From Halomonas organivorans (GTDB lineage: Bacteria; Pseudomonadota; Gammaproteobacteria; Pseudomonadales; Halomonadaceae), in NCBI RefSeq assembly GCF_014192055.1, contig NZ_JACHXM010000005.1, positions 39,935 to 103,934 on the forward strand: a stretch of 64,000 nucleotides of DNA, given 5' to 3'. A program made the position numbers and the translations under genes. Of this stretch, positions 1-64,000 are shown piece by piece. Numbering within the stretch: position 1 is the stretch's first letter; each line of letters opens with the position of its first letter. The notes below the pieces were generated by a model. That model worked only from the letters and a program-made list of their open reading frames with translations, did not search any database and had not been told where the DNA came from.

Positions 1-430
1 AATGAGCCGGAACATGCGCCGTCGGCGCTCTTGAGCGTTCAGCGCGGCGCGTCGTAGCGTCCCTCGCGGCCCTTCGAGAATACCACCTGCCAGAGCTGGA
101 GGTGGCGAGCGCGGAAAGCGCCTGCACGCACTGACAGGCCGGAAATGAGCCGGAACATGCGCCGTCGGCGCTCTTGAGCGTTCAGCGCGGCGCGTCGTAG
201 CGTCCCTCGCGGCCCTTCGAGAATACCACCTGCCAGAGCGGGAGGTGGCGAGCGCGGAAAGCGCCTGCACGCACTGACAGGCCGGAAATGAGCCGGAACA
301 TGCGCCGTCGGCGCTCTTGAGCGTTCAGCGCGGCGCGTCGTAGCGTCCCTCGCGGCCCTTCGAGAATACCACCTGCCACAGCTGGAGGTTGCGAGCGCGG
401 AAAGCGCCTGCACACACTGACAAATAATAC
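1..430. repeat. 143-bp tandem repeats of the cfa 3' end
   Basis: Three consecutive units with a period of 143 bp. The unit at about 287-430 is the authentic 3' end of cfa. Two further copies (about 144-286 and 1-143, running to the window edge) lie downstream of it in the sense of transcription. Each copy repeats the codons for the cfa C-terminus and its stop (complement of tca at 325, 182 and 39). The copies differ at only a few bases, so the duplication is recent. The gene copy departs from the others near 421-432. The sequence CGGAACATGCGCCG recurs at the junction and may have seeded slippage. No complete gene lies in 1-324. Confidence 0.9.
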
Positions 431-1476
431 CGGAACATGCGCCGGGTGCGCTCGTTGTAGCGGTCGGCGATCTCGTGCCAGCGGGCATCGAAGTTCGCCA
501 GCCAGGCCATCAGAGTGTGGTCGTAGTCGGCCCCGAAGTTCTGCCAGTCCTCCATCAGCAGCTGGCTCTCGCTGGTCCTGGCGATGTGTACGGCGGAGGG
601 CAGCACGCCATTGGGGAAGATATAGCGATTGATCCATGGGTCGGCACTGATGTGCGAGCTGTTGGAGCCGATGGTGTGCAGCACGAACAGTCCCTCGGGC
701 GGGAGCAGGCGGCTGACCGTCTCGAAATAGGTGTCGTAGTTGCGATGTCCGACATGCTCGAACATGCCGATGGAGACGATACGATCGAACTGTCCCTCCA
801 GATCACGGTAGTCCTCGAGCAGAATCTCGACGGGCAGCCCCTCGCAGCGCTTCCTGGCCAGTTCGGCCTGTTCCCGGGAGATGGTGATGCCGGTCACCTC
901 GACGCCGTGATGGCGAGCAGCGTGTTCCGCGAAGCTTCCCCAGCCGCAACCGATGTCGAGGACCCGCATGCCGGGTTCGAGCTGGAGCTTGCGGCAGGCC
1001 AGCTCGAGCTTGGCGCGCTGTGCCTCGAGCAGGGTATCGGCGTCCTTCCAGTAGCCGCATGAATAGCACATGGTCTCGTCGAGCATGCGTTGGAAGAGGT
1101 CGTTGCCGAGGTCGTAGTGGGCTTCGCCGACGATGTAGGCGCGAGCGCGGCTTTGCAGGTTGAAGAACCCGGCCTGCAGCCGGTACATCAGCCGCTCCGA
1201 CGTGGACTGTGCATGTTCGCCCAGGCCATGGGTCAGCAGCCTGTGAGCCATGTCGTCGATCCGGTCGCAGTCCCACCAGCCGTCCATGTACGCCTCGCCG
1301 AGGCCCAGGGTGCCCTGGTGAAGTACCCTGGGAAAGAAGTCGGGATGGTAGACGCGAATGTCCTGTGAAGCAGGCCCGTTCAGGCCGACGCCTGAGCCGT
1401 CGAGCAGTTTCTCGACGACGCGTCGGGCGCGGGAGTCGGGCAGGGCAATGGGGCCGAGTCGTGGGTCGCTGGTCAT
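325..1476 (-). CDS. cfa: Cyclopropane-fatty-acyl-phospholipid synthase
   Basis: SAM-dependent enzyme that methylenates cis double bonds of phospholipid acyl chains, a stress-related membrane modification made at the inner face of the cytoplasmic membrane. The 383-residue product is full length for the family. The SAM site VLDIGCGWGSF is followed by GITISREQ, and the family pattern around YSCGYW and the C-terminal QLWQVVFSKG are present. The ATG at 1476 is chosen because AGGAGGAG sits just upstream; a GTG at 1500 would add eight residues without a better ribosome site. The gene is monocistronic. Its 3' end is the source of the 143-bp tandem repeats that follow it. Confidence 0.95.
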   Translation of the reverse strand: MTSDPRLGPIALPDSRARRVVEKLLDGSGVGLNGPASQDIRVYHPDFFPRVLHQGTLGLGEAYMDGWWDCDRIDDMAHRLLTHGLGEHAQSTSERLMYRLQAGFFNLQSRARAYIVGEAHYDLGNDLFQRMLDETMCYSCGYWKDADTLLEAQRAKLELACRKLQLEPGMRVLDIGCGWGSFAEHAARHHGVEVTGITISREQAELARKRCEGLPVEILLEDYRDLEGQFDRIVSIGMFEHVGHRNYDTYFETVSRLLPPEGLFVLHTIGSNSSHISADPWINRYIFPNGVLPSAVHIARTSESQLLMEDWQNFGADYDHTLMAWLANFDARWHEIADRYNERTRRMFRYYLSVCAGAFRARNLQLWQVVFSKGREGRYDAPR

Positions 1477-1630
1477 GTCTCCTCCTGATCCTTCAGACAC
1501 GGGTGGCAGCCGGGACAGTCACTGGCGTGATGCTTTGACTCTTAGTCTCCTATTACAAGGCGTTAGCATAGACCAGACCCAATTGTTCCTGACAATCGCT
1601 GCTTTTGACGTTTTATATGAGGACAGCTGA

Positions 1631-1945
1631 ATGAAAGTCATCGTGGATCTTTGTGTGGTACCGATGGGCGTCGGTGTTTCCGTATCGCCGCATGTCGCCG
1701 CCTGCCAGGAAGTGATCGAAGCGTCGGGGCTGGAATATCGCATGCACGCCTATGGCACCAACGTCGAGGGGCCGTGGGACGAGGTCATGGCCGTGGTCAA
1801 GCGCTGCCATGAGCGAGTGCACCAAATGGGAGCGCCGCGAATCACGTCCACGCTCAAGCTGGGTACGCGTACCGATCGAGAACAGGGCATGGACGACAAG
1901 GTCGCGAGCGTCGAGGCCCTGCTGGGCAGCCGATCATCACCGTAG
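1631..1945 (+). CDS. MTH1187-type thiamine-binding protein
   Basis: Small protein (104 aa) of the MTH1187/YqgV family, formerly DUF77, some members of which bind thiamine. The start MKVIVDLCVVPMG, the G(V)SVS segment and the Y-x-x-x-x-x-GT-x-(V/I)EG motif fit the family, which forms ferredoxin-like oligomers. A GAGGA ribosome site precedes the ATG. It is divergent from cfa, with 154 bp between the starts, and has no obvious operon partner, so its physiological role cannot be read from context. Confidence 0.8.
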   Translation: MKVIVDLCVVPMGVGVSVSPHVAACQEVIEASGLEYRMHAYGTNVEGPWDEVMAVVKRCHERVHQMGAPRITSTLKLGTRTDREQGMDDKVASVEALLGSRSSP

Positions 1946-2176
1946 GTGTCATGTTTACTTTACGGCTTGTCAGGAATGCTTGCCGCCTCGGCGGCGCGAA
2001 TCATGGGGTAGCCAGGGGTGTAACGAAAGTGTGACGACCGCTGGGTCGGCAATGGGGTCCAGGCGGACTGGAGCGCCGGTCGCGGGCATTCCGGCAGGGG
2101 CGGGGGGCCACTAGTCTGGGGGCATCCAAGGGCCGAGTGCCCCGACGACAACCACAACGCCATCCGGAGGTTCTGC

Positions 2177-3277
2177 ATGAACGCCCCTGCCCAGACGAGC
2201 CAGCTCGACACCGCCAATCCCATCGGCACCGACGGGTTCGAATTCGTCGAGTACACCGCCCCGACCGCCGAGGGCATCGATGCCCTGCGCCGGCTGTTCC
2301 TGCAGCTGGGCTTCACCGAGACCCGCAAGCATCGCTCCAAGGAAGTATTCCTGTTCCAGCAGGAGCACATCAATTTCGTGCTCAATGCCGAGCCGAACAG
2401 CCAGGCCGCAGAATTCGCCCGTGTCCACGGCCCGTCCGCCTGCGCCATGGCCTGGAAGGTCGCCGATGCCAGGCAGGCCTTCGAGCATGCCGTGTCCTGC
2501 GGCGCCAAGCCGGTGGACATCCCGGTAGGCGAGGGCGAGGTCGGTATCCCGGCCGTGGAGGGTATCGGTGGTTCACTGCTCTATTTCGTCGATCACAAGC
2601 TCGACGGCGATGGTCGCACCATCTATGACATCGACTTCGCGCCGATCGGCGATTGCACGCCGCAGGATCATAGCGTCGGCCTGCAGGTGCTCGACCACCT
2701 GACCCACAACGTCGATCGCGGCCAGATGGATGTCTGGGCGGACTTCTACACCCGGGTAGCCAACTTCCGCGAGATCCGCTATTTCGACATCGCCGGCAAG
2801 AAGACCGGGCTGCACTCTCGCGCCATGACGGCGCCCTGCGGCAAGATGCACATCCCGATCAACGAGTCCGCCGACGACAACTCGCAGATCGCCGAATTCC
2901 TGCGCGAGTACAACGGCGAGGGCATCCAGCACCTGGCCATGGCCACCGATGACATCTATGCCACGGTGCGGGCGCTGAAGGCCAACGGCATCCAGTTCCT
3001 GAGCACGCCGGACACCTACTACGAGAAGGTCGACCAGCGGGTGCCCAACCATGAAGAGGATCTCGAGTCCCTGCGCGAACTGAACCTGCTGGTGGACGGC
3101 GCGCCCGAGCAGGGTGTGCTGCTGCAGATCTTCACCGAGACCGTGATCGGTCCGATCTTCTTCGAGATCATCCAGCGCAAGGGCAACGACGGCTTTGGCG
3201 AAGGCAACTTCAAGGCCCTGTTCGAATCCATCGAGGAAGACCAGATTCGGCGCGGCGTGCTCAAGGCCGACGACTGA
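2177..3277 (+). CDS. hpd: 4-hydroxyphenylpyruvate dioxygenase
   Basis: Fe(II) enzyme that converts 4-hydroxyphenylpyruvate to homogentisate in tyrosine degradation. The 366-residue length is typical. Two vicinal-oxygen-chelate halves are visible. The iron ligands are expected in HLTHN (residues 174-178), QHLAMAT and the C-terminal FFEIIQRKG, all present. GGAGG lies a few bases upstream of the start. It stands alone: hmgA and the rest of the homogentisate pathway are not in the window. The 231 bp upstream hold no gene. After the stop there are GATCG-rich inverted repeats but no T-run. Confidence 0.96.
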   Translation: MNAPAQTSQLDTANPIGTDGFEFVEYTAPTAEGIDALRRLFLQLGFTETRKHRSKEVFLFQQEHINFVLNAEPNSQAAEFARVHGPSACAMAWKVADARQAFEHAVSCGAKPVDIPVGEGEVGIPAVEGIGGSLLYFVDHKLDGDGRTIYDIDFAPIGDCTPQDHSVGLQVLDHLTHNVDRGQMDVWADFYTRVANFREIRYFDIAGKKTGLHSRAMTAPCGKMHIPINESADDNSQIAEFLREYNGEGIQHLAMATDDIYATVRALKANGIQFLSTPDTYYEKVDQRVPNHEEDLESLRELNLLVDGAPEQGVLLQIFTETVIGPIFFEIIQRKGNDGFGEGNFKALFESIEEDQIRRGVLKADD

Positions 3278-3454
3278 TCCGTTCGATCGGACCGGTCGAT
3301 CGAGATGACCGGATCCGATGGGCAGGGTGTCGAAAGCTAGAACAATCCCCCGACTCCCTGCCCATTCACGACAAAATCCGTCACAATATGGCCCTGCCGT
3401 GGCCTCACCCCCTGTGGCGGGCGACAACAACAGTTCCGTGATCCCTGGTGTGAC

Positions 3455-4915
3455 ATGACAAACGACGCACAACCTCGTACTCAGTGGCTGGGCCGCTGGG
3501 GCTTCGTCCTGGCGGCGACCGGCTCCGCGGTCGGCCTGGGCAATGTCTGGAAGTTCCCCTACATGACCGGCGAATATGGCGGCGGTGCCTTCGTGCTGGT
3601 CTATCTGGCCTGCATCCTGGCGCTCGGCGTGCCGGTGATGATGACCGAGATCGCCCTCGGTCGACGCGGCCGCGGTAGCCCCATCGATGCCATCCGTCGC
3701 GTGGCGGCCGAATCCGGTGGCGCCTCGCTGTGGTCATTGCTGGGCTGGATGGCCATGCTCTGCGGGTTCATGATCCTGTGTTTCTACGTAGTGGTGGCCG
3801 GCTGGTCGTTCTCCTATCTGTGGAAGATGCTCAGCGGCGGCCTGGCGGGCTCCAGCGTCGACGACATGGCGGCGATCTTCGGCGCCAACAACGAGAGCCC
3901 GCTCAACCTGGGCTTCTGGAGTACCCTGGTCACCCTGGCCACCATGGTGATCGTCGGCAAGGGCGTTCAGGCCGGCATCGAGAAGAGCGTGAGCTGGATG
4001 ATGCCCGGCATGGTCGTGATGCTGTTGATCATGATCGCCTATGGCGCGTTCTCCGGCGGCTTCGGCGATGCGCTCCACTTCCTGTTCGCCTTCAATGCCG
4101 GCAGCCTGTCCAGCGAAGGCATGCTGGCGGCGATGGGGCATGCATTCTTCACCCTGTCGCTGGCCTCCGGCGCGATCCTGACCTATGGCAGCTACCTGCC
4201 GCGCAATGCCTCCATCGGTCGCACCACACTGACGGTGGCGGTGGCCGATACCCTGGTCGCCCTGATGGCAGGCCTGGCCATCTTCCCGGTGATCTTTGCC
4301 AACGGCATGGAGCCGGGCAGCGGTCCGGGGCTGATCTTCATGAGCCTGCCGCTGGCCTTCCAGGCCATGCCGCTTGGCACGCTGTTCGGTGTGCTGTTCT
4401 TCATCATGCTGTCGATGGCCGCGCTGACCTCGTCGATCTCCATGGTCGAGGCTACGGTCTCCTGGCTGACCGACAACAAGGGCATCTCGCGCCGTGCCGC
4501 GGCCTGGGGTACCGGCATCGTGCTGTGGATCATCAGCACCCTGGCCATGCTGTCCTTCAACGTCGGCGCCGAGTGGACCCTGGCCGGCAAGCACTTCTTC
4601 GGCTGGCTGGATTACCTGACTTCGCGCTGGATGATGCCGCTGGGGGGCCTGGGCATGGTGCTGCTGGCCGGCTTCGTGCTCAAGAGCGAGACGCTGCGCG
4701 AGGAGCTCGGTCTTTCTCCGGCCATGCATGCCCTGTGGCTGTTCATGGTGCGCTACGTCAGCCCGCTGGGCATCGTGGTCATCTTCGTCGATGCCCTGGG
4801 TATTGCCACTCTCGACTTCGGTGAGCAGTGGCCCTGGCTGCTGCTGGTGCTGGCCGTGATCGCCGTGATCGGTGAGCTCGCCAGTCCCCGCTTGAAGCGT
4901 GTGCTGAGCGCCTGA
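3455..4915 (+). CDS. Sodium-dependent transporter of the NSS/SNF family
   Basis: Inner-membrane secondary transporter that couples Na+ to uptake of an amino acid or related amine; the substrate cannot be assigned. The 486-residue protein opens with the family signature GRWGFVLAATGSAVGLGNVWKFPY, in which the unwound TM1 binds Na+ and substrate. It carries about 11-12 hydrophobic segments, usual for bacterial NSS proteins. It is followed by a strong terminator, so it is probably a single-gene unit. Confidence 0.93.
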   Translation: MTNDAQPRTQWLGRWGFVLAATGSAVGLGNVWKFPYMTGEYGGGAFVLVYLACILALGVPVMMTEIALGRRGRGSPIDAIRRVAAESGGASLWSLLGWMAMLCGFMILCFYVVVAGWSFSYLWKMLSGGLAGSSVDDMAAIFGANNESPLNLGFWSTLVTLATMVIVGKGVQAGIEKSVSWMMPGMVVMLLIMIAYGAFSGGFGDALHFLFAFNAGSLSSEGMLAAMGHAFFTLSLASGAILTYGSYLPRNASIGRTTLTVAVADTLVALMAGLAIFPVIFANGMEPGSGPGLIFMSLPLAFQAMPLGTLFGVLFFIMLSMAALTSSISMVEATVSWLTDNKGISRRAAAWGTGIVLWIISTLAMLSFNVGAEWTLAGKHFFGWLDYLTSRWMMPLGGLGMVLLAGFVLKSETLREELGLSPAMHALWLFMVRYVSPLGIVVIFVDALGIATLDFGEQWPWLLLVLAVIAVIGELASPRLKRVLSA

Positions 4916-4936
4916 GCCCCGTCGCTGCAGGTTCCG

Positions 4937-4975
4937 CACGGCCCCCGCCTGTGGCGGGGGCCGTGTCGTTTGTTG
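4937..4975 (+). terminator. Rho-independent terminator after the NSS transporter
   Basis: A perfect 13-bp GC stem (4937-4949 with 4953-4965) closes on a TGT loop and is followed by the short T-rich stretch TCGTTTGTT. Confidence 0.85.
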
Positions 4976-5097
4976 GTGCTGAGGCCGACCCGGTGGTGGA
5001 TCGGTTATATGCTTGCGCCCAGTGAAGAGTGGCATTCGTCCGGCGAATTAATTACTTTATTGCATATAAAGCTCTTTTGACTTCGAGATATTGGAAT

Positions 5098-5970
5098 ATG
5101 TGTGCCGCCTCTTCTCCCGTTCTACAGGCCCTCCGGCTGCCTCCCGAGTCGTCCTCGTTGGCACCCGGCCGAGTCAGCCTGGTCGGAGCCGGCCCCGGGG
5201 ATCCCGAACTCTTGACCATCAAGGCCCTGCGGCGTCTGCAGGCGGCCGATGTCATCCTCCACGATCGCCTGGTCAGCGAGGAGATCCTGGCCCTGGCCGC
5301 TGCCGACGCTCAGCGGCTGTATGTCGGCAAGGCACGCTCCGACCACAGCGTGCCCCAGGAGGGCATCAACCAGGCGCTGGTGGAATGGGCGCAAGCAGGG
5401 AAGCGTGTCGTCCGCTTGAAGGGCGGCGATCCCTTCATCTTCGGGCGCGGCGGCGAGGAGCTGGAAACCCTGGTGGCGGCCGGCGTCGACGTGGAGGTGG
5501 TGCCGGGCATCACGGCCGCCTCGGGGTGTGCCGCCTATGCCGGCATTCCGTTGACCCATCGCGACCACGCCCAGTCGGTGCGTTTCATCACCGGGCACCT
5601 GCGCAACGGTACCTGCGAGCTGGACTGGCCGGCGCTGGCAAGTCCTGGCCAGACGCTGGTGTTCTACATGGGACTTGGCAGCCTCGAGCTCATCAGTGAG
5701 CGACTGCGCGCCCACGGCTTGCCGGGCGATACCCCCCTGGCGCTGATCGAGCAGGGCACCACGTCGCGTCAGCGCGTTCATGTCGGAAGCCTGATGCATT
5801 TGCCGTCGGCGGTCGAGTTAGGTAATATTCGACCGCCGACACTTGTCATCGTCGGCACGGTGGTGACGTTGCATGACGCATTGGCCTGGTTCGACAGCGA
5901 GCGAGCCGGAAGCCTGGGTTGGCTGCAGGGAAAGCACCCGACACCGTCTGACACGTCTCGAGGCGCCTGA
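5098..5970 (+). CDS. cobA: Uroporphyrinogen-III C-methyltransferase
   Basis: Transfers two methyl groups from SAM to uroporphyrinogen III, giving precorrin-2 for siroheme or cobalamin. The 290-residue protein is a stand-alone SUMT, without the CysG dehydrogenase/ferrochelatase part. Signatures include [15 protein letters not shown] near the N-terminus, [16 protein letters not shown] and [10 protein letters not shown]. The ATG at 5098 is preferred over the in-frame ATG at 5029, because the extra 23 residues are AT-rich and unlike the family. No strong ribosome site marks either. It stands between the NSS terminator and an RlpA-like gene. Confidence 0.92.
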
Positions 5971-6016
5971 TCGCGGAGGAGGCCGGTCGGCGTACAAGTC
6001 GATGTGAGGTTGACGC

Positions 6017-6439
6017 ATGGGGTATTCCGGCAAGGCGAGCCTGGCTCGCCCCAGAGGATGGCGTTTGTTGTTGTTGGCAGGTCTGGCGGTGTGGGCGCTG
6101 AGCGCCGCCGAGACGAGCCTGGCCCACCCGACCGACGGGCGAGCGGCGGCGATGCAGAAGGGGGTCGCGTCCTACTACAGCGACCGCTTCCAGGGCCGCA
6201 CTACGGCCAGCGGTGAGCCCTTCGATCAGCGCGAACTGACCGCTGCCCATCGCAGTCTGCCGTTCGGTACCAAGGTGCTGGTCACCCGTCGCGATAACGG
6301 TCGACAGGTCGAAGTGATGATCAACGATCGCGGGCCATTCGTGAGCGGCCGCGTGATCGATCTCTCCAAGAGCGCCGCCCGCGCGCTCGGTATGTTGCAT
6401 CGCGGCACCGCGCCCGTACAGCTGAGTCTCGCTCGCTGA
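6017..6439 (+). CDS. Septal ring lytic transglycosylase RlpA-like protein
   Basis: Double-psi beta-barrel protein of the RlpA family, which cleaves peptidoglycan strands lacking stem peptides or acts in cell separation. The 140-residue precursor has a basic N-terminus and a hydrophobic segment (about residues 17-36), then the RlpA core: ASYYSDRFQGRTTASGE, LPFGTKVLVT and INDRGPFVSGRVIDLS. There is no lipobox cysteine and no SPOR domain, so it is a short, probably periplasmic member rather than canonical RlpA. GAGG lies 8 bp before the ATG. Confidence 0.85.
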   Translation: MGYSGKASLARPRGWRLLLLAGLAVWALSAAETSLAHPTDGRAAAMQKGVASYYSDRFQGRTTASGEPFDQRELTAAHRSLPFGTKVLVTRRDNGRQVEVMINDRGPFVSGRVIDLSKSAARALGMLHRGTAPVQLSLAR

Positions 6440-6451
6440 GCGACTCAGGGA

Positions 6452-6503
6452 AGCCGACCAGGTCCGCACCCCGTGACGCGAGCCTGGTCGGCTGACTTTT
6501 TTT
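6452..6503. terminator. Terminator between convergent genes
   Basis: An 11-bp perfect stem (6452-6462 with 6483-6493) with a 20-nt loop, followed by GACTTTTTTT on the plus strand. It serves the RlpA-like gene and separates it from the convergent operon ending at 6533. Confidence 0.85.
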
Positions 6504-6532
6504 CATCCCCCCCTGCCTTTTTCCTGGGCGTG

Positions 6533-7663
6533 CTATTGCCTGGCGTCCGCTGGGCGTGTGGCGTCATCCTGGCTCGCCGTGGGCGCGAGCGATGCCTGGT
6601 GCCGCGTGAACTCTCGCTGCCAGCGCGTCAGCAGGGCTTGGCGTTTCAGGTCGTCGAGGGTGGCCAGCAGGCCGGGCCCCAGGGTGACCGGGCGCAGGGC
6701 GTCGCCGTGGCTGGAGCGCAGGGCCCAGGCCGTGCCGGGGCCGGTGAGGGCCGGATGAACGGCCCCCAGGGAGGTCTCCCGGGCAATCACTTGCTGGCCA
6801 GCCTTGCCGATCAGGAAGTCCATGAAGCGGCGTGCCTCGTCGGGGTGCGGCGCCTGGCGAGGGATCAGTGCCAGGCGCTGGGTGACCAGCGTGTAGTCGT
6901 CGGGGACGACCATTTCCAGGCCCGGATGCCGCTCGACCACCTCGCGGGCATAGCTCCCGAGCAGGTTATAGCCCAGCCAGAAGCGGCCGTCGATCAGGCC
7001 CTCGAGCATTTCCCCGGTGGTGGCCGCCAGGGCGGTATCCGTTGCACCGAAGGCGGCGATCAGGTCCCAGTAGCGCGGCGACAGCCGCGATTCCTCGATG
7101 GCATAGCCGTAGCCGGCCCCGCTCACGTTCGGGTCGTAGGTCACCACGCGTCCGCGTAGTACTTCCGGGTGGCGCTGCAGCAGTGCCAGCAGGTCGGCGT
7201 GGCTGGCGGGGCGACCGAAGCGCTCGATGAGCTCGCGACGCACCACCATGACGATCGGCTCGAAGGTGACGGCGAACAGTTCACGGCGCCAGCGGGCCCA
7301 GGCGGGCCATGCCCTGGCCTCCGGCGTGTTCAGCGGCTGGGCATGGCCATCGTTGGCCAGCCGGTACTGCCAGGGCATGGCCGAGGACATCAAGACGTCG
7401 ACTTCGCCCGGTGCCTCGAGGAAGCGCCGATACAGGGGGAGGGTGTCGAGATTGCGGTAGGTCAGATCGATGGTCGGATAGCGGGCGTGGAAGTCCGCGA
7501 GAATCGGCCGCGCATAGGTCGGATCCAGGGCGCCGTGGATCACCAGGCGGCCAGGCGCCTCGCCGTCCATCTCCCGGGCCGGATAGTGGAGTCGTTCGTC
7601 GGCCGTGGCCAGGCTGGCGCCGCTGAGCCATAGCAGCAGAAGGCACAGCAGTCGGTGGATCAT
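6533..7663 (-). CDS. Periplasmic solute-binding protein encoded with the sensor kinase
   Basis: 376-residue extracellular solute-binding protein of the ABC (iron/polyamine-like) class. A signal peptide with a hydrophobic run (LLCLLLLWLSGASLATA) is followed by a type II binding-protein fold: LVIHGALDPTYARPILADF, VDVLMSSAM and the late segment RRFMDFLIGKAGQQVI. It overlaps the kinase stop by 4 nt and is the last gene of an IclR-regulator-kinase operon. No permease or ATPase accompanies it. By analogy with PgtC of the PgtABC system it may present a ligand to the kinase rather than feed a transporter (inference). Confidence 0.8.
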   Translation of the reverse strand: MIHRLLCLLLLWLSGASLATADERLHYPAREMDGEAPGRLVIHGALDPTYARPILADFHARYPTIDLTYRNLDTLPLYRRFLEAPGEVDVLMSSAMPWQYRLANDGHAQPLNTPEARAWPAWARWRRELFAVTFEPIVMVVRRELIERFGRPASHADLLALLQRHPEVLRGRVVTYDPNVSGAGYGYAIEESRLSPRYWDLIAAFGATDTALAATTGEMLEGLIDGRFWLGYNLLGSYAREVVERHPGLEMVVPDDYTLVTQRLALIPRQAPHPDEARRFMDFLIGKAGQQVIARETSLGAVHPALTGPGTAWALRSSHGDALRPVTLGPGLLATLDDLKRQALLTRWQREFTRHQASLAPTASQDDATRPADARQ

Positions 7664-9033
7664 GATGCCTCTCCCGGAAATTGCAGGCTGACCTTGAGCC
7701 CTCGTGCCCCCGTGCCGTCGTCGAGCCGCAGTCGGGCGCCATGAGTGCGCGCGATGCCGTCGACGATGGCAAGCCCGAGCCCCGAGCCCTCGGGGTCGTC
7801 GCTGCCACGATGAAAGGGGCGCAGCATCAGCAGTCGCTGGGCCGCAGGGATGCCTGGACCGTCGTCCTCGACCTCGAGAACGGGCGGGGTGACGACGACG
7901 CGTACGGTGATGTGCCTGGCGCCATAGCGCCGGGCGTTGTCGATGAGGTTGCCTAGCGCTTCCTCGAGCTGCCAGTCGAGTCCCGGCACCGTCACGGGCG
8001 CCTCGGGTGCTTCCACGCCCAGGTCGATCCCGTCGCGGTGGCAGCCGGCCCAGTGTGTTCGCACCGCGTTGCGGGCCAGGGTGCCGAGATCGAGCGGCAG
8101 CAAGTCGGGCTGGTATTCGGGATTGTCGAGCCGGGTCAGCGAGAGCAGTTGAACGGCCAGGTGCGACGTGCGGGCACTGGTCGCCTGCATCGCCTCCAGG
8201 GCGTCGCGCCAGCGCTGTGGATCGTCCTGCCGCAGGGCCAGTTCGGCGCGGGCCGAGAGGCCGGCGAGCGGGGTGCGCAATTGATGCGAGGCGTCGCCGA
8301 TGAAGCGCTCCTGGTTGGCTCGCACGCGGCGCATGCGGGCCAGCAGTTCGTTGAGGGTCTGGCGCAGCTCGGCCAGTTCCCGTGGCAGGGACAGCTCCAG
8401 CGGCGCCAGGGTGCGCGGGTCGCGGGCGCGAATGGCCCGGCGCAGGCGGGTCAGCGGCGTCAGGGCGCCGCGGATGGCCAGCACCACCACGACCCCCGCG
8501 AGTCCCGCCATGCCCAGGATGTAGACCAGGTTGGCCCGCAGCAGCTCGTTGGTGAGCCCTTCCCGCCCCTCCCGGGTATGCGCCACACGCACCTCGAAGC
8601 GTTCGCGCTGACGCCAGTCCTCCAGCCGCGAGCGTCGGATGCCCTGGCGCAGCTCGAGGCCGTGCCAGCTCAGGTCGCGGAAGCGCAGGGTCGAGGCCTC
8701 GCCGTCGGACTCGCGGGGCGGACCGGGCAGGTCGGCGTTGCCGGTGACGAAACGCCCGCGAGCGTCGTAGAGCGCATAGAAGACACGCTCCTCGGCATCG
8801 GTGGCGAGCATTTCCAGGGCGGCGGGTGGCAGGTCGAGCCACAGGCGATCGTCCTGCCACTGGACCTGTTCGGCGATGGCCAGGGTGGCGGCCTCCAGCA
8901 GGCGGTCGAAGGCGCGGTCGGCGGTGTGTCTTGCCTCGATCCAGGCCTGCAGCACCATCAGGCCGCCCAGTGCCATCAGCGGCAGCAGCAGCCAGGTCAG
9001 CAGGCGCCGATAGAGGCTGTTCGGCCGCGTCAC
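7660..9033 (-). CDS. Two-component sensor histidine kinase (TctE-like)
   Basis: 457-residue inner-membrane kinase. TM1 is at about residues 9-31, a periplasmic sensor at 32-165, TM2 at about 168-190, then HAMP-like linker, the H-box DASHQLRTPLAG with phospho-acceptor His250, an N-box (LGNLIDNARRYG) and the glycine boxes DDGPGIP and GSGLGLAIV. The GTG at 9033 overlaps the regulator stop (GTGA), implying translational coupling; an upstream in-frame extension is non-homologous. The operon lies divergent to tctCBA, as tctDE does in other bacteria, so it probably senses a tricarboxylate or related acid. Confidence 0.9.
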   Translation of the reverse strand: MTRPNSLYRRLLTWLLLPLMALGGLMVLQAWIEARHTADRAFDRLLEAATLAIAEQVQWQDDRLWLDLPPAALEMLATDAEERVFYALYDARGRFVTGNADLPGPPRESDGEASTLRFRDLSWHGLELRQGIRRSRLEDWRQRERFEVRVAHTREGREGLTNELLRANLVYILGMAGLAGVVVVLAIRGALTPLTRLRRAIRARDPRTLAPLELSLPRELAELRQTLNELLARMRRVRANQERFIGDASHQLRTPLAGLSARAELALRQDDPQRWRDALEAMQATSARTSHLAVQLLSLTRLDNPEYQPDLLPLDLGTLARNAVRTHWAGCHRDGIDLGVEAPEAPVTVPGLDWQLEEALGNLIDNARRYGARHITVRVVVTPPVLEVEDDGPGIPAAQRLLMLRPFHRGSDDPEGSGLGLAIVDGIARTHGARLRLDDGTGARGLKVSLQFPGEAS

Positions 9034-9692
9034 GTGGCCTCCAGCAGATAGCCCAGGCCGCGCACGGTGCGCAGGGCCACATCGCTGCTTGCCAGGCGCT
9101 TGCGCAGGCGATGGACGTAGACCTCGATGGCATTGTCGCCCATGGGCTCGCCCTGGAAGGCCTCCTCGGCGAGTCGCGTCTTGTCCACCGGTTCGCCCGC
9201 GTGGCGCATCAGGCACGCCAGCAGGCGCTGTTCCCGCGGCGGCAGGGCCAGGGGTTCGTCCTCCAGGCTGAAGCGCTGGGCCGGGGCATCGAACACCAGC
9301 GAGCCGACCTTGAGGGGCTGGCCGCGCTCACTGCGCCGCAGCAGGGCGCGCACCCGGGCCTCGAGCTCGTCGAGGGCGAAGGGTTTGGCCAGGTAGTCGT
9401 CGGCGCCCAGGTCGAGCCCGCGCACGCGGTCCTCCACCGCGCCGCGGGCGGTCAGGATCAGCACCGGCGTATCGCGGTCGTGACGGCGCAGGGTCTCGAG
9501 CACTTCCAGGCCGCTGCAGCCGGGCAGGTTCAGGTCCAGCAGTACCAGGGCGATGCCATGATCGGCCCGGTCCAGGCGGGTTCTGGCTGCCAGGCCGTCG
9601 GCCAGGTGCTCGACCTCGTGACGCTCCAGCGCCAGGGTGTCCACCAGCGTTTCCGCCAGCAAGCGGTCGTCCTCCACCAGCAGCAGCGTCAT
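9030..9692 (-). CDS. OmpR-type response regulator (TctD-like)
   Basis: 220-residue DNA-binding regulator. The receiver domain has the acidic pair EDD (residues 7-9), phospho-acceptor Asp53 in LLDLNLPG and the conserved Lys in LAKPF. The winged-helix effector ends VHRLRKRLASSDVALRTVRGLGYLL. The ATG at 9692 is preferred; a GTG at 9698 overlapping the IclR stop is an alternative that adds two residues. It is the partner of the adjacent kinase. The likely target is the divergent tctCBA promoter (inference from context). Confidence 0.92.
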   Translation of the reverse strand: MTLLLVEDDRLLAETLVDTLALERHEVEHLADGLAARTRLDRADHGIALVLLDLNLPGCSGLEVLETLRRHDRDTPVLILTARGAVEDRVRGLDLGADDYLAKPFALDELEARVRALLRRSERGQPLKVGSLVFDAPAQRFSLEDEPLALPPREQRLLACLMRHAGEPVDKTRLAEEAFQGEPMGDNAIEVYVHRLRKRLASSDVALRTVRGLGYLLEAT

Positions 9693-9694
9693 GG

Positions 9695-10297
9695 TCACGG
9701 CTCCTCGGTTTCCGGGGCTTCGTCGAGGGCTGCCCTGGCCGCCTCCAGGGCCCGTCGCGCGTTGTCGGTGGACAGGCGTCCGGCGGGACCGGACAGCGAC
9801 AGCCACAGCGGCGGCTCCCCGGGGCCGGTGGGCAGTGCCACGCAGGTCATGCTTCCCCCCGGCAGGAGGGGGCGGGGATCGTCGTCGCGCTTGACCGGCC
9901 AGCGGCTGCCAGGGCGCAGGTCATGGCGCAGGCTGGCTTCCGGCAGGGCGGTCAGCCGGCATTCCGCCTCGCCCGCGTGGCTCGCCAGCAGCGCGGCGGT
10001 TTCGCCGGTCTCGGCGGCCAGCCGGTCCAGCCAGGGCTGCACGCGTGCCGCCAGATGGCGTGAGGGTGCGTGGCGGCGCGCCAGGCGTACCGGGCTGCCG
10101 CCCAGACGCCAGCGCCCGTCCTCGCCGCGCTGCACGTAATCGAAGCGGGCCAGCGAGCCCAGCAGTCGCAGCAGGGTGCTCTTGTAGAAACCGGTGGCCT
10201 CGGCGAGTTCTGCCAGGGCGAAGGCGTCGCGTGGAGAATCGAAGACCTCGAGCACGGTCAGCGCGCGCTCCACGGCCTCGACACGGTCCTGGGCCAT
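9695..10297 (-). CDS. Short IclR-family transcriptional regulator
   Basis: 200-residue protein starting with an IclR winged helix-turn-helix (AVERALTVLEVF, ELAEATGFYKSTLLRLLGSL, Y-V-Q-R wing). The C-terminal effector region is shorter and more divergent than the usual family total of about 250 residues, so ligand binding may be altered. It is the first gene of the operon with the response regulator, kinase and binding protein, its stop abutting the regulator start. This pairing of an IclR protein with a two-component system suggests layered control of the divergent transporter. Confidence 0.82.
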   Translation of the reverse strand: MAQDRVEAVERALTVLEVFDSPRDAFALAELAEATGFYKSTLLRLLGSLARFDYVQRGEDGRWRLGGSPVRLARRHAPSRHLAARVQPWLDRLAAETGETAALLASHAGEAECRLTALPEASLRHDLRPGSRWPVKRDDDPRPLLPGGSMTCVALPTGPGEPPLWLSLSGPAGRLSTDNARRALEAARAALDEAPETEEP

Positions 10298-10497
10298 CTA
10301 TCCTTACCTCAGTGACATGGGCGTCGCCGGTCTGCAACTTTGGTCGCAATCCGGCCCTTGGGCATTGACCCTCGACGAGCGGATGCCTAACTTTCTGCTC
10401 CAGGGAATGATGTTCTGCCTTACAGAATTGTAAGCCAGCCGTCAGCTTCCGACAAGTCCATCCCGATCCTTATCGAATTGCAGAGGGGACGATAACA

Positions 10498-11487
10498 ATG
10501 TCCATCAGAACGCCGCTCACACTGATCGCCGTCGCCGCCGTTACCGTCAGCGCCGGTTCCGCCATGGCCTTCGAGCCGGAAGGCAAGGTCGAGTGCATCG
10601 CGCCCGCCGATCCGGGCGGCGGCTGGGATTTCACCTGCCGCAGCGTGGGCAATGTCCTGGAGGCGCTGGACCTGGTGCCGGCCAGCGTGCAGACCATCAA
10701 CATGGCGGGTGCCGGCGGTGGCGTGGCCTATGCCCACACCGTCAGCAAGCGTGCCGGCGACGACCAGCTGCTGGTGGCCGCGTCCACCGCCACCACTACG
10801 CGCCTGGCCCAGGGCCAGTTCCCGGGGATGACCGCGGACATGGTCAACTGGGTCGGCGCCCTGGGCGCCGACTATGGCGTCATCGCCGTGGCCAGCGACT
10901 CCGACTACGACGACCTGCCGGAGTTGATGGAGGCCTTGAAGGAGGATCCGCGCAGCGTCAAGTTCGCCGGCGGCAGCGCCAAGGGCGGCTGGGATCATCT
11001 CAAGGTGCTGATCGCCGCCAAGGAGGCCGGTGTCGAGAACCTGCCGCGTATTCCCTACCTGTCGTACAACAACGGCGGCGAGGCCATGACCCAGGTGGTA
11101 GGCGGGCACGTCGACGCCTTCACCGGCGATATCACCGAGGCCCAGGGCTTCATGGAATCGGGCGACCTGCGGGTGCTGGCGGTGCTGTCCGAAGAGCGCC
11201 TGCCGGGCGAGTTCAGCGACATTCCCACCGCCCGTGAGCAGGGCATCGATGCCATCGGCCCCAACTGGCGCGGCTTCTACATGCCGGCGGACATCTCCGA
11301 CGACGCCAAGCAGTACTGGATCGACGCCATGGACACCGTCTACGAGAGCCAGGAGTGGAAGGACGTCATGACCAGCAACGGCCTGATGCCGTTCCACATG
11401 AGCGCCGGTGAGTTCGAGCAGTTCGTCACCGACCAGATCGCCGACATTCAGCAACTCTCGCAAGACATCGGGCTGATCCAGCAATGA
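10498..11487 (+). CDS. tctC: Tripartite tricarboxylate transporter substrate-binding protein
   Basis: Periplasmic receptor (329 aa) of a TTT system. The signal peptide ends near AMA-FEPEG. The mature protein has the TctC pattern (APADPGGGWDFTCRSVG, NMAGAGGGVAY and GGSAKGGWDHL), with binding loops rich in Gly and Ser. It overlaps tctB by 4 nt and is divergent from the IclR/two-component operon across a 200-bp promoter region. The real ligand (citrate or another carboxylate) is not fixed by sequence. Confidence 0.93.
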   Translation: MSIRTPLTLIAVAAVTVSAGSAMAFEPEGKVECIAPADPGGGWDFTCRSVGNVLEALDLVPASVQTINMAGAGGGVAYAHTVSKRAGDDQLLVAASTATTTRLAQGQFPGMTADMVNWVGALGADYGVIAVASDSDYDDLPELMEALKEDPRSVKFAGGSAKGGWDHLKVLIAAKEAGVENLPRIPYLSYNNGGEAMTQVVGGHVDAFTGDITEAQGFMESGDLRVLAVLSEERLPGEFSDIPTAREQGIDAIGPNWRGFYMPADISDDAKQYWIDAMDTVYESQEWKDVMTSNGLMPFHMSAGEFEQFVTDQIADIQQLSQDIGLIQQ

Positions 11488-11936
11488 CCTTCAACGACCG
11501 CATCTTCGGGGTGCTGTTGATCGTCCTGGCCGTCGCGTACGGCTGGGGCGCCACCCAGTTTCCCGAACCGTTCGGCGGGGCCGAGGGTGTCGGCCCCGAA
11601 ACCTTTCCCTATCTGCTGGCCGCGGTGCTGGCGGTGTCGAGCCTCTACCTGATCGTGCGGCCCGATCCCGATAACGCCTGGCCGTGGAGCCGCACGGGCG
11701 TCGAACTGCTGATCGCCGTGGCGGTGCTGATCGTCTACACCATGCTGCTGCAGCCGCTGGGCTTCATCCTCAGCACCTTGCTGGCAGTGGGCACGCTGTG
11801 CTGGCGCATGGGCGCCACCCCGATCAAGGCCTACGTCACCGGCGGCGTCGCCGGCGTGGTGGTGTTCCTGGTGTTCAACTTCGCCCTCGATCTGGCCCTG
11901 CCGCTGGGGCTGCTGTCCTTCCTGGAGGTGAACTGA
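11484..11936 (+). CDS. tctB: Tripartite tricarboxylate transporter small membrane subunit
   Basis: 150-residue protein with four hydrophobic segments, the small membrane component of a TTT transporter. The N-terminal TM is followed by the family segment FGGAEGVGPETFPYLLAAVL, and two closely spaced helices occupy the C-terminal half. It is encoded between tctC and tctA with overlaps at both ends (ATGA-type at 11484 and TGATG at 11934), so the three subunits are translationally coupled. Confidence 0.92.
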   Translation: MTFNDRIFGVLLIVLAVAYGWGATQFPEPFGGAEGVGPETFPYLLAAVLAVSSLYLIVRPDPDNAWPWSRTGVELLIAVAVLIVYTMLLQPLGFILSTLLAVGTLCWRMGATPIKAYVTGGVAGVVVFLVFNFALDLALPLGLLSFLEVN

Positions 11937-13462
11937 TGGAAACCCTGGGTTACCTGATCGACGGCTTCGGCGTGGCGCTGGCGCCGCACAACCTGATGTT
12001 CGCCCTGCTGGGGGCCTTCCTCGGCACCCTGATCGGGGCGCTGCCGGGGCTCGGCCCGGCCAACGGCGTGGCGATCCTTATCCCGCTGGCCTTCTCGCTG
12101 GGGCTGCGCCCGGAAACCGCGCTGATCATGCTCACCGCGGTCTATGCCGGGGCCATGTACGGCGGGCGCATCTCCTCGATCCTGCTCAATATTCCCGGCG
12201 ACGAGCCGGCCATGATGACCTGCCTGGACGGCTATCCGATGGCCAGGAAGGGCAAGGCCGCCGAGGCATTGGCGATCTCCGCCGTGGCCTCCTTCATCGG
12301 TAGCCTGATCGCCACCGTGGGGCTGATCCTGCTGGCACCGGTCCTGGCCGACTTCGCGCTGACCTTCGGTCCGGCCGAGTATTTCGCGCTGTTCCTGCTG
12401 GCCTTCGCCACCCTCGGCGGGATCACCGGCAAGAACCCCATGAAGACGGTGGTGGCCGCGGCCATCGGCCTGATGATCGCCACCGTGGGCATCGACAACA
12501 CTGGGGTGCAGCGCTACACCTTCGGCGTGCTGGAGCTCTACGAGGGGGTCGACTTCATCATCGCCATCGTCGGCCTGTTCGCCATCTCCGAGCTGCTGTT
12601 CTTCATCGAGGAGAAGGCCGGCGGCGGCAAGGAGAAGATGACCGTCAACAAGCTGTCGCTCACGTGGGCCGACATCCGGGCCATCCTGCCGTCGAGCATC
12701 CGCGGCGGCATCCTCGGCTTTGTCGCGGGGGTGCTCCCCGGGGCTGGGGCGTCGCTGGGCAGCTTCATCGGCTACACCCTCGAGAAGAAGGTGGTGGGCA
12801 GCAAGGGCACCTTCGGCGAGGGTGACCCGCGCGGCGTTGCCGCCCCCGAGGCCGGCAACAATGGCGCCTCCTCCGGCGCGCTGGTGCCGATGCTGACGCT
12901 CGGCGTGCCGGGCAGCGGCACCACCGCGGTGCTGCTGGCGCTGCTGATCTCGTTGAACATCACCCCCGGACCGCTGATGTTCACCCAGAACGCCGATATC
13001 GTCTGGGGCGTGATCGCCGCGCTGCTGATCGGCAACTTCCTGTTGCTGGTGCTGAACATCCCGCTGGTGGGTATCTTCGTCAAGCTGCTCTCGGTGCCGC
13101 CGAAGTACCTGCTGCCGATCGTCACCATGGTCGCCTTCGTCGGCATCTACTCGATCAGCAACTCGGCCTTCGACCTGTACTTCATGGTGGCCTTCGGCGT
13201 AGCGGGCTACATCTTCCGCAAGTTGGAGATCCCGCTGGTGCCGATCATCCTCGGCCTGCTGCTGGGGCCGGAGATGGAGAAGAACCTGCGCCACGCCCTG
13301 GACATCTCCGACGGCAACTGGACCATCCTGTGGGACAGCGGCCTGGCCATCGGCCTGTGGGTGTTCGCCGGCCTGGGACTGATCCTGCCCTACATCGTCG
13401 GCCCGCTGCTGCGTCGGCGCATGAAAGTCCAGACCGGCACGGGCGGTCCCGAGGGCGACTGA
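11936..13462 (+). CDS. tctA: Tripartite tricarboxylate transporter large membrane subunit
   Basis: 508-residue, roughly 12-TM permease that performs ion-coupled transport for the TTT system. Family motifs are clear: GTLIGALPGLGPANGVAILIP near the N-terminus, the TAVYAGAMYGGRISSILLNIPGD block, and the second repeat GVLPGAGASLGSF with a further GNNGA/TLGVPGSGTTAVLL segment. The ATG at 11936 overlaps the tctB stop and is preceded by GGAGG. It is the last gene of the operon and is followed by a strong terminator. Confidence 0.95.
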   Translation: METLGYLIDGFGVALAPHNLMFALLGAFLGTLIGALPGLGPANGVAILIPLAFSLGLRPETALIMLTAVYAGAMYGGRISSILLNIPGDEPAMMTCLDGYPMARKGKAAEALAISAVASFIGSLIATVGLILLAPVLADFALTFGPAEYFALFLLAFATLGGITGKNPMKTVVAAAIGLMIATVGIDNTGVQRYTFGVLELYEGVDFIIAIVGLFAISELLFFIEEKAGGGKEKMTVNKLSLTWADIRAILPSSIRGGILGFVAGVLPGAGASLGSFIGYTLEKKVVGSKGTFGEGDPRGVAAPEAGNNGASSGALVPMLTLGVPGSGTTAVLLALLISLNITPGPLMFTQNADIVWGVIAALLIGNFLLLVLNIPLVGIFVKLLSVPPKYLLPIVTMVAFVGIYSISNSAFDLYFMVAFGVAGYIFRKLEIPLVPIILGLLLGPEMEKNLRHALDISDGNWTILWDSGLAIGLWVFAGLGLILPYIVGPLLRRRMKVQTGTGGPEGD

Positions 13463-13491
13463 GCCTCTCGCGGCCAGTCTGCACCACTCGA

Positions 13492-13525
13492 CGGGGGCGT
13501 CGGCATGGGCCGACGCCCCCGTTTC
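13492..13525 (+). terminator. Terminator after tctA
   Basis: A 12-bp GC stem (13492-13503 with 13510-13521) with a 6-nt loop and a short TTTCGT tail. Confidence 0.8.
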
Positions 13526-13540
13526 GTGCTGGCCCTCATC

Positions 13541-13570
13541 TGGTGCAAGGTCGCGTCGTCGGTTGCACCA
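13541..13570 (+). promoter_or_regulatory. Inverted TGGTGCAA / TTGCACCA half-sites upstream of urtA
   Basis: Two perfect inverse copies of an NtrC-like half-site, TGGTGCAA (13541-13548) and TTGCACCA (13563-13570), lie about 90-115 bp before the sigma-54-type promoter. Classical NtrC sites have the halves in the opposite order with about five bases between them, so assignment as an NtrC enhancer is tentative. Confidence 0.35.
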
Positions 13571-13654
13571 AAGGGGCACGTCGGAGGATATCGATGGCAA
13601 GTAATGCGTGTTTAATGCGTTGTTAATAAAGAAATAAAAAGATCTTGTGCGATT

Positions 13655-13671
13655 CTGGCGCGTCCCTTGCA
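13655..13671 (+). promoter_or_regulatory. Candidate sigma-54 promoter of urtABCDE
   Basis: CTGGCGCGTCCCTTGCA matches the sigma-54 consensus (TGGCACG-N4-TTGCW) at all but one fixed position, with exact -24/-12 spacing. It lies 78 bp upstream of the urtA start in an AT-rich region. Urea uptake genes are commonly NtrC/sigma-54 controlled. Confidence 0.7.
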
Positions 13672-13748
13672 AAAGGCTAGGGGCAGGGTGTTGCCCGGTG
13701 CACACCGTTGCCATCCATAACAACGATCCGGATCGCAAGGAGATCACC

Positions 13749-15068
13749 ATGACCACACGTCGTTTTGCCATGCCCGCCCGCTGGTGGGCTGTGCCGCTGT
13801 TGAGCCTCGCCGTTACCGCGCCGGCATTCGCCGATGATGAACCGATCAAGGTCGGGATACTGCACTCGCTCTCCGGCACCATGGCCATCAGCGAGTCGAC
13901 GCTCAAGGACACCATGCTGATGCTGATCGAGCAGCAGAACGACGCGGGTGGCCTGCTGGGCCGCGAGCTCGAGCCGGTGGTGGTCGACCCGGCCTCCGAC
14001 TGGCCGCTGTTCGCCGAGAAGGCCCGCGAGCTGCTGGCCCAGGACGAGGTGGACGTGATCTTCGGCAACTGGACCTCGGTGTCGCGCAAGTCGGTGCTGC
14101 CGGTGGTCGAGGAACTCAATGGCCTGCTGTTCTATCCGGTGCAGTATGAAGGCGAGGAGTCGTCGGAGAACGTCTTCTATACCGGGGCGGCGCCCAACCA
14201 GCAGGCGATTCCGGCGGTCGACTACCTGATGAACCAGGTGGGCGTGGAGCGCTGGGTGCTGGCCGGCACCGACTATGTCTATCCGCGCACTACCAACAAG
14301 ATCCTCGAGGCCTATCTCAAGGACCATGGCGTGGCCGACGACGACATCATGGTCAACTACACTCCCTTCGGTCATTCCGACTGGCAGAACATCGTCTCCG
14401 ACATCAAGGACTTCGGCAGCCAGGGCAAGAAGACCGCGGTGGTCTCGACCATCAACGGCGACGCCAACGTGCCGTTCTACCGCGAGCTGGGCAACCAGGG
14501 CATCGACGCCGCGGACATCCCGGTGGTGGCCTTTTCGGTGGGCGAGCAGGAGCTCTCCGGCATCGACACTGCGCCGCTGGTCGGCCATCTGGCGGCCTGG
14601 AACTACTTCATGAGCGTCGATACCGACGCCAACTACGACTTCATCGACGACTGGATCGACTACACCGGCGACGAGATGGCGGTCACCAACGACCCGATGG
14701 AGGCCCACTACATCGGCTTCAACATGTGGGCCGAGGCCGTGCGCAAGGCCGGCACCACCGAGGTCGATGCGGTCAAGGACGCCATCATCGGCGTGTCCGT
14801 GCCCAACCTGACCGGCGGCTACGCCACCATGATGCCCAACCATCACATCACCAAGCCGGTGCTGATCGGCGAGATCCAGGACAACGGCCAGTTCTCCATC
14901 GTCTGGGAGACCCCGTCCACCGTGGCCGGCGATGCCTGGTCCGACTACCTGCCCGGCTCGCGTGACCTGATCAGCGACTGGCGCGCGCCGATGCGCTGCG
15001 GCAACTACAACGTCGTCGAAGGGCGCTGCGGCGGCGGTGCCGACGCCGAGGTGGCCTCGGCCGAATGA
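13749..15068 (+). CDS. urtA: Urea ABC transporter substrate-binding protein
   Basis: Periplasmic urea receptor (439 aa) of the high-affinity UrtABCDE importer. The signal peptide is at residues 1-29 (ending PAFA-DD). The mature part begins IKVGILHSLSGTMAISE, the Leu/Ile/Val-binding-like fold with urea-specific features (FGNWTSVSRKSVLPVVEE, LFYPVQYEGEE, NHHITKPVLIGEI). The start is set by AAGGAG 6 nt upstream of the ATG; the longer reading frame to 13647 covers the promoter. First gene of a five-gene operon next to the urease genes. Confidence 0.96.
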   Translation: MTTRRFAMPARWWAVPLLSLAVTAPAFADDEPIKVGILHSLSGTMAISESTLKDTMLMLIEQQNDAGGLLGRELEPVVVDPASDWPLFAEKARELLAQDEVDVIFGNWTSVSRKSVLPVVEELNGLLFYPVQYEGEESSENVFYTGAAPNQQAIPAVDYLMNQVGVERWVLAGTDYVYPRTTNKILEAYLKDHGVADDDIMVNYTPFGHSDWQNIVSDIKDFGSQGKKTAVVSTINGDANVPFYRELGNQGIDAADIPVVAFSVGEQELSGIDTAPLVGHLAAWNYFMSVDTDANYDFIDDWIDYTGDEMAVTNDPMEAHYIGFNMWAEAVRKAGTTEVDAVKDAIIGVSVPNLTGGYATMMPNHHITKPVLIGEIQDNGQFSIVWETPSTVAGDAWSDYLPGSRDLISDWRAPMRCGNYNVVEGRCGGGADAEVASAE

Positions 15069-15141
15069 GCCGCTCCCCGGGTCGCGGTCGCGGCCCGGGG
15101 ACTTTTCCTCCAATGTTTCTCCCTACTGACAGGACATGGTC

Positions 15142-16746
15142 ATGAGGACGATTCGCTCCCTCGTGCAGGGGCTGCTGTGCCTGATCGTCGTCTCGCTCGC
15201 CGCGCCGGCCGCCCTGGCCGCCCCCGAGGACGACGGCCGGGCGCTGCTCGAGGCTCTCGACACCGATTCCTACGCCGCCAAGGGCGAGGCCGTGGCGGCC
15301 ATCGCCGAGAGCGGCCATCCACAGAGCCGCGCCTGGCTCGAGGCGCTGCTCGACGGCAAGCTGCAGCGCCAGGAAGACAGCGGCCGCTTCGTGGTGGTGC
15401 TCGCCAATCGCGGCCGCCACTGGCCGGTGCGTGATGCGCTGAGCGACGAGGATCTCGGCGAGATGTCGCGCCGCGAGCTGGATCGCATCGGCATCAACAA
15501 CGCGCTGCGCGGCCAGCTGCAGAACACCCTGGCGCTGCTCGACCTGCGCGCCCCGGACGTCTCGGCGCGCCGCGAGGCGGCCCGGGACCTGCTCGGCGAG
15601 GTGAGCTCGGCGATGGTCGAGCCGCTGACGGCCCTGGTGGAGGGCGAGGCCGACGAAGAGGTGCGCCGGTTGCTGAACCAGGCCATCGCCATCCGGCGCC
15701 TGGAGCGGGGCGATGTCGAGGCGGTGGAGGCGCTGTCCGGCAGCCTGAATGCTTCGGTGCGCTCGGCGCTCAGCGCCGCCGCCCGCAGTGACGACGCGGC
15801 CCTGGCCGAGGCCGCCACCCAGGCACTGGCCGGCATCGAGCAGAAGCAGAAGCTGAATGACGGCATCCAGACGCTGTATTTCGGCCTGTCGCTCGGCTCG
15901 GTGCTGGTGCTGGCGGCGATCGGCCTGGCCATCACCTTCGGCGTGATGGGCGTGATCAACATGGCCCACGGCGAGCTGATCATGCTCGGCGCCTACACCA
16001 CCTGGGGCATGCAGCAACTGCTGCCGGGCCAGCCGGGCCTGGCGCTGCTGCTGTCGATTCCCGCAGGCTTCCTGGTTGCGGCACTGGCCGGCATCGTCAT
16101 CGAGCGCAGCGTCATCCAGTTCCTCAAGGGCCGGCCGCTGGAGACCCTGCTGGCCACCTTCGGCGTCAGCCTGATCCTCCAGCAGTTGGTGCGCACCCTG
16201 ATCTCGCCGCTCAACCGCACGGTGGTCTCGCCGGAGTGGATGAGTGGCTCGCTGATGATCAACGAGGGCCTGTCGCTGACCCTCAACCGCCTCTTCGTGC
16301 TGGGCTTCGCGCTGCTGGTGTTCGCCGGGCTGATGCTGGTGATGCGCCGCACCCGGCTGGGCCTGGAGGTGCGCGCCGTGACCCAGAACCGCGCCATGGC
16401 GCGCTCGATGGGCATCCGCGCGACGCGGGTCGACATCCTGACCTTCGCGCTGGGCTCCGGCGTGGCGGGCCTCGCCGGTGTGGCGCTGTCCCAGCTCACC
16501 AACGTGGGGCCCAACCTCGGCCAGAACTACATCATCGATTCGTTCATGGTGGTGGTGTTCGGCGGCGTGGGGAACCTCTGGGGCACCCTGGTGGCCGGGC
16601 TCACGCTTGGCGTCATCAACCAGGTGCTCGAGCCTTGGGCCGGCGCCGTGCTGGCCAAGATCCTGGTGCTCGTGTTCATCATCCTTTTCATTCAGAAACG
16701 CCCCCGCGGACTCTTTCCGCAGAAGGGCCGGGCGGCGGAGGGCTGA
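15142..16746 (+). CDS. urtB: Urea ABC transporter permease UrtB
   Basis: 534-residue permease subunit. As is usual for UrtB it has a signal sequence and a soluble N-terminal region of about 240 residues with HEAT-like helices, then a LivH-type membrane domain with about eight TM segments (GVMGVINMAHGELIMLGAY; GLEVRAVTQNRAMARSMGI; VVVFGGVGNLWGT). The ATG at 15142 has AGGA seven bases upstream; the ATG at 15136 is too close to it. It follows urtA by 73 bp. Confidence 0.95.
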   Translation: MRTIRSLVQGLLCLIVVSLAAPAALAAPEDDGRALLEALDTDSYAAKGEAVAAIAESGHPQSRAWLEALLDGKLQRQEDSGRFVVVLANRGRHWPVRDALSDEDLGEMSRRELDRIGINNALRGQLQNTLALLDLRAPDVSARREAARDLLGEVSSAMVEPLTALVEGEADEEVRRLLNQAIAIRRLERGDVEAVEALSGSLNASVRSALSAAARSDDAALAEAATQALAGIEQKQKLNDGIQTLYFGLSLGSVLVLAAIGLAITFGVMGVINMAHGELIMLGAYTTWGMQQLLPGQPGLALLLSIPAGFLVAALAGIVIERSVIQFLKGRPLETLLATFGVSLILQQLVRTLISPLNRTVVSPEWMSGSLMINEGLSLTLNRLFVLGFALLVFAGLMLVMRRTRLGLEVRAVTQNRAMARSMGIRATRVDILTFALGSGVAGLAGVALSQLTNVGPNLGQNYIIDSFMVVVFGGVGNLWGTLVAGLTLGVINQVLEPWAGAVLAKILVLVFIILFIQKRPRGLFPQKGRAAEG

Positions 16747-16749
16747 TCC

Positions 16750-17888
16750 ATGCTGGCTTCGAGATCCTGGCTGTCGCGGCCGTTCCGCGAGCGCTCGACG
16801 CAGATATTCCTCGGCGTGCTGCTGGCCGCACTGGCGGCTGTCACGCTGCTCAACCTGATCGTGCCGGCGGGGCATCCGCTGCACGTCTCGACTTATACCG
16901 TTACCTTGCTCGGCAAGTACCTGAGCTTTGCGCTGCTGGCGGTGGCGCTGGACCTGGTGTGGGGCTATCTCGGCATCCTGAGCCTCGGCCACGGCGCCTT
17001 CTTCGCCCTGGGCGGCTACGCCATGGGCATGTACCTGATGCGCCAGATCGGCGATCGGGGCGTCTATGGCGATCCGGTGCTGCCGGACTTCATGGTGTTT
17101 CTCGACTGGGACAGCCTGCCCTGGTACTGGCACGGCTTCGACATGGCGTGGTTTGCCTTTCTGATGGTGCTGCTGGCGCCGGGGCTGCTGGCGCTGGTGT
17201 TCGGTTTCCTGGCGTTCCGCTCGCGGGTCACCGGGGTCTATCTGTCGATCATCACCCAGGCGCTGACCTTCGCGCTGATGCTGGCCTTCTTCCGCAACGA
17301 GATGGGCTTTGGCGGCAACAACGGCCTGACCGACTTCAAGGAGCTGCTCGGCTTCGACCTGCGCAGCGACGCCACGCGGCTGGGGCTGTTCCTGGCTTCG
17401 GGGCTGGCGCTGGCGCTGGGCTACGTGCTGTGCCGGGCCATCGTCGCCAGCAAGCTGGGGCGCGTCAGCGTGGCCTGCCGCGACGCCGAGGCGCGCACGC
17501 GCTTCCTCGGCTATCGCGTCGAGCGCGTGCAGCTGTTCGTGTTCGTGGTCTCGGCGATGCTGGCCGGCGTGGCGGGGGCGCTCTACGTGCCCCAGGTCGG
17601 CATCATCAATCCCGGCGAGTTCTCGCCGATCTTCTCCATCGAGGTGGTGCTGTGGGTGGCCCTGGGCGGCCGCGGCACGCTCTACGGCGCGGTGATCGGG
17701 GCACTGGTGGTCAACTATGCCAAGACGGTGTTCACCGGGGTGATGCCGGAGGCCTGGCTGTTCGCCCTCGGCGGGCTGTTCGTGGTGGTCACGGTGCTGC
17801 TGCCGAAGGGCGTGGCCGGCCTGCTGGCGTCGCTGCGCCGCCGCCGAGACGACGGCGCCTCCGAGACACCCGCGCAAGGAGCGAGCTC

Positions 17889-17892
<4 letters not shown>
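16750..17892 (+). CDS. urtC: Urea ABC transporter permease UrtC
   Basis: 380-residue LivM-type permease that pairs with UrtB. Visible motifs are DLVWGYLGILSLGHGAFFALGGYAMG, the LxFRSRVTGVYLSIITQAL segment and the cytoplasmic EAA-like loop around RVSVACRDAEARTRFLGY. The start lies 3 bp after the urtB stop. The stop overlaps the urtD start (ATGA). Confidence 0.95.
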
Positions 17893-18730
<838 letters not shown>

Positions 18731-18731
<1 letters not shown>

Positions 18732-19429
18732 TGCTGAGCATTCGCGCACTCGATCAGTACTACGGCGAGAGCCATACCCTGTGGGGCGTCGACCTCGAGG
18801 TGCCGGCCGGGCAGTGCACCTGCGTGATGGGCCGCAACGGGGTAGGCAAGACCACCCTGATGAAGGCGGTGATGGGCGAGGTCGCGGTGGACTCGGGCAG
18901 CCTGCGTTACGCCGACGGCGTGGAGCTGACGCAGCGGCGAGTGGAGGACCGCTCGCGGCTGGGCATCGGCTACGTACCCCAGGGGCGCCAGATCTTCCCG
19001 CTGCTGACCGTGGAGGAGAACCTGCGCACCGGCCTGGCGGCCCGCGGCGACGGGGCGAAGCGCATTCCCGAGCGCATCTATGAGCTGTTCCCGGTGCTCG
19101 CCGAGATGCGCCATCGGCGTGGCGGCGACCTCTCCGGCGGCCAGCAGCAGCAGCTGGCCATCGGCCGAGCCCTGGTGCTGGAACCGAAGCTCTTGATCCT
19201 CGATGAGCCGGGGGAGGGCATCCAGCCCAATATCGTCGCCCAGATCGGCGAGGTGATCCGTCGGTTGATCCGCGAGGATGGCCTGACCGTACTGCTGGTC
19301 GAGCAGAAGCTGCCCTTCGCCCGGCGGTACGCCGACCGTTTCGCGATCCTGGATCGCGGCCGGCCGGTGGCCGAGGGGACGATCGACGCGCTCGACGACG
19401 AGCTGATCAAGACCCACCTGACCGTCTGA
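18731..19429 (+). CDS. urtE: Urea ABC transporter ATPase UrtE
   Basis: 232-residue LivF-type ATPase, last subunit of the urea importer. Walker A GRNGVGKTT, Q-loop in YVPQGRQIFP, signature LSGGQQQQLAIGRAL, Walker B LLILDEPGEGIQPN and an H-loop replaced by Gln in VEQKLPFARR, a Gln that is common in LivF/UrtE proteins. Start codon overlaps the urtD stop. No terminator is visible after it; 282 bp separate it from ureD. Confidence 0.95.
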
Positions 19430-19490
19430 ATGGTGCCGCCGGTCCTGCGCCTGCTGCGCTCTTCGGTCGCGGCAGGCGATTTGCGTCATG

Positions 19491-19560
19491 TTGGTGCGAA
19501 GAGCGTTTTTGCGATCGAGAAAGGTGCATTCACACGCGAAAAACGAGCCTTCCTGGTGCA
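19491..19560 (+). promoter_or_regulatory. Cluster of TGGTGC-type half-sites upstream of ureD
   Basis: TTGGTGCG (19491), AAGGTGCA (19521) and TGGTGCA (19554-19560) lie on the same strand about 75-145 bp before the sigma-54-type promoter. They resemble NtrC half-sites, but full dyads are not seen, so this is a tentative upstream activating region. Confidence 0.35.
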
Positions 19561-19635
19561 GAACAGTTCTGGGATACGTTCTTGTGTACAAAATAAGTGG
19601 CTGTTTATTAGTGACTATTCGGTGATCTCACCAGA

Positions 19636-19652
19636 TTGGTACGTAGCTTGCT
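19636..19652 (+). promoter_or_regulatory. Candidate sigma-54 promoter of the ure operon
   Basis: TTGGTACGTAGCTTGCT has the -24 GG and -12 GC elements at the exact sigma-54 spacing (TGG-N9-TTGCW) and lies 59 bp upstream of the ureD start. The same pattern occurs before urtA, suggesting that both urea units are induced together under nitrogen limitation. Confidence 0.65.
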
Positions 19653-19711
19653 AATGCTGAAGAGCAGGAGATTGGAAAACAGAACAGCCACCGGACTCAC
19701 AGGACCCGTCG

Positions 19712-20617
19712 ATGACCGCCATTCCGCGTGCCCTCCCGTTGCCTGCCGAGTCGGGCCATCGCTTCGACGGCGAGCGTCGTTGGGCGGCATCGCTGTCGCT
19801 GGCCTTCGATGCCCGCGCCGATGGCCATACCCGGATGCTCAAGGCTCGCCATCGGGGCCCGCTGCGGGTGCAGCGGCCCTTCTATCCGGAGCCCCCCGAC
19901 GCGGCGGGCCGGCCCGGCGCCTGCCACGTCTATCTGCTGCATCCGCCCGGTGGGCTGGTCAGCGGCGACGAGCTCGCCATCGAGGCCCGGCTCGAGCCCG
20001 GCGCCCAGGCGCTGCTCACCACGCCGGCGGCCAACAAGCTTTATCGCGCCGACAGCCAGGGCGTGCGCTGGCACCAGCACACCCGGCTCTACGTGGCCGA
20101 GGACGCGCTGCTGGAGTGGCTGCCCCAGGAGACCATCGCCTTCGATGGCTCGAAGGGCAGCCAGATCACCGACATCGAGCTGGCCGCCGGCGCGCGCTGC
20201 CTGGGCTGGGAGGTGCTGGCGCTGGGGCGGCCGGCAAGCGAATTGCCCTATGTCTCCGGTGCCATCGAGCAGCGCTTTCGCCTGACCCGCGAGGGGTGCC
20301 CGCTGTGGCTGGAGCGCCAGGTGCTGGATCCGACCCATCGCCGTTTCCGCGGCGCCTGGGGGCAGGGCGGCGCCGGCGTCCAGGCGACGTTGTGGGCGGT
20401 GGGGCTCGACGACGAGGCGGACGCGATCGCCGCGCTGCGCGAGGCGTTGCCGGCGAGCCGTGAGTGGGCGGTGACGGTGCGCCAGGGCGTGCTGCTGCTG
20501 CGCTACCTGGGCAGTGAGCGCAACGTCGCCTGGTCGCTGTGTCAGCGGGCCTGGGAAGTGCTGCGTCCGCGTCTGGCCGGTCGCCCGGCCTGCGTGCCGC
20601 GGATCTGGCGGACCTGA
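19712..20617 (+). CDS. ureD: Urease accessory protein UreD
   Basis: 301-residue scaffold protein that binds the urease apoenzyme and, with UreF and UreG, delivers nickel. Family features are the HVYLLHPPGGLVSGDELAIE segment, TTPAANKLYR and LEWLPQETIAFDGS. First gene of the urease cluster; the following 156-bp gap holds heptameric repeats. The ATG is preceded by an AGGACC ribosome-site-like sequence. Confidence 0.95.
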   Translation: MTAIPRALPLPAESGHRFDGERRWAASLSLAFDARADGHTRMLKARHRGPLRVQRPFYPEPPDAAGRPGACHVYLLHPPGGLVSGDELAIEARLEPGAQALLTTPAANKLYRADSQGVRWHQHTRLYVAEDALLEWLPQETIAFDGSKGSQITDIELAAGARCLGWEVLALGRPASELPYVSGAIEQRFRLTREGCPLWLERQVLDPTHRRFRGAWGQGGAGVQATLWAVGLDDEADAIAALREALPASREWAVTVRQGVLLLRYLGSERNVAWSLCQRAWEVLRPRLAGRPACVPRIWRT

Positions 20618-20633
20618 CGAGGCTTTGCCTCGG

Positions 20634-20755
20634 CTGTGGGCCACGAGCTACGGGCTACGAGCGGCTTTCAGCAAGCGCAATGCGACGGAGACTGCCCGAA
20701 GCCCGAAGCCCGAAGCCCGAAGCCGCTCTGGAAGAATCACCGAAGCCGAATTCAT
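20634..20755. repeat. Heptamer-type tandem repeats between ureD and ureA
   Basis: The ureD-ureA gap starts with loose GAGCTAC-like heptamers (from about 20634) and continues into GAAGCCC repeated about four times (about 20698-20725), then one GCCGCTCTGG unit related to the longer units found between ureC and ureE. The repeats leave about 20 bp before ureA free. Confidence 0.75.
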
Positions 20756-20773
20756 GAAGAGAGAGTCGCCCGT

Positions 20774-21076
20774 ATGGAACTGACCCCGAGAGACAAGGAC
20801 AAGCTGCTGCTGTTCACCGCCGGCCTGCTGGCCGAGCGGCGCCGCGCTCGCGGCCTGAAGCTGAACTATCCGGAGGCCGTGGCGCTGATCAGCTGCGAGA
20901 TCATGGAAGGCGCCCGCGATGGCAGAAGCGTCGCCGAGCTGATGGGTGCGGGCCGCGAGATCCTCGGCCGCGACGACGTCATGGAGGGCGTGGCCGAGAT
21001 GGTCGACGAGGTGCAGGTGGAGGCGACGTTCCCCGACGGAACCAAGCTTGTCACCATCCATCACCCCATTGTGTGA
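20774..21076 (+). CDS. ureA: Urease gamma subunit
   Basis: 100-residue structural subunit of the Ni urease (UreABC)3. The typical start [33 protein letters not shown] and the end [12 protein letters not shown] identify it, at the usual family length of 100. An upstream in-frame extension would translate the heptamer repeats and is rejected. It is followed by a short hairpin-forming repeat and then ureB. Confidence 0.97.
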
Positions 21077-21165
21077 AGTGTGAGGCGGGAGGCGTAAGGC
21101 GTGAGGAGAGAACTTCTCACTCCTCACGCCTCGCTCCTCACTCCTCACCGCGACTGAAAGGAGCG
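21077..21165. repeat. GTGAGGC-type heptamers and hairpin between ureA and ureB
   Basis: GTGAAGT, GTGAGGC, GGGAGGC, GTAAGGC and GTGAGGA follow each other at 7-bp intervals from 21076. After AGAACTTCT comes an approximate inverse array of CTCCTCAC / GCCTCGC heptamers to about 21150. The two arms can pair into a long imperfect hairpin that leaves the ureB ribosome site (GAAAGGAG) exposed. Confidence 0.75.
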
Positions 21166-21170
21166 AACCC

Positions 21171-21622
21171 ATGATTCCCGGTGAATATCGGCTTCAGGAC
21201 GGCGAGATCGCGCTCTGCGAGGGGCGTGAACGGATCACCCTCGAGGTAGCCAACACCGGCGATCGCCCGGTGCAGGTCGGTTCCCACTATCACTTCGCCG
21301 AGGCCAACCCGGCGCTGGTCTTCGATCGGGACCTGGCGCGCGGCCGGCGCCTCGACGTGGCCGCGGGCACGGCGATCCGCTTCGAGCCCGGCCAGTCGCG
21401 GGAGGTGACGCTGATCCCGTTCGTCGGCCATCGGCGCATCTACGGCTTCCGCGGCGAGGTCATGGGTGAGCTCTCCATCGCTCCCGAAGCCGAGCGTAAA
21501 GCCTCCATCGCTCCCGAAGCCGAGCGTAAAGCCTCCATCGCTCCCGAAGCCGAGCGTAATGCCTCTACCGCGCCGCCCTCCAATGCGCTCGAAGCCAATG
21601 ACCAGGACAAGGGAGCGTCGTC

Positions 21623-21626
<4 letters not shown>
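21171..21626 (+). CDS. ureB: Urease beta subunit with a repetitive C-terminal extension
   Basis: Structural beta subunit of urease. Residues 1-101 are a normal UreB ([59 protein letters not shown]), and the family usually ends shortly after. Here about 45 more residues follow, made of the decamer [10 protein letters not shown] three times with slight decay, then a linker rich in Ala and Ser. The tail is encoded by a 30-bp tandem repeat. It overlaps ureC by 4 nt. The core should be functional; the role of the tail is unknown. Confidence 0.93.
21473..21570 (+). repeat. 30-bp in-frame tandem repeat inside ureB
   Basis: Three units of 30 bp at 21481, 21511 and 21541; the first two are identical and the third has three changes near its end. 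Each unit contains CCCGAAGCC, also the core of the GAAGCCC heptamers found between ureD-ureA and ureC-ureE, so the tail may come from the same repeat family. Confidence 0.9.
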
Positions 21627-23344
<1,718 letters not shown>

Positions 23345-23590
23345 GCCACGGGCTGCGAGCTACGAGCTATGAGCAACGGACTGCGAGCGACGGTACCCGG
23401 AGCCCGAAGCCGCTCTCGAAGGTCCACCGAAGCCCGAAGCCCGAAGCCCGAAGCCCGAAGCCGCTCTCGAAGGTCCACCGAAGCCCGGAGCCCGAAGCCC
23501 GAAGCCCGAAGCCGCTCTCGTAGGTCCACCGAAGCCCGGAGCCCGGAGCCCGGAACCGCTCTCGTAGGTCCACCGAAGCCCGCGACCCAC
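23345..23590. repeat. Higher-order heptamer repeat array between ureC and ureE
   Basis: About 50 bp of degenerate GAGCTAC/GAGCTAT/GAGCAAC heptamers are followed by four larger units. Each unit begins CCGCTCTCG(A/T)AGGTCCACC and then carries GAAGCCC or GGAGCCC heptamers. The unit starts at 23410, 23461, 23512 and 23556 are 51, 51 and 44 bp apart, so units differ by whole heptamers. The array can be read in frame with ureE, but this is unlikely to be translated as protein. Confidence 0.85.
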
Positions 23591-23605
23591 AACAGGATGG
23601 AGACC

Positions 23606-24133
23606 ATGCTGACATTGACCGAACGCCTGGGGCCGATCGAGGCGAGCGCCGCCGTCGATACCCTGACCCTCGACTATCAGACCCGTACCCGCGGGCGTTT
23701 CAAGGCGACCTCCGACGCCGGCCGCGAGGTCGGGGTCTTCCTCGACCGCGGGCCGGTGCTGCGCCACGGCGACGGGCTGAGCGGCGAGGACGGCCGGGTG
23801 ATCCGCGTCCAGGCCGCCGTGGAGCCGGTGGTGACCGCGCGCCTCGAGGCGGGCCTGCCGCTGGCGCGGCTGAGCTATCACCTGGGCAACCGCCACGTGC
23901 AGCTGGCGATCGGCGCCGACGCCGATGCGGGGTCTACCGGTCTGGGCTGGGTGCGCTTCCCACCGGATCACGTGCTGGAGGAGCTGGCCGAGCGCCTGGG
24001 TGCGCGACTCGAGCACCACGCCGCGCCCTTCGATCCCGAGCCCGGCGCCTATGCGCGGGCCGGGGAGGGCGGCCATCACCACCCTCACAGCCACCAACAC
24101 GGCGATCATCACGGTCATGATCATGCCCACTGA
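23606..24133 (+). CDS. ureE: Urease accessory protein UreE (nickel metallochaperone)
   Basis: 175-residue dimeric nickel carrier. The N-terminal peptide-binding domain begins MLTLTERLG, and the metal-binding domain contains YHLGNRHVQL. The tail of about 21 residues holds 11 histidines, as in nickel-storing UreE. The ATG at 23606 follows GGATGGAG; the ATG at 23597 has no spaced ribosome site, and a longer in-frame extension would translate the repeat array. The end overlaps ureF by 11 nt. Confidence 0.94.
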   Translation: MLTLTERLGPIEASAAVDTLTLDYQTRTRGRFKATSDAGREVGVFLDRGPVLRHGDGLSGEDGRVIRVQAAVEPVVTARLEAGLPLARLSYHLGNRHVQLAIGADADAGSTGLGWVRFPPDHVLEELAERLGARLEHHAAPFDPEPGAYARAGEGGHHHPHSHQHGDHHGHDHAH

Positions 24134-24806
24134 GTCCAGCGACGATCTGGCGTTGCTGGGGCTGATGCAGCTGGTCAGCCCGGCGCTGCCGATCGGTGCC
24201 TTCGCCTGGTCACAGGGCCTGGAAAGCGCCTTCGAGCTCGGCTGGGTGCGCGGCGAGGACGATCTCGGCGAGTGGCTGGAAGGCGTGCTCGACGACGGCC
24301 TCGCGCGCTGCGAATTGCCTGTCCTGGCGCGCTGCATGGCGGCCTGGGCCGAGGACGACGTTGAGGCGCTCGCTCACTGGAACGGCTGGCTCGCCGCCAC
24401 CCGCGAGACCGCCGAGCTCGCCGCCGAGGAGGCGCGCCTCGGCGCCGCCCTGACGCGGCTGGTCACGAGCCTCGAGCTGACGCCGCCCGAGCCGTCCCGC
24501 CTCACCGGCATGGGCTATGTCGGCGTCTTCGCCTGGCTGGCGCTCGCCCGGGGCGTGACGCCTCGCCAGGCGCTGCTCGGCTTCGCCTGGGCCTGGCTCG
24601 AGAACCAGCTCGCCGTGGCCTGCAAGGCGCTGCCGCTCGGCCACACCGCCGCCCAGCGGTTGATCGAGCGTCTGCGCCCGTCGCTGGTGGCGGCGACGGA
24701 CGCGGCCCTCGAGTACGACGACAACGAACTCGGCCCGATGCTGCCCGGTCTGGCGCTGGCCAGCGCCCAGCACGAGACCCAGTACTCGCGGTTGTTCAGG
24801 AGTTGA
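24123..24806 (+). CDS. ureF: Urease accessory protein UreF
   Basis: 227-residue all-helical protein that joins UreD and UreG in the nickel-loading complex and acts as a fidelity check. Typical features are LLQLVSPALPIGAFAWSQGLE (here LMQLVSPALPIG), the Met-Gly-Tyr region GMGYVGVFAWLAL and the C-terminal P-x-L-A-L-A-S-A-x-H-E-x-Q-Y-S-R-L-F. The ATG at 24123 is chosen; another ATG at 24117 is possible. It overlaps ureE. Confidence 0.94.
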   Translation: MPTESSDDLALLGLMQLVSPALPIGAFAWSQGLESAFELGWVRGEDDLGEWLEGVLDDGLARCELPVLARCMAAWAEDDVEALAHWNGWLAATRETAELAAEEARLGAALTRLVTSLELTPPEPSRLTGMGYVGVFAWLALARGVTPRQALLGFAWAWLENQLAVACKALPLGHTAAQRLIERLRPSLVAATDAALEYDDNELGPMLPGLALASAQHETQYSRLFRS

Positions 24807-24888
24807 AGGATGAGGCTGCCGGGCCAGCGCGCTGCACTCCCACTCCACGCGTCCGAAACCCTGACGCCTCGGCCGGTCTCCCGCGGTC

Positions 24889-24945
24889 GGTGAGACGGCA
24901 CATCCCTGTGCCTGCTCACCTCGATCTTCTGTCCCTGAAGATCGA
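24889..24945. repeat. Two adjacent hairpins in the ureF-ureG gap
   Basis: The 250-bp ureF-ureG gap holds no gene. It contains two successive dyads: GGTGAG...GGCACA with TGTGCC...CTCACC (24889-24920) and a perfect 9-bp stem TCGATCTTC / GAAGATCGA with a 7-nt loop (24921-24945). No T-run follows. These could be RNA processing or stabilising structures, or members of a dispersed repeat family. Confidence 0.6.
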
Positions 24946-25056
24946 CTGCGTCGCCTCGGCCGAGTCGACAGCGGCCGCGCAAGGTGGATTCGGCAGCGAC
25001 TGGCCTTCGGCATTGCAAACTTGATAGAGCCGCCATGGCGGACAAGGAGAGAAAAA

Positions 25057-25701
<645 letters not shown>

Positions 25702-25716
25702 TCGACGCCGAGACCA

Positions 25717-25779
25717 GTGGGAGCGCGGCTTGCTGCGCCATGGTGCCGCCAGGCACCCCGTGCCAGGCCTGGCTCCCAC
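25717..25779. repeat. REP-like palindrome after ureG
   Basis: The ends GTGGGAGC (25717) and GGCTCCCAC (25771-25779) are inverted repeats. They enclose GCGGCTTGCTGCGCC and an inner dyad GGTGCC/GGCACC. The layout resembles the GTGGGAGC-type REP sequences of Pseudomonas and relatives, but only one copy is in this window. Confidence 0.6.
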
Positions 25780-25852
25780 GCTTCCATGGGGGTCACGCCG
25801 ACGCGCGATGTCCCCCTGAGTTTCCCATCATTCCTGTGGTTAGGAGCTTGCT

Positions 25853-26446
25853 ATGACACTGTCTTCCCTCGTTCGCTCGCGCACCCTGGGCGCCGCTTCC
25901 CTGATGCTGGTGGCCGGCAGCGCCTGGGCTCATCCCGGCCATGAGGTCGCCGGCGGCGGCTTCGCGGCGGGCCTGAGTCACCCGTTGTTCGGCCTCGATC
26001 ACCTGCTGGCGATGCTGGCCGTCGGCCTGTTCAGCGTGCGTCAGTCGGCATCCATGGGCCGTCTGGCGCCGCTGCTGGCGGTGGGCGGCATGCTGCTTGG
26101 CGCCGGCCTGGCCTGGGCCGGCGTGGCGCTACCGGGCGTCGAGTTCGGTATCGCCCTGAGCGTGCTGCTGGCCGGCGTCCTGGTCGCTGCCCTCGTGCGG
26201 GTACCCGCGGCGCTGGGCAGCATCGCCGTGATCGCCTTCATGGTCTTCCACGGCCATGCTCACGCCGCCGAGATGCCTCACGGCGCCAGTACCCTGCTGT
26301 ATCTGGCCGGCTTCAGCCTGGCGACCCTGGCCCTGACCTGTGTCGGCCGTCGCGTCGCCGGCTGGCTGATGGCCCGCGAGCAGCGGGTGCTGCGCGGCCT
26401 GGGCGCGGCCATCGCCGCCATGGGCGCGCTGTTCGCCATCGGCTGA
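25853..26446 (+). CDS. HupE/UreJ-family metal permease
   Basis: 197-residue membrane protein of the HupE/UreJ family, thought to bring nickel into the cell for urease or hydrogenase. A signal sequence ends WA, and the mature protein starts HPGHEVAGGGFAAGLSHPLFGLDHLLAMLAVGL, which contains the family HX5DH-type motif. Five to six TM segments follow, plus a conserved FHGHAHAAE. It sits right after ureG, which supports a nickel role. AGGAG lies upstream of the ATG. Confidence 0.88.
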   Translation: MTLSSLVRSRTLGAASLMLVAGSAWAHPGHEVAGGGFAAGLSHPLFGLDHLLAMLAVGLFSVRQSASMGRLAPLLAVGGMLLGAGLAWAGVALPGVEFGIALSVLLAGVLVAALVRVPAALGSIAVIAFMVFHGHAHAAEMPHGASTLLYLAGFSLATLALTCVGRRVAGWLMAREQRVLRGLGAAIAAMGALFAIG

Positions 26447-26603
26447 TCGCCCGCCGCAGCATGTCCTCGCGCCCGGCCTCGTGCCGGGCGCGCTGCGTTA
26501 GTGTGCGGTGTTCGGCGCGCTGCGTTAGTGCCGGCCACGCGCTATGCTGCGGCGATAAGCGAGGGCGACGGTGCCCTCGGGGATGCCAGGGAGGCGGGGT
26601 GAG

Positions 26604-28052
26604 ATGCGTGGGACGAGGAGACGACGGATGTGGCCATGGATGCTCGGGGTGCTGCTGCTGGCCTGGCTGGCCATGGGCACCTGGCAACGCTACAAACCGC
26701 TGCCGGAGGGCGTCGGCCAGGCTCATCCACTTCGTGCTGCCGAGTCCCCGCGCCTGCTGACCGACGAGACCTGGTATGACGCCGAGGGCGAGCGGCACCG
26801 TCGACAGGCCATCTTCGACGAGGCGCTGGCGATGATCGGCCAGGCGAGTCGACTGGTGGTGGCCGACATGTTCCTGTTCAACGACTTTGCCGGTGAGGCC
26901 AATGGCGTCGACTTCCGCCCGCTGTCGGAGGAGCTTACCGAGGCGCTGGTGCGACAGCGCCGGCGCCATCCCGAGCTGCGCGCGATCCTGATCACCGATC
27001 CGTTGAACACGCTGTACGGCGGGCTGGAGCTCGATCACCTGGCGCGGCTGCGCGAGGCCGGCGTGGAGGTGGTGATCACCGACCTTGCGCGACTGCGCGC
27101 GTCCAATCCGCTGTGGTCGGGGCTGTGGCAACTGGGGCCGCGCTGGTTAGGCAACCAGGCTGCCGCCGGCTGGCTGCCCAATGCCCTGGGCCCGGGGCAA
27201 GTCACCCTGCGCAGCTATCTGGCGCTGGCCAACGTCAAGGCCAACCATCGCAAGACCCTGGTGGTCGACCAGGGCGACGGCTGGGCGGGGCTGGTGACCT
27301 CGGCCAATCCGCACGATGCCAGCAGCCTGCACGGCAACGTGGCGCTGCGCGTCGAGGGCGCGGCGGCCCTCGACCTGCTGGCCTCGGAGCGGGCGGTGGC
27401 AGGCTGGTCGGGCGTCACGGTGCCCGGCCCTGCACCACCGCGCGCCGAGGATGATATCCCCGGGGCGCGCTTGCAGCTGCTCACCGAAGGGGCGATCCGC
27501 GATGCGCTGGTGACCGCCGTGGAGCGGGCCGGGGAGGGCGACCGGCTGGATGTGGCGGTGTTCTACCTGGCCCATCGCGAGCTGATCGAGGCGCTGATCG
27601 CGGCGCAACGGCGCGGCGTCGAGGTGCGGGTGCTGCTCGATCCCAACCGCGAGGCCTTCGGCATCGACAAGGGCGGCATCCCCAACCGGCCGGTGGCCGA
27701 CGAGCTGGTCGCGGCCGGCATCCCGGTACGCTGGTGCACTACCCGCGGCGAGCAGTGCCACACCAAGCTGCTGATGCGCCGTCCCGCCGATGGCGGTGAG
27801 GTCGAGCTGATCCTGGGGTCGGCCAACTTCACCCGGCGCAACCTCGACGACCTGAACCTGGAGACCAGCGTGCGGCTGCTGGGGCCGCCCAGCCTGCGGG
27901 CATTGGACGACGCCCAGGCCTTCTTCGCCCGCCGCTGGCAGTCCACGCCTGAACGTGCCACCAGCCGGCCCTACGACGAGGCCGATGCCGCCGGTGCGGT
28001 CGATTACTGGCGCTATCGGATAATGGAGGCCTCGGGACTGTCCACTTTCTGA
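26604..28052 (+). CDS. Phospholipase D-like protein with N-terminal membrane anchor
   Basis: 482-residue protein with one N-terminal hydrophobic helix (MWPWMLGVLLLAWLAMGTW) and two PLD half-domains. The HKD motifs are diverged: NHRKTLVVDQGD with TSANPHD in the first half, and CHTKLLM with GSANFTRRN in the second. It belongs to the cardiolipin-synthase/PLD superfamily; whether it makes cardiolipin or hydrolyses another phosphodiester cannot be told. The ATG at 26604 has GAGGCGGGG upstream; a GTG at 26571 is an alternative. In the gap before it a GC hairpin lies at 26469-26491. Confidence 0.85.
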   Translation: MRGTRRRRMWPWMLGVLLLAWLAMGTWQRYKPLPEGVGQAHPLRAAESPRLLTDETWYDAEGERHRRQAIFDEALAMIGQASRLVVADMFLFNDFAGEANGVDFRPLSEELTEALVRQRRRHPELRAILITDPLNTLYGGLELDHLARLREAGVEVVITDLARLRASNPLWSGLWQLGPRWLGNQAAAGWLPNALGPGQVTLRSYLALANVKANHRKTLVVDQGDGWAGLVTSANPHDASSLHGNVALRVEGAAALDLLASERAVAGWSGVTVPGPAPPRAEDDIPGARLQLLTEGAIRDALVTAVERAGEGDRLDVAVFYLAHRELIEALIAAQRRGVEVRVLLDPNREAFGIDKGGIPNRPVADELVAAGIPVRWCTTRGEQCHTKLLMRRPADGGEVELILGSANFTRRNLDDLNLETSVRLLGPPSLRALDDAQAFFARRWQSTPERATSRPYDEADAAGAVDYWRYRIMEASGLSTF

Positions 28053-28141
28053 GCGCCGTGGGGCGGATTGACAGCCGAGCGGGGGGCGACCAGCCTTGGC
28101 GTCATCCGCGGGATGATCGCGATGGCATCGGGAGAGGCGGC

Positions 28142-28369
28142 ATGGAACGGTTATGGCTGGGTGTGAAGGTGGCGTTGCTGGCGTTGGTCATGGTCCTCAT
28201 CGTGCAGAATCTGAACCTGGTGGAGGTGCATCTGCTGGCGTGGAGCGTCTCGATGCCGCTGGCGCTGCTGATCGCGGCGCTCTACCTGTTGGGCATGGTC
28301 AGCGGCCGCAGCCTGATGACGCTGATTCGTCGCCTAACGGGCCATGGACGACCCGAGAGAGAGCGTTGA
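28142..28369 (+). CDS. LapA-domain (DUF1049) membrane protein
   Basis: 75-residue protein with two TM helices (KVALLALVMVLIVQNLNLVEVHLLAW and LALLIAALYLLGMVSGRSLM) in the arrangement of lipopolysaccharide assembly protein A, which works with LapB in E. coli to control LPS synthesis. It is shorter than LapA, and no lapB is nearby, so only the family is claimed. GAGAGG lies 8 bp upstream of the ATG. It converges with the BrkB-like gene, 6 bp apart. Confidence 0.78.
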   Translation: MERLWLGVKVALLALVMVLIVQNLNLVEVHLLAWSVSMPLALLIAALYLLGMVSGRSLMTLIRRLTGHGRPERER

Positions 28370-28375
28370 GCGAGC

Positions 28376-29311
28376 TTAATCCACGTGAGTGATTGCACGA
28401 TGTCGTGAATCCAGGTGCCAGGGCAGGCCCAGGCGGGCGTTGCGCTCCAGTTCGGCGATGACCTGGGCGCCGAGCAGCAGGATGATGGCGCCCGCCTCGA
28501 GGGTCAGCAGCACCACGATCAGCGTCGCCAGCGAGCCGTAGACGGCGTTGACGAAGGATAGATGGGCGAAATAATAGACCAGCAGCAGGCGAGCGCCTTC
28601 CCACAGCAGGGCGGCGACGAAGCCCCCGACCAGGGCGCGCCTGAGCGCGACCCGGACCACCGGCATCACCTTGTAGATCGCACTGAACAGCAGAAAGACG
28701 CCGACGAAGCTGGTCAGGTTCAGCGCCGTATTGGACAGCCCTGCCAGCGGCAGCTCCCGGCCGAGCAGCGCCATCCATAGCGTATTGACCGCATCCGCCA
28801 GGCTGACCAGCAGCGTCAGCCCCATCAGCCCGGCGCCCAGTACCACCATGAAGGCATAGGGCATCAGCACCGAGACCCACACCGAACGCCCCGCATGAGC
28901 GTCCGGGGCGTGGAAGATCAGTGCCAGCGCATCCTCCAGCATGCGGAAGGCAAAGGAGCTGAACACCAGCAGCACCGGCAGGCCGAGCAGCCCGATGGCA
29001 TCCCGGGAGTCGAGCAGCGAGCGCACGGCATCGAGCAGCACCTCGGCGTGGGCCGGTGCCAGGTGGCGGGCCTGGATGGCCAGCACGGTAAGCAGCTGCT
29101 GCTCGTTGACCACCTGGGCGAGCAGTACCACCAGCAGGGCGAACAGCGGCACGATCGACAGCAGGATGTTGTAGCCCACGCCGCCGGCCAGCAGGATGCC
29201 GCGATTGCGCAGGAAGGCGCCGAGCACCCGCCAGGTGAAGCAGGTCGCTCTGCCGAGGAGTTGGAGCAGACGGTGTCGGGAGGGTGTTGCCGGAGCGTCG
29301 GACATGGGCAA
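28376..29311 (-). CDS. YihY/BrkB-family inner-membrane protein
   Basis: 311-residue protein with about six TM segments, a member of the YihY/BrkB (formerly RNase BN) family of unknown function. The family pattern GGVGYNILLSIVPLFALLVVL near the N-terminus, LLGLPVLLVFSSFAFRMLEDALALIF and the late VYGSLATLIVVLLTLE are clear. The name similarity to E. coli yih sulfoquinovose genes is coincidental. ATG at 29311 or, two residues later, at 29305. Confidence 0.88.
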   Translation of the reverse strand: MPMSDAPATPSRHRLLQLLGRATCFTWRVLGAFLRNRGILLAGGVGYNILLSIVPLFALLVVLLAQVVNEQQLLTVLAIQARHLAPAHAEVLLDAVRSLLDSRDAIGLLGLPVLLVFSSFAFRMLEDALALIFHAPDAHAGRSVWVSVLMPYAFMVVLGAGLMGLTLLVSLADAVNTLWMALLGRELPLAGLSNTALNLTSFVGVFLLFSAIYKVMPVVRVALRRALVGGFVAALLWEGARLLLVYYFAHLSFVNAVYGSLATLIVVLLTLEAGAIILLLGAQVIAELERNARLGLPWHLDSRHRAITHVD

Positions 29312-29523
29312 GCCGGTCGAGAATCTTTCGGCATGATACGCTGACCGCCGTGATTCGCGTCAATCGCCTCGTTTCATCGCGTGTCCTTGGCGTGCCTGGT
29401 CATCCTGGCGTTGGTCGGGAGTGACGCCAAGTGGCGCCCCAGGGTGTATGCTGAATCGTCCCATCGCGCATGGCCCGGGAATGGGTCATGCCTACACATC
29501 GACCCATGTCAGGGAGAAAGCCG

Positions 29524-30702
29524 ATGTCAGATAGTTCCATGCGACAGCTCTTTCAGGACAACCGAGTCAAGGGGCTGACCGCCGTTGCCGTGGTGGCCGT
29601 CGTCTGGGCGCTGTTCGCACAGTCCAGCGCCAGTTCCAGCAACGAAGCTCGCCGCTCCCTGGAGTCCCGCCTGGATGCGGCCCAGTCCGAGAATGACGAA
29701 CTCCAGAGCCAGGTCGCCGAGCAGCAGGCGGCGCAATCCGAGGTCGAGGAACTGCAGGCGCGTACCGATGAGCTCGAGCAACAGCGCCAGGCGGCCGAAG
29801 CCGAACTGGAGAGCGTGACCGCCGAGGTGGAGCAGGCCAGGTCGCAGCTCGAGGAAGCCAACGCCGCCCTCGAGCCCTTGCAGTCCAAGGTCTCCGAGGC
29901 CGAGCAGCGGCTCGAGGAGCGTCAGGCGTCCCTGGAGGACACCGAGCAGCAGGTGGAAGACGCCACCCAGGCGCTTGACGAGGCGCAGGCGGCTCGCGAC
30001 GAGGCCGTGCAAGCGAAGCAGCAGGCCGAGCGGCAGCGGGACAACCTGGTGGAGCAGGTGACCGAGCTCGAGCAGCAGCGCGGTGAACTCGAAGCCTCCC
30101 TGGCGCCGCTGCGCGAGGAACATCAACAGCTGCAGGCCCAGCGCGACGATGCCAGCAGCAAGCTGGATGCACTGAATACCAAGCTGCAGGAAGGCCGCGA
30201 GCAGCTGGCGGGGCTCGACACCAGGGTCGAGGCGCGCAGCCAGCAGTTGGCGCAGTTGAAGAGCGAGCTGGCCGGCTGGCGCGATGCCCTGGCCGACCTG
30301 GATGCCGAGATGACATCGCCTGCCGAGCCGGCCGCAATGCAGGACGGCGAGCAAGCGGCGTCGTCCACCGATTCGGGCGAGGATCAGTCGGCCGCATCGC
30401 AGGACGGCGAGAAAGCGGCGTCGTCTACCGACGCGAGCGAGGATCAGTCGGCCGCATCGCAGGACGGCGAGCAAGCGGCGTCGTCTACCGACGCGAGCGA
30501 GGATCAGTCGGACGCATCGCAGGACGGCGAGCAATCGGCGTCGTCCACTGAGGCGAACGAGGATCAGTCGGCCGCATCGCAGGACGGCGAGAAAGCGGCC
30601 TCGTCCACGGAGCCGGCTGGGGAACAACAGCCGCAACCTTCCGCTGGGAAGGATGCGTCATCGTCCGCATCAAGCGACAAGGCGGAAGCCCAGGAAGTCT
30701 GA
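29524..30702 (+). CDS. Membrane-anchored coiled-coil protein with acidic Ser/Ala repeats
   Basis: 392-residue protein of unknown function. A single hydrophobic segment (GLTAVAVVAVVWALFAQ, about residues 15-31) is followed by a long coiled coil rich in Glu, Gln and Ala (about 40-265). The C-terminal tail (about 270-365) is built from the 20-residue repeat A-A-S-Q-D-G-E-(K/Q)-A-A-S-S-T-D-A-S-E-D-Q-S, encoded by 60-bp tandem repeats. The topology suggests an anchored, outward-projecting rod with a disordered acidic tail. The ATG at 29524 has AGGGAG upstream. A terminator follows. Confidence 0.8.
   Translation: MSDSSMRQLFQDNRVKGLTAVAVVAVVWALFAQSSASSSNEARRSLESRLDAAQSENDELQSQVAEQQAAQSEVEELQARTDELEQQRQAAEAELESVTAEVEQARSQLEEANAALEPLQSKVSEAEQRLEERQASLEDTEQQVEDATQALDEAQAARDEAVQAKQQAERQRDNLVEQVTELEQQRGELEASLAPLREEHQQLQAQRDDASSKLDALNTKLQEGREQLAGLDTRVEARSQQLAQLKSELAGWRDALADLDAEMTSPAEPAAMQDGEQAASSTDSGEDQSAASQDGEKAASSTDASEDQSAASQDGEQAASSTDASEDQSDASQDGEQSASSTEANEDQSAASQDGEKAASSTEPAGEQQPQPSAGKDASSSASSDKAEAQEV
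30331..30615 (+). repeat. 60-bp in-frame tandem repeat
   Basis: Nearly five units with an exact period of 60 bp, all in frame within the coiled-coil protein gene. Units differ by scattered substitutions, several of them synonymous or conservative, so the array is under protein-level constraint but prone to copy-number change. Confidence 0.92.
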
Positions 30703-30717
30703 ACTCGGACGTACCGT

Positions 30718-30754
30718 CGACAAAGGGCGCGCTCAGGCGTGCCCTTTGTCGTTC
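30718..30754 (+). terminator. Terminator-like hairpin after the coiled-coil gene
   Basis: GACAAAGGGC (30719-30728) pairs with GCCCTTTGTC (30741-30750) around a 12-nt loop; the tail GTTC is T-poor, so strength is uncertain. Confidence 0.6.
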
Positions 30755-30838
30755 ATGGACATCCGTGACGTTGTATCGTGCGGTGAACGGCCAGGTATAC
30801 TGGCATGACCCGACCCTCAGGAGGTCGGCCCCAAACGC

Positions 30839-31660
30839 ATGAAGGAGCGAGTCGTGATCGAAGGGGTCAAGCATATCGTCGCCGTGGCATCCGGCAAGGG
30901 GGGCGTCGGCAAGTCCACCGTTGCCGTCAACCTGGCACTGGCCATGGCGGCCGAAGGCTATCGCGTGGGCATCCTGGATGCTGACATACATGGGCCCAGC
31001 CAGGCCCGGATGCTGGGCGTCGAGGAGGGTACGCGGCCGGAGGCCGCCGACGAGAAGCGCATGAAGCCACTGCGGGCGCACGGCCTGCAGGCCATGTCGA
31101 TGGCCTTCATGGTCGACACCCGCGAGCCCATGGTGTGGCGCGGGCCCATGGTGGCCGGGGCCTTCCAGCAGTTGCTGACCCAGACCGTGTGGGATGACCT
31201 GGACGTGCTGTTCGTCGACATGCCGCCGGGTACCGGCGATATCCAGTTGACGCTGGCCCAGAAGGTGCCGGTGGACGGTGCGGTGATCGTCACCACGCCC
31301 CAGGACATCGCCCTGCTGGACGCCCGCAAGGGTATCGAGATGTTCCGCAAGGTGAACGTGCCGGTGTTCGGCGTGGTGGAGAACATGAGCCTGCACGTCT
31401 GCTCGAACTGCGGGCACAGCGAGCCGATCTTCGGCGAGGGCGGCGGCGAGCGCATCGCCGGCGAGTACGACACTCGCCTGCTGGGGCGGCTGCCGCTGGC
31501 GCTGGCCATCCGCGAGCAGGTCGATGGTGGCCGTCCCACGGTGGTTGCCGAGCCGGACGGCGAAGTGGCGGCGAGCTTCCGCGCCATGGCCCGCCAGGTG
31601 GCCGAACAGCTCGAGGGAGCGTCGCCGGACGAGGGGCCGGAAATCTCCTTCAGCGACTGA
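30839..31660 (+). CDS. apbC: Mrp/ApbC-family iron-sulfur cluster carrier ATPase
   Basis: 273-residue P-loop ATPase that carries [4Fe-4S] clusters to apoproteins. The deviant Walker [10 protein letters not shown] is at residues 19-27, with VDMPPGTGD and the cluster-binding CSNC motif ([10 protein letters not shown]). It lacks the N-terminal MIP18/DUF59 domain present in E. coli ApbC, as many gammaproteobacterial forms do. It is next to dcd, a common gammaproteobacterial arrangement. Confidence 0.93.
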
Positions 31661-31751
31661 CGTCGCCAGCGGCGCGAAAAGTGACGACCGCCTCCGGGGT
31701 CGCTATCATGGCGGCCCCCTTACGTTTCCACATCACCCAGCAGGACGACCC

Positions 31752-32318
31752 ATGAGCATCAAATCCGACCACTGGATCCGCCGCATGGCCGAGCGGGATG
31801 GCATGATCGAGCCCTTCGAGGCCGACCAGGTGCGCTATGTGAACGATCGGCGGGTGATCTCCTACGGGACGTCCAGCTACGGCTACGACGTGCGCTGTGC
31901 CGACGAGTTCAAGGTGTTCACCAACATCCACTCGGCGGTGGTCGATCCCAAGGGGTTCGACGACAAGAGCTTCGTCGACATCAAGGGCGACGTCTGCGTG
32001 ATTCCGCCCAACTCCTTCGCCCTGGCGCGCACCGTGGAGTATTTCCGCATCCCGCGTAGCGTGCTGACCATCTGCCTCGGCAAGTCGACCTATGCGCGCT
32101 GCGGGATCATCGTCAACGTCACGCCGCTGGAGCCGGAGTGGGAAGGGCACGTGACCCTGGAGTTTTCCAACACCACCAACCTGCCGGCCAAGATCTACGC
32201 CAACGAAGGCGTGGCCCAGATGCTGTTCCTGGAGTCCGACGAGGTCTGCGCGACCTCCTACAAGGACCGCGGCGGCAAGTATATGGGGCAGAGAGGCGTG
32301 ACCCTCCCGCGTACCTGA
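31752..32318 (+). CDS. dcd: dCTP deaminase
   Basis: 188-residue trimeric enzyme that deaminates dCTP to dUTP, the main source of dTTP precursors in enteric bacteria. Family motifs are SYGYDVR, the catalytic Glu region in [30 protein letters not shown] and QMLFLE. The start [14 protein letters not shown] is typical. It follows apbC by 91 bp. Repeats begin within 10 bp of its stop. Confidence 0.97.
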
Positions 32319-32325
32319 CCGGCCT

Positions 32326-32429
32326 TCGGACGTAAGCTTGAAGAGCGGTGCTCCGCACCTGGAAGAACGCCCGCTTCGCGGACGTAAGCTTGAAGAGCGG
32401 TGCTGCGCACCTGGAAGAACGCCCGCTTC
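32326..32429. repeat. Two 52-bp direct repeats after dcd
   Basis: CGGACGTAAGCTTGAAGAGC and the 32 bases after it occur at 32326 and again at 32378, nearly identical. They are followed by a third, partial and rearranged segment that includes AAGCTTGAAG motifs up to 32515. The GCCCGCTTCGCGG and CCGGGCTTCGCCCGG pieces can form small hairpins. Confidence 0.8.
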
Positions 32430-32540
32430 GCGGGCTTAAGCTGGAAGCTTGAAGAAAACCTGGCCGGGCTTCGCCCGGAGCTTGAAGTCATAAGCTTGAA
32501 GCTTGCAGAAAACCCTTGACCCGATGATGGCGGGGTTCAT

Positions 32541-32622
32541 GCTGCCTTCCAGCTTCCAGCTTCCAGCTTCCAGCTTCCAGCTTCCAGCTTCCAGCTTCCA
32601 GCTTCCAGCTTACAGCTTACAG
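32541..32622. repeat. CTTCCAG heptamer array at the end of purN
   Basis: The heptamer CTTCCAG is repeated about nine times without interruption, then twice as CTTACAG. The last units overlap the purN stop codon (complement of tta, 32617-32619). It is the same 7-bp style as the ure repeats but a different heptamer. Confidence 0.9.
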
Positions 32623-33357
32623 CTCCCGATCCTCGTCCAGCTCCTCGGTGGCGTCGGCGTGGGACATGCGCAGGCCCTGTTCCGGGAGCGGGGTGCCGTC
32701 GAAGCGGGCGCCGCCGTCGCGGAACTGCAGGCGGCCTTCCAGGCACCACTTCACGGCGATCGGGTAGATCAGGTGCTCGCGGGCGTGGACCTTCTCCTTG
32801 AGGCTGTCCTCGCTCTCGTCCTCGGCCACCTCGACGGCGGCCTGCAGCAGCACCGGGCCGCCGTCGAGCTCCTCGGTGACGAAGTGCACGCTGCAGCCGT
32901 GCTCGGCGACGCCGTCGGCCAGCGCCCGGGCGTGGGTGTGCAAGCCCTGGTAGGCCGGCAGCAGCGAGGGGTGGATATTGATCAGCCGGCCCAGGAAGCG
33001 TTGCACGAAGCGCGGGGTGAGGATGCGCATGAAGCCGGCCAGCACCACCAGGTCGGGCTCGTGGCGCTCGATGACCTTGATCAGGGCGCCGTCATAGGCC
33101 TCGCGGCTATCGTATTCGCGGTGGGGCAGGGCGACGGCGTCGATGCCGGCTTCTTGGGCGCGCTTGAGACCGTAGGCATCGGCCTGGTTGGAGATCACCG
33201 CGACGATCTCGCCGCCCAGGCGGTCGTGTTGCTGCTCGTCGATCAGCGCCTGGAGGTTGCTGCCGTTGCCGGAGATCAGTACCACCACCCGCCGAGCCTC
33301 GGCGGGCTCGGGGGTGAAGTCCTGCAGGGTATCGCTGGTGTAGCCGGTCTCGCTCAT
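32617..33357 (-). CDS. purN: Phosphoribosylglycinamide formyltransferase
   Basis: 246-residue enzyme of purine synthesis that formylates GAR with 10-formyl-THF. Motifs include [18 protein letters not shown], the catalytic Asn-His-Asp set in [17 protein letters not shown] and [16 protein letters not shown]. The C-terminus extends into a heptamer repeat array, where the stop lies. The start overlaps the purM stop (ATGA), so purMN is an operon read leftwards. Confidence 0.96.
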
Positions 33358-34427
33358 GCCTTGAGGTTCTCCAGCCGCACCGCTTCCTCGTCCTCGCCGC
33401 GGGCAACGATCTCGCCGATCCGATAGACCGTCTCGCCGAGGCCCTGCAGATGGGCGCGGGCCTGATCGGCCTTGTCCGCGGGCACCGCGATCACCATGCC
33501 GATGCCGCAGTTGAGCACCCGATACATCTCGCTTTCCTCGACGTTGCCCTGCTGCTGCAGCCAGTCGAACACCGCCGGGCGCTCCCAGCTGGCGACGTCG
33601 ACGCGAGCCGCCGCACCTTCGGGCAGCACGCGCGGCAGGTTCTCGGTGAGGCCGCCGCCGGTGATGTGCGACAGGGCATGCACCGGCACGTCGGTTTCCT
33701 TGAGCAGCGACAGCAGCGGCTTGACGTAGATCCGGGTCGGCGCGAGCAGCGCCTCGCCCAGCGGCCTGCCGTCGATGGCGGTCTCCAGTGACGCGCCGGA
33801 GACCTCGAGGATCTTGCGGATCAGCGAGTAGCCGTTGGAGTGAGGGCCGGAGGAGGCCATGCCCAGCAGCACGTCGCCCTCGGCGACCCGGCTGCCGTCG
33901 AGGATCTCGTCCTTCTCGACCACGCCGACGCAGAAACCGGCCAGGTCGTAGTCGCTGCCGTCGTACATGCCGGGCATCTCGGCCGTTTCGCCGCCCACCA
34001 GGGCGCAGCCGGCCTGTTCGCAGCCCTTGCCGATACCGGTCACCACGTCGGCGGCGATGTCCACGTCGAGCTTGCCCGTGGCATAGTAGTCGAGGAACAG
34101 CAGCGGCTCGGCGCCGGCCACCACCAGGTCGTTGACGCACATGGCCACCAGGTCGATGCCGATGGTGTCGTGGCGGCCCAGGTCCATGGCCAGGCGCAGC
34201 TTGGTGCCCACGCCGTCGGTGCCGGTGACCAGCACCGGCTCGCGGTAGCCGCTGGGCAGCTGGCACAGGGCGCCGAAGCCGCCCAGGCCGCCCATCACCT
34301 CGGGGCGGCTGGTGCGCTTGGCGACGCCCTTGATGCGGTCGACCAGGGCGTTGCCGGCATCGATGTCGACGCCGGCGTCCTTGTAGCTGAGAGAGGCGCC
34401 GCTCGGGCGGTTGGTGGAATCGGTCAT
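33354..34427 (-). CDS. purM: Phosphoribosylformylglycinamidine cyclo-ligase
   Basis: 357-residue AIR synthetase that closes the imidazole ring in purine synthesis. Family signatures: [14 protein letters not shown] near the N-terminus, [37 protein letters not shown] and [16 protein letters not shown]. The ATG at 34427 gives [10 protein letters not shown]; longer in-frame starts have no support. Divergent from perM, 141 bp apart, the usual gammaproteobacterial arrangement. Confidence 0.97.
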
Positions 34428-34568
34428 GGCCTGTCCTGTATGAACATTGCGATCGATGAAACCCGTGGAGGTCGCGGCTCCGTCGGGCTGGGCAAGATGG
34501 GGCGTGAATTGTAGCATCACCACGCACGGCTCGCACCGCCGTGCCAGGCATCACACAGGGAGAGCGAG

Positions 34569-35645
34569 ATGCGCAGACAGGGGTGGATCCTGGTCGCTAC
34601 GGTGGCACTGGGACTGTGGTTCTTCATCAGCATCGAACCGGTGCTGATGCCATTTTTCGTCAGCATGGTGCTGGCCTATCTCGGCGACCCGCTGGCCGAT
34701 CGCCTGGAAGACATGGGACTGTCGCGGCGACTGTCGGTGTCGGTGGTGTTCCTGCTGCTGACGCTGGTGATCGTGTTGACCCTGCTGCTGGTGATTCCGC
34801 TGCTGGGACGCCAGATCGGCCAGGTGGTCCAGCTGCTGCCCGCCGCCCTGGACTGGGTGCAGGCCACGGTGCTTCCCGAGGTCCGCAGCCTGACCGGCAT
34901 CGACCTGGGGACGGACTTCGACCAGCTGCGCCAGGCGCTGCTCGACAACTGGCGTGAGACCGGCACCTTCGCCGCCACACTGCTGGCCAAGGTCTCGCAG
35001 TCGGGGCTGGCGCTGGCGGCTTGGGTAGGCAACCTGGCGCTGATACCGGTGGTGACCTTCTACCTGCTGCTGGATTGGGACATCCTGGTGGCCAAGGTGA
35101 GAGGGTCGCTGCCGCGGCACTGGGAGCCCGCCGCGGTACGCTTGGCCGGGGAATGCGACGAGGTGCTGGCCGCTTTCCTGCGTGGCCAGTTGATCGTGAT
35201 GCTGTGCCTGGGCGTCATCTACGCCGTCGGCCTGACCCTGCTGGGGGTCAAGTTCGGGCTGCTGATCGGGCTGCTGTCCGGCCTGGCCAGCATCGTCCCC
35301 TACCTGGGAGTGATCGTCGGCATCAGCGTCGCCGGCGTGGTGACCTTCTTCCAGTTCGGCGACTGGCTGATGCTGCTCGCCGTGGGCGGGGTCTTCGGCT
35401 TCGGCCAACTGGTGGAGAGCACGGTACTGCAGCCGAAGCTGCTGGGCGACAAGATCGGCCTGCACCCGGTGGCGGTGATCTTCGCCGTGCTGGCCGGCGG
35501 CCAGCTGTTCGGCTTCACCGGGATCCTGCTGGCACTGCCGGTGGCGGCCGTGGTGATGGTGGTGTTGCGTTATCTCCACGAGCATTATAAAAACAGCACA
35601 CTTTACGATTCGGGCCGCAGGCCCCAGGACGAGGAGTCGCCATGA
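34569..35645 (+). CDS. AI-2E family (PerM-type) membrane transporter
   Basis: 358-residue inner-membrane protein of the AI-2E/PerM family, with about eight TM segments and a mid-protein soluble stretch. Motifs are FFISIEPVLMPFFVSMVLAYLGDP and VPYLGVIVG...FGFGQLVESTVLQPKLLG. Family members have been linked to AI-2 export or ion antiport, so the substrate is left open. It overlaps hda by 4 nt; the purM-perM-hda order is conserved in gammaproteobacteria. Confidence 0.9.
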   Translation: MRRQGWILVATVALGLWFFISIEPVLMPFFVSMVLAYLGDPLADRLEDMGLSRRLSVSVVFLLLTLVIVLTLLLVIPLLGRQIGQVVQLLPAALDWVQATVLPEVRSLTGIDLGTDFDQLRQALLDNWRETGTFAATLLAKVSQSGLALAAWVGNLALIPVVTFYLLLDWDILVAKVRGSLPRHWEPAAVRLAGECDEVLAAFLRGQLIVMLCLGVIYAVGLTLLGVKFGLLIGLLSGLASIVPYLGVIVGISVAGVVTFFQFGDWLMLLAVGGVFGFGQLVESTVLQPKLLGDKIGLHPVAVIFAVLAGGQLFGFTGILLALPVAAVVMVVLRYLHEHYKNSTLYDSGRRPQDEESP

Positions 35646-36343
35646 GTCGAGCACCCGCGCAGCTGCCGCTGGGCGTGGGGCTGCGCGACGACGCCACCTT
35701 CGCCAACTTCCATCCCGGCCCCGGCGCCGCCCTGGTCGATCGTCTGAAGCACCAGCTCGACGATGACGGCGAGCCGTTCCTGTATCTCTGGGGCAGTGAG
35801 GGCGTAGGTCGCAGCCACCTGTTGCAGGCGGCCTGTCACGCCGCTTCGGATCGCGATCGGCGAGCGCTCTACCTGCCGCTCGAAGAACTCGGCCACTTCC
35901 CGCCACTGATGCTGGAGGAGGTGGAGCGGCTCGACCTGGTGGCCATCGACGATCTCGAGCGGGTGGTGGGGCGAAAGCGCTGGGAAGAAGCGCTGTTTCA
36001 TGCCTTCAATCGCTTGCGCGATGCGGGGCGTCGCCTGGTGATCGCCGCCGAGGCGCCGCCGCGGCAGCTGGCCGTGAAGCTTCCGGATCTGGCCTCTCGG
36101 CTGACCTGGGGAATGACCTTCCATGTCCAGGGGCTCGGTGACGACGACCGACTTGCCGCCCTGCAATTACGGGCGCGGATGCGGGGCATGCAGCTACCCG
36201 ACGAGGTGGCGCGCTACATCCTGCACCGCGGGCCTCGCACGCTGGAGGCGCTGTTCGAGTCCCTGGAGACGCTGGACCATGCCTCGCTTTCCGCCCAGCG
36301 CAAGCTGACCATTCCGTTCGTCAAGCAGGCGCTGGGCTGGTAG
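35642..36343 (+). CDS. hda: DnaA regulatory inactivator Hda
   Basis: 233-residue AAA+ protein that, together with the DNA-bound sliding clamp, stimulates hydrolysis of DnaA-ATP after initiation. The clamp-binding hexamer QLPLGV is at residues 7-12. A degenerate P-loop (GSEGVGRSHLL), LVAIDDLERV and the sensor II region are present. Length is typical. Overlaps perM. Confidence 0.95.
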   Translation: MSRAPAQLPLGVGLRDDATFANFHPGPGAALVDRLKHQLDDDGEPFLYLWGSEGVGRSHLLQAACHAASDRDRRALYLPLEELGHFPPLMLEEVERLDLVAIDDLERVVGRKRWEEALFHAFNRLRDAGRRLVIAAEAPPRQLAVKLPDLASRLTWGMTFHVQGLGDDDRLAALQLRARMRGMQLPDEVARYILHRGPRTLEALFESLETLDHASLSAQRKLTIPFVKQALGW

Positions 36344-36375
36344 TCAGGGGATGAAGTGGCCCGTGACGACCGCTG

Positions 36376-37254
36376 TCACTCCTGCTGGCCGCACAGCCAT
36401 TCGGTATCGAATCGGAAGGCGTTGAGGACGTCGTCCTGGGTGAAGCCGTTGTCCTCGAGGATGTCTTGCCAGGCTTGGGTATTGCGGTAGTCGAGCAGTA
36501 CCTCATCGAAGGCATCGCGCAGCGTCGTGGCGTCCAGAGGGAAGGTGAAGGCGCCCCAGCTTCTCACGATCTCCCCGTTCACCTTGGGATCCTCGAAGTT
36601 CTGTACCACCTCGACCTCGGGGCTCTGCTCTTCCAATCGGCTCACCGTGAGCCCGGTGCCGGCGTAGGCATCGGCCCGGTCGTCGAGCAGGGTGTCGATG
36701 GCCGCTGCGTTGTCGTCGATGACCACCACCTGGTCTTCCGGAACGCCCAGTGCCGTCATGATGTCGACCTGGGTGGCGCCCCCCAGCACCGCTACGCGGA
36801 TGTCGTCGCGGTCGGCGAAGTCCGCGTAGCCGTTGATTTCGAGCGGGTTGGCGGCGCGCACCAGCAGGCCTTCCCCGTAGGAGGTGTTGGGGGCCGAGAA
36901 CAGCACCCGCTGGCAGCGTTCCGGGCGAATCGCCATCTCGGCGGCGGCCATGTCGAAGCGGCCTTCCTCCAGGCCGGGGATCAGGTCGCCGAAGGACGTC
37001 ACGACCCATTCGATGTCATCGATGCCGAGCTCTCCCAGCACGTGTCGCGCCACCTCGGGACCGGGGCCTTGCCCCTGGCCGCTGTCGTCGAGATAGCCGT
37101 AGGGCACCTCGTTGGCCACCGCGACGCGAATGCTGCCCTGTTCCTGCAGCTCGTCGAGGCTGGCGGCCTGCGCCGAGCCGACGACGGTCAGGGCCAGGGG
37201 AAGTGCCCACCAGGCCAGCATGCCCCGGCCGACGTCGTGCGTGCTCCGTTCCAT
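36376..37254 (-). CDS. EhuB-like ectoine/amino-acid ABC binding protein (orphan)
   Basis: 292-residue periplasmic binding protein of the polar-amino-acid family 3 type, most like EhuB, the ectoine/hydroxyectoine receptor. The signal peptide ends AQA-ASLDELQ. The mature segment GSIRVAVANEVPYGYLDDSGQGQGPGPEVA and ADAYAGTGLTV fit EhuB. No ehuC, ehuD or ehuA lies beside it; the partner permease is elsewhere or absent. Neighbours are unrelated (hda, lipoprotein). Confidence 0.8.
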   Translation of the reverse strand: MERSTHDVGRGMLAWWALPLALTVVGSAQAASLDELQEQGSIRVAVANEVPYGYLDDSGQGQGPGPEVARHVLGELGIDDIEWVVTSFGDLIPGLEEGRFDMAAAEMAIRPERCQRVLFSAPNTSYGEGLLVRAANPLEINGYADFADRDDIRVAVLGGATQVDIMTALGVPEDQVVVIDDNAAAIDTLLDDRADAYAGTGLTVSRLEEQSPEVEVVQNFEDPKVNGEIVRSWGAFTFPLDATTLRDAFDEVLLDYRNTQAWQDILEDNGFTQDDVLNAFRFDTEWLCGQQE

Positions 37255-37346
37255 GTCGTCTTCTCCCGATTCGGGCTCCCGATCCGAAGTATCGCGAGCA
37301 TCGCCTTCAGGGTAGAAGCCAGGCCACAGAGGCGCCATTGGTGCGC

Positions 37347-37898
37347 TCAGCGGTTCAATTGCACCTCGCGGTGCTGGCCATCGGCCAGCGACACCTGATG
37401 GATGATGATGTTTCGACGCCCGCTGGTGGGGTCGGCAACGCTGCCGGAGACGTAGAAGTTGCCGGACGGCAGGCCGCGCAGCAGGAAGTAGCCGTCGGCA
37501 TCGGTGCGGGTAGTATGGGTATAGGCGCGGGCCCGCGGATCGGCGGGTTCCACCGCGCGGCCGGCCAGGGCCTGCTCGGCGGCCTCGGCGGAATAGGTGG
37601 TCACCGGTGCCACCGAGATCGTCTCGCCGGCGCCGGCCACGGTGCCCGATGCGGTGTTCAGCGTCAGGCGACCGCTGAGGGCGGCGTTGCCGGTCTTCTC
37701 CAGGGCCGCATATTGCTCGGCGGGAAAAGGCACCTGGCGCGGCACGCGTCCTGAGGGGGAGGGCGCGGTGTCGGGCGCTCGCTCGCCGATGTCGATGACC
37801 TCGGCGGGGCCGCCGCGTCGCGTGACGCCCTCCGGCGGCAGCATCTGGCAGCCGGTGAGGATCAGTCCCATCAGGATGGGTAGGTAGGGGTGTTTCAT
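37347..37898 (-). CDS. Lipoprotein with carboxypeptidase-regulatory-like domain
   Basis: 183-residue predicted lipoprotein. The lipobox LTGC places the lipidated Cys at about residue 17. A Pro/Ala-rich linker follows, then a beta-rich C-terminal domain with DADGYFLLRGLPSGNFYVSGSV, typical of transthyretin-like carboxypeptidase-regulatory folds. Function unknown; likely an outer-membrane-anchored periplasmic protein. Confidence 0.7.
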   Translation of the reverse strand: MKHPYLPILMGLILTGCQMLPPEGVTRRGGPAEVIDIGERAPDTAPSPSGRVPRQVPFPAEQYAALEKTGNAALSGRLTLNTASGTVAGAGETISVAPVTTYSAEAAEQALAGRAVEPADPRARAYTHTTRTDADGYFLLRGLPSGNFYVSGSVADPTSGRRNIIIHQVSLADGQHREVQLNR

Positions 37899-37954
37899 TG
37901 CACTCTCCCGTGACGGGTTGGCCCTGTGCGGGGAGAGAGCTTACCGCAAATGGC

Positions 37955-37990
37955 AAACGAAAGGGGCCACCGCCGTAGCGGTGGCCCCTT
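37955..37990 (-). terminator. Terminator after the phasin gene
   Basis: A perfect 13-bp stem (37961-37973 with 37978-37990) with a 4-nt loop; on the minus strand it is followed by TCGTTTGCC. It separates the phasin from the lipoprotein gene. Confidence 0.8.
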
Positions 37991-38014
37991 CGCAGCAGCG
38001 AGTCGCGGTCAGGC

Positions 38015-38383
38015 TTACTTGGCGGCCTTGGTGGCGGTCTCGGTGGCCTGCTTGACGTTCTCTTCGGTCAGCTTCTGGCTCTGCTGGACGAAGTCCTGCT
38101 GCAGGGAGACGACCTTCTCGGCATCGCCCTTGAGGCGCTCGGTCAGGTCCTTGGCGACCTTCTGCTGGCCTTCCATGTAGCTGCGCAGGCCTTCGGCGTC
38201 CTTGATGTCGAGCAGGGCGCGGAGCTGGGCCAGGCCGGTCTCGGTGTAGGCGCGGCCGGCCTCGAGCTGGGCGCTGGTCAGCTTCTCGGCGAAGTCCACG
38301 GACAGGCCGGCGTAGGCGCGGGCCGGGCCGAAGAACAGCGATTCGAACTGCTCGGTGAACTGCTTGGTGTCGAAGTTTTGCAT
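38015..38383 (-). CDS. Phasin (PHA granule-associated protein)
   Basis: 122-residue phasin-family protein, starting MQNFDTKQFTEQFESLFFGPARAY. Phasins coat polyhydroxyalkanoate granules as amphipathic helices, here seen as a fully helical, Lys/Glu/Gln-rich sequence with KQATETATKAAK at the end. AGGAGG lies upstream of the ATG at 38383. The promoter region holds two TGCAGTGCA-centred sites (see separate entry). Its presence indicates PHA storage capacity. Confidence 0.88.
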   Translation of the reverse strand: MQNFDTKQFTEQFESLFFGPARAYAGLSVDFAEKLTSAQLEAGRAYTETGLAQLRALLDIKDAEGLRSYMEGQQKVAKDLTERLKGDAEKVVSLQQDFVQQSQKLTEENVKQATETATKAAK

Positions 38384-38451
38384 CGTGTTCGCCTCCTGTG
38401 ATGGCGTCCGTCTCGAAGGCCTGGGCGGGAATGCCGATGCCTTCTCTCGTC

Positions 38452-38493
38452 TGTTGCAGTGCACAATAGCAGTCGGTTTTGTGCAGTGCAACA
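38452..38493. promoter_or_regulatory. Candidate PhaR-type operator pair upstream of the phasin gene
   Basis: TGTTGCAGTGCACAA (38452-38466) and, on the other strand, TGTTGCACTGCACAA (38479-38493) are near-identical sites arranged as an inverted pair, 27 bp centre to centre. They fit the TGC-N3-GCA pattern reported for PhaR/PhbF repressors of phasin genes. Regulation by PhaR is inferred, as no phaR is in the window. Confidence 0.55.
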
Positions 38494-38604
38494 TCGCCGC
38501 GCACTTTTTCTTGCTCGCTTTTCCTTCCCCCGATAGCGGCGCGCCTTGCAAGAGGCCGGTGGCGGCACCATGGTGAGGAAGACATCTTCCCGGAGGAGCC
38601 GAAC

Positions 38605-39984
38605 ATGAGCGAGCATCGCATCGAGCGCGACAGCATGGGTGAACTGGAGGTGCCAGCGGAGGCCCTGTACGGCGCCCAGACCCAGCGCGCGGTGAATAAC
38701 TTCCCGGTGTCCGGCCAGGCCATGCCGGCGCGCTTCATCCATGCCATCGCGCGGATCAAGCTGGCGGCGGCGCGGGTCAATCGCGACCTGGGGCTGCTGG
38801 ATGAGGCGCGAGCCGAAGCGATCGTGGCCGCCGCCGAGGCGGTGATCGCCGGAGATCACGACGATCAGTTCCCGGTGGATGTCTTCCAGACCGGCTCCGG
38901 CACCTCCAGCAACATGAACGTCAACGAAGTGATCGCCCACCTTGCCAGCCGCGACGATCTCACGGTGGGCCCCAACGATCACGTCAACATGGGGCAGTCG
39001 AGCAACGACGTCATTCCCACGGCGCTTCACCTTTCGGCGGCCCTGGAAGTGACCCGCGAGCTGCGTCCGGCCCTGGTTCACCTGCACGAGACCATCGAGG
39101 TGCGTGCCTGCGAGCTCGACGGCGTGGTCAAGACCGGCCGGACGCACCTCATGGATGCCATGCCGCTGCGCCTGAGCCAGGAGCTCGGTGGCTGGTCGAG
39201 CCAGGTGGGGCAGGCCATCGAACGTTTCGACAGCGCCATGGTGCGACTGTGTCGGCTGGCCCAGGGCGGTACCGCCGTGGGCACCGGCATCAACGCCCAT
39301 CCGGAGTTCGCCGAGCGGATGGCGCGGGACCTGAGTCAGCAGACCGGGCTGGCGCTTTCCCCCAACGACAGCTTCTTCGCCAGTCTCGGTAGCCAGGACG
39401 CCGCCGTGGAGCTTTCCGGGCAGCTCAAGGGATTGGCCTGCGTGATCATGAAGATCGCCAACGACCTGCGGTGGATGAACTCCGGACCGCTGGCCGGGCT
39501 CGGCGAGATCGAGCTCGAAGCGCTGCAGCCCGGCAGTTCGATCATGCCGGGCAAGGTCAACCCGGTGATTCCCGAGTCCGCCGCGCAGGCCGCGGCGCAG
39601 GTGATCGGCCACGACGCGGCGGTGACCGTGGCCGGTCAGAGCGGCAACTTCCAGCTCAACGTCATGCTGCCTCTGGTGGCCTACAACCTGCTGACTTCGA
39701 TCACCCTGATGCGCAACACGGCGTGGCTGCTGGCCAATCGCGCCATCGCCACCTTCAAGGTGCGCGAGGATCACCTGCGCGAGCCGCTGTCGCGAAATCC
39801 GATCCTGGTCACCGCGCTCAACTCGGTGATCGGCTACGATGCCGCCGCGGCCATCGCCAAGCAGGCCTACCAGGCGGGGCGGCCGATCCTCGAGGTGGCC
39901 GAGGAGCAGACCGACCTCGACCGAGCGGAGCTGGAGCGACTGCTCGACCCGGCGGCGCTGACCCGGGGCGGCATCCCGGGTTAG
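38605..39984 (+). CDS. fumC: Class II fumarate hydratase
   Basis: 459-residue, iron-independent fumarase of the TCA cycle, which interconverts fumarate and malate. Fumarase/aspartase signatures: QTGSGTSSNMNVNEVIA, HVNMGQSSNDVIPTA, KTGRTHLMDAMPL and the C-terminal GSSIMPGKVNPVI. CGGAGGAG lies upstream of the ATG at 38605. Divergent from the phasin gene. Confidence 0.95.
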   Translation: MSEHRIERDSMGELEVPAEALYGAQTQRAVNNFPVSGQAMPARFIHAIARIKLAAARVNRDLGLLDEARAEAIVAAAEAVIAGDHDDQFPVDVFQTGSGTSSNMNVNEVIAHLASRDDLTVGPNDHVNMGQSSNDVIPTALHLSAALEVTRELRPALVHLHETIEVRACELDGVVKTGRTHLMDAMPLRLSQELGGWSSQVGQAIERFDSAMVRLCRLAQGGTAVGTGINAHPEFAERMARDLSQQTGLALSPNDSFFASLGSQDAAVELSGQLKGLACVIMKIANDLRWMNSGPLAGLGEIELEALQPGSSIMPGKVNPVIPESAAQAAAQVIGHDAAVTVAGQSGNFQLNVMLPLVAYNLLTSITLMRNTAWLLANRAIATFKVREDHLREPLSRNPILVTALNSVIGYDAAAAIAKQAYQAGRPILEVAEEQTDLDRAELERLLDPAALTRGGIPG

Positions 39985-40036
39985 GCATGGTCGGAAAAGT
40001 GACTGCGCTTGGCTATACGGCTGTCCCGAGAGCGCG

Positions 40037-41101
40037 TCAGCCGTCCTGCTCGCGCTCCCGGGCCTCCTCCACGGTCTCCCGGGCGTCGCGATGTTCTTCC
40101 TTCGTCGCCGTCGGGTTCTCATGCTCGTCGGCGCGCGAGGGGCGATAGCAGAGCGTGGTCAGGATCGGGAAGTGATCCGAACCGAAGCTCGGCAGGCGCT
40201 GCATGCGCCCAAGCGTGAAGTGCTCGCTGGCGAAGACATGATCGAGGGGCCAGCGCAGCAGGGCGTGCTGGGCGTGGAAGGTGCTGAACATGCCGCGCCC
40301 TCGGCGCGGGTCGAGCATGCCGCTGACCCGACAGAACAGCCGGGTACTTCGCGACCATGCCACGTCGTTGAGGTCGCCTGCCACCACGGTGGGCACGGGA
40401 TCCTGATGGATCAGCTTGGCGACCAGCATCAGCTCGCCGTCCCGCCACAGCGATTCCTCGCTCTCGCTGGGTGCCGGCGGTCGGGGATGCAGGGCATGAA
40501 AGCGGATGCGGTCGCCGCTCTCCAGCTCGATGCCGCAGTGGATGGAGGGGATATCGTCCTGGATCAGCCACTTGACCTCGGGGTCGATGAGCGGCCGTCG
40601 CGAATAGAGATGCATGCCGTAGAGGTTGTCCAGGGGGACGCGCACGGCATGCGGCCAGCCGCTGCCGAGCCCCTCGTCGAGGCGCTGCCCCCACCAGTCA
40701 TCGGATTCCAGGGTCAGGATCAGGTCGGGATCTCGGTCGCGAATGATCGCCAGCAGGGCGTCGCTGTGGCGGTTGGGCGTCAATACGTTGGCCACCAGCA
40801 GCGACAGGCAGCGATCCGGGCGGTCGCCCCGGGCGGCCTTCACCTGGACGGGCCACAGCGGCGTCCAGGGCAGCACGTAGCGCAGCTGCACGACGAGCAC
40901 GGCGCAGCCCGCCGCGGCGATCCACGGGGTCTGGCTCGGATCGGCCAGGGGAGAGGCGAGGGCGCAGGCGGCTCCGCCAAGCCCGATCTGCAGGCGAGGA
41001 AACTCGCAGGCGCGCAGCCACCACCAATGACCGGGGACGCGGGCAATGAGGCTGGCCAGCAGCAGCATGGCGGTGATGCCGCCGAGTATCCATCCGAACA
41101 T
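40037..41101 (-). CDS. Endonuclease/exonuclease/phosphatase family membrane protein
   Basis: 354-residue protein with about three N-terminal TM segments (MFGWILGGITAMLLLASLIARV onwards) and an EEP-fold catalytic domain: LLVANVLTPNRHSDALL, LTLESDDWW, GDLND and the terminal FGSDHFPI with catalytic His. It resembles E. coli YafD-like proteins; the substrate is unknown. The last 25 residues are Glu/Arg-rich. Confidence 0.85.
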   Translation of the reverse strand: MFGWILGGITAMLLLASLIARVPGHWWWLRACEFPRLQIGLGGAACALASPLADPSQTPWIAAAGCAVLVVQLRYVLPWTPLWPVQVKAARGDRPDRCLSLLVANVLTPNRHSDALLAIIRDRDPDLILTLESDDWWGQRLDEGLGSGWPHAVRVPLDNLYGMHLYSRRPLIDPEVKWLIQDDIPSIHCGIELESGDRIRFHALHPRPPAPSESEESLWRDGELMLVAKLIHQDPVPTVVAGDLNDVAWSRSTRLFCRVSGMLDPRRGRGMFSTFHAQHALLRWPLDHVFASEHFTLGRMQRLPSFGSDHFPILTTLCYRPSRADEHENPTATKEEHRDARETVEEAREREQDG

Positions 41102-41257
41102 GTGCGTGATCTCCCCACCGTGCCCCGCCAAAGTGCGCGACGTCGCGCCCGTGGTTCGAGGGTACCGGCTCAGGGAGCCGGCGGCGAGGCGTGTCTGCCG
41201 GCATGATTGCTATCGGCAGGCGATGTCCGGCATCGCCTGCCATGTCTCGGGGCGGCG

Positions 41258-42328
41258 TTACTGCAGGGCGGATGCACGGTCCGCGGCGACGCGCTCGGCG
41301 GCGCGGTCGCGGGCGGCCTCGAGTTCGCTCAGGAACTCCTGGCCCTGCTCGCCGTAGTTCTCCAGGTACCAGTCGCGAATCGGCGCGGCATAGCTGCGAA
41401 ACTGCTCCATCTCCTCCTCGGTGGGCGTATAGAGTTCCCCGCCCGACTCCCGCCATGCCGCGTACGCCTCGAGCTCCTTGCGCGGTTGCATGCCGAACTG
41501 CACCACCCCCATCAGTGCGGCAGCGTCGGCCACGACGCGCTGCTGCTCGGCGCTCAGAGACTCGAACTTCTGGTTGCCCATCAGCCACATCGACGCCATG
41601 TAGGCATGCCCATCCAGGGTGATGTACTTGAGCACCTCCTGGAAGTTCATGTTGGTGATGTCGGAGATCGAATTCTTGGTGCCGTCGACCACGCCGGTCT
41701 GCAGCCCGGTGTAGACCTCGAGCCAGGGCAGGGGCGTGGGGGAACCGCCCATTTCCCGCACCAGCCGCTGCTGGATCTCGGACTCGATGGTGCGAAAGCG
41801 CAGTCCCTCGACGTCCGCCGGCGAGCGGATCTCGTGCTCGGCGTTGGCGAAGTTTCGCCAGCCGCCGGTCTGGGTCATGGTCATCAGGCGGATGCCGCCG
41901 CCGGTGGACTCGAGGATCTCGCCGCGCAGGTAGTCGGTGAGTTCGGGGTCGGAGAGCATGCCCATGGCGGTGCGGTCGTCAGGGAAGGTGTAGGGGATGT
42001 CCATGCCCTGGATCGGCGGATAGATGCCGGCGACGCCGCCCGCGGTGGCGGTGAACAGGTCGACGATGCCGGCCTGCATGGCCTCGAAGCACTCGTTCGC
42101 CGAGCCGCACAGCTGGGGACCGACGAAGATGTTGACGTTGACCTCGCCGCCGGTGCGGCTCTCCACGTAGTTCTCGAAGACCTGGGCGGCGTCATACTCT
42201 TCGTCCTGCTCGTTGGCCAGCAGGACCAGGTTGAGGTCCACGGCGTGAGCCGCTGAGGCGGCGCCGAGGGTGGAGGCAAGCAGCACGGCGCGGGCGATGC
42301 CTGACGGCTTGAAGCTGGGGGTTTTCAT
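41258..42328 (-). CDS. TRAP transporter solute-binding protein (DctP), probable SQ/SQ-glycoside receptor
   Basis: 356-residue periplasmic receptor of a TRAP transporter. The signal peptide ends AHA-VDLNL. The DctP pattern is present: LRFRTIESEIQQRL, with the Arg that usually binds a substrate acid group, and EVYTGLQTGVVDGTKNSI. Two Cys (in QLCGSANECF) may form a disulfide. Third gene of the dctQ-dctM-dctP operon, whose promoter carries the same palindromic operator as the sulfo-ED operon; substrate assignment as sulfoquinovose or its glycoside is inference from context. Confidence 0.85.
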   Translation of the reverse strand: MKTPSFKPSGIARAVLLASTLGAASAAHAVDLNLVLLANEQDEEYDAAQVFENYVESRTGGEVNVNIFVGPQLCGSANECFEAMQAGIVDLFTATAGGVAGIYPPIQGMDIPYTFPDDRTAMGMLSDPELTDYLRGEILESTGGGIRLMTMTQTGGWRNFANAEHEIRSPADVEGLRFRTIESEIQQRLVREMGGSPTPLPWLEVYTGLQTGVVDGTKNSISDITNMNFQEVLKYITLDGHAYMASMWLMGNQKFESLSAEQQRVVADAAALMGVVQFGMQPRKELEAYAAWRESGGELYTPTEEEMEQFRSYAAPIRDWYLENYGEQGQEFLSELEAARDRAAERVAADRASALQ

Positions 42329-42380
42329 TGTTGTGACCTCTTGGCGTGATGGATGAGTGGTGAGTGGTGCGTCGTTGGCG

Positions 42381-43670
42381 CTAGGCGACGTAGCCAAAGG
42401 CGCGTGGAATGGCGAGCACCAGGTCCGGCACATAAACCAGGGCGAACAGGATGCCGATCTCGACCAGGAACAGCGGCAGCATTTCCCAGGCAATCTTCTC
42501 GATTTTCTCGTTGCTGATGCTGCCGACCACGAACAGCACCAGGCCCATGGGCGGCGTGATCAGGCCCATGATCAGCGTCACGCTCATGACGACCGCAAAG
42601 TGGATCGGGTCGACGCCGACGCCGACCATGACCGGCGACAGGATCGGGCCGAGAATCAGGATGGCGGGGCCGGCATCCATGATGGTGCCGATGCCGAGCA
42701 GGAAGATGACGACCAGGAAGAACAGCAGGGCGGGATCGTCGGTGATGCCGAGGATGAAGCCGCTGACCAGCTGCGGCGTCCCCTTGAGGCTGACCAGTGA
42801 AGCAAAGGCGACGGCCGCGCCGACCAGCAGCAGCACCACTGCCGAGCTGAGCGCCGCCTTGCCGAACAGGGCCGGCAGGTCGCCAAGCTTGAGGTCGCGG
42901 GTCACGAACAGCCCGAGAATCAGAGCATAGAAGGCGGCGATGGCCGCACCTTCGGTGGGCGTGAAGATGCCGCCCACGATGCCGCCGATCAGGATCACCG
43001 GCGTCAGCAGGGGCATGAAGGCGGCGACGAACGCCTGCCACTTCTGGCGCCAGCTCGCCTTGGGCAGCGGCTCCGGAAATTCCTTGAAGCGGGTCATCAC
43101 CGAGATGGCGATCATCAGGCCGACACCGATCAGGATGCCGGGCACGATGCCGCCGGCGAACATCCCGGCGACCGAGACGTTCATGATGAAGGCATAGAGG
43201 ATGAAGATGCCGCTCGGCGGGATGATGCTGGCGATCACCGCCGAGGCGGCCGTCACCGCCGCCGAGAAGCGATTGGTGTAGCCCGACGACTTCATGGCCG
43301 GAATCATCACCGAGCCCAGCGCCGAGGCGTCCGCCACCGCCGAGCCGGAACCGCCGGCCAGCATCAGCGAGGAGGATACCGACACCTGACCCAGGCCGGC
43401 ACGGCGGTGGCCGATCAGGGTCTCGGCGAAGCGCACGATGCGCGAGGTGACCCCGCCGGCCGTCATCAGCTCGCCGGCCAGGATGAAGAAGGGCAGCGCC
43501 ATCAGCGGGAAGCTGTCGATGCCCGCGAACAGGCGCTGGAACAGCAGGTCGAGGAACATGACCTTGCCTTCCAGCACCAGGCTGATGCCCGGCGCGATCA
43601 GCATCAGAAAGACGATCGGCATGCCGGCGATCAGCAGCCCCGCGAAGATCCACAGATAGGCGAATGTCAT
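42381..43670 (-). CDS. TRAP transporter large permease subunit (DctM)
   Basis: 429-residue, about 12-TM permease that couples Na+ or H+ flow to uptake of the ligand delivered by DctP. Motifs: FPLMALPFFILAGELM, GGSGSAVADASALGSVMIPAM and IPPSGIFILYAF, then the late LIMGLITPPMGLVLFVV. Encoded between DctQ and DctP, 3 bp after DctQ. Probable sulfoquinovose import by location and shared operator. Confidence 0.93.
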   Translation of the reverse strand: MTFAYLWIFAGLLIAGMPIVFLMLIAPGISLVLEGKVMFLDLLFQRLFAGIDSFPLMALPFFILAGELMTAGGVTSRIVRFAETLIGHRRAGLGQVSVSSSLMLAGGSGSAVADASALGSVMIPAMKSSGYTNRFSAAVTAASAVIASIIPPSGIFILYAFIMNVSVAGMFAGGIVPGILIGVGLMIAISVMTRFKEFPEPLPKASWRQKWQAFVAAFMPLLTPVILIGGIVGGIFTPTEGAAIAAFYALILGLFVTRDLKLGDLPALFGKAALSSAVVLLLVGAAVAFASLVSLKGTPQLVSGFILGITDDPALLFFLVVIFLLGIGTIMDAGPAILILGPILSPVMVGVGVDPIHFAVVMSVTLIMGLITPPMGLVLFVVGSISNEKIEKIAWEMLPLFLVEIGILFALVYVPDLVLAIPRAFGYVA

Positions 43671-43673
43671 GGT

Positions 43674-44219
43674 TCAGGCCTCCGCCTGGCGATGGTCGGG
43701 GTCCTGATCGCCGGCCGCGGCCTGCGGTGAGATCAGGGCATGAGCCGCGCGCAGCAGGCGCTCCAGGGAACACAGCGCGGTGAGGGCGAAGCTGAGAGGC
43801 AGCACGTAGTAGACCTGGGCCATGGGGATGCCAAGGGCCAGGCTCTGGGTGGTGGCGCCGCGCTCGATGCGGTCGAAGCCGAGCTGGATGCACCAGACGA
43901 GGGCGGCGAGGATGGCGGCCTCGATCAGTAGCTGCAGCAGCTGCCAGGGGCGGGAACCCCTGAACCATTCGGTGCACAGGTCGAGGCTTACGTTGAGCCC
44001 TTTCTTGTGGGCGGCCGGGAAGTACAGGAAGGCCATCCACACCATCATGTAGCGCGAGAGTTCCTCGGTCCAACCGAAGCTATCGCCCAGGGCGTAGCGA
44101 TAGACGACGTGAACGATCATCACGGCCAGCATGGCGGCCAGCAGCAGCGTTGCCGCGTGACCCGCCCAGCGCGTCGTCAGCCGGTTGAGGCGATCGAGGA
44201 AGGATACGAGCGTTGGCAT
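43674..44219 (-). CDS. TRAP transporter small membrane subunit (DctQ)
   Basis: 181-residue four-TM subunit that partners DctM. Features: VIVHVVYRYALGDSFGWTEELSRYMMVWMAFL, HKKGLNVSLDL and the C-terminal YYVLPLSFALTALCSLERLL. First gene of the TRAP operon. The ATG at 44219 is chosen, since longer in-frame starts would translate the promoter and operator (44314-44359). Confidence 0.9.
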   Translation of the reverse strand: MPTLVSFLDRLNRLTTRWAGHAATLLLAAMLAVMIVHVVYRYALGDSFGWTEELSRYMMVWMAFLYFPAAHKKGLNVSLDLCTEWFRGSRPWQLLQLLIEAAILAALVWCIQLGFDRIERGATTQSLALGIPMAQVYYVLPLSFALTALCSLERLLRAAHALISPQAAAGDQDPDHRQAEA

Positions 44220-44313
44220 GCAGTGTCTCCGGGAGCCGCCTCGGCCGGGCGTGGCCTCGTCCAACGGCGGTCGCGTGTTTGTTGTCCGGTTGTCGGATCG
44301 CTGCGGCATCCGC

Positions 44314-44359
44314 TTTCGCAGCGCTACGAAATAGTAGGTATGCCCCAGGGGAGTGTCAA
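44314..44359 (-). promoter_or_regulatory. TRAP-operon promoter and LacI-type operator
   Basis: On the minus strand TTGACA (44354-44359), 17 bp, TACTAT (44331-44336) is a near-consensus sigma-70 promoter. The operator TTTCGTAGCGCTGCGAAA (44314-44331, minus-strand reading) begins on the last base of the -10 box, where a bound repressor would cover the start site. It lies in the 366-bp divergent region 44220-44585, which holds no gene. Confidence 0.8.
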
Positions 44360-44495
44360 GCCGTGATGAGACGGTCGGGGAGGTCATCGTCGTTGAACTA
44401 AAGTCTTAATATCAGGGGGTTTTGGGAACGCTTGCCGTGTGCGTTCGGCGTCGGTGCTGGGGTTGGCCGGGGCGATGGATCGAGGCCATGACGAG

Positions 44496-44541
44496 TTGAC
44501 ACCGGGCCGGCGCTGACACAGTATTTCGTAGCGCTACGATT
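44496..44541 (+). promoter_or_regulatory. Sulfo-ED operon promoter and LacI-type operator
   Basis: TTGACA (44496-44501), 17 bp, CAGTAT (44519-44524) forms the promoter. The palindrome TTTCGTAGCGCTACGATT (44524-44541) starts on the last base of the -10 box, exactly as in the divergent TRAP promoter. The mRNA leader to the start at 44586 is short. The LacI protein at 54107-55162 is the obvious candidate repressor. Confidence 0.82.
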
Positions 44542-44585
44542 TTCGTCGCCATGGAGGCCATGGCGAGTCACCGAGAGGCAAGATG

Positions 44586-46316
44586 ATGAACAAGGACCGA
44601 CGCACCATCGACCAGCTGCGCAGTCAGCGCTGGTACAGTTCCCCGGACATGCGCGGCTTCGCACACCGGCAGCGCACCCAGCAGATGGGGCTGCGTCGCG
44701 AGGAGTTCATGGGCAAGCCGGTGGTCGGCATCCTCAACACCTGGAGCGAGCTGAGCCCCTGCCATGCGCACCTGCGGGATCGGGCCGATGCGGTCAAGCG
44801 TGCGGTGTGGGCCGCCGGCGGCTTTCCGGTGGAGCTGCCGGCGATGTCGCTCGGTGAGGTGATGGTCAAGCCGACCACCATGCTGTATCGCAATTTCCTG
44901 GCGATGGAGGCCGAGGAACTGCTGCGCTCGCACCCCCTCGATGGCGTGGTGCTGCTGGGCGGCTGCGACAAGACCACGCCGGGGCTGCTGATGGGCGCCA
45001 TCAGCATGGATATTCCGGCGATCTTCTGTCCCGCGGGACCGATGCTCAACGGCAAGTGGAAGGGCAAGACCCTGGGCGCCGGCACCCACACTCGCAAGTA
45101 CTGGGACGAGCTGCGCAGCGGCAACATCACCCAGGACGAGTGGGTGGACCTCGAGTCGCGCATGACCCGCTCCAACGGCACCTGCAACACCATGGGCACG
45201 GCCTCCACCATGACCTCCATCGTCGATGCCATGGGCCTGACCCTACCCGGCGCCTCGAGCATTCCGGCGGCGGATTCCGGCCACACCCGCATGGCCTCCG
45301 AGTGCGGCTCGCGCATCGTCGAGATGATCTGGGAGGACCTCAAGCCCTCCGACTTCCTGACCCGCGAGAGCTTCCTCAATGGCGCGCGCTGCTACATGGC
45401 CATGGGCGGCTCCACCAATGCCGCCGTGCATCTGATCGCCCTGGCGCGGCGGGCCAACGTGACGCTGACCCTCGACGACCTGGACGCCGTGGCCCGCCAG
45501 GTTCCGGTGCTCGCCAATATCTTTCCCTCGGGCGAGTACCTGATGGAGGACTTCTTCTACGCCGGGGGGCTGCCGGCGCTGCTCAAGCGGCTCGAAGGCC
45601 AGCTGGCGCTCGAGGCCCGTGGCATCTCCGGCAAGGCGCTGGGCGAATGGATCGCCCCGGCGGAGTGTTACGACGACGACGTCATTCGCCCCTTCGACCG
45701 GCCGGTCACGCCGGGCGCGGCCCTGGCCGTGCTGCGCGGCAACCTGGCGCCCAACGGGGCGGTCATCAAGGCCAGCGCGGCGAATCCGGAGCTGGCCCGA
45801 CATCGCGGCCGTGCCGTGGTCTTCGACAACCATGCGGACCTGGTGGCGCGCATCGACGATCCGGCCCTCGACATCACCGCCGACTCGGTGCTGGTGCTGC
45901 GCAATGCCGGGCCCAAGGGGGCGCCGGGGATGCCCGAATGGGGCGCGCTGCCGATTCCCAAGAAGCTCCTGGCCCAGGGCGTCCGCGACATGCTGCGCAT
46001 CTCGGATGCGCGCATGAGCGGCACGCATTACGGGACCTGCGTGCTGCACGTGGCGCCCGAGTCCTCGGTAGGCGGCCCGCTGGCACTGGTGCGCGATGGC
46101 GACGAGATCGAGCTGGACATCGAGGCCCGTCGTCTCGAGCTGTGCGTCGAGCCGAGCGTGCTCGAGGCGCGGCGCGAGGCCTGGCGAGCCCCGAGCCCGC
46201 GGATCGATCGCGGCTACACCGCGATCTTCCAGGAGCATGTGACCCAGGCCGATCAGGGATGCGATTTCGACATCCTCCAGAACGGTCAACGACAAGACGA
46301 ACCCGAAATCTTCTGA
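44586..46316 (+). CDS. IlvD/Edd-family dehydratase, probable 6-deoxy-6-sulfogluconate dehydratase
   Basis: 576-residue Fe-S dehydratase. Cys59, Cys127 and Cys200 (SPCHAH, GGCDKTTPG, NGTCNTMG) are the cluster ligands of the IlvD/Edd family; DMRGFAHRQRTQQMGL is typical of the sugar-acid branch. In a sulfo-ED pathway it would dehydrate 6-deoxy-6-sulfogluconate to KDSG. The family alone also fits arabinonate or xylonate dehydratases; the assignment rests on the GH31 sulfoquinovosidase and neighbours. The ATG at 44586 has GAGAGG 7 bp upstream; ATG 44583 is too close. First gene of the eight-gene operon. Confidence 0.82.
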   Translation: MNKDRRTIDQLRSQRWYSSPDMRGFAHRQRTQQMGLRREEFMGKPVVGILNTWSELSPCHAHLRDRADAVKRAVWAAGGFPVELPAMSLGEVMVKPTTMLYRNFLAMEAEELLRSHPLDGVVLLGGCDKTTPGLLMGAISMDIPAIFCPAGPMLNGKWKGKTLGAGTHTRKYWDELRSGNITQDEWVDLESRMTRSNGTCNTMGTASTMTSIVDAMGLTLPGASSIPAADSGHTRMASECGSRIVEMIWEDLKPSDFLTRESFLNGARCYMAMGGSTNAAVHLIALARRANVTLTLDDLDAVARQVPVLANIFPSGEYLMEDFFYAGGLPALLKRLEGQLALEARGISGKALGEWIAPAECYDDDVIRPFDRPVTPGAALAVLRGNLAPNGAVIKASAANPELARHRGRAVVFDNHADLVARIDDPALDITADSVLVLRNAGPKGAPGMPEWGALPIPKKLLAQGVRDMLRISDARMSGTHYGTCVLHVAPESSVGGPLALVRDGDEIELDIEARRLELCVEPSVLEARREAWRAPSPRIDRGYTAIFQEHVTQADQGCDFDILQNGQRQDEPEIF

Positions 46317-46325
46317 GGTGACGAC

Positions 46326-47123
46326 ATGACGCTTCCCGTGAACCGCTTCAAGCAGTGGCTGGGCGAGTCCAGGGTACCGGTGGGGACCTGGCTGATGACC
46401 GCGAGTCCCAACGTGGCCGAGGCCATCGGCTTCGCCGGCTTCGACTATGTGGTGCTCGACATGGAGCACGTGCCGGTCGACGTGCCCCAGGCCATGGCCA
46501 TCATGCAGGCCGTGGCCGGCACGCCGGCGGAGCTGGTGGTGCGCCTGCCCTGGAACGATCCGGTGATGGTCAAGCGGATGCTGGACAGCGGGGCCCAGAC
46601 GCTGATGTTCCCCTACATCCAGAACGCCGAGGAGGCGCGCCAGGCGGTGGCTTCCACCCGCTATCCCGGGCGCGGCTTCCGAGGGGTGGCGGCGGTGCAC
46701 CGCGCCAGCCGCTACGGTACCGTCAAGCGTTACCTCCAGGAGGCCGATCGCGAGATCGGCGTGATCCTGCAGCTCGAGACGCCGGAGGCGCTAGCGGTCC
46801 TGCCGGAGATCGCCGAGGTGGACGACGTCGATGCCGTGTTCGTCGGACCGGGGGACCTTTCCGCCGCCATGGACCATATCGGTGATATTCGTCACCCGGA
46901 GGTCCAGGAGGCGATCGCTGGGGCCGTGGCGGCCTGTCGGGCCCGTGACCTGCCGTGCGGCATCGTCGGCGCCGACCCGGCGCTGGTCGGCGAGTACATC
47001 GCCAAGGGATTCGCCTTCGTGGCCATCGGCTCCGACATGAGCCTGATGATGTCCCGGGCCCAGGAATACCTCGCCGCCGTGCGCGGCGAGAGCGCCGCCA
47101 CCGAGAACAGCGGCGTCTATTGA
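46326..47123 (+). CDS. HpcH/HpaI-family aldolase, probable KDSG aldolase
   Basis: 265-residue class II, metal-dependent aldolase: VGTWLMTASPNVAEAIGFAGFDYVVLDMEHVPVD, RLPWNDPVMVKRMLDSGAQTLMFP, ILQLETPEAL and VFVGPGDLSAAM with the metal-binding Glu/Asp. It would cleave 2-keto-3,6-dideoxy-6-sulfogluconate to pyruvate and 3-sulfolactaldehyde. HpcH-type aldolases are broad, so the substrate is inferred from the operon. 9 bp after the dehydratase. Confidence 0.8.
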   Translation: MTLPVNRFKQWLGESRVPVGTWLMTASPNVAEAIGFAGFDYVVLDMEHVPVDVPQAMAIMQAVAGTPAELVVRLPWNDPVMVKRMLDSGAQTLMFPYIQNAEEARQAVASTRYPGRGFRGVAAVHRASRYGTVKRYLQEADREIGVILQLETPEALAVLPEIAEVDDVDAVFVGPGDLSAAMDHIGDIRHPEVQEAIAGAVAACRARDLPCGIVGADPALVGEYIAKGFAFVAIGSDMSLMMSRAQEYLAAVRGESAATENSGVY

Positions 47124-47125
47124 GC

Positions 47126-48006
47126 ATGGTCGAGACCCTCTCGCTGTCGTCGCCTCCCTGGCGTCTCTGCCTGGTGCCGTCCCTGGGCGGGGCCGTGTCG
47201 AGTCTCGGCCTGGCGGGGCGTGACGTGCTGCGGCCCCTGGAGGCCGAGCGGGCCGCAGCCGCCGAGGCGGTACGCCACAGCGGCGGCTACATGCTGGCGC
47301 CGTATTCCAATCGCATCGCCGACGCCGGTTTTACCTGGCAGGGCGAGAGGGTGCGGCTGGCGCGCAACTTCGGCGATCACCCCCACAGCCTGCACGGGTT
47401 CGCCTGGCAGCGCGCCTGGGCGGTGGAAGACCGGGACGTCAACGCCGCGAGCCTGGTGCTGGACCATCCCGGCGATGCCGACTGGCCCTGGCGCTGCCGG
47501 CTTCGCCAGAGCTGGCGGCTTGATGGTCGTCGCGTCAGCCTGGCGCTCGAGGTCGAGAACCGCGACGACCGGGACATGCCGGCGGGGCTTGGCTGGCACC
47601 CCTATTTCCTGCGCGATGGACTCGACATGGCGTTTCGCTGCGAGGGCGTGTGGCTGAGCGACGCCCGCCAGCTCCCGGAGCGTCATGTGCCCGTTCCCGC
47701 CGACTGGGACTACAGCGTCCGCCGCCCGGTGGGGGCGCCGGGCCTGGATCACTGCTTCACCGGCTGGGCGCGGGAGGCGCGACTGGCCTGGCCGTCGCGC
47801 GGCATCGCCGTGACCCTGACGGCCTGCGAAGCGTTGTCCCACCTGGTGGTATTCACCCCGGAAGAAAGCGACGTCGTCGGCATCGAGCCGGTCAGCCACG
47901 CCAACGATGCCCTCAACATGGCCGATCCGGCTGCGGCAGGAGTGCGTCACCTGGCGCCCGGCGAGCGGCTGGTCGGCCACATTCACCTGACAGGCGAGAT
48001 CACATC

Positions 48007-48010
<4 letters not shown>
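47126..48010 (+). CDS. Aldose 1-epimerase, probable sulfoquinovose mutarotase
   Basis: 294-residue galactose-mutarotase-fold protein. The conserved features are SNRIADAGF near residue 61, the general-acid His90 (HSLHGFAW), the second His158 in GLGWHPYF and the late Glu in VVGIEPVSHAND. It would equilibrate alpha-SQ, the product of the sulfoquinovosidase, with the beta anomer used by the dehydrogenase; SQ mutarotases are known in other sulfoglycolytic clusters. 2 bp after the aldolase and overlapping the lactonase start (ATGA). Confidence 0.83.
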
Positions 48011-51152
<3,142 letters not shown>

Positions 51153-51237
51153 GCCTTGCGTTCCGGGGGCATGCCTTCGGAACGCATGCCCGCTGTTGCC
51201 CATCGCTTCTTTTCCTCTTCACCAACGGGACACCATC

Positions 51238-53265
51238 ATGATGCGCGTCATCCCCGAGTCGCACGCCGTCAGCCTCTATCGCGGCGACGCCCTGCTGTTT
51301 CGTCATAGTGCCGAGGCGCCGGCGATCCACGTCGGTCGCGGCCAGGCCCGCTTCGACATGTACCGGGGCAACTTCGAGATCGAGGACTATCTCGAGGCCC
51401 GCGAACCCTTGAGGCACCTGGAGGTGCTGGCGGAGGGCGATGGCCATCGCCTGGCCTTTCGGCGCCACGCCGACGACGCCCTGCAGCTCGAGCTGCGGCT
51501 CGAGACCCGCGGAGATGGCGCGACCCTGACCACCCTCTATGCCGCTCCGGGCATCAACCGTACCTGGTGGCGGCTGGCCGCCGAGCAGGGCGAGCATGTC
51601 TGGGGCTGCGGCGAACAGATGTCCTACCTGGATCTGCGCGGTCGCCATTTCCCGCTGTGGACCTCCGAGCCCGGCGTCGGCCGCGACAAGAGCACCTACG
51701 TCACCTGGCGTTCGGACGTCGAGAATCGCGCCGGCGGGGACTATTACCACACCAACTATCCCCAGCCGACCTTCCTGTCGTCGCGCTACTATGCCTGCCA
51801 CGTGGAAACCAGCAGCTACGCTGACTTCGACTTCCGCCACGAGGACTTTCACGAACTGCAGGTCTGGGCGGTGCCGGAGCGCCTCGAGCTGTTCGCCGCG
51901 CCAAGCTACCTGGCACTGGTCGAGACGCTCGGCGCCCGGTTCGGCCATCAGCCACGGCTGCCCGAGTGGGTCTACGACGGGGTCATCCTGGGCCTCAAGC
52001 GCGGCAAGGCGCATGCGGAAGAAAAACTCGACCAGGCGCTGTCCGCCGACATGGCCGTCTCGGCGCTGTGGTGCGAGGACTGGGCGGGGATTCGCGAGAC
52101 CAGCTTCGGCGCGCGGCTATTCTGGGACTGGAAGGCCTCCGAGAGCCGCTATCCGGACCTGGCCGGCTGGTGCCGCGAGCTGGGCGAGCGGGGCATTCGC
52201 TTCCTGGGCTACGTGAATCCCTATCTGTGCGTGGACGGCGAGCTCTACCCGGTGGCTCGCGACCGCGGCTACCTGGCCACCGATGGCCAGGGCGGGCCGG
52301 CCATCGTCGATTTCGGCGAATTCGACTGCGGCGTGGTGGATTTCACCAGCCCCGACGCCTGCGCCTGGTTCAAGGACGTCATCCTCAAGGCCAACATGCT
52401 CGACATCGGCATCAGCGGCTGGATGGCGGATTTCGGCGAGTACCTGCCCGTGGACGTGGCGCTTGCCAACGGCGTCTCGGCGGAGGTCGAGCACAACCGC
52501 TGGCCGACGCGCTGGGCCAGGGTCAATGCCGAGGCGGTGGCGGAGCGTGACAAGACCGCCGACGCCACCTTCTTCATGCGCGCCGGCTACACCGGCGTGC
52601 AGGCCCATTGCCCGCTGCTGTGGGGCGGCGACCAGTCGGTGGACTTCTCCCGTCACGACGGCATCGGCACGGTGATCACCGCGGCGCTGTCGTCGGGCCT
52701 GGTGGGCAATGCCTTCCATCACAGCGACATCGGCGGCTACACCAGCCTGTTCGGCAACGTGCGCAGCGCCGAGCTGTTCAAGCGCTGGGTGGACCTGGCC
52801 GCCTTCACGCCGGTGATGCGCACCCACGAGTGCAATCGACCCGGCGACAACCTGCAGTGGTTCGACAGCGCCGAGCTGACCCAACACCTGGCGCACATGA
52901 GCCGGGTCTATCGCCATCTTGCCCCCTATCTCAAGGCGCAGGTCGAGGAGGGTGCCGAACGGGGCATTCCGGTACAGCGTCCGCTGTTCCTGCACTTCGA
53001 GGGCGACCCCGAGGCCTATGCCACCCAGACCCAGTATCTCTACGGCCCGGACCTGCTGGTGGCGCCGGTGGTCGAGGAGGGCGTCGAGGCACGTGACGTC
53101 TACCTGCCGGCCGGCGAGACCTGGGTCCACCTGTGGAGCGGCGCCGTCGAGGCGGGTGGCCGCCGACTGCAGGTGGCCGCGCCGGATGGTCGTCCCCCGG
53201 TGTTCTTCCGGCAAGAGAGTGCCTGGCGAGGGCTCTTCGAGTCCGTGCCGGGGCGCGATGGATGA
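51238..53265 (+). CDS. yihQ: GH31 sulfoquinovosidase (YihQ type)
   Basis: 675-residue family 31 glycoside hydrolase; the length and the whole architecture match E. coli YihQ. It cleaves alpha-sulfoquinovosides such as SQ-glycerol to SQ and the aglycone. The nucleophile Asp398 (GWMADFGEYLP) and the acid/base Asp465 (WGGDQSVD) are in place. The residues that recognise the sulfonate in E. coli (Arg301, Trp304, Tyr508) correspond to Arg293, Trp296 (FGARLFWDW) and Tyr501 (SDIGGYTSLF). No signal peptide, so it acts in the cytoplasm on imported glycoside. ATG 51238 has GGGA upstream; ATG 51241 is the alternative. Confidence 0.93.
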   Translation: MMRVIPESHAVSLYRGDALLFRHSAEAPAIHVGRGQARFDMYRGNFEIEDYLEAREPLRHLEVLAEGDGHRLAFRRHADDALQLELRLETRGDGATLTTLYAAPGINRTWWRLAAEQGEHVWGCGEQMSYLDLRGRHFPLWTSEPGVGRDKSTYVTWRSDVENRAGGDYYHTNYPQPTFLSSRYYACHVETSSYADFDFRHEDFHELQVWAVPERLELFAAPSYLALVETLGARFGHQPRLPEWVYDGVILGLKRGKAHAEEKLDQALSADMAVSALWCEDWAGIRETSFGARLFWDWKASESRYPDLAGWCRELGERGIRFLGYVNPYLCVDGELYPVARDRGYLATDGQGGPAIVDFGEFDCGVVDFTSPDACAWFKDVILKANMLDIGISGWMADFGEYLPVDVALANGVSAEVEHNRWPTRWARVNAEAVAERDKTADATFFMRAGYTGVQAHCPLLWGGDQSVDFSRHDGIGTVITAALSSGLVGNAFHHSDIGGYTSLFGNVRSAELFKRWVDLAAFTPVMRTHECNRPGDNLQWFDSAELTQHLAHMSRVYRHLAPYLKAQVEEGAERGIPVQRPLFLHFEGDPEAYATQTQYLYGPDLLVAPVVEEGVEARDVYLPAGETWVHLWSGAVEAGGRRLQVAAPDGRPPVFFRQESAWRGLFESVPGRDG

Positions 53266-54011
53266 GCCTGCTGGAGCACCTGCCACTGCTGCTGGTGGTG
53301 GCGCTGGCGACCTACGCCCAGACCGTCACCGGCTTCGCCTTCGGCCTGATCTTCATGGCCGGGGTCGTGATGTTCGGCATTGCTCCGGTGGCGATGGGCG
53401 CCATCCTGATCAGCATCCTCAGCCTGTTCAACTGTGCGGTGGCCCTTTACGGCAAACGTGCCACCCTGGATCGCCGGGTCGTGCTGATCAGTGCTGCGAG
53501 CGGGATGGTCACCGTGTTCCTGGGCGTCCTGGCGCTGGACGCCCTGAGCGGCGAATACGTGGGCTGGCTGCAGGTGATTCTCGGCGTGGCCATCATCCTC
53601 AGCAGCCTGATCCTGGTGCGCCACCCCAGGCCGCGGCGCGAGCGCTCCTCGAACTGGAGCTTCGCGCTGTTCGGTGGACTGTCGGGATTCATGGGCGGCA
53701 TGTTCTCGACCTCGGGGCCGCCCATGGTGTTCCAGCTCTACCGCCAGCCGCTGGCGCCCGCGGTCATTCGCGACTGCCTGCTGTTGATCTTTGCCATCAA
53801 CAGCCTCCAGCGTCTGGCGATCGTGGCGGTTCAGGGCGCGCTCGAGCTCGAGGTGCTGGGACTGGCCGCCGCCGCGATCCCGGTGGTGGTGCTGTTCACC
53901 TGGCTGGGGCGCCGGTACCCGCCGCCGCTATCGCCGCGCAGCCTGCGGCGCGTCGCCTTCCTCCTGCTGATGGGATCGGGCGTCAGCCTGTGCCTGTCGG
54001 GACTCGGCTGA
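53262..54011 (+). CDS. TauE/SafE-family exporter, probable sulfolactate exporter
   Basis: 249-residue, eight-TM protein of the TauE/SafE (DUF81) family, which exports sulfur-containing anions such as sulfite and sulfoacetate. Two halves are visible: YAQTVTGFAFGLIFMAGV and GGLSGFMGGMFSTSGPPMVFQLY. Because the cluster has no sulfolactate-degrading enzymes, it probably exports 3-sulfolactate. It overlaps the GH31 stop (ATGA) and ends the operon. Confidence 0.85.
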   Translation: MSLLEHLPLLLVVALATYAQTVTGFAFGLIFMAGVVMFGIAPVAMGAILISILSLFNCAVALYGKRATLDRRVVLISAASGMVTVFLGVLALDALSGEYVGWLQVILGVAIILSSLILVRHPRPRRERSSNWSFALFGGLSGFMGGMFSTSGPPMVFQLYRQPLAPAVIRDCLLLIFAINSLQRLAIVAVQGALELEVLGLAAAAIPVVVLFTWLGRRYPPPLSPRSLRRVAFLLLMGSGVSLCLSGLG

Positions 54012-54077
54012 CGGCCGCGCAAAGACGACGGCCGCAGAAGAGAGAACGGTCGTGAAAAGAGAGCGCGGTAATGAATG

Positions 54078-54099
54078 AGGGGCGCCGGTCGGCGCCCCT
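54078..54099 (-). terminator. Terminator-like hairpin after the lacI-type gene
   Basis: A 10-bp stem, AGGGGCGCCG/CGGCGCCCCT, with a 2-base centre that must open into a larger loop; followed on the minus strand by CATTCATTACC. It lies between the convergent exporter and regulator genes. Confidence 0.55.
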
Positions 54100-54106
54100 G
54101 TGACGT

Positions 54107-55162
54107 TCAGGAGGTGGCCAGCCCGATTCGCCGGGTCGAGCTTTCCCGCACCAGAAGCTCGAAGCCGAGATCGATCGAGGTCTCGACGGTGTTGCCCTGC
54201 AGGCGGTCGAGCAGGGCGACGGCGATCCTGTCGCCGATTTCCTCGCGGGGCGGACGGACCGTCGAGATGGCCGGTACGCAGCAGTTGCTGAAGTCCATGT
54301 CACCGAAGCCCACCAGCGCAATGTCCTCGGGGATGCGCACGCCCTGGGCCTGCGCCTGGGCGATGGCCCCCAGGGCCAGGACGTCGTTCGAGAACACGAT
54401 GCCGTCCACGTCCGGCTGCTCGGCGAGCAGCGTACGCAGCGCTTCACGAGCGGCTTCGGCCATGCGGCCGGTGCCGGTGTCGATGATCCGGCAATCGGCG
54501 CTGCCGAGCAGGTCCCGACAGGCGGTCCTGACGCCGGTGGCCCGCAGCTGGGCGCGGTTGTCGACGCTCAGCCGAGCGCCGATGAAGGCCAGGCGTCGAC
54601 AGCCCGATTCGATGAGATGACGCGCCTGGGCTCGTCCGACGTCCTCGTGGGAAAAGCCGATCATGGTGTCCAGGGCATTGGAGCCCAGCTCCCACATCTC
54701 CACCACCGGAATCGCGGAGCTGGTCAGGATGCGGCGCGTCTCTCGGGTGTGCTGAAGCCCGGTGAGCACCATGGCGCTGGGCGACCAGGACATGAAGGTG
54801 CGCACCAGCGACTCCTCCTGCTGCTCGGAGTACTCGCTGTGACCGAGCAGCAACTGGTAGCCGTGGCGGCTCAGGGACAGCTGCATGCGGCTGACGGTCG
54901 AGGCGAACATGGAATTGACCATGGACGGCACGACGACACCGATCACCCGGGTCTTGGCCGCGGCCAGCGCGCCCGCCATCAGGTTGGGCACATAGCCCAG
55001 GGTGTCGATGGCCTCCTGGATGCGGCGGCCCAGGGTGTCGGACACTTCGTCGGGACGGCGCAGGTAGAGCGACACCGTGCTGGCCGAGACGCCGGAAAGC
55101 TTGGCGACGTCCGTCATGGTCACGCGCTTGGTGCTGCGTCGGGAGCGCTGTTGGCTGCTCAT
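54107..55162 (-). CDS. LacI-family regulator, probable repressor of the sulfo-ED regulon
   Basis: 351-residue LacI/GalR protein. The N-terminal helix-turn-helix reads MTDVAKLSGVSASTVSLYLRRPDEVS with the minor-groove hinge GYVPNLMAGAL, followed by a periplasmic-binding-protein-like sensor (GVVVPSMVNSMFASTV, GCRRLAFIGARLS, VFSNDVLALGA, IALVGFGD). The likely operator, TTTCGTAGCGCTACGAAA, occurs at the TRAP and sulfo-ED promoters and twice before the porin. The inducer may be SQ or a pathway intermediate. No such site lies before its own start. Confidence 0.87.
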   Translation of the reverse strand: MSSQQRSRRSTKRVTMTDVAKLSGVSASTVSLYLRRPDEVSDTLGRRIQEAIDTLGYVPNLMAGALAAAKTRVIGVVVPSMVNSMFASTVSRMQLSLSRHGYQLLLGHSEYSEQQEESLVRTFMSWSPSAMVLTGLQHTRETRRILTSSAIPVVEMWELGSNALDTMIGFSHEDVGRAQARHLIESGCRRLAFIGARLSVDNRAQLRATGVRTACRDLLGSADCRIIDTGTGRMAEAAREALRTLLAEQPDVDGIVFSNDVLALGAIAQAQAQGVRIPEDIALVGFGDMDFSNCCVPAISTVRPPREEIGDRIAVALLDRLQGNTVETSIDLGFELLVRESSTRRIGLATS

Positions 55163-55292
55163 GCTGATTGCTCGATTGATGTGGCCGGGACGTCGGAAAG
55201 TGCCTCGGGTCGAGCCAGGTGGCGACCATGGAAAGCACTTGCATGAATCCTATCATACCCCCGCGTGGCCTCGTCCAAGGCGGGCCGGGGAG

Positions 55293-55325
55293 GAAAAAGG
55301 CCCCATGGCATCGTCGCCATGGGGC
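55293..55325 (-). terminator. Terminator after the porin gene
   Basis: A perfect 10-bp stem (55300-55309 with 55316-55325) with a 6-nt loop, followed on the minus strand by CTTTTTCC. Strong rho-independent signal. Confidence 0.88.
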
Positions 55326-55372
55326 AGGATCGAAACGCCATCGAGCGCGGGGCGCGTAGGCCCGTCAGTCGA

Positions 55373-56946
<1,574 letters not shown>

Positions 56947-57058
56947 AACGAGTGCCATTCGGCTTTGGTCGTAGTGGGCTAGGTAAATTGGGATAGATCT
57001 AGTGGGTCAGGTCGAGTGGATGCCTGGAACGTGAGCGATAAGGGAGCAGATGATGTGC

Positions 57059-57076
57059 TCTCGCAGCGATACGAAA
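57059..57076. promoter_or_regulatory. Degenerate LacI-type operator near the glpD terminator
   Basis: TCTCGCAGCGATACGAAA matches the regulon palindrome at 15 of 18 positions, including one intact TACGAAA half. It lies about 210 bp upstream of the porin start and overlaps the T-rich tail of the glpD terminator. It could be an auxiliary looping site or chance. Confidence 0.4.
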
Positions 57077-57107
57077 ATGTGCCGCTGGCCAGGGTGGCCA
57101 GCGGCAC
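57074..57107 (-). terminator. Terminator after glpD
   Basis: A perfect 12-bp stem (57079-57090 with 57096-57107) with a 5-nt loop, followed on the minus strand by ATTTTCG. Confidence 0.75.
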
Positions 57108-57110
57108 CTC

Positions 57111-58610
57111 TCAGACGGCCAGGGCCTGTCGCCTGGCGTGCATGTAGGACGTGAGTCGGATGACCTGCTGCTCGGTGAGGCGCAGGGCCAGCTTGGTGCG
57201 GCGCCAGAGAATGTCCTGGGGCTCGCGGGCCCATTCATGTTCCACCAGGTAGTCCACCTCGGCGGCGGACAGGCCGGCGCCGAAGTCCTCGCCGAGTTCA
57301 TGGCGTGACGACTTGCCGGCCAGGAACCGATGGCACAGCGAGCCGTAGGTGCGGGCGAAGCGTCGCGCCTGGTCGGCTGTCAGGAAGGGGTAGTCGGTCT
57401 CCAGGCGGCGACGAAACGTCTCCTGGTCGCCGATATCGCCGCCCGGCAGCGGGGCGTTTGCCGTCCAGGCGGGTTTCATGGCAGGCAGGTGCGGCGCAAG
57501 GCTCGCCAGCGCGGCCTCGGCGAGCTTGCGATAGGTGGTGATCTTGCCGCCGAACACCGACAGCAGCGGGGCGCCATGGGTGTCGAGATCCAGCGTGTAG
57601 TCGCGGGTCATGGCCGAGGGATCGGCAGACTCGTCATCGCATAGCGGACGCACGCCGGAGAAGGTGCGAATGACATCGTCGCGCGTCAGCGGGGTGGTGA
57701 AGTGGTCGTTAACGACGTCCAGCAGGTAGGCGATCTCCTCCTCGCTGGCCTCGACTCGAGCGGGGTCTCCCTGGTAGCGGCGATCGGTGGTGCCGATCAG
57801 GCTGAAGTCCTCTTCGTAGGGCAGTACGAAGACGATCCGCTTGTCGGTGTTCTGCAGGATGAAGGCACGCTCGTCGCCGTTGCGCCTCGGCACGATGATG
57901 TGGCTGCCCTGGATCATGCGCACGCCGTAGCGGGAAGCGCGGGGCGTCATGCCGCGAATGACGCTGTCCACCCAGGGGCCGGAGGCGTTGACCAGCGAGC
58001 GGGCGTGGCGGGTCAGGCGCATGCCGCTGGCCACGTCTTCCAGATCGATTTCCCAGTGCCCGTCGACCTCGCGGGCGCCGACGCAGCGCGTGCCCACCAG
58101 GACCTCGGCGCCGGACTCGCTGGCCTGAATGGCGTTGAGGACCACCAGACGAGCGTCGTCCACCCAGCAGTCCGAGTATTCGAAGCCCCGCGACAGGTCG
58201 GGCGACAGGCCCAGTTCCGGTGCCAGGCGCAGCCCCCGGGAGGCGGGCAGGCGACGACGCTTGCCGAGGTGGTCGTAGAGAAACAGCCCGGCGCGCAGCA
58301 TCCAGGCAGGGCGGAGATGCGAGCGGTGGGGCAGCACGAAGCGCAGCGGCCAGATGATATGGGGCGCCTTGGCGAGCAGCGTCTCGCGCTCGCGCAGGGC
58401 TTCGCGGACCAGGCGGAACTCGTGGTGCTCCAGGTAGCGCAGACCGCCATGAATCAGCTTGCTGCTGGCCGAGGAGGTGGCGCTGGCCAGGTCGGCCTGT
58501 TCGCAAAGGCCGACCGAGAGGCCGCGTCCGGCGGCATCGGCGGCAATGCCGGCGCCATTGATGCCGCCGCCGATCACGAAGAGGTCCAGGATATCGGAAG
58601 AAGTCGCCAT
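57111..58610 (-). CDS. glpD: Aerobic glycerol-3-phosphate dehydrogenase
   Basis: 499-residue FAD enzyme on the inner membrane that oxidises sn-glycerol 3-phosphate to dihydroxyacetone phosphate and passes electrons to quinone. The FAD motif is DLFVIGGGINGAGIAADAAGRGL, then SSASSKLIHGGLRYLEHHEF, with VNASGPW and the C-terminal domain of the DAO family. Together with glpK and glpR it forms a glycerol module beside the sulfoquinovose cluster; glycerol is released from SQ-glycerol. Confidence 0.96.
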   Translation of the reverse strand: MATSSDILDLFVIGGGINGAGIAADAAGRGLSVGLCEQADLASATSSASSKLIHGGLRYLEHHEFRLVREALRERETLLAKAPHIIWPLRFVLPHRSHLRPAWMLRAGLFLYDHLGKRRRLPASRGLRLAPELGLSPDLSRGFEYSDCWVDDARLVVLNAIQASESGAEVLVGTRCVGAREVDGHWEIDLEDVASGMRLTRHARSLVNASGPWVDSVIRGMTPRASRYGVRMIQGSHIIVPRRNGDERAFILQNTDKRIVFVLPYEEDFSLIGTTDRRYQGDPARVEASEEEIAYLLDVVNDHFTTPLTRDDVIRTFSGVRPLCDDESADPSAMTRDYTLDLDTHGAPLLSVFGGKITTYRKLAEAALASLAPHLPAMKPAWTANAPLPGGDIGDQETFRRRLETDYPFLTADQARRFARTYGSLCHRFLAGKSSRHELGEDFGAGLSAAEVDYLVEHEWAREPQDILWRRTKLALRLTEQQVIRLTSYMHARRQALAV

Positions 58611-58682
58611 GTCACGCTCCGGTGGGCACTGGGCCGTGTGGGGATGATGTCGATGATGTTGGAAAGCGAAAATAGATTATTT

Positions 58683-58694
58683 GAAAACGAACAT
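58683..58694. promoter_or_regulatory. Candidate GlpR half-site upstream of glpD
   Basis: On the minus strand ATGTTCGTTTTC resembles the E. coli GlpR half-site. A second copy, ATGTTCATTTAC, is at 59671-59682 before glpK. The full dyad is not clear, so confidence is low. Confidence 0.4.
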
Positions 58695-58766
58695 CAAGCG
58701 GCAAGGCGTTCCCGCCGGGCAGGAACGACACGAAATGGCGCGCCGGGCGGGAGGAGAGAAAGAGGG

Positions 58767-59525
58767 TCAGGCGAGGTGCAGGGCGACGTCGTGCTCGCGT
58801 AGCAGTTCCTGGATGCGCTCGGAGGGCTGGCGGTCGGTGAACAGGGCGTCGAGCTGCGCGAGATTGCCCTGGCGAACGACCGGGTTGCGCTGGAACTTCG
58901 AGTGGTCGGCGGCCAGGAAGACCTGGCGAGAGTTGTGAATGATCGCCTGGGCGACGCGCACTTCCTGATAGTCGAATTCCAGCAGCGAGCCGTCTTCATC
59001 GATACCGCTGATGCCGATGACGCCGAAATCGACCTTGAACTGGTTGATGAAGTCGATGGTCGCCTCGCCGATGATGCCGCCGTCGCGGGAGCGGACCTGG
59101 CCGCCGGCGACGATCACGTTGAAGTCTTCCTTGCGCTGGAGGATGGCGGCCACGTTGAGGTTGTTGGTGATCACCTCGAGGCCCTGGTGGTCGAGCAGGG
59201 CCTCGGCCACCACTTCGTTGCTGGTGCCGATGTTGATGAACAGCGAGGCGTGGTCGGGAATGTGGCGGGCGAGTAGCGTCGCGATGCGCTGCTTGGCCTC
59301 CAGGTTGAGGCTCTTGCGCATCGAATAGGCGGTGTTGACCGTGCTCGACTCGAGGCCGGCGCCGCCGTGAACGCGCCTGAGCTGGCCGTCGCCGGAGAGC
59401 CGGTTGAGGTCTCGGCGAATCGTCTGGGGCGTCACCGCAAAATGTTCGGTGAGCTGCTCGATGCTGGCGTAGCCCTGGCGGCGAACGAGCTCGACGATGC
59501 TGTCTTGGCGCTGCTGTGGGGTCAT
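58767..59525 (-). CDS. glpR: DeoR-family glycerol-3-phosphate regulon repressor
   Basis: 252-residue DeoR-type repressor. The N-terminal HTH is [34 protein letters not shown]; the sensor half has the family signatures [34 protein letters not shown] and [20 protein letters not shown], close to E. coli GlpR. The inducer is glycerol 3-phosphate. It lies between the glpD and glpK genes, 156 bp upstream of glpD. Confidence 0.94.
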
Positions 59526-59670
59526 GCTAACTCCTTGATGACGCTGATTCTACGACATCAGTCTATGCCATGCAGGGTAGATTCTCGGACATTTCATTAG
59601 ACCAAAGTCTTGGGTTAGGGCCCGGCGTGTCAATTGAGAGAGGTGGCCGACTCGCGTACTCTTTGTGATC

Positions 59671-59682
59671 GTAAATGAACAT
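59671..59682. promoter_or_regulatory. Candidate GlpR half-site upstream of glpK
   Basis: Minus-strand ATGTTCATTTAC, related to the site before glpD, in the 211-bp divergent region between glpR and glpK. Confidence 0.35.
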
Positions 59683-59736
59683 TTTGGTTGCACAAGCGAA
59701 ACTCGTCGCCATAACCACAACTCCAGGATGCTTGCC

Positions 59737-61245
<1,509 letters not shown>

Positions 61246-61275
61246 TCTTGCGCGTTTCGTGTTGGCAAAAGGGGG

Positions 61276-61303
61276 TTGCATTTTCCGTCCGGGTCAGTAG
61301 AAT
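61276..61303 (+). promoter_or_regulatory. Sigma-70 promoter of the tRNA-Val genes
   Basis: TTGCAT (61276-61281), a 16-bp spacer, TAGAAT (61298-61303), 37 bp before the first tRNA. It is a good promoter of the stable-RNA class. Confidence 0.7.
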
Positions 61304-61340
61304 ACGCAACCGTTGTCACGGCGAACATCGCCGGAAACGT

Positions 61341-61417
61341 AGGACCATAGCTCAGTTGGTTAGAGCGCCACGTTGACATCGTGGAGGTCGGCGGTTCAAA
61401 TCCGCCTGGTCCTACCA
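61341..61417 (+). tRNA. tRNA-Val (anticodon GAC)
   Basis: 77 nt including the encoded CCA. The acceptor stem AGGACCA pairs with TGGTCCT, the anticodon arm CCACG-TTGACAT-CGTGG has GAC at 61375-61377, and the T-arm contains GGTTCAAATCC. First of a tandem pair. Confidence 0.95.
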
Positions 61418-61432
61418 TCTCGACATCGCAGC

Positions 61433-61509
61433 AGGACCATAGCTCAGTTGGTTAGAGCGCCACGTTGACATCGTGGAGGTCAGCGGTTCAAATCCGCTTG
61501 GTCCTACCA
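61433..61509 (+). tRNA. tRNA-Val (anticodon GAC), second copy
   Basis: Near-identical to the first copy; it differs at two T-stem bases (CAGCGG/CCGCTTG in place of CGGCGG/CCGCCTG). The anticodon is at 61467-61469. The 15-nt spacer and shared promoter indicate co-transcription. Confidence 0.95.
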
Positions 61510-61516
61510 GATTCCC

Positions 61517-61551
61517 GAAACGCCCCGTGCTCCAGGCACGGGGCGTTTTCG
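61517..61551. terminator. Terminator after the tRNA genes
   Basis: The stem GAAACGCCCCGTGC with GCACGGGGCGTTTTC, loop TCCAG, ends in a T-run on the plus strand and an A-run on the other, so it may act for both strands. Confidence 0.9.
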
Positions 61552-61608
61552 TGTGCTTGCATGGCACGCCTGCCCTGCCTGGCGTTGGCCGGGCAGGGCA
61601 GGGCGCTG

Positions 61609-62064
61609 CTAGTTCAGATCCGTGTGTTCGACGAAGACCTGTACCAGTGCCTCCAGGCCTTCCTGGTCGTTGGCGCTGAAGCGGCCTTGCCTGGGGCTGT
61701 CGAGGTCGAGCACGCCCCATAGCCGGTCATCGACCATCACCGGAATCACCAGCTCGGCCCGTGAGGCCGCGTCGCAGGCGATATGATCGGCGACGGCGTG
61801 AACGTCGTCGATGCGCTGAGTCTCCCGCGTGCGGGCCGCTGCGCCGCAGACGCCCTTGCTGAAGGGGATCGGGTGGCAGGCTGGCTTGCCCTGGAAGGGG
61901 CCCAGGTCGAGTCGCTGGGGCTCGCGCTGCAGGTAGAAGCCCACCCAGTTCAGTTCGGGGATCTCCTGCATGATGAAGGCGCTGGTCTGGGCGCTGTTGG
62001 TCAGCCAGTCGCGGGTGTCCAGCAGGGCGCCGAGCTGGCGGGCGAGCAGGGCGTAGTCGGTCAT
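61609..62064 (-). CDS. msrC: Free methionine-(R)-sulfoxide reductase (GAF domain)
   Basis: 151-residue GAF-domain enzyme that reduces free Met-(R)-sulfoxide. Cys63, Cys73 and Cys97 have the same spacing (10 and 24 residues) as the three catalytic cysteines Cys84, Cys94 and Cys118 of E. coli fRMsr. PFQGKPACHPIPFSKGVCG and the LDSPRQGRF end are typical. The ATG at 62064 is chosen; a longer in-frame start adds unrelated residues. Confidence 0.92.
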   Translation of the reverse strand: MTDYALLARQLGALLDTRDWLTNSAQTSAFIMQEIPELNWVGFYLQREPQRLDLGPFQGKPACHPIPFSKGVCGAAARTRETQRIDDVHAVADHIACDAASRAELVIPVMVDDRLWGVLDLDSPRQGRFSANDQEGLEALVQVFVEHTDLN

Positions 62065-62120
62065 GATGTCTCCTTCAACGACAGGGGCCGGCACATCGGC
62101 CGGCCCCAAACTTCTCAATC

Positions 62121-62264
62121 CTGAGGGTAATGCGGAATGCGTTACGAGCGAGGATAGGCTGGCCGCAGCCGGAGCGCAGCTCCCGGAGTGTAGCCCGCTA
62201 CATGAGGAGAGCGAGCACCGTAGGCGGCCAGGATATCGAGCGCAGTAGCAGTCCGCTTGCCCTC
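62121..62264. repeat. Large imperfect palindromic element downstream of metQ
   Basis: The two ends are inverted repeats of roughly 40 bp (GAGGGTAATGCGG... against the complement of the end at 62264). The centre contains a 39-bp core (62166-62204) that recurs, with one mismatch, in the element at 63149-63316. The metQ stop codon is inside its last bases. Confidence 0.8.
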
Positions 62265-63057
62265 ATTCCCAGCCCGGGACGGCCGCGCCCTTGAAAAGCT
62301 CCTCTGCCTTGGCGGCGACCTCGTCGGTCTGGTAGGCGTCGACCAGCTGCTGGATCTCCTCGCGGTCCTCGTCCCCGGCGCGTACGGCGATGATGTTGAC
62401 GTAGGGCGACTCGGGGCCTTCCTTGATCAGGGCGTCGTCCAGGCTCAGGCCGGCCGGCTGGGCGAAGGTGTTGTTGATGAAGGCCATGTCCACGTCGGGC
62501 AGCACGCGGGGCAGCTGCGCGGCCTCGATTTCGCGGAACTCGAAGTCATGCGGGTTCTCGACGATGTTCAGCGGGGTGGCCACGAGGTTCTTGGGGTCGT
62601 CCAGGGTGATCAGGCCCTCTTCATGCAGCAGGATCAGCGAGCGACCCTCGTTGGTCGGGTCGTTGGGCAGGGCGATGGTGGCGCCATCCGGCAGTGCCTC
62701 GATGCTGTCATACTTCTCGGAGTAGGCGCCGATCGGATAGACGAAGGTGCGGCCGGCGATGGCGAAGTCGTAGCCGCGATCCTCGACCATCGACTGCATG
62801 TAGGGTTCGTGCTGGTAGGCGTTGGCGTCCAGGCTGCCGTCGGCCAGCGCGGCATTGGGCGTGACGTAGTCGGTGAACTCGATGATCTCGACGTCCAGGC
62901 CGTACTCTTGCTCGGCAATGTCCGCAGCGACTTGCATGACGTCGGTCTCGGGGCCTGCCACCGTGCCCACCTTGATGCTGTGCTCGTCGGCGTTGGCCTG
63001 GCCGATGGCCAGGGTCAGGGCGGAAGCGGCGAGGCCGCCGATCAGGATGTTGCGCAT
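62263..63057 (-). CDS. metQ: D/L-methionine ABC transporter substrate-binding protein
   Basis: 264-residue NlpA/MetQ-family receptor. The signal peptide ends ANA-DEHSIKVGTVAGPETDV; no lipobox Cys, so it is probably periplasmic rather than a lipoprotein. Features are DYVTPNAALADGSLDANAYQHEPYM, IALPNDPTNEGRSLILL and the Phe/Asn pocket in DMAFINNTFAQPAGL. AAGGAGG lies 9 bp upstream. It follows metI across a 260-bp gap that carries a palindromic repeat. Confidence 0.93.
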   Translation of the reverse strand: MRNILIGGLAASALTLAIGQANADEHSIKVGTVAGPETDVMQVAADIAEQEYGLDVEIIEFTDYVTPNAALADGSLDANAYQHEPYMQSMVEDRGYDFAIAGRTFVYPIGAYSEKYDSIEALPDGATIALPNDPTNEGRSLILLHEEGLITLDDPKNLVATPLNIVENPHDFEFREIEAAQLPRVLPDVDMAFINNTFAQPAGLSLDDALIKEGPESPYVNIIAVRAGDEDREEIQQLVDAYQTDEVAAKAEELFKGAAVPGWE

Positions 63058-63148
63058 ATAGTGAGCCTCCTTCTGTTTCGTCTCGATATTAATGTAATAA
63101 GCAGGTTGTCTTAAATAGCTTTCAGTTATTAATTCGATGTCACCTTGC

Positions 63149-63316
63149 GGAGGCTCTGATTTGCGTAGCGAGCGATGACAGGCGGGGGCGCCTAGCCTGG
63201 TCGCCGCCGGAGCGCAGCTTCCGGAGTGTAGCCCGCTACATGAGACACGACCGGGCCGGCGCACCGGCACCGCCGGTGGCCAGGATGTCGAGCGCAGCAC
63301 TAAATCAGAGTCCTCC
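63149..63316. repeat. Large imperfect palindromic element between metI and metQ
   Basis: The ends GGAGGCTCTGATTT (63149-63162) and the complement GGAGGACTCTGATTT (63302-63316) are inverted repeats that continue for about 30 bp. The core (63206-63244) is nearly identical to that of the element downstream of metQ. It starts 2 bp after the metI stop, so it is transcribed as part of the met operon and could fold into a long stem. Confidence 0.8.
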
Positions 63317-63317
63317 T

Positions 63318-63971
63318 TTACTTGTGGTCGCTCTTGCGCACCAGGTAATCCCCCAGGCTCTGGAAGCCCTGGACCATGAACACCAGAATCACCACGGTGA
63401 TCAGCATGATGGTGGGGTTGAAGCGGTTGTAGCCATAGCGAATGCCCAGGTCGCCGAGCCCGCCGCCGCCGACCGCGCCGGCCATGGCGGAATAGCTCAC
63501 CAGGGTCACGATGGTGACGGTCAGGGCGGTGAAGATGCCGCCCCTTGCCTCGGGCAGCAGCACCTTGACGATGATCTGCCACGGGGTGGCGCCCATGGAC
63601 TGGGCGGCTTCCACCAGGCCGGGCGAGATCTCGTTCAGGGCGCCTTCGACCAGGCGGGCGATGAAGGGGATCGCGGCGATGGTCAGCGGTACCACGGCGG
63701 CGTTGGTGCCGATGGAGGAGCCGACCAGGGCGCGGGTGAAGGGAATGATCGCGACCATCAGGATGATGAAGGGCACCGAGCGGCCGACATTGGTGATGAT
63801 GCCGAGCGCGCCGTTGACGACCGGCTGGGCCAGGATCTGGCGCGGTCGGGTGACATAGAGCAGCACGCCGAGCGGAATGCCCAGCGCCGCCGAGATCAGT
63901 CCGGAGATCGCCACCATGTAGAGGGTGTCGAGGGTGGCCTCGAGGATCAGTTCAAGCATCGCGCTGGACAT
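63318..63971 (-). CDS. metI: Methionine ABC transporter permease
   Basis: 217-residue permease with five TM segments. The ABC-permease EAA loop (EAAQSMGATPWQIIVKVLLPEA) contacts MetN; NVGRSVPFIILMVAIIPFTR and GAVGGGGLGDLGIRYGY are typical of MetI. It overlaps the end of metN by 20 nt. Confidence 0.96.
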   Translation of the reverse strand: MSSAMLELILEATLDTLYMVAISGLISAALGIPLGVLLYVTRPRQILAQPVVNGALGIITNVGRSVPFIILMVAIIPFTRALVGSSIGTNAAVVPLTIAAIPFIARLVEGALNEISPGLVEAAQSMGATPWQIIVKVLLPEARGGIFTALTVTIVTLVSYSAMAGAVGGGGLGDLGIRYGYNRFNPTIMLITVVILVFMVQGFQSLGDYLVRKSDHK

Positions 63972-64000
63972 GGCCGAGCACCTCCACCTGCAGGTCGTGG
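63952..64000 (-). CDS. metN: Methionine ABC transporter ATPase, C-terminal end (partial)
   Basis: Only the last 15 codons are in the window, reading HDLQVEVLGHVQRDA before TGA. The VEVLG ending is that of the MetN NIL domain, and position upstream of metI fits metNIQ. The rest lies beyond the window edge. Confidence 0.8.
   Translation of the reverse strand, partial: HDLQVEVLGHVQRDA

Follow-up and report, generated by a model that had tools for sequence, protein, structure and literature searches.

A TRAP transporter group linked to sulfoquinovose gene clusters and its predicted role in a sulfo-ED regulon of Halomonas organivorans

The DNA analyzed here (the window, 64 000 nt from Halomonas organivorans) carries a GH31 gene whose product was proposed, from the sequence read by eye, to be a sulfoquinovosidase (SQase) akin to E. 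coli YihQ. The locus raises two questions: does the enzyme, together with its neighbors, serve the use of sulfoquinovose (SQ), a sugar of plant lipids, and by which transporter would such a substrate enter the cell? SQ production is estimated at 10 billion tonnes a year in the excerpts of PMC12890257. Import of SQ is described as often ABC-mediated in passages of PMC12133307, and ABC import is named for SQ in parts of PMC12421959 and PMC11659671 as well. The genes divergent from the operon of the window encode a transporter of another type, a complete TRAP set.

The GH31 enzyme and its sulfonate pocket

The open reading frame at 51238–53265 (+ strand) encodes a protein of 675 aa, the sole PF01055 match in its own 4.8-Mb genome. 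Its alignment with the YihQ translation of E. coli K-12 MG1655 gives 47.6% identity over 668 positions. The residue pairs D398/D405, D465/D472, R293/R301, W296/W304 and Y501/Y508 (window/YihQ) given in the original prediction are exact, with the offsets of 7–8 right, and the alignment places no other residues at the Arg, Trp and Tyr positions. The further claim that the full sulfonate-recognition set of YihQ is kept holds for R293, W296 and Y501 and fails for Q262 and Q288, since the Gln pair at these YihQ positions (Q/Q) is absent from the window protein, which has K254 and E280 (K/E). Both YihQ positions are reportedly described as part of the sulfonate pocket by Abayakoon in 2018. In alignments with PDB entries, the K/E pair is found in the Agrobacterium SQase 5ohy and the Q/Q pair in the E. 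coli entries 5aed, 8r56 and 6pnr. Judged by these alignments, the sulfonate pocket follows the K/E type of Agrobacterium and is no copy of that of YihQ. The term ‘QQRWY’ was not found in the literature searched.

We compared 83 SQases (the window protein, YihQ, those of 80 loci and one second copy). The K/E pocket was present in 78 and the Q/Q pocket in 5, counts that reflect the choice of the 80 loci by likeness to the window GH31 protein, with one search peptide, WCEDWAGI, including the pocket Glu. The Arg, Trp and Tyr had been put forward as residues distinguishing SQases from ordinary alpha-glucosidases and alpha-xylosidases. In combination they do so (83/83 SQases, 0/7 other GH31 sequences), while singly they are less telling: Trp at the W304 column also occurs in YicI, and Arg at the R301 column in six GH31 neighbors aligned as BLAST fragments of 27–32% identity. 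These second, distant GH31 proteins near an SQase (27–32%; loci L009, L010, L043, L050, L061 and L062) have Phe at the pocket-Tyr column, and their substrate may be a different glycoside.

According to their entry titles, the six top-scoring distinct PDB sequences (717.8–908.8 bits) are all SQases; the first GH31 enzyme of another kind in the ranking scores 143.3 bits, leaving the best SQase ahead by 765 bits. NCBIfam model NF007746/PRK10426, which we take to be the YihQ model, is matched with 920.7 bits (cut-off 553). The predicted fold aligns with nine SQase entries at Z of 48.6–50.6, and the next entry follows at 37.4; the predicted model has a mean pLDDT of 85.1, with values below 50 at residues 139–150, 165–175, 465–469 and 471–474, so that D465 lies inside a weak stretch. 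The Agrobacterium tumefaciens SQase (5ohs, 5ohy, 7ofx) shares with the window enzyme, besides the K/E pair, 56% identity over 645–655 aligned residues, with rmsd of 1.8–1.9 and Z of about 50. Residues, closest PDB relatives and fold taken together, the GH31 protein is therefore an SQase. As seen in alignments and the predicted model, it is an ordinary one of the Agrobacterium type; the enzyme itself is a further member of a known family. Its closest SQase relatives, from Halomonas beimenensis, H. smyrnensis and Modicisalibacter coralii, are 86–89% identical to it, and the two Halomonas species named also have the cluster. An Opitutaceae MAG (L036) has two K/E-type GH31 SQases on one contig (296–2221 and 10001–12007), with identities of 56 and 58%.

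A sulfo-ED operon, its neighbors and putative operators

The SQase gene stands in an operon at 44583–54011 (+ strand) that starts with an IlvD/Edd dehydratase gene (44583–46316, PF00920), the proposed sulfogluconate dehydratase of step 3. An HpcH/HpaI aldolase (46326–47123, PF03328; proposed KDSG aldolase, step 4) and an aldose 1-epimerase (47126–48010, PF01263; candidate SQ mutarotase) come next, followed by an SMP-30 type lactonase (48007–48888; PF08450, 289.4 bits), which would perform step 2. The aldehyde dehydrogenase encoded at 48925–50370 (TIGR01780, 695.4 bits, cut-off 646.35) is proposed to turn sulfolactaldehyde into sulfolactate (step 5), and the SDR encoded at 50382–51152 would be the sulfoquinovose 1-dehydrogenase of step 1. 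Downstream of the SQase gene, a TauE/SafE permease gene (53262–54011, PF01925), whose start overlaps the SQase stop codon, encodes a candidate sulfolactate exporter.

All five sulfo-ED families (SDR, SMP-30, PF00920, PF03328 and aldehyde dehydrogenase) are thus present in one operon. The same five-step enzyme set is given for sulfo-ED in section 3.2 of PMC12890257, as excerpted, and is shared with the pathways of Pseudomonas putida SQ1 and Rhizobium leguminosarum. By gene content, the operon is the sulfo-ED set, predicted to convert SQ into pyruvate and sulfolactate. The role of the dehydratase rests on context because this protein passes the NCBIfam cut-off for L-arabinonate dehydratase. The SDR has the sulfoquinovose 1-dehydrogenase 9gwu as its best PDB match (332.6 bits; next 245.6), and its best NCBIfam model is D-xylose 1-dehydrogenase, with a score under the cut-off of that model. 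Calling the GH31 gene the anchor of the operon's function was well founded: the enzyme is an SQase by PDB relatives and fold, and it sits among sulfo-ED genes. Synteny of the cluster extends over Halomonas, Modicisalibacter and Natronospirillum.

Divergent from the operon, on the − strand, is the complete TRAP set (41258–44219): binding protein DctP (41258–42328; PF03480, with NF037995 over its cut-off), large permease DctM (42381–43670; TIGR00786 over cut-off) and small permease DctQ (43674–44219; PF04290 over cut-off). DctP stays under the NCBIfam TIGR00787 cut-off (159.1 versus 175.05). The presence of TRAP genes sets the locus apart from the closest known SQ systems. The K/E-type Agrobacterium SQase has a counterpart here within a sulfo-ED operon with TRAP, whereas the E. 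coli yihQ operon has YihS–YihV and the putative SQ transporter YihO. For known sulfo-ED pathways ABC transporters are implicated in SQ uptake, according to passages of PMC12421959, and a Pseudomonas locus (L045) has a symporter-like ORF, named by eye.

Beyond the operon lie, on the − strand, a gene for a LacI/GntR-like regulator (54107–55162; PF00356 and PF13377, with GntR as the best NCBIfam model, below cut-off), the proposed repressor of the cluster, and one for a LamB-type porin (55373–56851; PF02264, 299 bits). The glycerol-use genes GlpD, GlpR and GlpK (57111–61245) adjoin the porin gene; the same Glp neighbors occur in L003 and L053, and GlpD/GlpR in L004. Matches to GlpD or GlpK fall inside the fetched stretch of 18 of the 80 SQase loci, a number that has no background count beside it. 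As glycerol would be the second product of SQ-glycerol cleavage, the adjoining Glp genes fit SQ-glycerol as the natural substrate.

A palindrome of the TCGTAGCGCTACGA type lies directly after the −10 box at both divergent promoters in all six clusters examined (the window, L003–L006 and L053). In the window, the TRAP promoter TTGACA-17-TACTAT (44331–44359, − strand) has a one-mismatch operator candidate directly downstream of its −10 box (44316–44329), and the catabolic promoter TTGACA-17-CAGTAT (44496–44524, + strand) has a perfect palindrome in the same place (44526–44539). Two more candidate operators, one with a single mismatch (56904–56917) and one perfect (56931–56944), are located upstream of LamB. 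Each promoter in the six divergent regions shows the order TTGACA, spacer, −10-like box, palindrome; this pattern was drawn up after the regions had been seen and is not strict at the −10 box. A repressor bound to a palindrome in this place would be expected to block transcription.

The window has six palindrome matches with up to two mismatches versus 0.15 expected. With at most one mismatch allowed, four of the five sites in the own genome, and 38 of the 42 in nine other SQase genomes, belong to the SQ cluster; the other four of the 42 are one repeated variant in a single genome (G234). The palindrome is not specific to SQ clusters: among 275 genomes of the family, 97 have at least one site at this threshold, including 87 of the 265 that lack an SQase. 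One of the own sites, with one mismatch, is outside the window (C5:110138, L099) and precedes an ABC transporter operon, presumably for glycerol judging from gene order, and then a second GlpD-like gene, which scores below the NCBIfam cut-off. We rejected a wider regulon via this site: the nine other SQase genomes have no such site with up to one mismatch, and the same form occurs in an SQase-negative genome (G068).

Linkage of the DctP group to SQ genes

The TRAP genes are part of the SQ system. Their divergent arrangement was found in five of the 80 SQase loci (L003–L006 and L053). A probe search of these five sister loci gave no match to an ABC, symporter or YihO-type SQ importer; such probes do match at many other SQase loci, and at some no probe matches (for ABC and symporter, the probes were ORFs named by eye). 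TRAP genes also occur in a sulfo-EMP cluster of Pasteurella testudinis (L048) with YihS, T, U, V and an SQase, and DctM/DctP match more weakly in L010. At the family level, SQase and DctP are each present in 10 of 275 genomes, and these are the same ten genomes, the own one included.

A DctP-only search was designed to test the linkage without choosing genomes by SQase. At the class level (369 genomes, E 1e-70), it produced three DctP relatives besides the own one, in genomes G325, G568 and G441. The DctP genes of G325 and G568 adjoin flavin-reductase-like and aldo/keto-reductase-like genes, a sulfo-SMO-like setting. The luciferase-like monooxygenase of G325 is, among its best six matches, 73–76% identical to ones near SQases in Agrobacterium/Neorhizobium loci. 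A neighboring protein has the GH188 SQases 8qc2 and 8qc3 (SqgA; PMC10755693) among its best solved relatives, its top PDB match being 8zn9, titled only ‘oxidoreductase’. For G568 the contig (L142) ends before a monooxygenase gene, and a search of the genome at E 1e-100 revealed no such gene. Among the four genomes of the family to which G325 belongs, DctP is present in three, the monooxygenase in three and both in two. The DctP gene of G441 (L140) adjoins a gene for a PfkB kinase whose nearest match is sulfofructose kinase 7ag6; this kinase is the one link to SQ there and is suggestive only.

At the phylum level (398 genomes), a profile built from six DctPs added 17 matches, spread over 16 genomes and all with E 1e-137 or better, and all 17 adjoin SQ-type genes (L174 and L175 among them come from near-identical genomes and have identical DctP). 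Nine loci have SmoC-, SmoB- and SmoA-like genes along with a GH188-like gene; one has GH188- and SmoB-like genes with a TauD dioxygenase; in two, GH188-like and sulfofructose-kinase-like genes are found. Sulfo-ED genes are present in one locus and YihS, YihU and YihV in two. The last two loci have a GH31 SQase at 53%, accompanied in one of them by a TauD dioxygenase and an aldo/keto reductase. The names SmoA, SmoB, SmoC and sulfo-SDO are applied to the clusters around the DctP relatives as probable labels; the data behind them are similarity to genes near Agrobacterium/Neorhizobium GH31 SQases, one PDB match and Pfam families.

In the DctP tree, a branch with 100/100 support separates the 32 linked DctPs from 27 others, taken from the 36 further DctPs in the own genome; this outgroup represents one genome only and has no known DHPS or isethionate binders. 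Twelve of the 32 were reached via SQase or operon, which makes their link one of selection, and 20 via DctP alone. Residues C74, C80, W157, D223 and M244 are present in 32/32 linked DctPs and in 0/27 others.

Predicted substrate of the TRAP system

What do the clusters around this DctP group have in common? In the excerpts of PMC12890257, SQ pathways with C–S cleavage yield glucose and sulfite and those with C–C cleavage yield sulfolactate or DHPS. The product types differ between clusters, which leaves SQ and its glycosides as the common compounds; for this reason, the TRAP system is best read as importing SQ or SQ-glycerol. On gene linkage and sequence, SQ or its glycosides are the most likely substrates of import by the system. 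We also consider it likely that a distinct TRAP group, recognized by DctP motifs C74-x5-C80, G155-G-W157-R158 and Y243-M244, is a dedicated SQ/SQ-glycoside importer common to sulfo-ED, sulfo-EMP, sulfo-SMO and probably sulfo-SDO clusters of Gammaproteobacteria and of one or more further classes in the phylum.

Residues of DctP are consistent with such a ligand. In the available part of PMC11668362, two Arg and one Asn of IseP from Oleidesulfovibrio alaskensis, a binding protein of the same TRAP family, grip the sulfonate group of isethionate. By the alignment with 4P47, counted by hand with the numbering of that paper, these residues correspond to R158, R179 and N219 of the window DctP, and all three are present in the 32 linked DctPs. 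The Arg/Arg/Asn grip would fit an SQ ligand and is no proof of it, as carboxylates are bound likewise. W202 of the window protein is a further feature we list. A point against is that the acidic residue at 4P47 position 76 is replaced by alanine. IseP differs in having a C2 substrate; the signature C74-x5-C80, W157, D223 and M244 marks the group to which the window DctP belongs. The predicted DctP model is poor (mean pLDDT 47) and was left out of the evidence.

A different proposal would have the TRAP system carry a downstream sulfonate, sulfolactate or DHPS, with SQ entering by other means. It draws on Taurinivorans muris, where the putative sulfolactate importer is a TRAP transporter (passages of PMC10507020), and on the TRAP system that carries isethionate (excerpts of PMC11668362). 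We regard it as unlikely: the same DctP group stands by sulfo-SMO-like clusters in nine of the 17 phylum loci, and sulfo-SMO is said in PMC12890257, as excerpted, to release glucose and sulfite, so that no C3 sulfonate is expected there. The empty probe searches of the five sister loci also speak against another route of SQ entry. As to a SuyB-type outlet for sulfolactate, the single match in the own genome to PF20629, which we take to cover SuyB, is a galactarate dehydratase (contig C44, L100); no SuyB-like gene was recognized in that genome and this candidate was dropped. The galactarate dehydratase gene is accompanied by genes for glucarate-type enzymes and a tricarboxylate-type transporter (named by eye), and the group is a hexarate cluster, not SuyAB.

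The sugar itself could be another one. An ED-like pathway for sulfofucose (6-sulfogalactose) uses related dehydrogenase, lactonase and aldolase families according to parts of PMC12421959, which would suit an operon for this or another sulfosugar. In the same excerpts, however, that pathway relies on a PF13378/PF02746 dehydratase and is linked with import of the ABC type, whereas the window dehydratase is of PF00920 as in sulfo-ED; with the SDR nearest to SQ dehydrogenase and the glycosidase nearest to SQases, degradation of a sulfosugar other than SQ is very unlikely. NCBIfam names, with the dehydratase over and the SDR below cut-off, might even point to a non-sulfonated sugar-acid operon of arabinonate/xylonate type with an ordinary alpha-glucosidase. 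Given that the sulfonate pocket has its R, W and Y together and that the best SQase is so far ahead of any other GH31 enzyme in bits, we find this scarcely credible.

The preferred reading, import of SQ or its glycosides by TRAP, can be put together with the remaining genes. Computation establishes the SQase residues and fold, the gene families, the palindromes and promoter-like sequences common to the clusters, and the constant association of this DctP group with SQ genes; from these we infer the DctP ligand, transport direction, repressor, inducer and single-enzyme roles as follows. The LamB-type porin would pass the substrate across the outer membrane; DctP would capture SQ or SQ-glycerol, its anionic end gripped by R158, R179 and N219, and DctQ/DctM would carry it inward. 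In the cytoplasm, the GH31 enzyme would cleave alpha-SQ-glycosides by a retaining mechanism, with D398 as nucleophile and D465 as acid/base. SQ would then be oxidized, hydrolyzed, dehydrated and split into pyruvate and sulfolactaldehyde; oxidation of the latter would give sulfolactate, which the TauE protein would export. The LacI-type protein would repress TRAP, catabolic operon and porin jointly by means of the palindromes directly after the −10 boxes. As a whole, such an inducible SQ utilization regulon (TRAP import, SQase, sulfo-ED, TauE export and LacI-type control) is in our view likely.

The SQase is of a known kind; the pairing of its operon with a probable TRAP importer, recurring by several SQ pathways, appears to be the new part. 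In the literature searched, with most papers judged by title and others available in part, no text tying a TRAP transporter to sulfoquinovose was found; earlier notice, for example in the work on Roseobacter SQ use cited in PMC11131964, is possible. In the SQ-related passages of PMC11659671, PMC12133307, PMC6278857, PMC12421959, PMC11968277 and PMC10507020, ‘TRAP’ refers to instruments or, in the last of these, to the putative sulfolactate importer. If one TRAP group acts alike across the pathways, the DctP signature would find SQ users with differing enzymes and would reach genomes where the gene is named merely a dicarboxylate-type TRAP transporter; SQ would join the list of TRAP substrates. 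The SQ-importer reading predicts a clear outcome for a single binding experiment.

Genome G971 has two DctPs of the group ∼36 kb apart (L180 and L183), one by a GH31 SQase and one in a YihS/U/V cluster. Locus L140 of G441 contains, besides the DctP and PfkB genes, a GntR-like regulator gene, two GFO/IDH/MocA genes by Pfam and a third by similarity, and a TonB-receptor-like ORF named by eye; it could represent a further SQ route.
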